Assembly: GCA_017556585.1 (NCBI GenBank)
Contig: JAFYMP010000028.1
Span: 1 to 43,947 of the forward strand
Direction of reading: 5' to 3'
DNA length: 43,947 bases
Source of the DNA: Bacteroidaceae bacterium
Lineage (GTDB): Bacteria > Bacteroidota > Bacteroidia > Bacteroidales > Bacteroidaceae
Shown: positions 1 to 43,947 of the stretch, one piece after another
Layout: every line of letters begins with the position of its first letter
Position numbering within the stretch: position 1 is the stretch's first letter
The notes under the pieces: generated by a model
What the model saw: the letters and a program-made list of their open reading frames with translations, nothing else
The model's database searches: none
Told to the model about the DNA's origin: nothing
Translations under genes and position numbers: made by a program

Positions 1-2
1 AC

Positions 3-329
3 AAGCCTCAGGTTAAGGAGAACCCTACTTTCTTACTCCAGGTTAAGCAGAAAATGCGTAGTGTTGATGGCATAAAGGCAGAAGTAGATAGACAAAGACG
101 ATACGGGCGTACCACCATTCTAATAACACTTGCCATAGGTTTGGTTTTAGGAGCATCACTTATCTACATAGGTTATACAGGATGTATCAATACAGAAATA
201 CTTGGAAACAGCATATTAGCAGATGTTATAGATTTTTTAGTCACATACAAAGAATTGCTATTCCTACCATTCGCAGGCTGCGCCATTGCATTAGCTCTCC
301 TGTTCGCCCGTAAGGAGTCCCTCACCTAA
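3..329 (+). CDS. Small two-helix membrane protein, 5' end cut by window edge
   Basis: The reading frame is open to the left edge, so the ATG at 54 is probably internal; about 17 codons are readable upstream of it, starting PQVKENPTFL. The visible part has a charged stretch (KAEVDRQRRYGR), then two hydrophobic helices (about residues 21-41 and 69-86 counted from the ATG at 54) with a short loop, and ends in a basic tail. This looks like an inner-membrane protein whose soluble N-terminal part lies outside the window. I do not recognise the family. A mosaic repeat begins about 45 bases after the stop codon, so the gene lies at the edge of a repeat-rich patch. The existence of the gene is fairly likely; its function is unknown. 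Confidence 0.6.
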   Translation, partial: KPQVKENPTFLLQVKQKMRSVDGIKAEVDRQRRYGRTTILITLAIGLVLGASLIYIGYTGCINTEILGNSILADVIDFLVTYKELLFLPFAGCAIALALLFARKESLT

Positions 330-373
330 CGTAAGATTTGCTGACCGACATTAAACCGGATTATGCATTTTTA

Positions 374-688
374 TAGTGGAACTTCTGGACAAGCTGTACT
401 GTTCGTAGTAATAGGGTTAAGTTTGCTATGGTTCCGCCGGAACAAGTTCCGGCTCCATCCCTCCTACGCCATCGGCGCAGGCACCTCCCCTTTACAGAGC
501 CATGGGTGGCTATGCCAGCAAACTTACCCTATTACTACTCTGTGGAGATGTCAAATGTATTTGAGATTTCCCTTCAATGGTACCACATTGAATGGTTGTT
601 GCATATTTTGCAACAACCGAGTTCGCCGTTTTAGTTCTGTAGGCAAACAGAGCAGCTATGAACAGCTGATTCGGAAATCCGCTATTAC
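374..688. repeat. Mosaic hairpin repeat, copy A
   Basis: The core at 405-538 (134 bp) is bounded by inverted arms, GTAGTAATAGGG(T)TAAGTTTGCT at 405-427 and its complement at 517-538. Inside are palindromes at 436-453 (GCCGGAAC AA GTTCCGGC) and 463-481. Outside the core lie hairpins at 574-591 and 594-618 (ten perfect pairs, loop TATTT). A 28-bp block at 616-643 is identical to 1562-1589. The ends (374-404 and about 646-688) are imperfect inverted copies of each other. The core is the reverse complement of 3573-3706. No credible protein is encoded here; the ORFs that cross it follow the repeat. Confidence 0.8.
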
Positions 689-750
689 AGATGATGAAAA
701 AAATCTACCAGGACGATGCTGTAACAAAGTAAAGAGATCTGCTGTTTTAT

Positions 751-1053
751 TTATGACTTTAACAAATGACGTTTGTAATCCATAGATTCGTGCAAGATTC
801 TAATAATCAGAATTTCTTGATTTGAAAGTAGTTGATAAAACACTATATGTTTTTTTACTTTATAGCCAAATAGGCCTAATAATACTTCCTCATATTTTAT
901 ACCGATTAATGGATTCTCTAATATTCTTGTGAATGAATTTATCAGCAAATTATAATACTTCTCTGCTTGTTGTTCCGACCAAATATTAACTGTGTATCCC
1001 CAAATATTAGTTATGTCCTCTACAGCTTTGTGTGTTAAATGGTAGTTTGCCAT
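751..1053 (-). CDS. RelE/ParE-family toxin
   Basis: This 100-residue protein reads like a ParE/RelE-superfamily toxin. It opens with YHLTHKAVEDI, has the helix of WSEQQAEKYY around residues 25-34, a central NPLIGIKYE, the basic strand GYKVKKHIVFY and the terminal IIRILHESMDYKRHL. That order (helix hairpin followed by a small sheet ending in an I-x-R-x-L-H strand) is typical of ParE toxins. Family members poison gyrase (ParE) or cleave mRNA on the ribosome (RelE); which one applies here cannot be read from sequence. It follows the antitoxin gene by two bases, so the two are translated from one message. Its 3' end comes within about 60 bp of repeat copy A. No frameshift or internal stop is seen. 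Confidence 0.85.
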   Translation of the reverse strand: MANYHLTHKAVEDITNIWGYTVNIWSEQQAEKYYNLLINSFTRILENPLIGIKYEEVLLGLFGYKVKKHIVFYQLLSNQEILIIRILHESMDYKRHLLKS

Positions 1054-1055
1054 TA

Positions 1056-1292
1056 TTAATTCTTGTTTTTAAGTGTTTTAAGATAATCTTCTGAATTAAA
1101 ATCTGTGGCAATACCACTTTCCAGGCCTTCGGCCATTGCATTCTTTAATTCCTGTAAACGATACTCCTTTTCTTCTAAAAGACGAAGGCCTGCACGAATA
1201 ACTTCGCTGGCATTATTATAACGCCCCTCATCTATTTTTGAACGAATAAAATTGTCAAAATAGACACCTAATGCTACTGATGTTGTTTTCAT
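1056..1292 (-). CDS. ParD/CopG-type ribbon-helix-helix antitoxin
   Basis: Begun at the ATG at 1292, the protein has 78 residues and opens MKTTSVALGVYFDNFIRSK, the usual N-terminal ribbon and first helix of ParD-type antitoxins. It is followed by GRYNNASEVIRAGLRLLEE, the conserved helix-turn-helix part of the RHH fold, and an acidic C-terminal tail that would wrap the toxin. A longer ORF starts at 1331, but a -35/-7 promoter lies inside that extension (1310-1339), so 1292 is preferred. The protein should neutralise the downstream ParE toxin and bind its own promoter as a dimer. The toxin gene starts two bases after its stop codon. Confidence 0.87.
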   Translation of the reverse strand: MKTTSVALGVYFDNFIRSKIDEGRYNNASEVIRAGLRLLEEKEYRLQELKNAMAEGLESGIATDFNSEDYLKTLKNKN

Positions 1293-1309
1293 ATTACTTA
1301 TAGTTTTTG

Positions 1310-1339
1310 CAAAGTTACCAATATTTAGCAATATTCAAA
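1310..1339 (-). promoter_or_regulatory. Bacteroidetes-type promoter of the ParDE pair
   Basis: On the minus strand TTTG (1336-1339) is followed after 18 bases by TAACTTTG (1310-1317), matching the Bacteroidetes consensus TTTG-N(about 19)-TAnnTTTG. Transcription would start near 1304, giving a very short leader before the antitoxin ATG at 1292. Confidence 0.7.
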
Positions 1340-1408
1340 TATAATTCAGTAATTATTTGTGCTGTCTTTTTGGATAGTGTGATAATTCAAAATTACTGCA
1401 AGTTTGTT

Positions 1409-1632
1409 ATAGGACTAAGTTTGCTGGCATAGCCACCCTGCCCAAGTGAGTAGTGGAAACTGAGGGACTATCTGTGAGGAGCGGAATAGCGCAGTGAACC
1501 GGAAGAACGTAAAAAAACGGCGGTGTCTGAGGTACGTTAGACAGCGTATGCTGGCTAAAAGACCGAGTTCGCCGTTTTAGTTCTGTAGGTGAACGAAGCA
1601 GCTCCGAACAGCTTGTCCCGAAGTTCCACTAC
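1409..1632. repeat. Mosaic hairpin repeat, copy C (part of core plus second structured module)
   Basis: Positions 1409-1440 match the 5' arm of the core seen in copies A and B (ATAGG-CTAAGTTTGC, then GGCATAGCCACCC), so a truncated core sits here. Next to it, 1450-1632 is a different module. Its ends are imperfect inverted repeats (GTAGTGGAAACTGAGGGAC and GTCCCGAAGTTCCACTAC). An inner stem pairs AAAACGGCG (1514-1522) with CGCCGTTTT (1570-1578), and small hairpins lie at 1525-1542 and 1542-1553. The 28-bp block at 1562-1589 is identical to copy A. The right end stops two bases before the stop codon of the ATP-grasp-like gene. Confidence 0.75.
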
Positions 1633-1634
1633 TG

Positions 1635-2720
1635 TCAGCAATTAGAAACAACAACTGCATAGTAGCCGTGGGGAGAATGGTTTTGCAGAAGCCTGTCCGC
1701 TGTATTGCTAACCATCCAAAGAGCATCGGCAGTTTGTGAACGAAAATCATCTGCAGAACGGGCATAAACCACCTTAAGCTGTAGAGAGCCATCAGCATCG
1801 GTCTGCGATGTATGTTGCAGATTCTTATTAAAATAGCGTTTTGCCACCACACCCATAGTCATTCTGAAATTTATCTCCACACAGGGATTAAGAAGATAAG
1901 GTGTTTCATCATTGCCCTTACAAACAAACATATCAACACCAATATAACCACTATATTTACCACAAACGCGTTGTTGCAAAAATTGAACAACAGTGTCTTT
2001 TACACTCAGTATAATATCAACAGGAATATATTGGGCAAGTATTTCCAGAATCTTACAGTCCGATGCAAGCAAATTACCACTATAAGTACCATTACGGGTG
2101 GTAAAGAGTGAATATCCGGCAAATGTTATATCATACGATGGTGAATCAGATACGTGGAAGAGCATTGCAAAATCTTGTACCACATCTCTGCGTACTTCTG
2201 CCATAACACTACCTTGTTTAGCTATAATCTGTTTACACCACCCTATATCGCTATGCGAAAGTGTAGCATCTGTTATCCACCGTAAGCCTTTTCCACTACC
2301 CGACCATGGAGCTTTAAGCACAACAGCTCTATGCTTTTCAACAAAACCGGTAACATCTATTGCAGAAAAACACTCCATAGGCGAATCCTGAGTCAATAGT
2401 TCACAAGAGAGTGTACTTTTGATATAGTCAAAACAGTCTTTTGCTGTACGTCGATGTTGCAGTTGCTTAATATAACACAGTTGATTATCTGTTGGCAATT
2501 GTTCTGCTGGCACTCCGGCTTTAAGCAGTTTGTTTTTTATTTTTGAATTCCAACCCCACGCCACAATTGACCGATTAGAATTTTTGGCCACATCGTCTTT
2601 AAAAAGTTCTTCCAGAAGATTGGCGCAATCTTTACCAAACTGCAATGCCGATGCAGGTGGTACAAAATTTGCATCACCATTTGCCAAGCATAAATCGTGT
2701 TCCGGATTAAATATCAACAC
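1635..2720 (-). CDS. ATP-grasp-like protein of unknown role
   Basis: The 361-residue protein opens MLIFNPEHDLCLANG. I recall similar openings among uncharacterised Bacteroidales proteins. Two features suggest the ATP-grasp fold: VVLKAPWSGSGKGLRWI (about residues 133-149), which looks like the nucleotide-binding loop, and NPCVEINFRMTMG (about 278-290), which resembles the metal-binding E-x-N/R strand. ATP-grasp enzymes couple ATP hydrolysis to carboxylate-amine or carboxylate-thiol ligation; the substrate here is unknown. The start codon is GTG at 2720 (or TTG at 2717). An in-frame TAA lies only two codons upstream, which is itself the stop of the FISUMP lipoprotein gene, so the two ORFs share a frame and are separated by six bases. 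The 3' end abuts repeat copy C. Confidence 0.7.
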   Translation of the reverse strand: MLIFNPEHDLCLANGDANFVPPASALQFGKDCANLLEELFKDDVAKNSNRSIVAWGWNSKIKNKLLKAGVPAEQLPTDNQLCYIKQLQHRRTAKDCFDYIKSTLSCELLTQDSPMECFSAIDVTGFVEKHRAVVLKAPWSGSGKGLRWITDATLSHSDIGWCKQIIAKQGSVMAEVRRDVVQDFAMLFHVSDSPSYDITFAGYSLFTTRNGTYSGNLLASDCKILEILAQYIPVDIILSVKDTVVQFLQQRVCGKYSGYIGVDMFVCKGNDETPYLLNPCVEINFRMTMGVVAKRYFNKNLQHTSQTDADGSLQLKVVYARSADDFRSQTADALWMVSNTADRLLQNHSPHGYYAVVVSNC

Positions 2721-2726
2721 AAGCAG

Positions 2727-3455
2727 TTATTCTTGATGGAATACAGGACGAACAGGCAGACCGTAGTAACGATCTATGTTTTTTGCAGTTGCATTACTTG
2801 TAGAATCTGCTGAAAAGTGCAGACCAAAAGCATAAAACGGATTGCCAGAATCCAACGAAGCGGACCAATAGTAACCAAATGACCCTGTGTAGTTCAGTCC
2901 CAAACCACCGTAATACCCTGCTGCAGGCAGAAAAATACTATTTCCGTTTGTATTGCTGATTACCTGATAACCTTTTACATTATTAAGTGCAGTAAGTGTC
3001 CAGGTACAATGTTCTCTTAATTCATCCAGTTCAGCTTTGGTAGGCATACGCCAACTACCTTCCCAATTTACTCTTGCTGCATCGTCAGATAAATCAAGTG
3101 TTACCTTGCTGTCCGTAAAACCATCTTTGCCATAACTGCTTTTTGTACAGTATTTGGTTAGTTCCTTAGCAGAACCATATTTATATTCACTCAGTTTATA
3201 TTCGTTTTTATATGATGTTTCTCCCCAGGCAAAATAGAAACCGTAACCCTCAGGAGAATCTGCTCCTACATTACAAACAGCCCACTTCAGCCCACTGGGC
3301 AGTCCCAAATCTACCCAATCGTGTCCGTTATGACTGCCGGTTGGATTAACTATTGGTGTAAAATCATCGTCACAACAACAGCAATCGTCTTCTACGCATG
3401 CCACCAAACAGAACACGCATAACATTATAACCGTTCCAAACCACCTCTTCACCAT
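2727..3455 (-). CDS. Secreted lipoprotein with FISUMP-type domain
   Basis: The 242-residue protein has a lipoprotein signal: basic start (MVKR), hydrophobic core and lipobox LVAC with Cys20 as the lipid site. An unusual run follows, CVEDDCCCCDDD, with four adjacent cysteines in an acidic setting. The remainder matches the FISUMP (Fibrobacter succinogenes major paralogous) pattern found in many Bacteroidetes surface proteins: VDLGLPSGLKWAVCNVGA, YFAWGET, SWRMPTKAELDEL, YYWSAS and a terminal GLPVRPVF. The function of this domain is not known. The protein should be anchored in the outer or inner membrane. A second protein with the same domain is at 33152-34528. The four-cysteine run could bind metal or be oxidised; this is speculation. 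Confidence 0.85.
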   Translation of the reverse strand: MVKRWFGTVIMLCVFCLVACVEDDCCCCDDDFTPIVNPTGSHNGHDWVDLGLPSGLKWAVCNVGADSPEGYGFYFAWGETSYKNEYKLSEYKYGSAKELTKYCTKSSYGKDGFTDSKVTLDLSDDAARVNWEGSWRMPTKAELDELREHCTWTLTALNNVKGYQVISNTNGNSIFLPAAGYYGGLGLNYTGSFGYYWSASLDSGNPFYAFGLHFSADSTSNATAKNIDRYYGLPVRPVFHQE

Positions 3456-3572
3456 ACTTTTGCTCTTTAAATAAAAACAATACTGTCAAACAAAAATACT
3501 ACAACCCATTCAAAAAAACAAGCCCCACCCCATTTTTTACTAACATTCTGGAATTTGTCCCAAACCACATGA

Positions 3573-3748
3573 GTAGTAATAGGGTAAGTTTGCGGGCATA
3601 GCCACCCATGGCTTTGTAAATGGGAGGAGCCTGCGCCGAAGGCGTAGGAGGGATGGAGCAGGAACTTGTTCCTGCGAAACCATAGCAAACTTAGCCCTAT
3701 TACTACAAACAAAGCAGCTCCGAACAGCTTGTCCCTCAGCCCCACTAC
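3573..3748. repeat. Mosaic hairpin repeat, copy B (inverted relative to copy A)
   Basis: The 134-bp core 3573-3706 is bounded by GTAGTAATAGGGTAAGTTTGC (3573-3593) and AGCAAACTTAGCCCTATTACTAC (3684-3706), which pair along their length with one bulged base. Inside are three hairpins: CCCAT/ATGGG (3605-3624), CCTGCGCC-GAA-GGCGTAGG (3630-3648) and GCAGGAAC-TT-GTTCCTGC (3658-3675). The flank to 3748 (GAACAGCTTGTCCCTCAGCC) also recurs in copies A and C. It lies between the FISUMP lipoprotein gene and the TPR gene, which are transcribed away from each other. Confidence 0.8.
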
Positions 3749-3800
3749 GAAAAAACAATAAATATTTCAAGCAAAACCTTTTATTATGAGAAAAATTAAC

Positions 3801-3808
3801 TATTTTTG
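3801..3808 (+). promoter_or_regulatory. -7 promoter box for the TPR gene
   Basis: TATTTTTG matches TAnnTTTG and lies 31 bases before the ATG at 3840. It falls inside the longer ORF that begins at 3786, which argues against that upstream start. No clear TTTG -33 box is seen at the expected distance. Confidence 0.5.
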
Positions 3809-3839
3809 CACCGCTAAATTTAGAGCAGTAATATTTGAT

Positions 3840-4529
3840 ATGGCAAAAAAAGAGACAAAACCTGCAGAACAAGCACCTGCAGTAAACATTGAAGAGGCTT
3901 TAAACCGTTCAGAACAGTTCTTTAACAAGAACAAAAAGATAATCTTCATCTCATTGATAGCACTGATTGTTATCATAGCAGGTGGAATGTTGTATAAATC
4001 AAAGGTAGTTGCACCACGTGAAACAAAAGCATCAGCAGCTATGTTCCTGGGTGAAACATACTTTGTAAATGGTGATTTTGCAACAGCACTTGCAGGTGAC
4101 GGAGTTGATTTTGTAGGTTTTGAAGAAATTGCTGATATGTATAGCAATACAAAGGCAGGCAAATTGGCTAACGCATACGCAGGACTTTGCTGCGCACAGT
4201 TAGACAGTTTTGAAGTAGCTGCACAGTACCTTGCTAAATTTAAGGGCAACGACGAAATGGCATCACCTGCTATTTTGGGCGCACTTGCAAACTGCTATGC
4301 TCAGATGGAAGATTTGAATCAGGCTGCTGTAACTTTTGAAAAAGCTGCAAAAGTAGCAGACAATGCTCTTCTTTCTCCATACTACCTGTTCCAGGCAGCT
4401 TTGGTTTACGAATCATTGGAAAATCCTGCAAAGGCTTTGAAGCTCTACAACAGCATTAAGTTTGATTATCCTAATTCAAAGGAGGCTCAGACAATTGAGC
4501 AATACATTACACGCATAAGTTCTAAATAA
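3840..4529 (+). CDS. Membrane-anchored tetratricopeptide repeat protein
   Basis: Read from the ATG at 3840, the protein has 229 residues. A charged cytoplasmic N-terminus (MAKKETKPAEQAP) is followed by one transmembrane helix (about residues 33-51, FISLIALIVIIAGGM), and the rest is helical repeats outside. TPR-like pairs are visible: AAMFLGETYFVNGDFATAL, KLANAYAGLCCAQLDSFEVA, ILGALANCYAQMEDLNQAAV and LFQAALVYESLENPAKALKL. The layout resembles YfgM-like proteins that work with the Sec translocon, which gives a plausible but unproven role as a periplasmic scaffold or chaperone partner. It lies just upstream of tRNA-Tyr on the same strand, with only 15 bases between. Confidence 0.85.
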   Translation: MAKKETKPAEQAPAVNIEEALNRSEQFFNKNKKIIFISLIALIVIIAGGMLYKSKVVAPRETKASAAMFLGETYFVNGDFATALAGDGVDFVGFEEIADMYSNTKAGKLANAYAGLCCAQLDSFEVAAQYLAKFKGNDEMASPAILGALANCYAQMEDLNQAAVTFEKAAKVADNALLSPYYLFQAALVYESLENPAKALKLYNSIKFDYPNSKEAQTIEQYITRISSK

Positions 4530-4544
4530 GAACAATGCGTTTCT

Positions 4545-4627
4545 GGGTGAATTCCAGAGTGGCCAAATGGGGCAGACTGTAAATCTGCTGTCTTTCGACT
4601 TCGGTGGTTCGAATCCATCTTCACCCA
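4545..4627 (+). tRNA. tRNA-Tyr (anticodon GTA)
   Basis: The acceptor arms GGGTGAA (4545-4551) and TTCACCC (4620-4626) pair fully, with discriminator A at 4627. The anticodon stem GCAGA/TCTGC holds the loop CTGTAAA with GTA at 4579-4581. A long variable arm (GTCTTTCGACTTC region) marks a class II tRNA, as expected for bacterial tRNA-Tyr, and GGTTCGAATCC forms the T arm. The 3' CCA is not encoded and must be added after transcription. Confidence 0.95.
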
Positions 4628-4633
4628 CAACAG

Positions 4634-4669
4634 AAAAGCGATCAACAAAAGTTGGTCGTTTTCTTTTTT
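4634..4669 (+). terminator. Intrinsic terminator after tRNA-Tyr
   Basis: CGATCAAC (4639-4646), loop AAAA, and GTTGGTCG (4651-4658) form an eight-pair stem with one G-T pair, preceded by A-rich and followed by T-rich sequence (TTTTCTTTTTT). It begins seven bases after the tRNA. The next stretch to 4750 contains short CACTAC/CACCTAC-like repeats and no gene. Confidence 0.8.
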
Positions 4670-4751
4670 ACACTACCTACACCACCTACACTACACCCTC
4701 CCAAAAAAAAACATCTCACATATCTATAACATCGCTAACTGAGAGTAACAG

Positions 4752-4784
4752 AAAAAAATAATAGGATGACTCACGTCATCCTAT
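4752..4784 (-). terminator. Terminator of the oad-glutamine synthetase transcript
   Basis: ATAGGATGAC (4761-4770), loop TCAC and GTCATCCTAT (4775-4784) form a perfect ten-pair stem. On the minus strand it is followed by TATTTTTTTC, the expected U-tract. It lies about 57 bases past the glutamine synthetase stop codon. Confidence 0.82.
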
Positions 4785-4841
4785 TACCCCACTTGCACAT
4801 AAAATGTACAAGTTAACAAACAAATGTTATGAAAAATTTAT

Positions 4842-6344
4842 TTATCCTAAGTGAATACACTCTTCTACTAACTTGAGTAATGATTTGTTATCTAACTGCT
4901 GACGCAATGTTTCATCCTGGAAAGCAGTAAGATACTTAATCATATAATCCACAATATTATCGGAGAATACACCACGAGAAGTGTAGATTTCTCTATCTTT
5001 TGCAAGTTCCTGAGCTGCCTCTACACAACATCCCGGAAGCTGTTCCAGAGATTCCTGAACAGATCTGTTCTTTTCATCGTGAATGTTAACACCTAAACCA
5101 ACGTATGTCTTTTCTGCAACCTCCAGTCCGTTTGGAATTTCAAATCCGTGACGAGCTGCACAGCACAATGCTGCAAGCAACAGATATGTATCTGCAAAAC
5201 CATCGGAAGCACGCCATTCAAAAGTCTGCTTATCGCTAAAGTCTTTATCGGTAGCCTTTTCGTTTGGATTGCACTTTGCAGCCATATCCATCTTCTTAAG
5301 CCATCCTAACGGTACTCTTACCAATGCGCTGCGGTTTGAGAAAGACCAGCAAAGTGATGTAGGAGCCTCCTGATGTGGAACAAGACGCATAAATGAAAGT
5401 GGATGCGGATTACCGAATGCAGGAAGCGAAGTACCTGCTATCATATAACCGGCTATTGCTTTACGACATTCGTCTGTCAATTCTCCGTTATTGGTCATCA
5501 TAGATTGTCCGTTCTTTGAGAATTTGCAATGTACGTGCATACCCGATCCTGCTTTTCCAACTGTGATTTTTGGAGCAAAAGTTAATGTCACACCATACTG
5601 ATATGCCAACTGACGCATTACCCATTTAGCTACTACCAACTGGTCTGCTGCATCTTCTATATCGGTTGGTTGGAATTCTATTTCGTTCTGTTCATATATT
5701 TTGCCCTCCTGTGAGAAGTTACCCACTTCTGAATGACCATATTTGATAAGTCCGCCACACTGAGCTATCAAACGCATTGCTTCATTGCGCAAATCGGCAA
5801 ACTTGTTAAAAGGTGCACTTTCGTGATAACCTTTCTGGTCTGGAGTAGCATACATCTCTTCATCGTCGGCTATGATGTAATACTCTAATTCACCCATAGC
5901 CTCCATAGTAAGACCGGTAACCTCTTTGAACTGTGTATGAGCCTTATGCAGAATATACTGCGGGCTGCTTTCAAATGGTTCGCCCTCTCTGTCAAAGAAT
6001 GAGCAGAGCAAATCCACTGTAGGAACATCGGTAAATGGATTTACGAATGCTGTTTTGTAACGTGGCAGTACATATAAATCGCTCTTACCTGCTTCAATAA
6101 ATGGGAACAGGCTTGAACCATCTACACGTTCACCTGCAGCCAGAATATTTTCCAGATGCTCTAAACTGTTTATTACAAAGTTCAATGATTTAAGTTTTCC
6201 ATCCCAACCACAATAGTGCAGGTTGATAAACTCCACACCATTTTCCTGACAATACTTTACTATATCAGCTCTTGTAAATTCAGTAGCCGGCTTCTTCAAG
6301 TATTTCACCAGTTTGTTAGGCGACATTTCAATACTTTTGTCCAT
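4842..6344 (-). CDS. glnA: Glutamine synthetase family protein (GSI-like)
   Basis: This 500-residue protein is a glutamine synthetase homologue, which would join glutamate and ammonia using ATP. Motifs in order: VDGSS (about residue 74), a probable metal-binding glutamate in MGELEYYII, NEIEFQPTD, the metal and ATP site GSGMHVHCKF, the substrate loop FGNPHPLSFMRLVPHQEAP and the arginine motif NRSALVRVPLGW. It is somewhat longer than most GSI subunits, and no adenylylation-site tyrosine of the enteric type is obvious. The gene follows oadB by 17 bases and is probably on its transcript, ending at the hairpin at 4761-4784. A gamma-glutamyl ligase of another specificity is possible, because this branch diverges from classical GlnA. 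A second, unrelated type III enzyme is at 13852-16038. Confidence 0.88.
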   Translation of the reverse strand: MDKSIEMSPNKLVKYLKKPATEFTRADIVKYCQENGVEFINLHYCGWDGKLKSLNFVINSLEHLENILAAGERVDGSSLFPFIEAGKSDLYVLPRYKTAFVNPFTDVPTVDLLCSFFDREGEPFESSPQYILHKAHTQFKEVTGLTMEAMGELEYYIIADDEEMYATPDQKGYHESAPFNKFADLRNEAMRLIAQCGGLIKYGHSEVGNFSQEGKIYEQNEIEFQPTDIEDAADQLVVAKWVMRQLAYQYGVTLTFAPKITVGKAGSGMHVHCKFSKNGQSMMTNNGELTDECRKAIAGYMIAGTSLPAFGNPHPLSFMRLVPHQEAPTSLCWSFSNRSALVRVPLGWLKKMDMAAKCNPNEKATDKDFSDKQTFEWRASDGFADTYLLLAALCCAARHGFEIPNGLEVAEKTYVGLGVNIHDEKNRSVQESLEQLPGCCVEAAQELAKDREIYTSRGVFSDNIVDYMIKYLTAFQDETLRQQLDNKSLLKLVEECIHLG

Positions 6345-6361
6345 ACTATATTATATTTAAA

Positions 6362-7597
6362 TTATGACAAGAAGGCAATCAATATACCGGCAGCCACAGC
6401 AGAACCGATAACACCTGATATATTACTTGCCATACAATAGTTCAATACAAAGTTCTTTTTATCATATTTAAGCGCAATCTCGTTAGCTACACGCGATGCC
6501 ATAGGCACAGCGCTCAAACCTGTTGCACCCACCAAAGGATTAATTTTCTGTTTGCTGAACATATTGAATAGTTTCACCAACCAGATACCACCTGAAATAG
6601 ATAAACAGAATGCCAAGAAACCACCTGCCAAAATACCAATTGTACTCCAGTTGAGGAATGCATCAACAGTCATTGTTGCACCTACACATAGTCCTAAGAA
6701 TACTGTTGCAGCATTCATTATGCTATTGCTGGCAGCATCGAACAGACGTGAAGTATCGGCACCAATCTCTTTAATCAAGTTACCGAACATAAGCATACCT
6801 ACCAATGGAACCGCTGTTGGAACCAATATAGCTACTACAGTAGTTACAGCTATAGGGAAGAGAATCTTAAGAAGGCGCATATTTTTGATTTCAATTGGTT
6901 TGCCTGCTAACTTTTCCTGCTCTTTCATATTGATTTTCAGTTCTGCTTCACTACACCATAGTTTTACAACCATTGGAATAATTACAGGTACCAAAGCCAT
7001 ATATGAATATGCTGCAATTGCAATAGGACCTAAAAGATGTGGAGCCAATTTAATAGTGGTAAAGATTGATGTAGGACCATCGGCACCACCAATAATTCCT
7101 AATGAACCGGCCTCCTGAGGTGTAAATCCTAAGAACAATGCACCAAAGAATACTGCAAAAATACCCAACTGGGCAGCAGCACCAAAGATAGAGAGACGCA
7201 GGTTACGAATCATTGGACCAAAGTCGGTCATTGCACCAACACCCATAAAGATTACAGGTGGCAAGAAACCTGTTTTAATAAGTCCATAGTACAGGAAGTT
7301 CATCAAACCAAGTTCGTGAGCAATGTCGTGCAAAGGCATATCGTAGATATTCTTCAGCACACCATTAACCATTACCATACCATTTTCATCGGCCTGAATA
7401 ACACCCATTTCTCCACCCGGGAAGTTTGCCAAAAGCACACCGAATGCTATAGGAATAAGCAGAAGCGGTTCGTAATGCTTTCTAATTCCAAGATAGAGTA
7501 GTACAAATGCCAAAAGATACATTATAATGAAGCCCGGTTCAGCAACTATATTGCTGATGGCTGTCATTTCATATAGTTCTAAAAGTGTCTCTTTCAT
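6362..7597 (-). CDS. oadB: Sodium-pumping decarboxylase, beta subunit
   Basis: This 411-residue, highly hydrophobic protein has about nine to eleven membrane helices. It carries the family signature GSLGIIGGADGPTSIFTT near residue 165, with the aspartate known in this family to take part in sodium binding and proton supply. Other conserved pieces are GVGAMTDFGPM and GLSAVPMASRVANE near the end. The beta subunit decarboxylates carboxybiotin on the alpha subunit and uses the energy to export sodium ions. It starts two bases after the alpha-subunit stop codon, so the pair is translationally tight. The same family also serves methylmalonyl-CoA decarboxylase; the neighbouring alpha subunit favours oxaloacetate. 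Confidence 0.95.
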   Translation of the reverse strand: MKETLLELYEMTAISNIVAEPGFIIMYLLAFVLLYLGIRKHYEPLLLIPIAFGVLLANFPGGEMGVIQADENGMVMVNGVLKNIYDMPLHDIAHELGLMNFLYYGLIKTGFLPPVIFMGVGAMTDFGPMIRNLRLSIFGAAAQLGIFAVFFGALFLGFTPQEAGSLGIIGGADGPTSIFTTIKLAPHLLGPIAIAAYSYMALVPVIIPMVVKLWCSEAELKINMKEQEKLAGKPIEIKNMRLLKILFPIAVTTVVAILVPTAVPLVGMLMFGNLIKEIGADTSRLFDAASNSIMNAATVFLGLCVGATMTVDAFLNWSTIGILAGGFLAFCLSISGGIWLVKLFNMFSKQKINPLVGATGLSAVPMASRVANEIALKYDKKNFVLNYCMASNISGVIGSAVAAGILIAFLS

Positions 7598-7599
7598 AA

Positions 7600-9438
7600 T
7601 TATCCAATCTTAATCAAGACATCATCTTCAAATACGTTATCGCCCGGGTTCATACAGATTTCAAGTACCTTACCTGTGAATTCTGAACGAACAGCATTGT
7701 AGGTCTTCATAGCCTCAATGTAGCAGATAACATCGCCTTCGTTTACCATATCGCCTACTTTGATAGCAGGATCGCCGGCAGCTTTTGTAAGGAAGAACTT
7801 ACCTTCAAGTGGTGAAAGAACTTCGTTTGCTGCACCCGATGATGCTACAGGAGCTGCGCTCTGAGCTGCCTGCTGTGCAGCAGGTGCAGGAGCATCGCCA
7901 TAAGCAACATTAACCTTATATGTTTCACCATTTACTGTCAGGGTAAGAACCTCCGGCTGAGCTGCGCCCTTAGGTGCATTCTTTTCTGCCTTGCGTTTTG
8001 CAAGGTCGGCTTCGAAATCGGCCTTTGCCTTACCACTCTTGTAAGCTTCGTACTGTGATGGATGCATAGCATATTCAAACAGTTCTTCGTCATCCTGACC
8101 AGTTTCCCAACCGTTATCCTTCATCTTCTGACGATACAGATCCAGAGCATCTGGATAGTTAGCCTGTGGGTCTTCAGTTACAAATTCTCTACCCTGTGCT
8201 TTTGCCAATTCCTTGATTTCAGGAGCAACTTCACCAGGAAGCTGACCTGACTTACCAAGAATCATATCCCAGATATCATCGGCAATCATACTCCAGCGCT
8301 CTTTGCCCTTCTCCATCTGAATAACATTCATCAGAGCAAGGTTCTTAACATACTGACTGAATGGAGTTACCAAGCAAGGATAACCTACCTTTGGCCATAC
8401 GTATGTAACTTCGTCAAACAGTTTTATTAGCAGTTCATCCTGAGTAATTAGAGGCTGATTGTTCTTTGCTTTATAACGGTTCAAGCCCTCTAAATTGGTT
8501 TCAAGGTCTGTCATAAGCGAACCCATCATACCGCCTGGAAGTCCCGGAGCAATAAGGAGTGAATTCATATAACGGTTTCTATCAGGAATGTAGTAACCCA
8601 AGAAATCGTCCATCATCTCCTGAATCATAGTACGGCACTTCATATATGCAGCCATATTAATTTCAGGAACTTTGAAACCTGCATCCTTAAGCATAGCCTG
8701 TACGCTTAGTACATCGGCATGACCTGTACCCCATGAGAGTGGTTCCATACCAACATCAACATAGTCGCAACCTGCTTCACAAACTTCCAGAATAGAAGCC
8801 ATAGAGAAGCCCGGGCCTGCATGGCTATGATACTGAATAGGGATATTCTTAATTTTCTTGATACCTTCTACTATCTTACCCAATGATACAGGGCGACCAA
8901 TACCTGCCATATCTTTCAAACAGATTTCATCGGCACCAAGTTCAATAAGTTCTTTTGCCATATTCACATAGTAATCTACAGTGTGAATAGGTGAATAGGT
9001 AATACACAAAGAGCACTGTGATATCATTCCTGCCTCTTTTGCATAGCCAATAGATGGAGCTATGTTACGAACGTCGTTCAATCCACAGAATGTTCTGGTA
9101 ATATCTGTACCCTGAGCTTTCTTAACCTTGTAGAACAACTTTCTTACATCGGCAGGAACCGGGCTCATTCTGATACCGTTCAGACCTCTGTCAAGCATGT
9201 GAGTCTGAATACCTGCTTCATTAAAAGGCTTAGTCCACTCTCTGACTGCTTTATTTGGATTTTCTCCGAAGAGAAGATTTACCTGTTCAAAACCACCACC
9301 ATTTGTTTCAACACGTGCAAAGCAACCCATTTCAATAATGTGGGGTGCTATTGCTGTCAACTGATCTACACGAGGAACATACTTTCCTGCTGATTGCCAC
9401 ATGTCACGGAACACGAGGCTGAATTTAATTTCTCTCAT
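7600..9438 (-). CDS. oadA: Oxaloacetate decarboxylase alpha subunit (biotin-dependent carboxyltransferase)
   Basis: The 612-residue protein has an N-terminal carboxyltransferase TIM barrel: FRDMWQSAGKY, RVETNGGG, the metal-binding lysine motif LKDMAGIG and the metal histidines in YHSHAGPGF. A conserved PYC/OADA domain follows, then a flexible Ala/Pro/Gln linker (about residues 520-545), then a biotinyl domain ending with IEAMKTYNAV, where Lys578 would carry biotin. It transfers CO2 from oxaloacetate to biotin, leaving pyruvate; the carboxyl group is then released by OadB at the membrane. The domain order equals pyruvate carboxylase subunit B, which is the main alternative. The adjacent beta and gamma subunits decide in favour of the sodium pump. 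It lies 12 bases after oadG. Confidence 0.94.
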   Translation of the reverse strand: MREIKFSLVFRDMWQSAGKYVPRVDQLTAIAPHIIEMGCFARVETNGGGFEQVNLLFGENPNKAVREWTKPFNEAGIQTHMLDRGLNGIRMSPVPADVRKLFYKVKKAQGTDITRTFCGLNDVRNIAPSIGYAKEAGMISQCSLCITYSPIHTVDYYVNMAKELIELGADEICLKDMAGIGRPVSLGKIVEGIKKIKNIPIQYHSHAGPGFSMASILEVCEAGCDYVDVGMEPLSWGTGHADVLSVQAMLKDAGFKVPEINMAAYMKCRTMIQEMMDDFLGYYIPDRNRYMNSLLIAPGLPGGMMGSLMTDLETNLEGLNRYKAKNNQPLITQDELLIKLFDEVTYVWPKVGYPCLVTPFSQYVKNLALMNVIQMEKGKERWSMIADDIWDMILGKSGQLPGEVAPEIKELAKAQGREFVTEDPQANYPDALDLYRQKMKDNGWETGQDDEELFEYAMHPSQYEAYKSGKAKADFEADLAKRKAEKNAPKGAAQPEVLTLTVNGETYKVNVAYGDAPAPAAQQAAQSAAPVASSGAANEVLSPLEGKFFLTKAAGDPAIKVGDMVNEGDVICYIEAMKTYNAVRSEFTGKVLEICMNPGDNVFEDDVLIKIG

Positions 9439-9450
9439 ATCTAAATTTAT

Positions 9451-9705
9451 TTACACCTTCTTAATACTTGTTACACGACCTTTGCCTCCGGTAATCTGAG
9501 CCACTGCTGCCTCTATGATTCCCTTTGTTTTACCATCAACCTCTTGTACTACTGCTCGTTGCTTAGGTTCCTCCTTTACTTCCGGGAACTTGTTTGCAAA
9601 AGCAATCAGTCCTTTTCCCAACAAAATAACTATGTAGAGAATGAGACATACTGTCAACATACCAACTACAAGCAATTTCAATCCCAATACTAAATTTTCT
9701 TCCAT
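9451..9705 (-). CDS. oadG: Oxaloacetate decarboxylase gamma subunit
   Basis: This small protein (84 residues) has one N-terminal membrane helix (LLVVGMLTVCLILYIVILLG, about residues 11-30), then a short soluble tail ending in VAQITGGKGRVTSIKKV. This is the OadG layout: the helix anchors the complex and the tail holds the alpha subunit. The sequence is too short for firm family assignment alone; its position at the head of oadA-oadB makes the call. A -7 box (TATATTTG) lies 57 bases upstream, so this is the first gene of the transcript. Confidence 0.85.
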   Translation of the reverse strand: MEENLVLGLKLLVVGMLTVCLILYIVILLGKGLIAFANKFPEVKEEPKQRAVVQEVDGKTKGIIEAAVAQITGGKGRVTSIKKV

Positions 9706-9761
9706 ATATTTTATTTACTTTTTTTCAATAAGACCAATCTACCCCATTTTAAAAGTCACTA

Positions 9762-9769
9762 CAAATATA
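9762..9769 (-). promoter_or_regulatory. -7 promoter box for the oadGAB-glnA cluster
   Basis: TATATTTG on the minus strand matches TAnnTTTG, 57 bases before the oadG start. No clear TTTG -33 element is found at 17-21 bases. The next 150 bases toward proC are A+T-rich and hold no gene. Confidence 0.5.
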
Positions 9770-9957
9770 CCTCAAAAACCGCACATAATTTGTTTATTGT
9801 TGATAAAAAACATCTATTAACTACAATTTATTTCAATAATGAATAATTAAAGATTTTTCATACACAAAACAGCACAAAAAGATGAAATAAAACCAATGTA
9901 GAGAAAAGATAAAAATAAAAACACTATCTTCGCGCAAAGTAACAAAAGTAATACATT

Positions 9958-10749
9958 ATGAAGATTACCATTATAGGCGCCGGTAATATGGGAGGCGCAA
10001 TAGCAAAAGGTTTGTATAACGCATCGGTTTTCCAAGCTGCCGACATTGTTTGCGCAGATAAATCGGCTGCAATTCTTGAAAGCATAAGCACAGCCATTCC
10101 GGGAGCATATACCACAACAGATAATATAGAGGCTGTCAAAGATGCCGATATTGTTTTGTTTGCAGTAAAACCCTGGATTCTACCATTGGCTATAGACGAA
10201 GTCAAGGAGGTTTTGGACTACAACAAACAGATGATAATATCTATAGCAGCAGGTATTGGCACTGACAAATTGAGCGAACTATTCAAGAAAAACGATGAAT
10301 CTGTCCCCGGAATTGTATATCTCATCCCCAATATTGCCGTAGAAGTAGGAGAAGGAGTATTTTTATACACTACACAAAATGCAACTACCGCACAGATAGA
10401 GTGCGTACAGAATATATTTGGCAAACTTGGTTTAGCAAAACAGGTAGAGGAGAAACAGATGGTGGCAGGCACAGCTCTTTCATCTTGCGGAATAGCTTAC
10501 GTTTTCCGTTATATCCGCGCTTGCGTAGAGGGTGGAGTTGAAATGGGTTTCTATCCAAAAGATGCACAAGAGATAGTTTTACAAACCATAAAAGGCGCAG
10601 CAGAACTGCTAATGGCAAACCATTCACATCCCGAACAGGAGATTGACAAGGTTACCACACCGGGTGGAATTACCATTAAAGGACTGAACGCAATGGAAGA
10701 AGCCGGATTTACAAATGCAGTTATCAAAGGCTTAAAGGCAGGAAAATAG
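9958..10749 (+). CDS. proC: Pyrroline-5-carboxylate reductase
   Basis: The 263-residue protein makes proline from pyrroline-5-carboxylate using NAD(P)H, the last step of proline synthesis. It starts with the Rossmann nucleotide loop MKITIIGAGNMGGAIAKGL and continues with VLFAVKPWIL, ISIAAGIG and YLIPNIAVEVGEG. The C-terminal dimer and substrate domain contains GTALSSCGIAYVFRYI and the ProC signature KVTTPGGITIKGL. The length is normal. A near-consensus -7 box (TATCTTCG, 9925-9932) precedes it. The gene appears to be a single-gene unit closed by the hairpin at 10779-10811. Confidence 0.96.
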   Translation: MKITIIGAGNMGGAIAKGLYNASVFQAADIVCADKSAAILESISTAIPGAYTTTDNIEAVKDADIVLFAVKPWILPLAIDEVKEVLDYNKQMIISIAAGIGTDKLSELFKKNDESVPGIVYLIPNIAVEVGEGVFLYTTQNATTAQIECVQNIFGKLGLAKQVEEKQMVAGTALSSCGIAYVFRYIRACVEGGVEMGFYPKDAQEIVLQTIKGAAELLMANHSHPEQEIDKVTTPGGITIKGLNAMEEAGFTNAVIKGLKAGK

Positions 10750-10778
10750 CACTAAATGCTTTAAATACTTTTACAAAG

Positions 10779-10820
10779 AAAGCCTCAAAACCGTGACGGT
10801 CCAGAGGCTTTCACTATTTT
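10779..10820. terminator. Hairpin between convergent proC and acyl-CoA synthetase genes
   Basis: AAAGCCTC (10779-10786) pairs with GAGGCTTT (10804-10811), with an inner ACCG/CGGT pairing. The plus strand continues CACTATTTTTAT and the minus strand CTTTG, so it serves proC best but may act both ways. Confidence 0.72.
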
Positions 10821-10834
10821 TATAAATACCTTGA

Positions 10835-12523
10835 TTACTTATACAAGAATCTGCGGATACTCTTTTTAGGAGTACGTTCAAATGGTTCTGTACGAATTTC
10901 AAATTCTGCAATTTGTGAATATGCAGGAAGCAGAGCGTTAACCTGTTTTCTACCCTCTTCCAATGCTATAAGAACCTGTTCATCGGTCAAACCATCCTGA
11001 CAACCTGCTTCGTATGCAGGAAGCACCAATCCAACCAGCTTATGACCACGATCTACAACCAACGATTCTTCCACGTATGGCAAGTTATTAATCATATCTT
11101 CAAGTTCTTCAGGATAGATATTCTGACCTGATGCGCCAAGAATCATATTCTTGCAACGACCTTTAATAAAGATATTGCCGTTTTTATCTATCAGACCCAT
11201 ATCACCTGTATGATACCAACCTTCCGGATCTATAACATCGCGAGTTGCATTTGGATTCTTATAGTAACCCAACATTACATTATCGCCCTTTACCAACAAT
11301 TCGCCAGCCTCTTTGCTCTTATCAGAACTGAATACATCTACAATTGTACCAGGTAAAGCTATACCGCAAGAACCCTGTTTGTATTTTTCCCAGTCACAAT
11401 ATGAAATAAGAGGAGCACATTCAGTAGAACCATAACCAACTGTATATGGGAACTTAATTTTTCTAAGAACTTTTTCTACCTCTACATTTAGTGCAGCGCC
11501 ACCTATTACTACAGAATCTACCTTACCGCCAAATGCTGCAAGCAGTTTATTTCTGATTTTTCCACCTATTATATTATTAAGGCCCGGAATTGCCATTGCA
11601 ATTTTCATAACAGGCTTATTAAGTACAGGCATAACTTTTGACTTTATTGCCTTCTCTATAATAAGAGGTACTGTAATAATCAATGTAGGTTTCTGTTCAG
11701 CAAAAGCATCAAACAGCAATTTAGGAGTAGGCATCTTAATCAGATAACATACCTTACAGCCTAAAAGTACTTCAAACATAAGCTGGAATGCCAAACCAAA
11801 CATGTGAGCCATAGGAAGAATAGAAACTACTGAATGTCCCGGCTGCAATGGGAAGTTTGCACAAGCAAATTTCATATTGATAAGCAGAGCACGATAAGGA
11901 ATCATAACACCCTTTGGATCGCTGGTTGTTCCCGATGTATAATTCAGCACAGCTAAACTGTTAGTATCTTCTTCTGCTTCATAAGAGATATCATTTGCTG
12001 TATAACCATTTGGATACATAGCATTGAAATCTGCATCCCAATTAGCAAAAGCATTATCCAAAGCAGCTGAACGACTGAACTTACAAGAGAAATCGTTCAT
12101 AAGAATAATACCCATAATATTTGGCATCTCTTCCGGCACCATACCTGCATAAACCACATCACCTACAAAAAGAATCTTTGCCTCTGCATGATTTACAATA
12201 GTATGAATATTTCCCGGTTTAAAGTCATTTAAAATTGGAACAGGTATTGCTCCGTATGTGAGAACACCAAAATAGGTAGCACCCCATGCCATGCAGTTTT
12301 TACCACACAAAGCAACTTTATCACCCTTTTTAAGACCTGAGTTTTTAAGGAGCAAATGGATTTTTGCAACCTGGGTTGCCAGATCGGCATAAGTCATTTC
12401 ACCACCGCGAAAATCGCATAAAGCTTTATGCTCCCAAAACTTTTTAAAACTATACTCGTACATCTTAATCAGACTGGTTGCATTCATATCGCAACCCGGT
12501 ACAAGTTTTAGAATTCTGTCCAT
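10835..12523 (-). CDS. AMP-forming long-chain acyl-CoA/acyl-ACP synthetase
   Basis: From the ATG at 12523 the protein has 562 residues. It belongs to the ANL adenylating family: the phosphate loop NYTSGTTSDPKGVMI, the substrate-pocket motif VGYGSTECAPLISY, YHTGDMGLI with the AMP-binding aspartate, the hinge FIKGRCKNMILGASGQNIYP and the late lysine segment RTPKKSIRRFLY. These enzymes activate fatty acids as acyl-AMP and transfer them to CoA or ACP. The in-frame extension to 12751 would run into the promoter of the divergent LytTR gene and is rejected. A -7 box TAAATTTG at 12577-12584 fits the shorter start. The natural substrate length cannot be judged. Confidence 0.92.
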   Translation of the reverse strand: MDRILKLVPGCDMNATSLIKMYEYSFKKFWEHKALCDFRGGEMTYADLATQVAKIHLLLKNSGLKKGDKVALCGKNCMAWGATYFGVLTYGAIPVPILNDFKPGNIHTIVNHAEAKILFVGDVVYAGMVPEEMPNIMGIILMNDFSCKFSRSAALDNAFANWDADFNAMYPNGYTANDISYEAEEDTNSLAVLNYTSGTTSDPKGVMIPYRALLINMKFACANFPLQPGHSVVSILPMAHMFGLAFQLMFEVLLGCKVCYLIKMPTPKLLFDAFAEQKPTLIITVPLIIEKAIKSKVMPVLNKPVMKIAMAIPGLNNIIGGKIRNKLLAAFGGKVDSVVIGGAALNVEVEKVLRKIKFPYTVGYGSTECAPLISYCDWEKYKQGSCGIALPGTIVDVFSSDKSKEAGELLVKGDNVMLGYYKNPNATRDVIDPEGWYHTGDMGLIDKNGNIFIKGRCKNMILGASGQNIYPEELEDMINNLPYVEESLVVDRGHKLVGLVLPAYEAGCQDGLTDEQVLIALEEGRKQVNALLPAYSQIAEFEIRTEPFERTPKKSIRRFLYK

Positions 12524-12576
12524 AATAATTTTAAATCTTATAATGTAATACTTTGTTTTACTATTTGTATGCAGTG

Positions 12577-12584
12577 CAAATTTA
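12577..12584 (-). promoter_or_regulatory. -7 promoter box for the acyl-CoA synthetase
   Basis: TAAATTTG on the minus strand matches TAnnTTTG, 53 bases before the ATG at 12523. It lies about 60 bases from the paired palindromes that precede the divergent LytTR gene. Confidence 0.5.
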
Positions 12585-12645
12585 TGATTCATTATATATA
12601 AAAGAGGGTGTTTTTGTTCATTTGTGGTGGTTTTCACAATATAAT

Positions 12646-12688
12646 GTGGCGAAATGCCACACCATTTTTTTGAGTGGCAATTCGCCAC
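12646..12688. promoter_or_regulatory. Paired GTGGC-N5-GCCAC palindromes, probable operator
   Basis: GTGGC-GAAAT-GCCAC (12646-12660) and GTGGC-AATTC-GCCAC (12674-12688) are two identical half-site pairs, centre to centre 28 bp. Together they also form an 18-bp inverted repeat with one mismatch (12643-12660 with 12674-12691). They end 16 bases before the -7 box of the LytTR gene. Binding by a dimeric regulator, perhaps the LytTR product itself, is an inference. Confidence 0.6.
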
Positions 12689-12704
12689 ATTTGCAAATAT
12701 TTCA

Positions 12705-12712
12705 TACATTTG
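12705..12712 (+). promoter_or_regulatory. -7 promoter box for the LytTR regulator
   Basis: TACATTTG matches TAnnTTTG and lies 21 bases before the ATG at 12734. It rules out the upstream in-frame start at 12674. The right-hand palindrome (12674-12688) would overlap the -33 region. Confidence 0.6.
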
Positions 12713-12733
12713 CAACAAAATAACGATTGTAAT

Positions 12734-13573
12734 ATGAAACATATACCGCAATATCTATTCAGTAAAAGGTTTCTATATATGACAGTTCTATACATCACAA
12801 TATTTTCTGTGATATTTATGAACATCTATACACCCTTTTCCACAACAGCCTGGTTCAACCTGCAGGACGAAAGTCTTACTATGGCAACCATCATGTTTTA
12901 CATACTTGCTGTACTGTTTCTACTATTTAGCAAAAGCGTACTGCATGACATATCAAGAAAAGTATCCTTCAGCACATTCGGACTACTGCTATACTATTTA
13001 ACTGAAACTGCTATACTGGCACTGCTATACACGTTATTTACCACCATTCCAAACCAAACTGTATTTTCAAACAGTATAACAGAGATATACTTCAAATCGT
13101 TAGCCTGTATTGGAATGATATTGATTATACCATACACCATTTGCTACCTGTATGGATTATCAAAAGGACTTAGCGAACAACTCAATCACACCGGGAGCAA
13201 CAACAGCGAAAACAACAGCCACCTTATTAATATAAGAGACCATAAAGACAAGATAAAACTCTCACTACTTTCCGACGATATTTTCTATATAGTTTCAGAA
13301 GACAACTACATAAAGATTTTCTACGAACAAAACAACGAAATACACAGCTCTATGATTAGAACATCCTCTAAATCTATAGAAGAGGCACTGAGCGCACATA
13401 ATATTATAAGGTGTCACAGATCTTATATGGTAAACACAAACAAGATTCAGTTCTTTAACAACGACCGCAATAACTTATATGTACTATTAACAAACAGAAA
13501 GATAAACCCCATTCCTGTTTCACGTACATACAGAGAGTTGATGGAAACCGAACTATCAAAAAGACAGCGATAG
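12734..13573 (+). CDS. Membrane-bound LytTR-family DNA-binding regulator
   Basis: From the ATG at 12734 the protein has 279 residues. The N-terminal half has four hydrophobic helices (about residues 12-31, 50-66, 77-103 and 116-138). A polar linker rich in Asn/Ser follows, and then a LytTR DNA-binding domain (about residues 170-275): DDIFYIVSEDNYIKIFYEQ, MIRTSSKSIEEAL, the conserved IIRCHRSYMVNTNKI and NPIPVSRTYRELM. LytTR proteins bind direct-repeat sites and usually answer a histidine kinase; here the membrane part replaces a receiver domain, so the protein may sense something in the membrane directly. The paired palindromes just upstream suggest autoregulation. The divergent neighbour, the acyl-CoA synthetase gene, is a candidate target. 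Confidence 0.88.
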   Translation: MKHIPQYLFSKRFLYMTVLYITIFSVIFMNIYTPFSTTAWFNLQDESLTMATIMFYILAVLFLLFSKSVLHDISRKVSFSTFGLLLYYLTETAILALLYTLFTTIPNQTVFSNSITEIYFKSLACIGMILIIPYTICYLYGLSKGLSEQLNHTGSNNSENNSHLINIRDHKDKIKLSLLSDDIFYIVSEDNYIKIFYEQNNEIHSSMIRTSSKSIEEALSAHNIIRCHRSYMVNTNKIQFFNNDRNNLYVLLTNRKINPIPVSRTYRELMETELSKRQR

Positions 13574-13577
13574 GCAT

Positions 13578-13738
13578 AAAAAAAAAGAATTCACTCACGT
13601 GAACTCATTTTCTACATCCCCCGCAGGACCATTTCCTGCGAAGTGAGCCTTGCTGCTTTCACAAACCCTGAGGCTCTAAAACTAATTACTAACCTAATTA
13701 CTAACCAATTAATGCTTATGAGAATTATCCTTTGTTTT
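13578..13738 (-). ncRNA. Candidate small RNA with own promoter and terminator
   Basis: On the minus strand a consensus -7 box TACCTTTG (13745-13752) is followed by about 160 bases with no plausible ORF. They end in an intrinsic terminator: GAGTTCAC/GAATTCAC stem (13587-13606), loop GTGA, then nine Ts (13578-13586). Two further hairpins are predicted: CGCAGGA/TCCTGCG, and GAGCCT/AGGCTC with a 20-base loop. Near the 5' end is an exact 12-bp tandem repeat (13682-13693 and 13694-13705, CTAATTACTAAC on the plus strand). It lies between glnN and the convergent LytTR gene. A 6S-like RNA or an RNA derived from the glnN 3' region are alternatives; I cannot match it to a named family. Confidence 0.55.
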
Positions 13739-13744
13739 CGACCG

Positions 13745-13752
13745 CAAAGGTA
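13745..13752 (-). promoter_or_regulatory. -7 promoter box of the candidate small RNA
   Basis: TACCTTTG on the minus strand fits the consensus. The -33 region has TTTT at the right spacing rather than TTTG. It lies about 100 bases beyond the glnN stop codon. Confidence 0.55.
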
Positions 13753-13851
13753 GACATTATTTTGATTCGTAAAACATAAACTATGTTAGTAAATGTAAAT
13801 ATATCTTAATGTTAAAATATTGCGAATTTAACTTTTCAAATTAACATTTCA

Positions 13852-16038
13852 TTAATTAATAAACAGCAATTCTCTGTATTTAGGCAATGGCCACATATCA
13901 TTATCAACAATCTCTTCTAAGGTATCTACCAATGTTCTAATACCAAAAAGAGATTCTGCAATCAGATAATAAGCCTTTGCTTTTTCATACTCAGAAGTTA
14001 TCACATTAGCCTCTTTACGAGCTTCAATCATCTCATCAACACGAGTTCTCAAATCGGTTGTAAGAGAAGAGATCTGCTTCACTATAGCAATTTCTGTTGC
14101 AGCATGGGTCTCATAATCGGCAGGAAAGACCTGTTTCATAAGAGCTATATTCTCTAATAGTTTTTTCTGATATGCAAGTGCTGTAGGTATAATATGGTTA
14201 ATAGCCATACGTCCTATTACACGGGCCTCAATCTGTATTTTCTTGCAATATGTCTCCCACTTTACTTCGTTTCGGGCTTCCAGTTCCTTTTCTGAATATA
14301 CGCCAACACTGTTGAACATCTTTATGGAATCCGGTTTGGTAAATGCAGCTATCATCTCCGGAACTGATGTCTCTACATCAAGTCCTCTTCTTGCAGCCTC
14401 TTTATGCCACTCTGCCGAATAACCGTTTCCATCGAAACAGATTACATCTATAATTGATGCTATAATTGGCTTTAATGCATCCATTATAGCAACATTCTGA
14501 GCCTTACCACTGGCTAATTCTACATCTACAGCCTTTTTAAATTCCAGCAACTGTTCTGCCACAGCTGCATTAAGTGTAGTTACTGCACCTGCACAGTTTG
14601 CACTTGAACCTACAGCACGGAATTCAAATCTATTACCTGTAAATGCAAAAGGCGATGTTCTGTTACGGTCAGTATTATCTACAAAAATTTCAGGAATCTC
14701 TACTAACCCTAAAGATTTACCCTTCTTACCTGCAATTTCAATAGGTGTATCTGAAGGTAGTTCAAGCAGTTTTCTAAGAACATCAGTCATAGTTTTACCT
14801 AAAAAGGCAGACACAATAGCTGGTGGCGCTTCGTTTGCTCCCAAACGGTGAGCATTTGTAGCTGTTGCAATGGTTGCTTTAAGCAGAGCATTATGTTTCT
14901 GCACTGCCGCAAGCACATTTACAAAGAAGGTAATAAACTGCAGATTACCATTTGCATCTTTTCCCGGAGCCATAAGCTGAACTCCGGTATCGGTTCCTAA
15001 TGACCAGTTATTGTGTTTACCGGAACCATTAACACCATTGAAAGGTTTTTCGTGAAGCAACAACACAAATCCATGCTTTCTGGCCAATGTGTTCATTACG
15101 TTCATTATCATCTGGTTCTGGTCGTTCGCCAAATTTGCTTCTCCATAAATGGGAGCCATTTCAAACTGATTTGGAGCCACCTCGTTATGACGTGTCTTAA
15201 GAGGGATACCCAGTTTATAGCCTGCAATCTCTACATCGCGCATAAAGGCAGCCACCCTGGTAGGTATTGCCCCAAAATAGTGGTCGTCCAACTGCTGATT
15301 TTTGGAAGATTCGTGACCAAAAAGGGTTCTGCCTGTCAGCATCAAATCGGGACGGGCAGCATACAGGTCTTCATCCACAAGAAAATATTCCTGCTCCCAA
15401 CCAAGGAAAGTGATTACCTTCTTTACGTCAGGATCAAACATTTTACATATAGGAAGAGCAGCATCGTTTATAGCTTTTAACGATCTTTTCAGCGGAGTTT
15501 TGTAATCTAAAGCTTCGCCTGTATATGAGATAAAGATAGTTGGAATACAGAGCGTATCGTCCTGAATAAATACAGGCGATGTTGGATCCCAGGCAGTATA
15601 TCCGCGAGCTTCGAATGTAGCACGAATACCGCCATTGGGGAACGATGATGCATCAGGCTCCTGCTGAGCAAGAGAACGTCCATCAAAGGCTTCTATCATA
15701 CCACCCTTGTTGTCGTACTCCATAAAGGAGTCATGCTTTTCTGCTGTTCCCTCTGTAAGTGGTTGGAACCAGTGTGTAATATGGGTAACGCCATGCTCCA
15801 TAGCCCAGGTTTTCATACCTTTTGCCACTTCGTCGGCGGTCTCTCTATCCAGCGGAGCACCATTATCCACACAGTTCACAAGTGCGTTGAATGTTCTTAC
15901 ATCAAGATATTTACGCATCTTATCACGATTAAACACCAATTCGCCAAAATATTCTGACGGTCTTGTTGCAGGAACATCTACAGCCACTGCCTTCTTTTTG
16001 AAAGCATCCTGTACTACATCAAATCTCAACTTACTCAT
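13852..16038 (-). CDS. glnN: Type III glutamine synthetase
   Basis: From the ATG at 16038 the protein has 728 residues and begins MSKLRF. GSIII enzymes are hexameric-ring glutamine synthetases of roughly this length, first described in Bacteroides fragilis and cyanobacteria. Recognisable pieces are THWFQPLTEGTAEKHDSF, FPNGGIRATFEARGYTAWD (the GSIII N-terminal region), FLGWEQEYFLVDE with metal ligands, RHNEVAPNQFEMAPIYGEAN, NGSGKHNNWSLGTDTGVQL and NRTSPFAFTGNRFEFRAVGSS. It assimilates ammonia into glutamine using ATP. The gene is last in a probable trpB2-nadE-glnN transcript (27 bases after nadE) with no terminator of its own visible. A longer ORF start at 16053 is less likely. Confidence 0.96.
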   Translation of the reverse strand: MSKLRFDVVQDAFKKKAVAVDVPATRPSEYFGELVFNRDKMRKYLDVRTFNALVNCVDNGAPLDRETADEVAKGMKTWAMEHGVTHITHWFQPLTEGTAEKHDSFMEYDNKGGMIEAFDGRSLAQQEPDASSFPNGGIRATFEARGYTAWDPTSPVFIQDDTLCIPTIFISYTGEALDYKTPLKRSLKAINDAALPICKMFDPDVKKVITFLGWEQEYFLVDEDLYAARPDLMLTGRTLFGHESSKNQQLDDHYFGAIPTRVAAFMRDVEIAGYKLGIPLKTRHNEVAPNQFEMAPIYGEANLANDQNQMIMNVMNTLARKHGFVLLLHEKPFNGVNGSGKHNNWSLGTDTGVQLMAPGKDANGNLQFITFFVNVLAAVQKHNALLKATIATATNAHRLGANEAPPAIVSAFLGKTMTDVLRKLLELPSDTPIEIAGKKGKSLGLVEIPEIFVDNTDRNRTSPFAFTGNRFEFRAVGSSANCAGAVTTLNAAVAEQLLEFKKAVDVELASGKAQNVAIMDALKPIIASIIDVICFDGNGYSAEWHKEAARRGLDVETSVPEMIAAFTKPDSIKMFNSVGVYSEKELEARNEVKWETYCKKIQIEARVIGRMAINHIIPTALAYQKKLLENIALMKQVFPADYETHAATEIAIVKQISSLTTDLRTRVDEMIEARKEANVITSEYEKAKAYYLIAESLFGIRTLVDTLEEIVDNDMWPLPKYRELLFIN

Positions 16039-16065
16039 ATATCGATTTTTCAAAAAAAGCTATTC

Positions 16066-17958
16066 TTATAAACTATCTATCCATTCTGCACTGCTAACAT
16101 CGCTTGCAAATCGCCATCCGTTTCTGGGCGAAAGCGATATAGCAAATACCTGTGGTCCGTCAGGCATACAAGATCTTTTAAACTGCTGACTGAAGAATCT
16201 GCGCAAGAACACTTTCAACCAACCTTTTATAGTCTCTTCATTATATTGACCGGCAAAAGCATATTTAGCCAGATAGAGAACTTTTTCCGGGGTAAAGCCA
16301 TTCTTTAACAGATGATACAGGAAGAAATCGTGCAGTTCGTACGGTCCAACTATATCTTCTGTCTTCTGATTTATATCTCCATTGCTATCTGCAGGCAACA
16401 GTTCCGGACTAACAGGAGTAGCCACAACATCAAGCAGATATGGTTTTGCCGATACAAACTCATCTCTACCTGCCGCATATTCAACTATCATTCTTACCAT
16501 AGTCTTTGGAACACCGGCATTGACACCATACATAGACATCTGGTCGCCATTATATGTACACCAGCCAAGAGCCAATTCAGACATATCGCCTGTACCTATA
16601 ACCAGAGCATTCTCTTTATTTGCCAAATCCATCAGAATCTGTGTACGCTCTCTGGCCTGACTGTTTTCATAAACCACATCTTTAATTTCCGGATTATGAC
16701 CTATATCGGAAAAATGTTGCAAACAGGCATCTTTTATACTGATTTCCCTTACATCGGTGCCCAATACTTTCATCAATTCAAGAGCATTGTTATAGGTTCT
16801 GCCAGTGGTGCCAAATCCCGGCATTGTAACTGCCACAATACCCTTTCTGTCCAGGCCCATCATATCAAATGTTTTTGCAATCACCAAAAGTGCCAATGTA
16901 GAATCAAGACCACCCGACACACCTATAACGGCCTTTTTTGCCGATATATTCTTCATTCTGGTTGCAAGTGCAGCAGTTTGTATAGCAAATGTTTCTGCGC
17001 AAGTGTTTTCTACCGATGATGCTACAAACGGATTTTCGCATACAGGATACTCCGGCTGTTCTGCTCTCCAATCAGGTATCTCCACAGAATATGTTATACC
17101 ATTGCCTTTCAGCTCCTTAAATATAGAACTGCGCATACGGCACATATTAAGTTTCTCTACATCAATATCTGAAATCAAAAGAGAACCGTTATCTGTCCAT
17201 TCACTATTCTGTTTTAGCATAAATCCGTTTTCGGCAATAAACGAATAACCCGAATAGAGATTATCGCCCGATGTCTCTCCATATCCGCCCGATGCCAGAA
17301 CATAGCCTGACATACAACGCATAGACTGCATCTTTACCATATCAGCAAGAACTGCACCGGTACCTGTCTGAGTCTTTACTGCCGACAGATTAAATGTAAC
17401 TAACGAACCGCCTACCGACTGTATTGAGCTAGGCGATACTGCTGCAAACAGATCTTCGCCTATCTCTATTGAAAATGCTCCATTGTTTGATGCAAACACC
17501 ATATTATGACCAAAGGGCACACTGCGCCCACACAGTTCAATAGTACCGTCTTCTATATCGGAAGCGTCGGCAAACCAATGTCTTTCTCCCGATTCTTCGC
17601 AAAGGAATGTCTTTGCTACCGATGCTATTATACAACCTTTGTGAAGTACTACAGCACCATTCAAAAGCGATGATGAAACACGTAGTGGCATACCTGCTAT
17701 GATTATGATATCCATCTTTGCGGTCTGCTGCAACAGCCATTCCAGTGCCTGTTCTGCCCTATCTATCAACTGACGGGACAAGAACAAATCCCCACAAGAA
17801 TATCCGGTTATAGATAGTTCCGGAAAACAGATTACCTGAACCTGCTTTTCGTATGCCTTTTCCACCAATTCCAAACACTGTTTGGCATTGGCCAATGGAG
17901 CAGCAACCTTAACTACCGGTACAGCAGCAGCTACCCTAAAGAAACCATAATCATTCAT
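16066..17958 (-). CDS. nadE: NAD+ synthetase with degenerate glutaminase domain
   Basis: The 630-residue protein has the two-domain layout of glutamine-dependent NAD+ synthetase, which amidates deamido-NAD. The C-terminal synthetase part looks intact: GVSGGLDSTLALLV, VTMPGFGTTGRTY, GTGDMSELALGWCTYNGDQM and NAGVPKTMVR. In the N-terminal nitrilase-like domain the catalytic Glu47 (CFPELSITGY) and Lys116 (VAKTFL) are present. The Cys expected in the family's ICEDLW motif is Gly167 here (EIGEDLF, codon GGC at 17458-17460). The usual P-N-Y segment after the lysine is also changed. The protein probably cannot hydrolyse glutamine and would need free ammonia. It follows trpB2 by 12 bases. A sequencing error is possible (GGC versus TGC). 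Confidence 0.93.
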   Translation of the reverse strand: MNDYGFFRVAAAVPVVKVAAPLANAKQCLELVEKAYEKQVQVICFPELSITGYSCGDLFLSRQLIDRAEQALEWLLQQTAKMDIIIIAGMPLRVSSSLLNGAVVLHKGCIIASVAKTFLCEESGERHWFADASDIEDGTIELCGRSVPFGHNMVFASNNGAFSIEIGEDLFAAVSPSSIQSVGGSLVTFNLSAVKTQTGTGAVLADMVKMQSMRCMSGYVLASGGYGETSGDNLYSGYSFIAENGFMLKQNSEWTDNGSLLISDIDVEKLNMCRMRSSIFKELKGNGITYSVEIPDWRAEQPEYPVCENPFVASSVENTCAETFAIQTAALATRMKNISAKKAVIGVSGGLDSTLALLVIAKTFDMMGLDRKGIVAVTMPGFGTTGRTYNNALELMKVLGTDVREISIKDACLQHFSDIGHNPEIKDVVYENSQARERTQILMDLANKENALVIGTGDMSELALGWCTYNGDQMSMYGVNAGVPKTMVRMIVEYAAGRDEFVSAKPYLLDVVATPVSPELLPADSNGDINQKTEDIVGPYELHDFFLYHLLKNGFTPEKVLYLAKYAFAGQYNEETIKGWLKVFLRRFFSQQFKRSCMPDGPQVFAISLSPRNGWRFASDVSSAEWIDSL

Positions 17959-17970
17959 ACCTTAATATTT

Positions 17971-19329
17971 TTACAAGCTGAAATCAGCCAAATTCTTTTC
18001 TACCTCTTCCTGGCTCATTGCGTAGTTTGTAAGGTTACCGCTCAGATACTGATTATATGCAGCCATATCCATCAGTCCATGACCTGTCAGGTTAAACAGC
18101 AACACCTTACTTTCACCACTCTCCTTACATTCCAAAGCACGACGAATAGTAGCTGCAATTGCGTGACAAGATTCAGGAGCAGGAACAATACCTTCACTCT
18201 GAGCAAACAGCATACCTGCTTCGAAAGTCTCTATCTGATCCACATCCATAGCCTCCATAAATCCATCTTTTAGCAACTGCGATACTATAACACCTGCACC
18301 GTGGTAACGCAAACCACCTGCGTGAATATTTGCAGGAGCAAAATTGTGTCCTAAAGAGAACATCGGCATCAATGGAGTATATCCGGCTTCATCGCCATAG
18401 TCGTACATAAATTTACCCTTTGTAAGTTTAGGGCAAGATGCAGGCTCTACTGCTATAAAACGTGTACCCTTACGTTCCCCACTAATTGCATGACGCATAA
18501 ATGGGAAAGCCAAACCGGCAAAGTTTGAACCACCACCAAAACAAGCTATAATTTCATCAGGATATTCACCTGCCATAGCCATCTGCTTTTCTGCTTCAAG
18601 ACCAATAATAGTCTGATGCAACGATACGTGACTAAGCACAGAGCCCAATGTATATTTACAGTTTGGAGTCATTTTTGCCAATTCCACAGCTTCTGATATT
18701 GCTGTACCCAACGATCCCTGATGATTAGGATGTTTGGTAAGAATATCCTTACCTGCACGTGTTGACATTGAAGGTGATGCAGTTACCTGCGCACCAAACA
18801 CCTGCATCATATTTCTTCTGTAAGGTTTCTGTTCGTAGCTTATTTTTACCTGATATACGGCAGCCTCTATACCGAATACCTTTGCAGCGTATGAAAGAGC
18901 TGTACCCCACTGACCGGCGCCTGTTTCTGTAGTAACATTTGTAACACCTTCCTGTTTGCAATAATATGCCTGTGCCAATGCGGAATTCAGTTTATGTGAA
19001 CCTACCGGGCTAACACTCTCATTCTTAAAATATATGTGTGCAGGAGTACCTAAAGCCTTTTCCAGTCCGTATGCGCGTACCAGCGGAGTACTTCTGTAAT
19101 AAGTGTACATTTCGCGAACTTTTTCCGGGATATCTATCCATGAATCGGTCTGATTCAGTTCCTGACGGCTACACTCTTCACAGAAAATAGGATATAGATC
19201 TTCTGCTTTCATAAATTCACCTGTTGCAGGGTTTTTCAAAGGCATAGGTTTATTAGGCATATCTGCCTGAATATTGTACCACTGTGTTGGTATCTCATTT
19301 TCACTCAAAAAAAATCTTTTCTGTTTCAT
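17971..19329 (-). CDS. trpB2: TrpB2-type tryptophan synthase beta homologue
   Basis: From the first ATG (19329) the protein has 452 residues. It is a PLP enzyme of the TrpB2 branch, recognisable by FLSENEIPTQWYNI at the start, the PLP lysine motif VGSHKLNSALAQAY, ETGAGQWGTALSYA, the phosphate loop CFGGGSNFAGLAFPF and the long C-terminal VPAPESCHAI region. TrpB2 proteins join indole and serine to make tryptophan without needing TrpA, and are often used for indole salvage. No trpA or other trp gene is nearby. A tryptophan attenuator directly upstream (19368-19562) strongly supports a role in tryptophan supply. A TTG start at 19350 is possible but less likely. It heads the trpB2-nadE-glnN cluster. 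Confidence 0.95.
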   Translation of the reverse strand: MKQKRFFLSENEIPTQWYNIQADMPNKPMPLKNPATGEFMKAEDLYPIFCEECSRQELNQTDSWIDIPEKVREMYTYYRSTPLVRAYGLEKALGTPAHIYFKNESVSPVGSHKLNSALAQAYYCKQEGVTNVTTETGAGQWGTALSYAAKVFGIEAAVYQVKISYEQKPYRRNMMQVFGAQVTASPSMSTRAGKDILTKHPNHQGSLGTAISEAVELAKMTPNCKYTLGSVLSHVSLHQTIIGLEAEKQMAMAGEYPDEIIACFGGGSNFAGLAFPFMRHAISGERKGTRFIAVEPASCPKLTKGKFMYDYGDEAGYTPLMPMFSLGHNFAPANIHAGGLRYHGAGVIVSQLLKDGFMEAMDVDQIETFEAGMLFAQSEGIVPAPESCHAIAATIRRALECKESGESKVLLFNLTGHGLMDMAAYNQYLSGNLTNYAMSQEEVEKNLADFSL

Positions 19330-19367
19330 ATTTGTTATCTGTTTTTTCAATTCATATTAAGTTTATA

Positions 19368-19402
19368 CAAAAAGAGCCCGTCTCCACGCGTGGTTTCGGG
19401 CT
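19368..19402 (-). terminator. Attenuator terminator of the trp leader
   Basis: AGCCCG pairs with CGGGCT (plus-strand 19375-19380 with 19397-19402), and the loop contains the self-complementary CCACGCGTGG. On the minus strand it ends in CTTTTTG. It lies between the leader peptide and trpB2. A second hairpin, CTTAT(C)CTG/CAG-ATAAG at 19410-19432, lies just before it and is a candidate pause or competing structure. Confidence 0.85.
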
Positions 19403-19441
19403 TCTCTATCTTATCTGGTAAATCAGGATAAGACAAACGAA

Positions 19442-19504
19442 TTATGCCACCCCACGCCATCGTACGGTACACCACTCGCTTTGCCACCAAAATTTACTGT
19501 TCAT
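19442..19504 (-). CDS. Tryptophan leader peptide (20 residues, four Trp)
   Basis: The ORF starts at ATG (19502-19504) and stops at TAA (19442-19444). It encodes 20 residues containing WW at positions 6-7 and single Trp at 11 and 16, that is four Trp in 20 residues, far above the normal frequency. It begins MNSKFWWQSEW. Ribosome stalling at these codons when charged tRNA-Trp is scarce should alter folding of the RNA downstream and prevent the terminator at 19375-19402. This is the classical attenuation layout and fits the Bacteroid-trp leader type described for Bacteroidetes. The peptide itself probably has no function beyond its translation. Confidence 0.88.
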   Translation of the reverse strand: MNSKFWWQSEWCTVRWRGVA

Positions 19505-19532
19505 AACCTGATTTTTATTCTGCTTACAAGTG

Positions 19533-19562
19533 CAAAAGTACAACCTTTTTTCTTTCATCAAA
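19533..19562 (-). promoter_or_regulatory. Promoter of the trp leader and trpB2-nadE-glnN
   Basis: On the minus strand TTTG (19559-19562), 18 bases, then TACTTTTG (19533-19540) match the Bacteroidetes consensus. Transcription would start near 19526, about 20 bases before the leader ATG. Confidence 0.78.
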
Positions 19563-19602
19563 CATTACACGCTATTTTTTTCAATTATTTCATTCAAATA
19601 TA

Positions 19603-19610
19603 TAACTTTG
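19603..19610 (+). promoter_or_regulatory. -7 promoter box of the aminotransferase operon
   Basis: TAACTTTG matches the consensus, 17 bases before the ATG at 19628. It lies inside the longer in-frame ORF from 19481, showing that the long start is wrong. The promoter is divergent from the trp leader promoter, about 40 bases apart. Confidence 0.65.
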
Positions 19611-19627
19611 TGCAAAATTACATTGCA

Positions 19628-20824
19628 ATGAAAATATCTAATAGAGCAGAGATTATGCCAAGTTCACCTATTCGTAAGCTGTCAAAGATAGCTCAACAGG
19701 TAGAATCGGAAGGCGTAAAAATTTACCACCTAAACATCGGTCAGCCGGACCTGCCTACTCCGCAGATTGGTCTGGATGCTTTAAAGAACATTGACCGTCA
19801 AGTCTTGGAATACTCTCCAAGCCAGGGTTTCTTGAGTTTGCGAAAAAAATTATGCGACTACTACGAACAGTATCAAATCAAGTTCCAACCGGACGATATA
19901 ATTGTAACTTGTGGTGGTTCAGAAGCGGTTTTGTTTGCATTTATGACCTGTTTGAATCCGGGCGATGAAATTATTGTACCGGAGCCTGCATACGCGAACT
20001 ACATGGCTTTTGCCGTATCGGCCGGAGCAGTTATCAAACCAATAGTTTCATCCATAGACGATGGCTTTGCATTGCCACCTGTGGAAGAGTTTGAAAAACT
20101 GATAACAGAGCGTACAAAAGGTATTCTGATATGTAACCCAAACAACCCAACCGGATATCTCTACACAATGAAAGAGATGCTCCAGTTGCGCGATTTGGTA
20201 AAGAAATACGATTTATATCTATTCTCCGACGAGGTATATCGTGAATTTATATACACCGGTTCTCCATATATATCGGCCTGTCACTTAGAGGGTATAGAGG
20301 ATAATGTCATACTGATTGACTCCGTGTCAAAGAGATATTCCGAATGTGGTATAAGAATAGGTGCTATTGCCACAAAGAACGAAACAGTACGCAAAGCAGT
20401 AATGAAGTTCTGTCAGGCACGTCTCAGCCCGCCACTTATAGGACAGATAGTTGCAGAAGCATCTATTTCTGCCCCACGAGATTATATGGCTACTACATAC
20501 GATGAATTCATAAATCGCAGAAAATGTCTGATAGATGGTCTGAATAAAATTCCGGGCGTATATTCACCTATTCCTATGGGAGCCTTCTATACTATGGTTC
20601 AGCTACCTATTGATGACTGCGATAAGTTCTGCCAATGGTGTCTGACAGATTTCAGACGTAATGGTGAGACTATTATGATGGCACCGGGAACCGGTTTCTA
20701 TTCAGATTCGTCACTTGGAAAAAATCAGGTACGTCTGGCATACGTACTGAACAATCAGGATTTAAAGAAAGCGCTTAAACTTTTGGAAGAGGCGCTGGAA
20801 GAGTATAATAACTTAACCAAATAA
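19628..20824 (+). CDS. Class I/II aminotransferase (aspartate-type fold)
   Basis: From the ATG at 19628 the protein has 398 residues of the fold-type I PLP aminotransferases. Visible motifs: LNIGQPDLPTP, YSPSQGFLSLRKKL, the PLP-phosphate region VTCGGSEAVLFA, ICNPNNPTGYLYT, FSDEVYREFIY and the PLP lysine in SVSKRYSECGIRIG. The C-terminal part includes PMGAFYTMVQL and NQVRLAYVL. It transfers an amino group between an amino acid and a 2-oxo acid. Aspartate or aromatic amino acids are the usual substrates in this branch, but specificity is not readable. It is the first gene of a five-gene run. The divergent trpB2 cluster makes an amino-acid biosynthetic role plausible. Confidence 0.93.
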   Translation: MKISNRAEIMPSSPIRKLSKIAQQVESEGVKIYHLNIGQPDLPTPQIGLDALKNIDRQVLEYSPSQGFLSLRKKLCDYYEQYQIKFQPDDIIVTCGGSEAVLFAFMTCLNPGDEIIVPEPAYANYMAFAVSAGAVIKPIVSSIDDGFALPPVEEFEKLITERTKGILICNPNNPTGYLYTMKEMLQLRDLVKKYDLYLFSDEVYREFIYTGSPYISACHLEGIEDNVILIDSVSKRYSECGIRIGAIATKNETVRKAVMKFCQARLSPPLIGQIVAEASISAPRDYMATTYDEFINRRKCLIDGLNKIPGVYSPIPMGAFYTMVQLPIDDCDKFCQWCLTDFRRNGETIMMAPGTGFYSDSSLGKNQVRLAYVLNNQDLKKALKLLEEALEEYNNLTK

Positions 20825-20831
20825 TGTATTT

Positions 20832-22028
20832 ATGAAAAAAGCTACTTTACTGATTGCATCGGCAGCACTATTGCTGACCGCTTGCGGAGAGCAGAAACAG
20901 TGTAACAAATGCAGCGAAGCGGAAAACAATCCGTTTTTAAAGCAGGAGATTGTATCAGTACCACGTGGAGAGCAGGCTCCAAGAGCTACTCCGGGACAGA
21001 ACAACTTTGGCGGTATGATTCTGCCACCACCTTCAGGCGCTAATCAGAACAGACCCAGACCTGCACAGACACAGCAACCACCACGCAGACCTATGCAGCA
21101 GGGTCCAAGAGATATGGATATCACTGAAATTTCAATGAGTGACCCATTCATCTACGCAGATGCAGAGACTCAGACTTACTATCTGACAGGTACCGGTGGT
21201 TCACTTTACAAGAGTAAAGATCTTAAAACCTGGAATGGTCCGTACAATATCATAGATCTTTCAGGTACTTGGATGCAGGGCAATTTTGTTGCAGCAGGCG
21301 AAATCCACAAGTTTGGTGATAAATTCTACTATGCAGGTACATGGAACAATCACAGAGTATGTATTGAACAGGTACCACGCAGATATAATGTACCTCTGAA
21401 CCAGACACAACTTTTGGTTTCTGACAAAGTAGATGGCCCATATCTGCCATTGGTTAAAGATTCAACATTCTGTCTTGGTCCAGTAGATTGGGATATCATT
21501 GACGGTACTCTCTACGAAGAGAACGATACAGTATATATGGTATTCGTACACGAATGGACACAGCTTATTGACGGTACAATGGACTACTTCCCACTATCTG
21601 AAGATTTGACACATCGTACAGCAGAACCTACCACAATGTTCCGCGCAAGTGAAGCAGCATGGTCTAAAGAGATGAACTCTATAGGCGAAGCTACATTTGG
21701 TCTAAAGATGCCGGGATGGGTAACAGATGGCCCACAGATGTTCCGCACTCAGACTGGCGTACTTGGTATGCTATGGTCAAGCTGGGGTGACACACGTTAT
21801 GCACAGGGTATTGCATATTCAACCAGCGGTAGCATTAAAGGTCCTTGGGTACAGGAAGAGAAGTCATTCCTTGCTAACAATTCAGGTCATGGTATGTTGT
21901 TCCGCAAATTTGACGGCACACTTCTTTACATAGTACACCACGATGCCGGCAATGGTCGCAAGCCACAGATTTGGACTGTTGACGATTCAGGAGACAAACT
22001 TGTCTTAGGCAAAAAGATTCTTGGATGA
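20832..22028 (+). CDS. GH43-like lipoprotein (glycoside hydrolase, five-bladed propeller)
   Basis: The 398-residue protein has a lipoprotein signal with lipobox LLTAC (Cys18). A low-complexity Pro/Arg/Gln-rich linker follows (about residues 45-95). The catalytic domain resembles GH43 beta-xylosidases/arabinofuranosidases: ISMSDPFIYADAETQTYYL carries the aspartate that is usually the general base, PVDWDIIDGTLYEENDTVY the middle aspartate and NSIGEATFGLKMPGWVTDGP a candidate acid. It probably trims plant or mucin side chains at the cell surface. It begins seven bases after the aminotransferase and its last four bases overlap the maf start (ATGA). A glycoside hydrolase in a housekeeping run with maf is unusual. 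Confidence 0.85.
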   Translation: MKKATLLIASAALLLTACGEQKQCNKCSEAENNPFLKQEIVSVPRGEQAPRATPGQNNFGGMILPPPSGANQNRPRPAQTQQPPRRPMQQGPRDMDITEISMSDPFIYADAETQTYYLTGTGGSLYKSKDLKTWNGPYNIIDLSGTWMQGNFVAAGEIHKFGDKFYYAGTWNNHRVCIEQVPRRYNVPLNQTQLLVSDKVDGPYLPLVKDSTFCLGPVDWDIIDGTLYEENDTVYMVFVHEWTQLIDGTMDYFPLSEDLTHRTAEPTTMFRASEAAWSKEMNSIGEATFGLKMPGWVTDGPQMFRTQTGVLGMLWSSWGDTRYAQGIAYSTSGSIKGPWVQEEKSFLANNSGHGMLFRKFDGTLLYIVHHDAGNGRKPQIWTVDDSGDKLVLGKKILG

Positions 22029-22606
22029 TAAATATACCTTATAAAGTAGTACTTGCATCGGCATCTCCCAGAAGAAAAGAACTTCTGGCGGGATTAGGAA
22101 TAGATTTTTCCATCAGAGTATTGGAAAATATAGATGAATCTTCTCCCTCGCATCTGCAGGGAGAAGATATTCCATTATACATATCAGGCAAAAAGGCAGA
22201 TGCCTACATAATGGGATTAGCTACCGACGAACTGCTGATAACTGCCGACACCATTGTATATATAGATGGAGAAGTTTTAGGCAAGCCTTCTACTCCACAA
22301 GAGGCGGAAGAGATGCTAAGAAAGCTATCTGGAAAATGGCATCAGGTTATAACCGGTGTGGTACTATGCACTAAGGAGAGAAGACACAGTTTTGCAGTTA
22401 CCACACAGGTAAAGTTTGCAGAACTCACAGAGAAAGAGATTGAATACTATGTAAAAAAGTATTCTCCACTTGACAAAGCCGGTGCATACGGTATTCAAGA
22501 GTGGATAGGCTATATAGGAGTAGAACGCATAGAAGGTTCATATTTCAATGTAGTTGGACTACCTGTACAGCGTTTATATCAGGAACTCAAACAGTTTGTT
22601 GAATAA
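22025..22606 (+). CDS. maf: Maf nucleoside triphosphate pyrophosphatase
   Basis: The 193-residue protein is of normal Maf length. It starts VVLASASPRRKELLAG, the phosphate-binding signature, and continues with LLITADTIVYIDGEVLGKP, where Asp is the catalytic site, and GKWHQVITGVVLC. The late motif DKAGAYGIQEWIG fits the dTTP/UTP-type pyrophosphatases (YhdE-like). These enzymes hydrolyse dTTP, UTP or modified nucleotides to monophosphates and have been linked to septum formation. It overlaps the preceding gene by four bases and is followed after five bases by the DedA-like gene. Confidence 0.94.
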   Translation: MINIPYKVVLASASPRRKELLAGLGIDFSIRVLENIDESSPSHLQGEDIPLYISGKKADAYIMGLATDELLITADTIVYIDGEVLGKPSTPQEAEEMLRKLSGKWHQVITGVVLCTKERRHSFAVTTQVKFAELTEKEIEYYVKKYSPLDKAGAYGIQEWIGYIGVERIEGSYFNVVGLPVQRLYQELKQFVE

Positions 22607-22611
22607 CAGAG

Positions 22612-23067
22612 ATGGAGAAACTGGTAGAGATACTTATAGAATGGGGATATGTAGGTGCATTCATATCGGCACTATTGGCCGGTACTATTGTACCATTCAG
22701 TTCTGAACTTGTGGTAGCTGCACTCATCAAAGTAGGCAGCAGCCCTGCACTCTGTCTTATTTCGGCAGCAGTAGGCAACACTTTAGGAGGTGTAACCTGT
22801 TACTGGTTAGGTTGGCTGGGAAAGACCGAATGGATTACCAAATACTTGAAAGTCAAGCCGGAGAAGATAGAAAAGGTAATGAACTACCTGCAAGGCAAAG
22901 GAGCCGCATCGTTTATGGCATTCTTTACCTTTCTGCCGTTTATAGGAGAGGCCATAGCCGTGGCGTTAGGATTCTTACGCAGTAATCCGCTATGGACCAC
23001 CATATCCATGTTTATAGGTAAATTTATACGATATGCAGTCATTGTTTGGGGACTGATGCAGATTTAA
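22612..23067 (+). CDS. VTT-domain (DedA/YqaA-like) membrane protein
   Basis: This 151-residue protein has a short amphipathic start, then FISALLAGTIVPFSSELVVAA, a polar turn and several membrane helices, including GNTLGGVTCYWLGWLG. The FLPFIGEAIAVALGFL segment carries the Gly/Pro pattern typical of the VTT domain. Family members scramble or flip phospholipids and undecaprenyl phosphate, or support membrane homeostasis; the YqaA branch is uncharacterised. It overlaps neither neighbour but sits five bases after maf and 16 before the GHL10 gene. Confidence 0.87.
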   Translation: MEKLVEILIEWGYVGAFISALLAGTIVPFSSELVVAALIKVGSSPALCLISAAVGNTLGGVTCYWLGWLGKTEWITKYLKVKPEKIEKVMNYLQGKGAASFMAFFTFLPFIGEAIAVALGFLRSNPLWTTISMFIGKFIRYAVIVWGLMQI

Positions 23068-23083
23068 CAAGAGTAACTATTTT

Positions 23084-24586
23084 ATGAAGAAAATCAGATT
23101 ATTTTCAACTATCATTCTGTTGCTGACAGCTACCACAGTTTTTGCTGCAGCACCAAAAAGAGAATTCAGAGGTGCCTGGATTCAAGCCGTAAACCATCAG
23201 TTTGAAGGTATTCCTACCGGAGAACTGAAACAGACCCTGATAAGCCAGCTTGATAGTTTGGAAAAGGCAAGAATAAACACTATTCTGTTTCAGATACGTG
23301 TAGAGGGTGATGCGCTCTATAAATCGGAAATTGAACCTTGGAGCAAATATCTGACAGGCAAACAGGGACAGGCACCCGACGAAGATTGGGACCCATTACA
23401 ATTTATGATTGATGAATGTCATAAAAGAGGTATGGAACTGCACGCTTGGATCAATCCTTTCAGAGCACAAACCGCTTCTACTAAGGAGCTGTCACCTATG
23501 CACCAGATTTCACAGCACCCTGATCGTTTCATAAAATATGGAAGTTTGGTTCTTTTTAACCCTGCCATGCAGGAAAACTGCGACCATATATGTAAGGTGG
23601 CTGCCGACATTACAAGACGTTACGATATAGATGGTTTCCACATGGATGATTATTTCTATCCCTACCCTGACGGAAATCTTAAGTTCAATGACGATGCTTG
23701 GTTCAAAGCCAATAATCGCGGATTTACCGATAAAGCAGATTGGAGACGCGACAATGTTAACCGTTTTGTAGAACAGATAAGAGATACCATCAAGACTATA
23801 AAACCCTGGGTACGTTTTGGAATTTCTCCTTTTGGCATCTACAGAAATTCATCGCCAAGTTACCACAATGGCAGCCTGACCAATGGACTTGAGAACTATA
23901 GCGGATTATATGCAGATATTCTATACTGGATAGAAAAAGGATGGATGGACTACTGCATTCCGCAGGTATATTGGAACACAGGACATAAGACTGCCGATTA
24001 CTCCGTACTTACCAAATGGTGGTCAGAAAATGCAGGTAACTGTGTAATGGTTATAGGTCAGGATGTAGATAGAACCATAACCGGAACAGACCCCGCTAAT
24101 CGTTCCATGCATCAGCAACGTCACAAATTGAATTTGGAGCGTATTATGCCGGGACTTCAGGGAAACTGTTTCTGGTATGCAAAAGCTGTTGTAGATAATG
24201 TAGGTAACTACAGGACTATACTTACAGAAGAGTATCATCAGTATCCTGCTTTGCAACCTGTTGCACCTACTATGTCACAAGATGCTCCGGGTAAGGTTAG
24301 AAAGGTTATGTGTCTGGAGACTACCGATGGTCCTGTTCTGTTCTGGACTCCATCCAAATACAATAAGAAGAAGATTTTTGAGAAACCTGTTAAGTATGTT
24401 ATATACAGGTTTAATAAAGACGAAGAGATTAACATAGAAGATCCCTCACGTATTATTACTATTACAGACAGACTGTTTATCAACCTGCCTTATAAGGATG
24501 GTGCCACAGAATATGTTTATGTGGTTACTGCATTAAACAGACTACAAGTAGAATCTACTCCCGTCAAGTGCAAAGTCAAACTGTAA
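23084..24586 (+). CDS. Secreted GHL10-family protein (glycosyl hydrolase-like, YngK type)
   Basis: The 500-residue protein has a cleavable signal peptide (LLTATTVFA-A, about residue 22). The GHL10/DUF187 TIM-barrel pattern follows: REFRGAWIQAVNHQFEG, ARINTILFQIRVEGDALY, RGMELHAWINPFRAQ, YDIDGFHMDDYFYPYP (probable active-site acids), VRFGISPFGIYRN and DYCIPQVYWN. A C-terminal beta-sandwich-like part (about 400-500) may bind sugar. These proteins are related to GH13/GH10-type hydrolases and some act on peptidoglycan-like glycans; substrate unknown. It is the last gene of the aminotransferase run, followed by a strong terminator. Confidence 0.9.
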   Translation: MKKIRLFSTIILLLTATTVFAAAPKREFRGAWIQAVNHQFEGIPTGELKQTLISQLDSLEKARINTILFQIRVEGDALYKSEIEPWSKYLTGKQGQAPDEDWDPLQFMIDECHKRGMELHAWINPFRAQTASTKELSPMHQISQHPDRFIKYGSLVLFNPAMQENCDHICKVAADITRRYDIDGFHMDDYFYPYPDGNLKFNDDAWFKANNRGFTDKADWRRDNVNRFVEQIRDTIKTIKPWVRFGISPFGIYRNSSPSYHNGSLTNGLENYSGLYADILYWIEKGWMDYCIPQVYWNTGHKTADYSVLTKWWSENAGNCVMVIGQDVDRTITGTDPANRSMHQQRHKLNLERIMPGLQGNCFWYAKAVVDNVGNYRTILTEEYHQYPALQPVAPTMSQDAPGKVRKVMCLETTDGPVLFWTPSKYNKKKIFEKPVKYVIYRFNKDEEINIEDPSRIITITDRLFINLPYKDGATEYVYVVTALNRLQVESTPVKCKVKL

Positions 24587-24605
24587 GTTTCATTGCTTAT
24601 AAAGT

Positions 24606-24665
24606 GAACCCCGGACTTTGTGGAAAAAGTTCGGGGTTCTTTCAGCTATAATAGCTTTTTATTTC
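24606..24665. terminator. Terminator hairpins between convergent GHL10 gene and purL
   Basis: GAACCCCGGACTTT (24606-24619) pairs with AAAGTTCGGGGTTC (24626-24639) with one G-T pair. A second smaller hairpin, AGCTA-TAA-TAGCT (24644-24656), is followed by TTTTATTT and overlaps the purL stop codon. Confidence 0.82.
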
Positions 24666-27600
24666 TGAGCTTCAACCCATTTTCTTGCATTAACGAATGC
24701 CTCTAACCAAGGAGTGATTTCGTCCTGTTTGCGATCTGCAGGATAGTAACCACACTGCCATGGGAAGATAGCACGTTCAGGGTGTGGCATCATTGCTACG
24801 TGACGACCATCGGCACTTGCTACACCTGCCACATTGTAATCAGAACCGTTTGGATTTGCAGGATAATCAGGATATGTATAGTGAGCTATCACATTGTACT
24901 GATCTTCTGCGTATGGCAATGAGAACTTACCTTCTCCGTGAGCTACCCAAACGCCAAGTCTGTTACCTGACAGAGTGCTGAACATTACGCTGTTATTCTG
25001 TGGAATAGTCAATCCTAAGAACGATGATTCAAATTTGTGTGAATCGTTGTGGAGCATACGGCTTTTCTTTTCGTGTTCAGGATTTACCAAACCAAGTTCT
25101 ATCATCAGCTGACAACCATTACAGATACCTAATGAAAGAGTATCCTTTCTTGCATAGAAGTTGTCGAGTGCTGCTTTTGCCTTTGGATTGAACAGGAATG
25201 CACCAGCCCAACCTTTTGCAGAACCCAATACGTCTGAATTTGAGAAGCCACCGCAGAAGACAATCATATTGATATCTTCCAATGTTTCACGTCCGCTAAC
25301 CAAGTCGGTCATTGTAACGTCCTTAACATCGAAACCTGCCAACCACAGTGTATAAGCCATTTCGCGTTCACCGTTTGTACCCTTTTCGCGAATGATAGCA
25401 GCTTTAACGCCTGTAGCTTCGCGACGATCAGGATTCAAACCATAGTCTGCAAGTTTACCTGTAAAGTTGTAGTTAAACTTCAAATTCAATGGCTGTTCTG
25501 AATAGTTTTCGTAACGCTTATCTGCGCAACCGTTCATAGACTGTTTTCTATCAAGCAGATAAGATGTACGGAACCACAAATCGCGCATCTTATTGATATC
25601 TACATTGAACTTCTTATCAGCAAGTTTCAAAGTAATATTGCGATCTTCAGATGGACGACCTATAACTGCATAACCTACACCCTCACCTTCAAGGATAGTG
25701 GTTACAGCATCCAGATTCTTATTGTCAATCTGTAGAATCAAGCCCGGATTTTCTGAGAAGAGAATCTTAACAATATCGTCACCAACCAACTGGCTGAGAT
25801 CTATATTCAGGCCACCGTTTACGTTAGCAAAACACATTTCAAGCAGAGTAACAATCATACCACCTGCAGAGATATCGTGACCTGCCAAAACAAGCTCTTT
25901 TTCTACAAGTGTCTGAACTGCATTGAATGCATCGGCAAAATATTCTGCACTCTTAACGGTAGGAACATCGCTACCTATCTTACCAAGTGACTGAGCAAAT
26001 GCAGAACCGCCCAAACGCTGTTCATCAAAGCTAAAGTCTATGTGAAGCAATGTGCTATTTTTCACTTCTGCCAATACAGGCGATACCACCTTCTTAACAT
26101 CAGAAACTTCACCACCTGAAGACACTATTACTGTACCCGGGCTGATAATCTTTTCACCATTAGGATATTTCTGAGTCATTGAGAGTGAATCCTTACCTGT
26201 AGGAACATTCACACCAAGTGCAATACAGAAATCAGACAGAGCCTTAACACCTTTGTACAGACGTGCATCTTCACCCTTCTGTGAACGACAAGGCCACATC
26301 CAGTTTGCGCTTAACGATACACTGTTGATACCCTGTGTAAGTGGGACAAAGACGATGTTTGTAAGAGCTTCCGATACTGCAAGTACAGAACCTGCTGCAG
26401 AATCGGCAAGAGCTGCCTGAGGTGCATGACCAATAGCGGTTGCTATACCCTTCTTTCCACGATAATCCAAAGCAACAACACCACAGTCTGATAGTGGCAA
26501 CTGCAATTTACCCTGACACTGCTGGCGTGCAATCTTACCTGTTACAGAACGGTCCACCTTATTTGTGAGCCAGTCTTTACAAGCTACAGATTCCAACTGC
26601 AATACATCTTCTATATATTTTGTAAGATCCTTTTCAGAATACTTAGCATTTTCATATTTACGTTCTACAGTTTCATCTACCATATATGTTTTTGGTGATG
26701 AACCAAACATCTGGCTTACTGCCAAATCGAAAGGACGAACGCCATCAGCCTGCTGGAAAGCAAAACGGGCATCGCCAGTAGTTTCACCAACCACATACAT
26801 AGGAGCGCGTTCGCGTTCTGCAATCTGCTGAACATGACCTATATATTTTTCGTCTATCAACAAGCCCATACGTTCCTGTGATTCGTTAGCCACAATCTCT
26901 TTTGCAGAAAGAGTCTTGTCACCAATAGGCAGTTTATCCATCTCTATCAAACCACCACACTCTTCCACAAGTTCTGAAAGACAGTTTACGTGACCTGCTG
27001 AACCGTGGTCGTGAATAGATACGATAGGGTTAGATTCCTCTTCACATAGAGCGCGTGTTACGTTATAAGCACGTTTCTGCATCTCTGCATTTGCACGCTG
27101 AACAGCATTCAATTCAATACCCGATGAATAGCGACCTGTCTCTACAGAAGATACAGAACCACCACCAAGACCAATACGATAGTTATCACCACCCAAAACC
27201 ACAACTTTATTGCCTGTCTGAGGTTCACCCTTCAAACAGTCGCGTTTGGTACCATAACCTACACCACCTGCCAGCATAATCACTTTATCGTAACCATACT
27301 GTTCGTCATTCTCTTTGTGTTCAAATGTAAGCAATGAACCGCAGATAAGTGGCTGACCAAACTTATTACCAAAATCTGATGCACCATTAGATGCCTTGAT
27401 AAGAATCTGTTCAGGAGTCTGATACAACCAGTTACGCTCCTTCATTGTCTTTTCCCACTGACGACCCTGATCGTTTCTTGGGTACGATGTCATATAGACT
27501 GCTGTACCTGCAATTGGCCAAGAACCTTTACCACCACCCATACGGTCGCGAATTTCACCACCTGTACCGGTTGAAGCACCATTGAATGGCTCTACTGTTG

Positions 27601-28357
27601 TTGGGAAGTTATGAGTCTCTGCTTTAAGAGAGATAACTGTTTCAATATCTTTAATAACAAAATAATCGGATGTAGAGTGATCTACCGGAGCAAACTGTTC
27701 CACAACTGGACCCTGTGAGAAAGCCACATTGTCTTTATATGCAGAAAGAATGCTGTTAGGATTTTCCTGAGTAGTCTTTTTAATCATCTGGAACAGAGAA
27801 GATTCCATCTCTTTTCCGTCTATAATGAATGTACCACCGAATATCTTGTGGCGACAGTGTTCTGAATTGATCTGTGCAAAACCAAACACTTCGCTATCGG
27901 TAAGTTTACGTCCTAATTCGCCTTCTACTTTATGCAGATATTCAATCTCTTCTGTCGATAATGCCAAACCCTCTTGTTCATTGTAAGATTCCAAATCTTC
28001 AATAAAGAGAATAGGTTGTGGTTCTATATCAACCTTAAAGATTTTCTGGTCCAAACCTGAATAGAGACGCTGCAGCATAGGATCGTATTCTGCATCAGCA
28101 TCTTTTACAGGGAAATATTCCTCTATACGCAAAATGCCCGAAAGTCCCATGTTTTGGGTAATTTCTACAGCATTTGTACTCCAGGGAGTAATCATTTCAC
28201 GACGTGGACCTACAAAATATCCTTCTAACGATTCTGCATCCAACAGTTCTGCTTCGCCATAAAGCCAAGACAGTTTTTTTACATCGTCTTCAGACAGTTT
28301 TGAAACGCTCTCAGTGGCAACTATTGTGCCTGTTTGATTCTTAAAGAAGAGTATCAT
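24659..28357 (-). CDS. purL: Phosphoribosylformylglycinamidine synthase
   Basis: This 1232-residue protein is the large, single-chain form of PurL. It converts FGAR plus glutamine and ATP to FGAM in purine synthesis. The N-terminal region, the first AIRS-like half (SEHCRHKIFGG, LKAETHNFPTTVEPFNGA, GTGGEIRDRM), the second half (VNVPTGKDSLSM, AGHDISAGGMIVTLLEM) and the C-terminal class I glutaminase are all present. The glutaminase has Cys in LGICNGCQLM and the His/Glu pair in MMPHPERAIFPW. All catalytic residues visible are intact. It is a single gene with a -7 box TAATTTTG upstream (28389-28396). Confidence 0.97.
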   Translation of the reverse strand: MILFFKNQTGTIVATESVSKLSEDDVKKLSWLYGEAELLDAESLEGYFVGPRREMITPWSTNAVEITQNMGLSGILRIEEYFPVKDADAEYDPMLQRLYSGLDQKIFKVDIEPQPILFIEDLESYNEQEGLALSTEEIEYLHKVEGELGRKLTDSEVFGFAQINSEHCRHKIFGGTFIIDGKEMESSLFQMIKKTTQENPNSILSAYKDNVAFSQGPVVEQFAPVDHSTSDYFVIKDIETVISLKAETHNFPTTVEPFNGASTGTGGEIRDRMGGGKGSWPIAGTAVYMTSYPRNDQGRQWEKTMKERNWLYQTPEQILIKASNGASDFGNKFGQPLICGSLLTFEHKENDEQYGYDKVIMLAGGVGYGTKRDCLKGEPQTGNKVVVLGGDNYRIGLGGGSVSSVETGRYSSGIELNAVQRANAEMQKRAYNVTRALCEEESNPIVSIHDHGSAGHVNCLSELVEECGGLIEMDKLPIGDKTLSAKEIVANESQERMGLLIDEKYIGHVQQIAERERAPMYVVGETTGDARFAFQQADGVRPFDLAVSQMFGSSPKTYMVDETVERKYENAKYSEKDLTKYIEDVLQLESVACKDWLTNKVDRSVTGKIARQQCQGKLQLPLSDCGVVALDYRGKKGIATAIGHAPQAALADSAAGSVLAVSEALTNIVFVPLTQGINSVSLSANWMWPCRSQKGEDARLYKGVKALSDFCIALGVNVPTGKDSLSMTQKYPNGEKIISPGTVIVSSGGEVSDVKKVVSPVLAEVKNSTLLHIDFSFDEQRLGGSAFAQSLGKIGSDVPTVKSAEYFADAFNAVQTLVEKELVLAGHDISAGGMIVTLLEMCFANVNGGLNIDLSQLVGDDIVKILFSENPGLILQIDNKNLDAVTTILEGEGVGYAVIGRPSEDRNITLKLADKKFNVDINKMRDLWFRTSYLLDRKQSMNGCADKRYENYSEQPLNLKFNYNFTGKLADYGLNPDRREATGVKAAIIREKGTNGEREMAYTLWLAGFDVKDVTMTDLVSGRETLEDINMIVFCGGFSNSDVLGSAKGWAGAFLFNPKAKAALDNFYARKDTLSLGICNGCQLMIELGLVNPEHEKKSRMLHNDSHKFESSFLGLTIPQNNSVMFSTLSGNRLGVWVAHGEGKFSLPYAEDQYNVIAHYTYPDYPANPNGSDYNVAGVASADGRHVAMMPHPERAIFPWQCGYYPADRKQDEITPWLEAFVNARKWVEAQK

Positions 28358-28388
28358 ATCTATAAATTGGAATGTTCAAAATTCAATG

Positions 28389-28396
28389 CAAAATTA
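28389..28396 (-). promoter_or_regulatory. -7 promoter box for purL
   Basis: TAATTTTG on the minus strand, 31 bases before the purL start. No clear -33 element, and no purine riboswitch-like structure in the short leader. Confidence 0.5.
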
Positions 28397-28439
28397 ACCA
28401 ATTATTCTAACGTAATGAAGAGGAAAGCATAAAAATCCG

Positions 28440-28447
28440 TACCTTTG
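28440..28447 (+). promoter_or_regulatory. -7 promoter box for uvrA
   Basis: TACCTTTG matches TAnnTTTG, 28 bases before the uvrA ATG at 28476. It is divergent from the purL promoter, about 45 bases away. Confidence 0.6.
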
Positions 28448-28475
28448 TGCATAAAATAGGTGGAATAGTTTGAAT

Positions 28476-31301
28476 ATGGCAAAGGAAACAGATAACATAT
28501 TACTACATAAAGTGAGGGTAAACAACCTGAATAACATCTCTTTAGAGATTCCAAGAGACAAATTCATTGTTGTTACCGGATTGTCAGGTTCAGGTAAATC
28601 ATCTTTAGCTTTCGATACTCTGTATGCAGAAGGACAACGCAGATATGTAGAATCGTTATCGTCTTACGCACGCCAGTTTTTGGGCAGAATGAAAAAGCCC
28701 GAATGTGACTATATTTTGGGTTTACCACCAACCATTGCCATAGAACAGCATACCGCAAACAGGAATCCACGTTCCACTGTGGGCACACAGACTGAGATTT
28801 ACGAATATCTTAAACTGCTCTTTTCCAGAATAGGCAAGACAGTATCACCCATAAGCGGTGAATTAGTAAAAAGACATTACACAGAAGATGTAGTGCAATC
28901 TATGCTGAGCCATCCGGAACGTACCCGATACACTGTTCTTGCCCCACTGATTATGCGTGGTAAAAGCAGCATAAAAGAGCTATTGCAATCTCAACTTCAG
29001 CAGGGCTATACGCGCATAGACTATAATGCAGAGATTATTCGCATAGAAGACATCATAGAGAATGATGCCAAACTATCCGATATAGAAAAGAACATACATC
29101 AAGCATATATATTGATAGACCGCCTATCCACAGACCACACTCAGGAGAGTATAAGCCGTCTGAGCGATTCTGCCGACACCGCATTCTATGAGGGCGATGG
29201 TTGCTGTCTGCTACGTTTTTATGATACAGAACAGACTACACTTGTAGAGTTCAACAACCGCTTTGAAGCAGACGGAATAAAGTTTGAAGAGCCTACAGAA
29301 CAACTGTTTTCATTCAATTCTCCTATAGGTGCCTGCCCTAAATGCGAAGGTTATGGTAGAATAATAGGTATAGACGAATCTTTGGTTATCCCCAACCGTT
29401 CACTCAGTATTTATGATGGTGCAGTGGTATGTTGGCGTGGCGAAAAGATGGGCGAATGGAAAGATGCATTCATTATGCAGGCTACGCAGGTGGGATTTCC
29501 TATCTTCAAGCCCTATTACGAACTGACAGAACAAGAGAAAGATTATCTGTGGCACGGAACAGGCAAACCACTGTCGGAAGACGACTGGGAATGTAGCATA
29601 GACAACTTCTTCCGTATGGTAGAACGCAACCAGTACAAGATACAGTACAGAGTTATGCTGGCACGATACAGAGGCAAAACCACCTGTCCGGAATGTCATG
29701 GTACAAGATTGCGTAAAGAGGCAACATACGTAAAAGTGGGAGGAAAATCTATTACAGAATTAATAGAAATGCCAATAGGCAAACTAAAGGATTTTTTCTC
29801 CAATTTAGAACTGCAGGAACACGAATATCAGACAGCAAAGAGAATTCTTAAAGAGATAGACCGCCGTCTGACTTTTATGACCAATGTAGGCCTGGAATAT
29901 CTGACACTGAACAGAGCCAGCAACACACTATCGGGTGGAGAAAGCCAGCGCATAAGTTTGGTAACATCGCTTGGCAGCAGCCTGGTAGGTTCATTGTATG
30001 TACTTGACGAACCCAGCATAGGACTGCACAGCCGCGATACAGACAGACTTATTAAGGTACTTAAAGAGCTTAAAGATATAGGCAACACCATAATAGTGGT
30101 AGAACATGACGAAGAGATAATTCGTGCAGCGGATTACATAATAGACGTAGGTCCGGAAGCCGGTCGTGGCGGTGGAAACATAGTCTATCAAGGCGATATA
30201 AACAATCTGGACAGCAATTCAGACAGCTACACCATAAAGTACCTGACAGGTAAAGAGACCATTCCACTACCCTATTCACCCCGATATTGGAACAACTCCA
30301 TTCAGGTAAAAGGGGCGCGTCAAAACAATCTGAAGGGAATAGATGTAAAATTCCCTCTGAATGTAATGACAGTAGTAACCGGAGTAAGCGGTTCAGGTAA
30401 AAGTACACTTGTCAGGGAGATACTATATCTGCACCTGAAGAACATCTACAGTGAAACCAGCGAACACCCCGGTGAATGCCTATCTGTAGAGGGCGATTTG
30501 AATATGGTAAAAGGAGTAGAGTTTGTAGATCAGAACCCCATAGGAAGATCTTCGCGTTCCAATCCGGTATCTTACATTAAAGCATACGACGATATAAGGA
30601 AACTATTTGCAGACCAGACTCTTTCCAAACAGATGGGATTCAAAGCCGGACATTTTTCATTCAATTCAGAGGGAGGTCGATGCGAAGAGTGTAAAGGCGA
30701 AGGAACCATAAGTATCTCTATGCAGTTTATGTCCGATTTACAATTGGAGTGTGAAAGCTGTCATGGCAAACGTTTCAAAAGCGATGTTTTAGAGGTTACA
30801 TACAAAGACAAGAACATTTGGGACGTTCTAAATATGACTGTAAATCAAGCATCGGAATTCTTTAGTGGCAACAATCCTACAGAAAAGAAGATTGTAAAGA
30901 AACTGAATGCACTTAAACAGGTTGGTTTGGGTTATGTTAAGTTAGGGCAATCATCTTCTACCCTGTCGGGCGGTGAAAGTCAGCGCGTAAAATTGGCATA
31001 CTACCTAAGTTTGGAGAAGAGCGATCCAACCATCTTTATATTTGATGAACCCACTACCGGACTACACTTCCACGACATAAAAAAACTGTTGGAATCTTTC
31101 AATGCACTTATAGAACGCGGACACACCATTATAATTATTGAGCACAATATGGATGTAATAAAGTGTGCCGATTACATTATAGATTTGGGTCCCGAAGGTG
31201 GCGACAAGGGTGGCACCATTATTGCCACCGGAACACCAAAAGAGATTTCAGAGTGCCCGGATTCATACACCGGACACTACTTAAAACGCTATTTTGAATA
31301 G
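28476..31301 (+). CDS. uvrA: Excinuclease ABC subunit A
   Basis: From the ATG at 28476 the protein has 941 residues. UvrA scans DNA for bulky damage with UvrB. The two ABC ATPase heads are visible: Walker [10 protein letters not shown] and GVSGSGKST, signatures [11 protein letters not shown] and [11 protein letters not shown], Walker [12 protein letters not shown] and [11 protein letters not shown]. Zinc-ligand pairs occur as CPECHG and in the late module CEECKGEG...CESCHG. The first zinc site seems incomplete: CPKCEG is present, but the usual CxxC pair before the LFSFN motif is replaced by [20 protein letters not shown] believe this is common in Bacteroidetes UvrA. A TTG start at 28470 is unlikely. 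Its stop codon lies two bases from the convergent gene's stop, with no obvious terminator. Confidence 0.96.
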
Positions 31302-31303
31302 AG

Positions 31304-32095
31304 TTATTCCTGGAAGATGATTTTATAGAGTTCTTCGTTCATCTTCTCTTTAATTCTATTCTTTCTGCTACGCAATGTGGAATAAGAAACATTAAAGAAC
31401 TTCAGCATCTCCACCTGTTTTAACCCCAACAGAGCAAACAGACAGTAATCTATATCATCTTTACTCAGTGACGGAGCATTTTCCTTTAAAAAGGTGCAGA
31501 TTGATAACATCTGCTTTCGCATATCGGATTTCAAGCTTTCTATTTCGGTAGCTGTAAAATCATCACCTATCTGTTCAACCACAGAGAGAACTTCCTTATA
31601 GGCATCACTCTTCTTAAAATCACTTATCATAGGTTGAAATGATTCCAATTGTTCCGGTAAAAAAGGGTTTCTACCATAATGCTTCATACCTACTAAAGTA
31701 AGCAGAATAGCAATAAAAAAGATAGCGATACCTATTGTTATACAGATATTTAAGTGGCTTGGATTTGCAATCAATCCATATCTTACAAAAGCATAGATAA
31801 GTGACAATGTTATTGCGGCATCACCGGAAATCTCCATATATTTATAAAATGGTGGGCACTTCTCTATTCGAAGCCAGAAATAGGCAAAACGTATTCTTCC
31901 TTTCCCACTGGAATCCAGTATATAGTTTTGGACTTTTGCTGTGGTATAAAGTAACATTCCCCATGCCCCAAAGTTTGTATCTCCACCATTAAGTTCAAAA
32001 GGATTCTTTGTATAGAACATCACTGTAGCTATTGCCAGCACCCAAAAAGTAACCCCTAACAACACTATTAAAATTTTTCTACCTACATCATTCAT
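31304..32095 (-). CDS. Membrane-anchored helix-turn-helix regulator
   Basis: From the ATG at 32095 the protein has 263 residues. Three hydrophobic segments (about residues 9-29, 92-109 and 118-138) are followed by a cytoplasmic helical part. The end is an HTH resembling the LuxR or sigma region 4 type: IDYCLFALLGLKQVEMLKFF, NVSYSTLRSRKNRIKEKM. The end of the HTH (TLRSRKNRIK) would be the recognition helix. Similar architectures are common among Bacteroidetes one-component regulators that sense membrane or envelope signals. I do not recognise a specific family or target. The -7 box TAATTTTG (32114-32121) lies 18 bases upstream, excluding the longer ORF start at 32182. Confidence 0.75.
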   Translation of the reverse strand: MNDVGRKILIVLLGVTFWVLAIATVMFYTKNPFELNGGDTNFGAWGMLLYTTAKVQNYILDSSGKGRIRFAYFWLRIEKCPPFYKYMEISGDAAITLSLIYAFVRYGLIANPSHLNICITIGIAIFFIAILLTLVGMKHYGRNPFLPEQLESFQPMISDFKKSDAYKEVLSVVEQIGDDFTATEIESLKSDMRKQMLSICTFLKENAPSLSKDDIDYCLFALLGLKQVEMLKFFNVSYSTLRSRKNRIKEKMNEELYKIIFQE

Positions 32096-32113
32096 AATTC
32101 TTTTATTTTCCTG

Positions 32114-32121
32114 CAAAATTA
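32114..32121 (-). promoter_or_regulatory. -7 promoter box for the HTH regulator
   Basis: TAATTTTG on the minus strand fits TAnnTTTG and would give a leader of only about 12 bases before the ATG at 32095. An imperfect TTG -33 element lies 16 bases upstream. Confidence 0.55.
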
Positions 32122-32249
32122 CAATAAGTTGTAGGCTCAATAGGCATATTTTACGTTGCAAAAATGTTGCATTTTGCATCACAAGTCCAATCTTGTATAA
32201 TTTTGTTCAGCTTTTGTATTGAATTCAACTTACATTTGTACTTCCTATA

Positions 32250-32663
32250 CTATTTGGTGCAGTTAATTTCTAAAATCCGAATCATTTCTGCAGGTGTTAC
32301 AACAATTGAATTTCTAGGAAAATGTTTTATATTACCTGTTACTAAAAGTGCGCCTTCTTTAGATAAAGTTACCTCGTAGAATACAACATCATCCAAATCC
32401 TTAATTATCTCATCAGTATGAACTCTATCTGATTCAATACCTAATTTTTCAATTAGATTTATTATTTCCCCTACACTATGAGAAGGTATTCTAAACTTTG
32501 GACGAGTTAGAACATCCGCATACTCATTAATAATTTCACTATTATACAATGGACATATCATTCCATTGAAAATAGCCTCCATTATTTTTACTGTAGATGA
32601 ATTGTGTGTATGTGATAGCAAAGCTGATACTATCACATTGGTATCGATTACTGCGTATATCAT
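32250..32663 (-). CDS. PIN-domain toxin
   Basis: The 137-residue protein matches the PIN-family putative toxin group (COG1569-like): AVIDTNVIVSALLS with the first catalytic Asp7, YNSEIINEYADVL with the Glu, KDLDDVVFYEVTL with further acids, and LLVTGNIKHFP near the end. PIN toxins are magnesium-dependent ribonucleases that cleave mRNA or tRNA. Here the fourth acidic position looks like Asn (TGNIKHF), which I recall as common in this subgroup. Its start overlaps the antitoxin stop by four bases (ATGA), so translation is coupled. The antitoxin belongs to the RelB/DinJ type rather than the VapB type usual for PIN toxins. Confidence 0.85.
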   Translation of the reverse strand: MIYAVIDTNVIVSALLSHTHNSSTVKIMEAIFNGMICPLYNSEIINEYADVLTRPKFRIPSHSVGEIINLIEKLGIESDRVHTDEIIKDLDDVVFYEVTLSKEGALLVTGNIKHFPRNSIVVTPAEMIRILEINCTK

Positions 32664-32962
32664 TGTCTGTTTTTTTCCGAACGAATTAATCTGATTTCTT
32701 CATTGATTTCATCTAAAGTCAAATCTGGCAGTTGACCACTTTCTGCCATTTTTCTTATTTCACGAAAAGCTTCCAAACCTTTGCTTATGGTTACTGTGTC
32801 ATCATTAGCTTTTATTTCGAATGGTATTCTACGACGCTGTACAACAGCCTTTGCAAAGACATTCATAGCGGTATTTGCACTCATTCCAAATTGAGTACAT
32901 AAAGCATCAAACGCCTGTTTAAGTTCGTAATCCATTCTAACCGTCATAGATACTTGTGCCAT
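32660..32962 (-). CDS. RelB/DinJ-type antitoxin
   Basis: This 100-residue protein begins MAQVSMTVRMDYELKQAFDA, the RelB/DinJ ribbon-helix-helix pattern, and continues FGMSANTAMNVFAKAVVQRRR and IPFEI, which complete the RHH fold. The C-terminal 45 residues are charged and helical (ISKGLEAFREIRKMAE), likely to bind and block the toxin. DinJ usually pairs with YafQ, a RelE-type nuclease; pairing with a PIN protein is a hybrid module. A -7 box (TATATTTG) lies 27 bases upstream, and repression by the RHH dimer is likely. Confidence 0.87.
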   Translation of the reverse strand: MAQVSMTVRMDYELKQAFDALCTQFGMSANTAMNVFAKAVVQRRRIPFEIKANDDTVTISKGLEAFREIRKMAESGQLPDLTLDEINEEIRLIRSEKNRQ

Positions 32963-32988
32963 ATCATTATTATTTAATTATTTGGCCA

Positions 32989-33020
32989 CAAATATAAATA
33001 AAAAAACACCAACATACAAT
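32989..33020 (-). promoter_or_regulatory. Promoter of the DinJ-PIN pair
   Basis: On the minus strand ATTG (33017-33020) is followed after 20 bases by TATATTTG (32989-32996). The -7 box is a full match and the -33 partial. Confidence 0.55.
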
Positions 33021-33062
33021 CAATATGCAATAAATTTACGTCATTCTGCAACAAAGATAAAT

Positions 33063-33102
33063 CAAAAACAACTGCTGGAGGAGATAAACACCCCTCCAAC
33101 AG
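33063..33102 (-). terminator. Terminator downstream of the FISUMP-type secreted protein
   Basis: CTGCTGGAGG (33072-33081) and CCTCCAACAG (33093-33102) form a ten-pair stem on the minus strand, including one G-U pair, followed by TTGTTTTTGA. It lies about 50 bases past the stop at 33152. Confidence 0.7.
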
Positions 33103-33108
33103 CTATCA

Positions 33109-33150
33109 ACAACCATAAAATTGTATATATTGTCATCGCGACAATGCTTG
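33109..33150. repeat. Short duplicated 3'-flank segment, copy 1
   Basis: Contains CAACAACCAT, then ATAAAATTGTATAT, then CGACAATGCTT in the same order and similar spacing as 34788-34831. Both copies lie just past the stop codon of a secreted-protein gene on the minus strand. Confidence 0.6.
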
Positions 33151-33151
33151 T

Positions 33152-34528
33152 TTACTTAGGATCATAGACAGGACGGATAGGCGCACCATCACATCTGGAA
33201 GTGTTTGTAGTGGTACTTACTCCATCTTGTATTGATTCAGAATCTTTCAATCTCAACACATGAACGGCATCAATATGATATTCAGATAATGTAGCAGACA
33301 TATAGCAAACACCTAATTCTTTATTTTTATCAATACCTTTTAATCCATAAAAACTCCACCAACCGGCAAATGGCAAGAATATGCTTTTACCATTTATCTT
33401 ACTTGTTGCCTTATATCCTCTTACGCCATTCTGTTCTATTAAAGTCCATTCGCAATTATCATAAAGTTCCTGTATCTCTGCTTTAGTTGGGGTGCGCCAA
33501 CCATCACCTAAACAAGCAGTAGCAGCATCATCAGATGGTTCCAATTCTGTCTTGCCATCAATAGTTCCGTATGGCGGTATTAAAGGGTCATATAAGGATA
33601 TTTCTGCAATTATCAATCCGTTAGCATCTTTTCTCTCTTTATATACCGGTACGTCAATCTCTTTTACAACATACTTTGTCAGTATGTTGCTTTGCATATT
33701 ACACCATTTGTAGTTTTCGGGAGTATATGTAGTCTTTTGTTCGGTTTCACCCCAAGCATAGTATCTGCCAAACTCTTCCGGTCTAGTAGCACCTAAGTTA
33801 CAATCGGCCCATTTAACAGATAATCCTAAATCTACCATCCTTGGAGTAGCCACTGCACTATTATCGACAGTATTTGTCTTATTTTTGATTGTGGTTAGAA
33901 TATAATCTACAAGACATGATACCGGATAACCATATTTGGGAATGGCCTTACCGTCATTAAACAAATATGCTTCCTCTATGGTTTTCACTTGTGTATCAAG
34001 ATAAGATCGTTCTATGCGAGTTTTTATGTATGCAGAATCTATACATTGTTCAGAATTAAGAGATAATAATCTTTTATTGCTCTGGTATGTATATGGCAAA
34101 AATCTTTCACCTGAAAAAGCCGCAGCAACCCAACCTTCATTATTATCATAGTAAACATCATAACAACAATCTAAAGGATTGGGCATTACATATACACCTT
34201 TTTCTCCTTTTTCAAGAAGACAAAGCACATTACCGTATTTAAGGAATTTATTGTCTGCGAATACTGATTTAAAATCAAAAGTAATTGTTTCACCACTAAA
34301 TTCTCCGTATGTTACTGCTTTAACGTTCAATTTCACACGAACAGCATTGGAGATATTAAATGTACCGGAAGTAGAACCTGTTGTAGGTATCTGGTCAGGT
34401 TCGGTTAAATGTTCAAAAGATATGACATTTCCTATAACTGCAATTTTATCGCCATTCTGAGCTGATAAACCATTTTGTGCATTTATGCTAAGCACAAACA
34501 ACAACATGAACAATAAGACTTTTCTCAT
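33152..34528 (-). CDS. Secreted protein with C-terminal FISUMP-type domain
   Basis: The 458-residue protein has a signal peptide (MRKVLLFMLLFVLSINA) without lipobox. The N-terminal 200 residues I do not recognise; they look like a beta-rich domain (VIGNVISFEHL, VRVKLNVKAV). The C-terminal half repeats the pattern of the lipoprotein at 2727-3455: MVDLGLSVKWADCNLGA, RYYAWGETEQKTTY, GWRTPTKAEIQELYDNCEW and GAPIRPVYDPK. The protein is probably periplasmic or exported. A 5' hairpin follows the transcription start (34555-34594). It shares a duplicated 3'-flank with its upstream neighbour, suggesting local duplication or shared mobility. Confidence 0.82.
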   Translation of the reverse strand: MRKVLLFMLLFVLSINAQNGLSAQNGDKIAVIGNVISFEHLTEPDQIPTTGSTSGTFNISNAVRVKLNVKAVTYGEFSGETITFDFKSVFADNKFLKYGNVLCLLEKGEKGVYVMPNPLDCCYDVYYDNNEGWVAAAFSGERFLPYTYQSNKRLLSLNSEQCIDSAYIKTRIERSYLDTQVKTIEEAYLFNDGKAIPKYGYPVSCLVDYILTTIKNKTNTVDNSAVATPRMVDLGLSVKWADCNLGATRPEEFGRYYAWGETEQKTTYTPENYKWCNMQSNILTKYVVKEIDVPVYKERKDANGLIIAEISLYDPLIPPYGTIDGKTELEPSDDAATACLGDGWRTPTKAEIQELYDNCEWTLIEQNGVRGYKATSKINGKSIFLPFAGWWSFYGLKGIDKNKELGVCYMSATLSEYHIDAVHVLRLKDSESIQDGVSTTTNTSRCDGAPIRPVYDPK

Positions 34529-34554
34529 AATGCATTACAATTTAGTTTGATTGA

Positions 34555-34609
34555 TTTCCAAGATACGGTTAAGCGAGCGCAAGTATCTTGGAAATTTATT
34601 TCAAAGATA
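34555..34609 (-). promoter_or_regulatory. Promoter and 5'-terminal mRNA hairpin of the FISUMP-type gene
   Basis: On the minus strand TATCTTTG (34602-34609) is a full -7 match. Transcription would start near 34596, directly before a perfect 12-bp inverted repeat: TTTCCAAGATAC (34555-34566) and GTATCTTGGAAA (34583-34594). The message would therefore begin with a stable stem-loop about 27 bases before the start codon at 34528. The rest of the 320-base gap to 34850 has no gene I can support. Confidence 0.65.
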
Positions 34610-34787
34610 TAGACAAATAATAATTAAAAAGAATAATTCTGCAAAAACATTCTATCACACAGACAACATACTGCACTATAAATCAATAAGATATAAATCG
34701 CATTGTATTTATTTTCTATCAATATCAATCAACAAGATGTTATTCAAGCTTTAAAACTATACGACAATCATATTTTTATGACGCAGC

Positions 34788-34831
34788 ACAACAACCATCT
34801 ATACCCATAAATTTGTATATGTTATCTTCAC
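34788..34831. repeat. Short duplicated 3'-flank segment, copy 2
   Basis: Contains ACAACCATC, ATAAATTTGTATAT and CGACAATGCTT, matching 33109-33150 with a small insertion. It lies 3' of the lipoprotein gene at 34851-35633. Confidence 0.6.
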
Positions 34832-34850
34832 GACAATGCTTTCATAAGTT

Positions 34851-35633
34851 TTACTCAAATTTTACATATTTGCCAAATAGCTTTACGTAATCATCTATAC
34901 TTTTATTACCCTTGATAAAAAATAGGGTTTTTAAGCCTACCGCACTGGAAGTTTTGTAAAACTCAACTGCATAACACTGTTTGCTATTATCTATAATTTC
35001 TGCTTCTACAGTTTCGTTAGTACAACTTATTAAATCTACGTTGGGAATGTTCACAACAAAAATTTTATCGCAACCTGTCAGCTCATTGAGTTCTGAATTC
35101 TCTATAGAATATTCATATTTGTTCCTTAATTCAGATACCTGCTCCTGCAGTTCTGCACGTTCTTGTTCAGTTAGTTCTTTAAAACCACTGTTTTTTTGTT
35201 TTTCTGCTTCCGACAAAATTATGCCACCAGTATTGGTGATATACCAATTAGCCCAGGGAACTTTGCAATTACATAACATCCAACCATCTGCTGTTGGTAA
35301 AACATACGGCGAATATAAATTTAAACTCCTTGGCTTAAGTGGATTATTATTAGACACATTCATTAGCACCACGCTGCAATCTTTTGTTAGGTTCAGCACC
35401 GGACCTGTTTCAAAAATAGGGCTGGTTCTGAATTCCGGCAACATAGGACCGAACATAAATATATCAGATTTCGAAGCATCATCATATTCCACATGCTTAT
35501 GAGGAACTGACAACGATATCTGACCGTAATTCTTCAAATTAGTCAAATAATAGGAATATTGCTCATTTTCATAATTAAATGAACAACTGCTATAGATAAG
35601 TACAACTAATAATATGCAAATCGGGTTACGCAT
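34851..35633 (-). CDS. Lipoprotein of unknown function
   Basis: From the ATG at 35633 the protein has 260 residues and a short lipoprotein-type signal (ILLVVLIYSSC, Cys17 the likely lipid site; the -3 residue is Tyr, a relaxed lipobox). The mature part has no domain I recognise. Features are YYLTNLKNYGQISLSVPHKH, a Trp-rich middle (DGWMLCNCKVPWANWYI), a charged helix (ELTEQERAELQEQVSEL, about residues 150-165) and EFYKTSSAVGLKTLFFIKG near the end. An in-frame start at 35699 would add 22 residues; a -7 box (TACATTTG) at 35731-35738 is compatible with either. It lies in an accessory patch with toxin-antitoxin genes. Confidence 0.7.
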   Translation of the reverse strand: MRNPICILLVVLIYSSCSFNYENEQYSYYLTNLKNYGQISLSVPHKHVEYDDASKSDIFMFGPMLPEFRTSPIFETGPVLNLTKDCSVVLMNVSNNNPLKPRSLNLYSPYVLPTADGWMLCNCKVPWANWYITNTGGIILSEAEKQKNSGFKELTEQERAELQEQVSELRNKYEYSIENSELNELTGCDKIFVVNIPNVDLISCTNETVEAEIIDNSKQCYAVEFYKTSSAVGLKTLFFIKGNKSIDDYVKLFGKYVKFE

Positions 35634-35730
35634 ATTTTTACTACCTGTTTCACTTTTAAAGTCAAAGCCCTGTCTAAACAATCTAAAAACATCTTTCATT
35701 TTAATATTCTTTTAAGGTGAATTAAACACA

Positions 35731-35738
35731 CAAATGTA
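35731..35738 (-). promoter_or_regulatory. -7 promoter box for the lipoprotein gene
   Basis: TACATTTG on the minus strand fits TAnnTTTG. The gap from 35739 to 35840 is A+T-rich and shows nothing else. Confidence 0.5.
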
Positions 35739-35843
35739 TATAAATCTACAACTGACACATATACAAAATATGCTGAATAATGCTGAAGATAGCATTGTTT
35801 AACTTTTTCTAAGTGCAAAACTGCATACTTTCTTGTACTAAAA

Positions 35844-35872
35844 CAAAAAAAGAGCGTGACATTTGCTGTCAC
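35844..35872 (-). terminator. Second terminator downstream of nifJ
   Basis: GTGACA (35856-35861) and TGTCAC (35867-35872) form a six-pair stem, followed on the minus strand by GCTCTTTTTTTG. Confidence 0.7.
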
Positions 35873-35910
35873 ACCATAAATTTCAGGCCATAAGAGGTAT
35901 TATATTATAC

Positions 35911-35939
35911 AAAAAGCGGTCCCAGATTGGAACCGCTTT
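35911..35939 (-). terminator. First terminator downstream of nifJ
   Basis: AAAGCGGT (35913-35920) pairs with ACCGCTTT (35932-35939), followed on the minus strand by TTTTTGTATAA. It lies about 22 bases past the nifJ stop codon; a second hairpin follows, so read-through is doubly blocked. Confidence 0.82.
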
Positions 35940-35960
35940 ACTATTGTTGTTCAGTGGTTA

Positions 35961-38900
35961 TTACCACTCCATCTTTGACATACGAATGTATGATGAGTAG
36001 CGTTTCTTAGCCATCTCTTCTGCTGCATCAAACAGCTGCTGAGCCTCTTCAGGATACTGTTTCATAACTGATGCATAACGTACTTCACCCTTCAGGAAGT
36101 CCTGGAACTTATCCCACTGTGGTTCTTTTGAATCAAGAACGAATGGATTCTTGCCCTCTTCTTCCAATGCTGGGTTGTAACGCCACAAGTGCCAGTAACC
36201 GCACTCTACTGCTGCAGCCTCTTCAGCCTGTGCTTTACCCATACCCTTCTTCAAACCGTGGTTGATACATGGAGCGTAAGCAATTACAAGTGATGGACCT
36301 GGATATGCCTCAGCTTCACGGATAGCCTTCAGACACTGTGCCTGATCTGCACCCATTGCAATCTGAGCTACATAAACATAACCGTATGTAGTTGCAATCA
36401 TACCAAGATCCTTTTTGCGAACACGCTTACCTGAAGCAGCGAACTTAGCAATAGCACCAAGAGGAGTAGCCTTTGAAGACTGACCACCGGTATTTGAATA
36501 AACCTCTGTATCCAATACCAGGATATTTACATCTTCGCCTGAAGCTATAACGTGGTCAAGACCACCATAACCTATATCGTATGAAGCACCGTCACCACCA
36601 ATGATCCACTGTGAACGTTTAACCAGATACTGTGTCAGACCATTCAACTGAGCGCAAAGTTCGCAACCGTTTGCTGCGCCTGCTTCAATCATTGGAACAA
36701 GTTTTGCTGTAGCAGCCTTGCTTGCATCGGCATCATTCTTACCATCTAACCACTCCTGAGCAGCTTCCTTGAATTCTACTGGAGTTGCTTCGTTAGCAAT
36801 TGCATTTTCCAACAAGGTCTGGATACGCATACGCATCTTCTTGTTAGCAAGTTCCATACCCATACCGTATTCACAGAAGTCTTCGAACAATGAGTTAGCC
36901 CATGCCGGACCCTGTCCCTTTTCGTTAGTTGTATATGGAGTTGATGGAATTGAACCTGAATAGATTGATGAGCAACCTGTAGCGTTAGATACCATCTGAC
37001 GGTCACCAAACAGCTGTGAAATCAGCTTAACGTATGGTGTTTCACCACAACCTGAACATGCGCCTGAGAATTCAAACAATGGAGTAGCAAACTGAGAGTT
37101 CTTTGGGTTTGACTTAATATCAACCAAATCCTGCTTGCTCTTTACATTCTTAACGCAGTATTCCCAGTTAGCAGCCTCTGCTTCCTGGCCTTCGAATGGA
37201 ACCATAGCAAGAGCAGAACCGCCAAGTTTTGGATTACCAGGACATACATCCACACAGTTACCGCAACCAAGACAGTCCATAACACCTACCTGAATACGGA
37301 ACTTCATGCCCTTCATTGCTGCAGGAGCCTTCATTTCAATCATTTCTGCATTCAGACCGGCTGCTTCTGCATCGTCCATAACGATAGGACGGATACAAGC
37401 GTGAGGACAAACGTATGCACACTTGTTACACTGAATACATTTTGATGCATCCCATACTGGAACGAATGCACTTACACCACGCTTTTCGTAAGCAGCTGTA
37501 CCCTGTGGCCATGTACCGTCAATACTATCTTTGAATGCAGATACAGGAAGCAAATCACCGTTCTGAGCATTGATAGGACGAACTACATTATTGATAAATT
37601 CAGGATCGTTGTTTGCTGCAGCTGCTGGGATTTCCAAATTAGCCCAAGCAGCATCTACTACCAATTCCTTATATTCACCGCCTCTGTCAACAGCAGCATA
37701 GTTCTTGTTTACAACATCTTCACCCTTCTTACCGTATGACTTAACAATGAACTTCTTCATCTGTTCAATAGCCAGATCTACAGGAATAACGCCTGTTATA
37801 CGGAAGAATGCTGACTGTAGGATAGTATTTGTTCTGTTACCCAAACCTATCTCCTGAGCAATCTTTGTTGCATTGATATAGTAAACTTTGATATTATTCT
37901 TTGCAAAGTAAGCCTTTACATTTACAGGCAGGTTGTTTGCCAATTCTTCGCCTTCCCAAATTGTGTTAAGCAGGAATGTACCATTCTTCTGCAAACCACG
38001 GGTTACATCGTACATATTCAAATATGCCTGAACATGACATGCAACAAAGTTTGGAGTGTTTACCAAATATGTAGAACGAATTGGGTTATCACCAAAACGC
38101 AGGTGTGAACATGTGAAACCACCAGACTTCTTTGAATCGTATGAGAAGTAAGCCTGACAATGTTTATCTGTGTTGTCACCGATAATCTTTACAGAGTTCT
38201 TGTTTGCACCTACAGTACCGTCAGCACCAAGTCCGTAGAACTTAGCTTCAAACATACCTTCGCCGCCAAGAGCAATCTCTTCCTTAAGTGGTAGTGATGT
38301 AAATGTAACATCGTCAACAATACCAAGAGTAAACTGGTTCTTTGGCTGTGGCAATGCAAGATTCTCAAATACAGAAAGGATCTGAGCCGGAGTTGTATCG
38401 TGTGAACCCAAACCGTAACGACCACCAACAATAAGAGGTTTCTTATCTGCAGGTATATCTTTGCAGTTAGCAAAAGCCTCAACAATATCCATATAAAGAG
38501 GTTCGCCTGTTGCACCAGGTTCTTTTGTACGGTCAAGAACAGCAATACGTTTAACTGTTTCAGGAAGCACTGCACCAAGATACTTAACTGAGAATGGACG
38601 ATACAGGTGTACTGATACCAAACCTACCTTTTCACCTTTAGCTGTCAAATAATCAATAACCTCCTTGATAGCCTCTGTTACAGAACCCATTGCTATGATG
38701 ATATTCTCTGCATCGGCAGCACCATAGTATGTGAATGGTTTGTATTCACGACCTGTAATCTTGCTGATTTCGTCCATATATTCAGCAACGATATCAGGAA
38801 CAGCATCGTAATATTTGTTACAGATTTCACGATGTGTAAAGAATGTATCTGGATTTTCTGCCATACCGCGAGCAACAGGTTTATTTGGATTAAGAGCTCT

Positions 38901-39515
38901 TTCACGGAACTCTTTCAATGCCTGCTGGTCAATCAGTTTAGCAAGATCTTCGTTTTCTAATGCTTCAATCTTCTGAATTTCGTGTGATGTACGGAAGCCG
39001 TCAAAGAAGTTCAGGAATGGAACTCTTGATTTGATTGTTGACAAATGTGCTACACCTGCCAAATCCATAACTTCCTGAACTGAACCTTCTGCCAACATAG
39101 CAAAACCTGTCTGACGACAAGCCATAACGTCCTGATGGTCACCAAAGATACAGAGTGAATGTGATGCCAATGTACGAGCTGATACGTGGAATACGCAAGG
39201 AAGCAATTCACCGGCAATCTTGTACATATTAGGAATCATCAGCAACAAACCCTGTGATGCTGTGAATGTAGTTGTTAACGCACCTGCCTGCAAAGAGCCA
39301 TGTACTGCACCTGCAGCACCACCCTCTGACTGCATTTCCTGTACTAGGACTGTTTCATTGAAGATATTCTTTCTTCCCTGAGCAGCCCACTCATCAACAT
39401 ATTCTGCCATTGTTGATGATGGTGTGATAGGATAAATAGCAGCTACCTCTGAAAACATATAAGCTATGTGAGCAGCAGCTTGGTTACCATCACAAGTAAT
39501 CATTTTTTTTGCCAT
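35961..39515 (-). CDS. nifJ: Pyruvate:ferredoxin (flavodoxin) oxidoreductase
   Basis: The 1184-residue protein is a full-length single-chain PFOR. It oxidises pyruvate with CoA to acetyl-CoA and CO2 and passes electrons to ferredoxin. Domains in order: pyrimidine-binding domain I (AYMFSEVAAIYPITPSSTMAE), domain II, the CoA/gamma domain, a 2x[4Fe-4S] ferredoxin-like domain (CIQCNKCAYVCPHACI and CLGCGNCVDVCPG), and the TPP domain with CSGCGETPYVK and IIGGDGASYDIGYGGLDH, where the proximal cluster and Mg-TPP sit. All cysteine motifs look intact. The gene starts 31 bases after the AAA ATPase gene and may share its transcript. Confidence 0.97.
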   Translation of the reverse strand: MAKKMITCDGNQAAAHIAYMFSEVAAIYPITPSSTMAEYVDEWAAQGRKNIFNETVLVQEMQSEGGAAGAVHGSLQAGALTTTFTASQGLLLMIPNMYKIAGELLPCVFHVSARTLASHSLCIFGDHQDVMACRQTGFAMLAEGSVQEVMDLAGVAHLSTIKSRVPFLNFFDGFRTSHEIQKIEALENEDLAKLIDQQALKEFRERALNPNKPVARGMAENPDTFFTHREICNKYYDAVPDIVAEYMDEISKITGREYKPFTYYGAADAENIIIAMGSVTEAIKEVIDYLTAKGEKVGLVSVHLYRPFSVKYLGAVLPETVKRIAVLDRTKEPGATGEPLYMDIVEAFANCKDIPADKKPLIVGGRYGLGSHDTTPAQILSVFENLALPQPKNQFTLGIVDDVTFTSLPLKEEIALGGEGMFEAKFYGLGADGTVGANKNSVKIIGDNTDKHCQAYFSYDSKKSGGFTCSHLRFGDNPIRSTYLVNTPNFVACHVQAYLNMYDVTRGLQKNGTFLLNTIWEGEELANNLPVNVKAYFAKNNIKVYYINATKIAQEIGLGNRTNTILQSAFFRITGVIPVDLAIEQMKKFIVKSYGKKGEDVVNKNYAAVDRGGEYKELVVDAAWANLEIPAAAANNDPEFINNVVRPINAQNGDLLPVSAFKDSIDGTWPQGTAAYEKRGVSAFVPVWDASKCIQCNKCAYVCPHACIRPIVMDDAEAAGLNAEMIEMKAPAAMKGMKFRIQVGVMDCLGCGNCVDVCPGNPKLGGSALAMVPFEGQEAEAANWEYCVKNVKSKQDLVDIKSNPKNSQFATPLFEFSGACSGCGETPYVKLISQLFGDRQMVSNATGCSSIYSGSIPSTPYTTNEKGQGPAWANSLFEDFCEYGMGMELANKKMRMRIQTLLENAIANEATPVEFKEAAQEWLDGKNDADASKAATAKLVPMIEAGAANGCELCAQLNGLTQYLVKRSQWIIGGDGASYDIGYGGLDHVIASGEDVNILVLDTEVYSNTGGQSSKATPLGAIAKFAASGKRVRKKDLGMIATTYGYVYVAQIAMGADQAQCLKAIREAEAYPGPSLVIAYAPCINHGLKKGMGKAQAEEAAAVECGYWHLWRYNPALEEEGKNPFVLDSKEPQWDKFQDFLKGEVRYASVMKQYPEEAQQLFDAAEEMAKKRYSSYIRMSKMEW

Positions 39516-39546
39516 AATCGTAAAATATTTTATTACAAGTTCAACA

Positions 39547-40725
39547 TCAATATAAAAGTCCGAACAGCCATAGTGGTATTACATTGTCTTTTCCTTCACT
39601 AAAGGTATCTACCACATAAAACTGTTCCGGGTTATTCTTACCTATAGTACTCTTTTGCAGCAGTTTGAATTCCAATTTTGAATCTACCAAAAAAGAGACT
39701 CCTTTAGTACCTCTGTTTACACTATGATCTTTCCACATAGAATTAACAAAGAATGTATCTATTACATCCTGTCTGTTATTCTTTGGCGGATAGATGGTGT
39801 AAATCAGGTTAGTGTTGTGCATCAGCACTCTGCAAGGCTTCTTTGGAAAAGATTCATCCTTGTCATAAACTATATTGATAAGTCTGGCATCGGCCAGATA
39901 TTTAATATAGTTCATTACTGTTGCACGCGATGTATCTATTGCCTGAGCCAATTGGCTTACATTTGGTGCCGATGTGCCACCTAATGCCAGCAGATAGAAC
40001 AACTTCTTTATCTTTGGCAGATATTTCAGTTCCACCTGTTTAAGCAGAAGTATATCTACCTCTATCATCATATTCATGGTCTTCAGCAGGTTCTCAGAGA
40101 AACTTGTCTTCTCCATAAAGAACGGATAGAAACCATGATGCAGATAATCCTGGAAATACAATTCCGGTTTTATCTGTTGCTGAATCTGTTTTGCTATTTC
40201 CTGATGATGTTCCAGAATATCTTTCAAAGTCAAAGCCGGTATAGATGTCCCCGCCTTAAGATTCAGATATTCCCTGAATGAAAAACCACGCAGATTGTAA
40301 GATTTAACAATACCATTCAAACTGTGGTTTTCCTCTTTAAGACGCATTACAGAAGATCCCGTAAAGACTATCTTAAGATTTGGATACAGGTCATAACAAA
40401 GCCTTAATTCATTACTCCAATCAGGATGTTTAAAAACTTGGTCTATAAGTAGAACTTTGCCTCCCATCTTCTGGAAATCACCGGCAAACTCGGCTATTCC
40501 CCTACCCTGAAAATAGAGATTATTCATGTTGATATAAAGACAGGAGCTATCGTAGCCAAATTTTTCTTTTGCATACTGGAGCAGGAAAGTAGTTTTACCA
40601 ACACCTCTGGTTCCTTTAATACCAATCATACGACCGGACCAATCTATTTCATCCATCAGGTCTCTGCGTACCGGAGCATTCAAGTGCTCCAAAAGGTATC
40701 TATGTGTTCTGAAAAACGACTCCAT
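39547..40725 (-). CDS. AAA_14/DUF4143-type ATPase with altered Walker B
   Basis: From the ATG at 40725 the protein has 392 residues. It has Walker A GIKGTRGVGKTTFLL (about residues 35-49), Walker B KVLLIDQVFKHPDW, sensor FTGSS and the C-terminal DUF4143-like part, in which a winged-helix region (SQLAQAIDTSRATVMNYIKYL) and LFYLLALGG are visible. Close relatives have D-E in Walker B; here it is Asp95-Gln96 (CAA codon at 40438-40440), the change commonly made to block hydrolysis. The protein may bind ATP but turn it over slowly or not at all. Functions in this family are poorly known. A full promoter precedes it (40750-40781); the ORF start at 40752 lies inside that promoter and is rejected. Confidence 0.85.
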   Translation of the reverse strand: MESFFRTHRYLLEHLNAPVRRDLMDEIDWSGRMIGIKGTRGVGKTTFLLQYAKEKFGYDSSCLYINMNNLYFQGRGIAEFAGDFQKMGGKVLLIDQVFKHPDWSNELRLCYDLYPNLKIVFTGSSVMRLKEENHSLNGIVKSYNLRGFSFREYLNLKAGTSIPALTLKDILEHHQEIAKQIQQQIKPELYFQDYLHHGFYPFFMEKTSFSENLLKTMNMMIEVDILLLKQVELKYLPKIKKLFYLLALGGTSAPNVSQLAQAIDTSRATVMNYIKYLADARLINIVYDKDESFPKKPCRVLMHNTNLIYTIYPPKNNRQDVIDTFFVNSMWKDHSVNRGTKGVSFLVDSKLEFKLLQKSTIGKNNPEQFYVVDTFSEGKDNVIPLWLFGLLY

Positions 40726-40749
40726 TTGCACCCTTTTTATATCAGAGTG

Positions 40750-40781
40750 CAAAATTACTCTATTTATATCGTTTTTGCAAA
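40750..40781 (-). promoter_or_regulatory. Promoter of the AAA ATPase gene (and perhaps nifJ)
   Basis: On the minus strand TTTG (40778-40781), 20 bases, then TAATTTTG (40750-40757). Transcription would start near 40744, about 19 bases before the ATG at 40725. Confidence 0.7.
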
Positions 40782-40872
40782 GTCCACCTTACATTTTTAT
40801 AACTTTTTTTCTATTACCACATTATTTAATTTATGCGGACCGTATATTATGGAATATTAAGCAAGCTGATTT

Positions 40873-41331
40873 TTACTGTTCTAGAGAATCTATCAATGCC
40901 GTACAAGCCTGAGTCAAATCACGATATGTAGTTTCAAAATCGCCTGTGTACCAGGGATCTGCAACGTCACGTCTTGTACCTGCACACTCCATCATCAAAC
41001 TTACATTTGCACCGGGTTCGCCACCCAATATCCTGCGCAGATACCATAGATTAGAGTTATCCATTACAAACACCATATCGTTCTCTTCAACCTCTTTTTT
41101 TGTTATCAGTCTGGCTCTATGATCATCGAAAGGAATTCCTTTTTCATATAACTTGCGCTTTGCAGGAGGGTATATACCATTCCCTATCTCTTCTGTTGTC
41201 ACCGCAGCACTGTCTATTATAAACCTATCTTGCAAATTGCGTTTTTTCACTAAATCTTTCATTATAAACTCTGCCATAGGGCTACGACAGATATTACCAT
41301 GACATAAAAAAAGTATCTTATATCTTTTCAT
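40873..41331 (-). CDS. Low-molecular-weight protein tyrosine phosphatase
   Basis: The 152-residue protein is of normal length for the family. The P-loop FLCHGNICRSPMAEFIM has nucleophile Cys10 and Arg16 of the C-x5-R-S motif. The general-acid aspartate is in VADPWYTGDFETTYRD. The middle includes DDHRARLITKKE and MVFVMDNSNL. It removes phosphate from tyrosine residues; in bacteria it often reverses BY-kinases that control capsule export, though no such genes are here. Some relatives act on arginine phosphate. It lies 15 bases after the Rid-family gene and is probably cotranscribed. Confidence 0.94.
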   Translation of the reverse strand: MKRYKILFLCHGNICRSPMAEFIMKDLVKKRNLQDRFIIDSAAVTTEEIGNGIYPPAKRKLYEKGIPFDDHRARLITKKEVEENDMVFVMDNSNLWYLRRILGGEPGANVSLMMECAGTRRDVADPWYTGDFETTYRDLTQACTALIDSLEQ

Positions 41332-41346
41332 TGCTTACTAATTTAA

Positions 41347-42495
41347 TCAGTAACTGCTAAAACCGTTATTATTCTCTTTTTTAATTGCTATGCACTCTGT
41401 CTCTATTAGCCAGCCCGGCCTGCAAACCGGAGCATAGACTATTACGAAAGGATGCTGTGGAAACTTATTTTTAAACATTTTGCTTACCACTTTATAGTCT
41501 GCTACATCTCTTAGATAGACTATTATCTGAGCCACATCGGCAAAACCACAACCGGCTTCAGAAAGTAATGCTTCTACATTTTGCAACATCCTATGTGTTT
41601 GCATAACAATATCACCCGGAAAAACCACTTCGCCCCTATTGTTTATACTTGCAGTTCCGGAAATAAAGACCTGTTTTCTGTCTCCGTAAGTTACAGCAGT
41701 TCCACGTTCAAAGCTCACTCCATATTCCGATGTTCTGTTTAAGAATTCCGGAGCATACAGATAGGAAATCTGTTCCTGTTTAATTCCGGTAACAGCATAC
41801 GTATCTAACTGAACCAAAGCACTCTTTACCGCTGCACGACCAGCTATACCTGTACTGGAAATAAAGTGAGTTTCGTTAGTAAGTCCTTGCATAGAAAAGA
41901 CATCGTTCCTGGCCACCACCACGCCTTGATAATTACTATCAATATTCTGTACAAACAACCATGTTCTTATACAGTTGTCAGAGAGTGTCAGTCCTAATTC
42001 ATTCAGACGCTCCGAATAGCTTAGCATCAGTTCTTTTGTCTGTGCTCTGGAGCCTCCCTTTGTTTCATATTCCGACGCTGTTCTAAGATGTATAGAGCCA
42101 CCCGTATTTGTTTCAAAAATGCCATCATAGAGGTTTCTATTAACCACTTCTGTCTGCAACCAAGCCCACAGAGCAATCTTACTGCCATTCAAAGGGGGTT
42201 GTTCTACTATTGAGACTGCATTGCCGGGAAGAGACTCTGTCATCTTTTCCAACAAAGGCTGTTGATTAGTTATATCACTTAAAAAATAGCGCTCAAACAC
42301 AGGTGTTGCAAACGGTAAATTTTCCGAACAATAATCATGATATGCAGAAAGCAGTCTGTCTGCCTGATTCACAAATCCGTCTTCTCTATCGGAAAGAGTT
42401 ATCATCAAATTATATTCGGATGGACCTTGTTCAAATTCCAATTTACTCAATCGTATTACAACGCCTTCGTACTTATCTATTACCTGATAAATCAT
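41347..42495 (-). CDS. Rid-family protein with chorismatase-like N-terminal extension
   Basis: The 382-residue protein has a C-terminal RidA/YjgF-like domain (about residues 260-380): KQVFISGTASINNRGEVVFPG, HRMLQNVEALLSEAGCGFADV and FVIVYAPVCRPGWLIETECIA, with the arginine that usually binds the substrate carboxylate in CRPGWLIE. The N-terminal 250 residues resemble the other half of chorismatases and XanB2-type proteins, whose two halves form one enzyme; I am not certain. Such enzymes cleave chorismate, whereas plain RidA deaminates enamines. The context (phosphatase) gives no help. The start at 42495 follows a near-consensus -7 box (TATCTTCG, 42520-42527). Confidence 0.7.
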   Translation of the reverse strand: MIYQVIDKYEGVVIRLSKLEFEQGPSEYNLMITLSDREDGFVNQADRLLSAYHDYCSENLPFATPVFERYFLSDITNQQPLLEKMTESLPGNAVSIVEQPPLNGSKIALWAWLQTEVVNRNLYDGIFETNTGGSIHLRTASEYETKGGSRAQTKELMLSYSERLNELGLTLSDNCIRTWLFVQNIDSNYQGVVVARNDVFSMQGLTNETHFISSTGIAGRAAVKSALVQLDTYAVTGIKQEQISYLYAPEFLNRTSEYGVSFERGTAVTYGDRKQVFISGTASINNRGEVVFPGDIVMQTHRMLQNVEALLSEAGCGFADVAQIIVYLRDVADYKVVSKMFKNKFPQHPFVIVYAPVCRPGWLIETECIAIKKENNNGFSSY

Positions 42496-42547
42496 ATTCT
42501 TTTAGTGGGTTTTGAAATGCGAAGATAATTGTTTTTTGCATTTAATT

Positions 42548-42578
42548 TTTGTCTTGTCTGCAAAAACATCTAACTTTG
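42548..42578 (+). promoter_or_regulatory. Promoter of the C1 peptidase gene
   Basis: TTTG (42548-42551), 19 bases, then TAACTTTG (42571-42578) is a perfect Bacteroidetes promoter, 41 bases before the ATG at 42620. Confidence 0.8.
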
Positions 42579-42619
42579 AGGTTTGAAACCAGAATAATTA
42601 TAACGTAAATATTCACAAT

Positions 42620-43750
42620 ATGAGAAAAACAATGATTTTTGCTGCATTGTTAATGTGCGGCACAGCACTTTTTGGACAAGAGTCCGCAGCTGACAAATAC
42701 GTATTTACAACAGTAGATTCAGTTGGTATCACACCTGTTAAGGATCAGAATCAGACAGGAACATGCTGGTCATTCTCATCAATAGGATTCTTTGAATCTG
42801 AATTGATTAGATTGGGAAAGGGTGAATTTGACCTTTCAGAAATGTTTGTTGTTCACAAAACAATGGAAGACAGAGCCACTGCTGCAGTACGCACACATGG
42901 AGATGTTTCATACGCTCCGGGTGGCAGTTTCTATGACGTAATATACTGCTACAAACACTACGGCATGGTTCCTAACGACGTTATGCCGGGCATTAAATAC
43001 GACAGCGACAATCACAACCATAACGAACTGGCTTCTGTAGCAGGAGCATACGTAAATGCCATAGCAAATGGAAATTCAAAAAGACTGACCAACGTATGGC
43101 ACGATGGTCTTTCTGCCATTTACGACACTTATTTAGGAGAATGCCCAGAAACATTCACTGTAAATGGAAAAGAATACACACCCCGCACATACGCAGATGA
43201 AGTTTTAGGTCTGAACATGGACGATTATATCTCATTGACATCGTTCACACATCATCCTTTCTACGAAACATTTATCCTAGAAATTCCTGATAACTGGCGT
43301 TGGGCAGAATCATACAACCTTCCTTTAGAAGAACTTATGGAGGTTATGAAGTATAGCATCAAAAACGGTTATTCATTCGCTTGGGCATCTGATGTTTCTG
43401 AAAAGGGGTTTGCAAGAGGTGAAGGTGTAGCTGTTGTTCCAGAAGACGACACAAAGTTAACAGAAGCATTAAAGAAGCCAATGGCTGAAAAGAGTATCAC
43501 ACAGGAGATGCGCCAGATTGCATACGATAATTGGGAGACAACCGATGACCACGGAATGCAGATTTTTGGTATTGCCAAAGACCAGAATGGCAAAGAGTAT
43601 TTCATGGTTAAAAACTCATGGAGCACCAATTCCGGCCGTAATGGTATGTGGTATGCTTCAGACGCATTTGTTGCGTACAAGACCATGAACATAGTACTTC
43701 ACAAAGATGGTATTCCAAAGGCTATTCGCAAAAAATTAGGCATAAAATAA
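42620..43750 (+). CDS. Secreted bleomycin-hydrolase-like (C1-family) aminopeptidase
   Basis: This 376-residue protein has a signal peptide (MRKTMIFAALLMCGTALFG-Q) and a papain-type fold of the PepC/bleomycin hydrolase family. QNQTGTCWSFSSIGF holds the oxyanion Gln and catalytic Cys, DDHGMQIFGIAKDQNG the catalytic His, and FMVKNSWSTNSGRNGMWYAS the Asn. The length is slightly under the cytoplasmic family members, which are hexameric aminopeptidases. The signal peptide indicates a periplasmic or surface role, probably in peptide breakdown for amino-acid uptake. All three catalytic residues are intact. It is a single-gene unit with its own promoter and a strong terminator. Confidence 0.9.
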   Translation: MRKTMIFAALLMCGTALFGQESAADKYVFTTVDSVGITPVKDQNQTGTCWSFSSIGFFESELIRLGKGEFDLSEMFVVHKTMEDRATAAVRTHGDVSYAPGGSFYDVIYCYKHYGMVPNDVMPGIKYDSDNHNHNELASVAGAYVNAIANGNSKRLTNVWHDGLSAIYDTYLGECPETFTVNGKEYTPRTYADEVLGLNMDDYISLTSFTHHPFYETFILEIPDNWRWAESYNLPLEELMEVMKYSIKNGYSFAWASDVSEKGFARGEGVAVVPEDDTKLTEALKKPMAEKSITQEMRQIAYDNWETTDDHGMQIFGIAKDQNGKEYFMVKNSWSTNSGRNGMWYASDAFVAYKTMNIVLHKDGIPKAIRKKLGIK

Positions 43751-43782
43751 CAGGTAAGACTGTATTATTAACAACCAAACCC

Positions 43783-43816
43783 AATCGGTTCGTCTGGCCA
43801 GACGAACCGATTTTTT
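43783..43816. terminator. Strong terminator after the C1 peptidase gene
   Basis: The 30-base sequence 43783-43812 is a perfect palindrome of two 15-base arms (AATCGGTTCGTCTGG and its complement), followed by TTTT. In RNA it would form a stem of about 13 pairs with a short loop and U-tract. Confidence 0.88.
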
Positions 43817-43836
43817 CATATATATAAGGTATATTT

Positions 43837-43868
43837 ATTGACATTAACACAAAAAATCATTAGTTTTG
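43837..43868 (+). promoter_or_regulatory. Promoter of the gene at the right edge
   Basis: ATTG (43837-43840), 20 bases, then TAGTTTTG (43861-43868), a full -7 match. Confidence 0.55.
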
Positions 43869-43907
43869 CAAATTAAAATACTACGAACCAAACACAAACT
43901 TACAGAT

Positions 43908-43947
43908 ATGATAAAAAAGAAAAAAAATATATATAATGAACTTCAGA
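43908..43947 (+). CDS. Start of an unidentified gene, cut by the window edge
   Basis: An ATG at 43908 opens an uninterrupted frame to the last base, beginning MIKKKKNIYNELQ. It lies 40 bases past the TAGTTTTG box. Only 13 codons are visible, so no family can be assigned; the lysine-rich start could precede a signal or membrane helix. Confidence 0.45.
   Translation, partial: MIKKKKNIYNELQ

Follow-up and report, generated by a model that had tools for sequence, protein, structure and literature searches.

Rickettsia palindromic elements (RPE) are described in the cited passages as palindromic units of ~105-150 bp that lie between genes and also in-frame in conserved protein genes (PMC10969869, PMC2229807, PMC1950309). 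The bacterial MITEs (Correia/NEMIS, ERIC, RUP) are presented as small dispersed inverted repeats without a transposase gene (PMC2229807), and the REP/BIME units that go with RAYT proteins as GTAG-tagged units of 20-40 bp (PMC3733652).

We analysed a stretch of 43,947 nt (the window, meaning this whole stretch) from Bacteroidaceae bacterium GCA_017556585.1, contig JAFYMP010000028.1. The source genome is a draft of 2.09 Mb in 103 contigs and is 82.8% complete. The window carries two copies of a 134-bp element that is comparable to all three of these systems. Like RPE, it is small, palindromic and non-autonomous, and it occurs both intergenically and in-frame in protein genes; it is likened to them by these features alone. 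It differs from RPE, as portrayed in those passages, in being found in Bacteroidales, in having a conserved pseudoknot core under variable arms, and in using both orientations and several frames rather than encoding one conserved peptide. Like the MITEs of the cited account, it has no transposase gene and its copies in the source genome have common ends that form terminal inverted repeats. Unlike them, it has a pseudoknot core and ends that vary between species; no parent IS was found in the fetched stretches, and no target duplication could be read at the diverged or nested sites compared. With REP/BIME units, so far as the cited passages describe them, it shares GTAG ends (in the source genome), one folded strand and a position often at gene ends and sometimes within genes; however, it is longer than 100 bp, not 20-40 bp, its GTAG pairs with the far arm, and no adjoining Y1 transposase was found. 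Among openly licensed papers, we did not find such a Bacteroidales element described. Rfam searches at the gathering threshold (8 sources) gave two tRNAs only; at E up to 5 (10 sources) they gave one tRNA along with sub-gathering hits, none of which we read as this family.

Copies in the source genome and their fold

The preliminary description had reported two 134-bp copies on opposite strands, and this was confirmed. Copy B (3573..3706, plus strand) and copy A (405..538, minus strand) were 93% identical, with 9 differing positions. A search of the source genome revealed a third full copy, copy C (C56:19491-19623, 97%), so that the full copies number three; a further 11 matches were partial. 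These are mosaics in which the ends of the element (TIR1) alternate with the ends of a second palindromic type, E2, the two being mutually nested as judged by eye. A truncated core had been placed at 1409-1440; we observed it as a match at 1406..1438 (plus strand, 88%, E 4.4e-4) that contains the 5' arm and the start of the core, that is, the left part of the element. It is followed by E2 (1453..1632, plus strand), and elsewhere, by eye, E2 and the element nest within each other. E2 had 16 matches in the source genome and was present in 10/31 genus genomes, the source included. Copy B is flanked by the right arm of an E2-type element, an outer palindrome (3708..3748, plus strand, 88% to 1592-1632), and copy A by an E2-type arm (374..397, minus strand, 96% identical to a stretch of the right end of E2). 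The E2 family and E5, related to it by eye, have an inner motif near CGGCGAACTCG..AACGCCGTT; this second family was noticed at 1453-1632 and 616-667 in the window and at L377, L378, L379, L381, L384 and L387. At one further locus (L084, G000:C31), the end of a contig carries a larger repeat that includes two similar copies whose core is a variant (E3); they are ~380 bp apart, and each adjoins an E2-type end.

TIR1 has the sequence GTAGTAATAGGG. Copies A and B carry its 12-mer at each end, copy C has an exact match at one end, and 14 exact sites were seen in the source genome. When up to one mismatch was allowed, there were 34 sites, against 11 for the reversed control. Among the genus genomes, a clear excess over the reversed control was seen in the source genome only, and most other species do not have these ends.

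We then evaluated the fold. The 5' arm of B (3573..3593) pairs with the 3' arm (3685..3706), with one bulged base. In the source genome the arms start with GTAG, which pairs with the far arm and forms no local hairpin. The element had been drawn as a cloverleaf; the outer stem with its single bulge and the inner hairpins were retained, while the first hairpin is more aptly represented as one half of an H-type pseudoknot. Stem 1 (AGCC, 3600..3603, with GGCT, 3610-3613) is crossed by stem 2 (CCCAT, 3605..3609, with ATGGG, 3620-3624), and copy A has one mismatch in stem 2. Hairpin b (3630..3648) contains a near-invariant G-T pair and a GAA triloop. In hairpin c (3658..3675), the compensatory change that had been noticed was present, the pair 3660/3673 being A-T in copy B and C-G in copy A. 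All these features of B are on the plus strand. The RNA folding energies were -64.4 kcal/mol for B(+) and -66.7 kcal/mol for A(-), with z = -6.86 and -6.83 respectively, and none of the 200 dinucleotide shuffles was equally good. The opposite strands were weaker (-56.9 kcal/mol for B and -59.3 kcal/mol for A).

A covarying pseudoknot beneath variable arms

In the family, the conserved core comprises the H-type pseudoknot, hairpin b (usually with a three-base loop) and two G-rich joining stretches. Hairpin c is present in most copies, and long paired arms close the core. The core is nearly constant, and the arms vary most between loci. The new feature here is this covarying pseudoknot beneath variable arms.

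The pseudoknot could be parsed in 117/127 unique cores; the 10 left out lacked CCC at the expected place, loop-insertion variants being among them. For stem 1, two offsets were tried and the better one was counted; it was 4/4 paired in 110/117 parsed cores, while stem 2 was 5/5 paired in 116/117. The fraction paired was 0.985 for stem 1 and 0.998 for stem 2, the maxima in shuffles being 0.795 and 0.880 (500 shuffles, all lower). Stem 1 takes the forms AGCC:GGCT, GGCC:GGCC, CGCC:GGCG, CGAC:GTCG, CTGC:GCAG and GTCC:GGAC, among others. The commonest hairpin b loops in the 117 were GAA (36), AAA (17), GTA (16) and GCA (7), and insertions lengthen the pseudoknot loop of some copies (L182, L185) and hairpin b of others (L279, L371).

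Covariation was estimated on an alignment (A2) of the 48/73 candidates that share one register, a restriction through which it leans towards structure. The preliminary description had named the outcome that would speak against its element, namely no more copies or stems that change without compensation. This outcome did not occur. As seen above, a third copy was found, and in A2 94.7% of the structure cells were paired. The covariation score was 0.374; shuffling lowered it to 0.115 and sliding to no more than 0.067. At pairs 10-27 and 12-25 both sides had changed in 22 and 25 sequences, with 0 breaks. One stem-1 pair, 13-24, was broken in 12/48 sequences (register counted); the arm pair 2-97 was broken in 18/48, and hairpin c was 81.9% paired.

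A covariance-model search had also been suggested as a check. The model R1, in which stem 1 was omitted and from whose building the window copies were excluded, recovered both of them, B at 3589-3678 (72.2 bits, E 8.5e-18) and A at 433-522 (62.5 bits, E 4e-15). A second set consisted of 53 distinct R1 hits from named genomes, four other families and the source genome, some of these hits being also in the model. Here, 93.4% of the pseudoknot pairs were paired, with a score of 0.322 (0.128 shuffled); the unpaired cells included the outer stem-1 pair (9/38) and the next pair (6/40). Thus, both crossing stems of the H-type pseudoknot covary.

The distribution of the core is far wider than that of the 134-bp unit. 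The 134-mer matched 5/41 genomes, source included, and in 3 of the 5 the match was in the core alone. The unit with the ends seen in copies A and B is characteristic of the source genome and of a near relative, G003, which carries the ends (four exact TIR1 sites) and in which no full copy was matched; in other genomes the core persists under different arms. When the core of a relative, G011, was used as the query, matches were obtained in 30/37 genus genomes, source included, at up to 21 places per genome. The claim of a dispersed, MITE-like element with compensatory change is supported by this genus-wide core, by the third full copy and by the covariation. Around core matches 60 regions were fetched and 63 loci used; the core was present in 63/63, as expected from how the loci were chosen. 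The order scan found the core in 5/393 genomes from five Bacteroidales families (source included) and the phylum scan in 1/296. Both counts are lower bounds, since these scans had stricter filters; 10 and 14 candidates, respectively, were scored per listed genome. A pattern scan of named genomes gave at least 120 stretches. Among the 120 listed, mostly titled as herbivore-gut MAGs, R1 matched 96 at E 0.01: 96/97 of those titled Bacteroidales, Bacteroidia, Bacteroidaceae, Cryptobacteroides or Coprenecus, 0/21 titled as other taxa and 0/2 titled only bacterium. With the 134-mer as query, nothing in the phage and plasmid collections matched at E 1e-5, and 0/10 pattern hits in IMG/VR matched the covariance model at E 0.01.

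We also examined which strand is folded. A G-U pair in hairpin 2 had been taken as a sign of selection as RNA in one direction, and at that pair (pair 4 of hairpin b) we observed G-T in 108/115 family elements. In the arms, G-T outnumbered A-C (190 vs 49); with related elements all counted, G-T was in excess in 72 elements and A-C in 7, with 34 ties. The element strand was the more stable one in 105/111 elements with RNA parameters and in 110/111 with DNA parameters. Since both parameter sets prefer the same strand, the energies do not separate RNA from ssDNA. Copies lying antisense in genes keep the bias (arms G-T 25, A-C 7, in 10 elements), indicating that the selection is not on the mRNA of the host gene; together with the DNA parameters, this makes a folded single-stranded DNA stage equally possible. 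Of this part of the earlier claim the direction stands, the fold being favoured on one strand; action as RNA is as possible as a folded ssDNA stage.

Sites between and inside genes

Orthologous sites were found both with and without the element. Between mutS2 and nfo, G009 and G016 carry the element, G022 has it inverted, and G018 lacks it, with 9-18 bp separating the aligned flanks; other palindromes are found there in two named genomes. For comF/queA, 20 loci were fetched. The element was present in 3 (G023, which was the query, G042 and G011); the aligned flanks almost meet in 6 (G006, G018, G002, G020, G052, G004), and G013 also looks empty. The rest had E5 (6 loci) or a third palindrome type (1 locus, G008), or were undecided (3 loci). 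These empty sites represent gain or loss of the element. A target-site duplication could not be read at the filled and empty sites compared, which were too diverged or nested. In G003, the 1.8 kb around the gene adjoining copy C was without TIR1, core or E2 end; since only one flank aligned, this locus was left out of the empty sites. The gcvT-gcvH site was filled in 11 genus genomes, with closely similar arms and three core types, so some copies are old and a function is possible. Palindromes of the GGGGTCTGACCCC and GGGACAGTCCCC types (L325, L331, L383, L424, L425), which are taken to be putatively RAYT-related, occupy the same sites as the element.

No transposase was seen beside the copies among the neighbour clusters listed, which resemble housekeeping genes, and no autonomous transposon with the same ends was found in the fetched stretches (the source genome being 82.8% complete). 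At L311, two convergent frames seem, by eye, to share their last four residues, FFLK, which are coded by both arms of a single element.

The element was placed between genes in 76 cases; the 71 elements outside this count were inside frames (39), at edges (23) or far (9). The 39 element-ORF cases comprised 18 sense and 21 antisense copies, and several of these frames are likely to be spurious (the 140-aa one with window copy A and those at L192, L398 and L406). Of the in-ORF cases, 10/10 that were checked are recognised proteins. In KsgA, RsmH and AtpG the element lies within one continuous Pfam match; in the other 7 the Pfam match is split in two or the element lies between domains. Three genomes have it at approximately matching positions in TilS, in sense orientation in one and antisense in the other two. 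Intron-like excision was rejected, since in-gene copies were antisense about as often as sense.

At cobB, the element is found where the frame of four other species breaks. The frame is open in G043 and has a stop in G046, and palindromes of the GGGGTCTGACCCC and GGGACAGTCCCC types in cobB of G013 and G009 leave an open frame. We rejected an insertion into one intact cobB gene, as the first half stops after 222 aa in G002, G010, G006 and G021, where by eye the second half begins in an overlap with it. Another dispersed repeat of ~82 bp is in-frame near the end of cobB (L191, minus strand, query bases 1303-1386) and recurs genus-wide at roughly 86-96% identity.

How the element may spread

The 134-bp copies are probably a non-autonomous mobile palindromic element of several Bacteroidales families that spreads by means of its own folded strand. 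One strand would be exposed and would fold into the pseudoknot-core structure, and a protein supplied in trans would recognise this folded strand. The element would mostly be tolerated as selfish DNA, either at the ends of genes or as a linker in frame, as has been described for Rickettsia palindromic elements. Against a mobile element are the lack of a readable target duplication and of a transposase beside the copies, and the arms being the most variable parts, since in a classical MITE the arms would be the transposase-binding ends. The old copies at gcvT-gcvH may have a function, the cobB copy in G046 ends the frame, and the broken stem-1 pair in A2, the incompletely paired hairpin c and the restriction of a clear TIR1 excess to the source genome also count against it.

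It appears unlikely that the element is REP/BIME-like and that the RAYT-like Y1 transposases encoded in these genomes mobilise it as folded ssDNA. Y1_Tnp hits, putative RAYTs, were present in 21/31 genus genomes, the arms of the source genome start with GTAG, folding of one strand fits ssDNA, and the putative RAYT-related palindromes fill the same sites in other species. However, no Y1_Tnp hit was obtained in the source genome or G003 (both incomplete assemblies), and 30 Y1_Tnp loci, taken with up to ~1.5 kb per side, gave two weak pattern hits that were unlike the core. The REP/RAYT assignment thus fails on two counts, the 134-bp unit with its GTAG pairing to the far arm and the lack of a recognisable core at these loci. 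A functional structured RNA, a 3'-end or processing element selected at gene ends and not selfish DNA, seems quite unlikely to us. Pseudoknot loops of 1, 0 and 4-6 nt suit RNA, as expected from established geometry. With orthologues included, 20 of the 76 placed copies lie between convergent genes vs 4 between divergent ones, and in 51/76 (p 0.004) the element and the upstream gene share a strand; the filled gcvT-gcvH site also fits. But only 31/52 copies in co-directional gene pairs are sense (orthologues included), and the orientation flips at mutS2/nfo, so that a cis-regulatory RNA read with its neighbours, one of the earlier suggestions, was not upheld. The empty orthologous sites, the strand bias kept antisense in genes, and copy B lying between divergent frames similarly argue against a structured RNA. 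A counterpart of SINEs or a ribozyme-like parasite, in which the pseudoknotted RNA or folded ssDNA core would itself serve as substrate for an enzyme of the host or of a phage and be copied into gene ends and open frames order-wide, with the arms re-made per site, we consider improbable. Very doubtful, finally, is quasipalindrome template switching, and not selection on the fold, as what maintains the complementarity of the stems. Although specific to each locus, the arms show complementarity with a median length of 30 columns in 113/117 elements (some arm calls being visibly wrong, as for window copy B, L251, L288 and L353), and template switching may act on them nonetheless. It should, however, erase the G-T pair of hairpin b and give no excess of G-T over A-C.

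For the mobile palindromic element that we favour, the strongly covarying pseudoknot makes structure-based mobility accessible to evolutionary tests and to assays. In the passages cited, Rickettsia is the best-known setting of in-frame palindromic elements, and here an abundant family occurs in gut Bacteroidales. The in-frame inserts lengthen housekeeping proteins in metagenome-derived genomes, where they could pass for domains.
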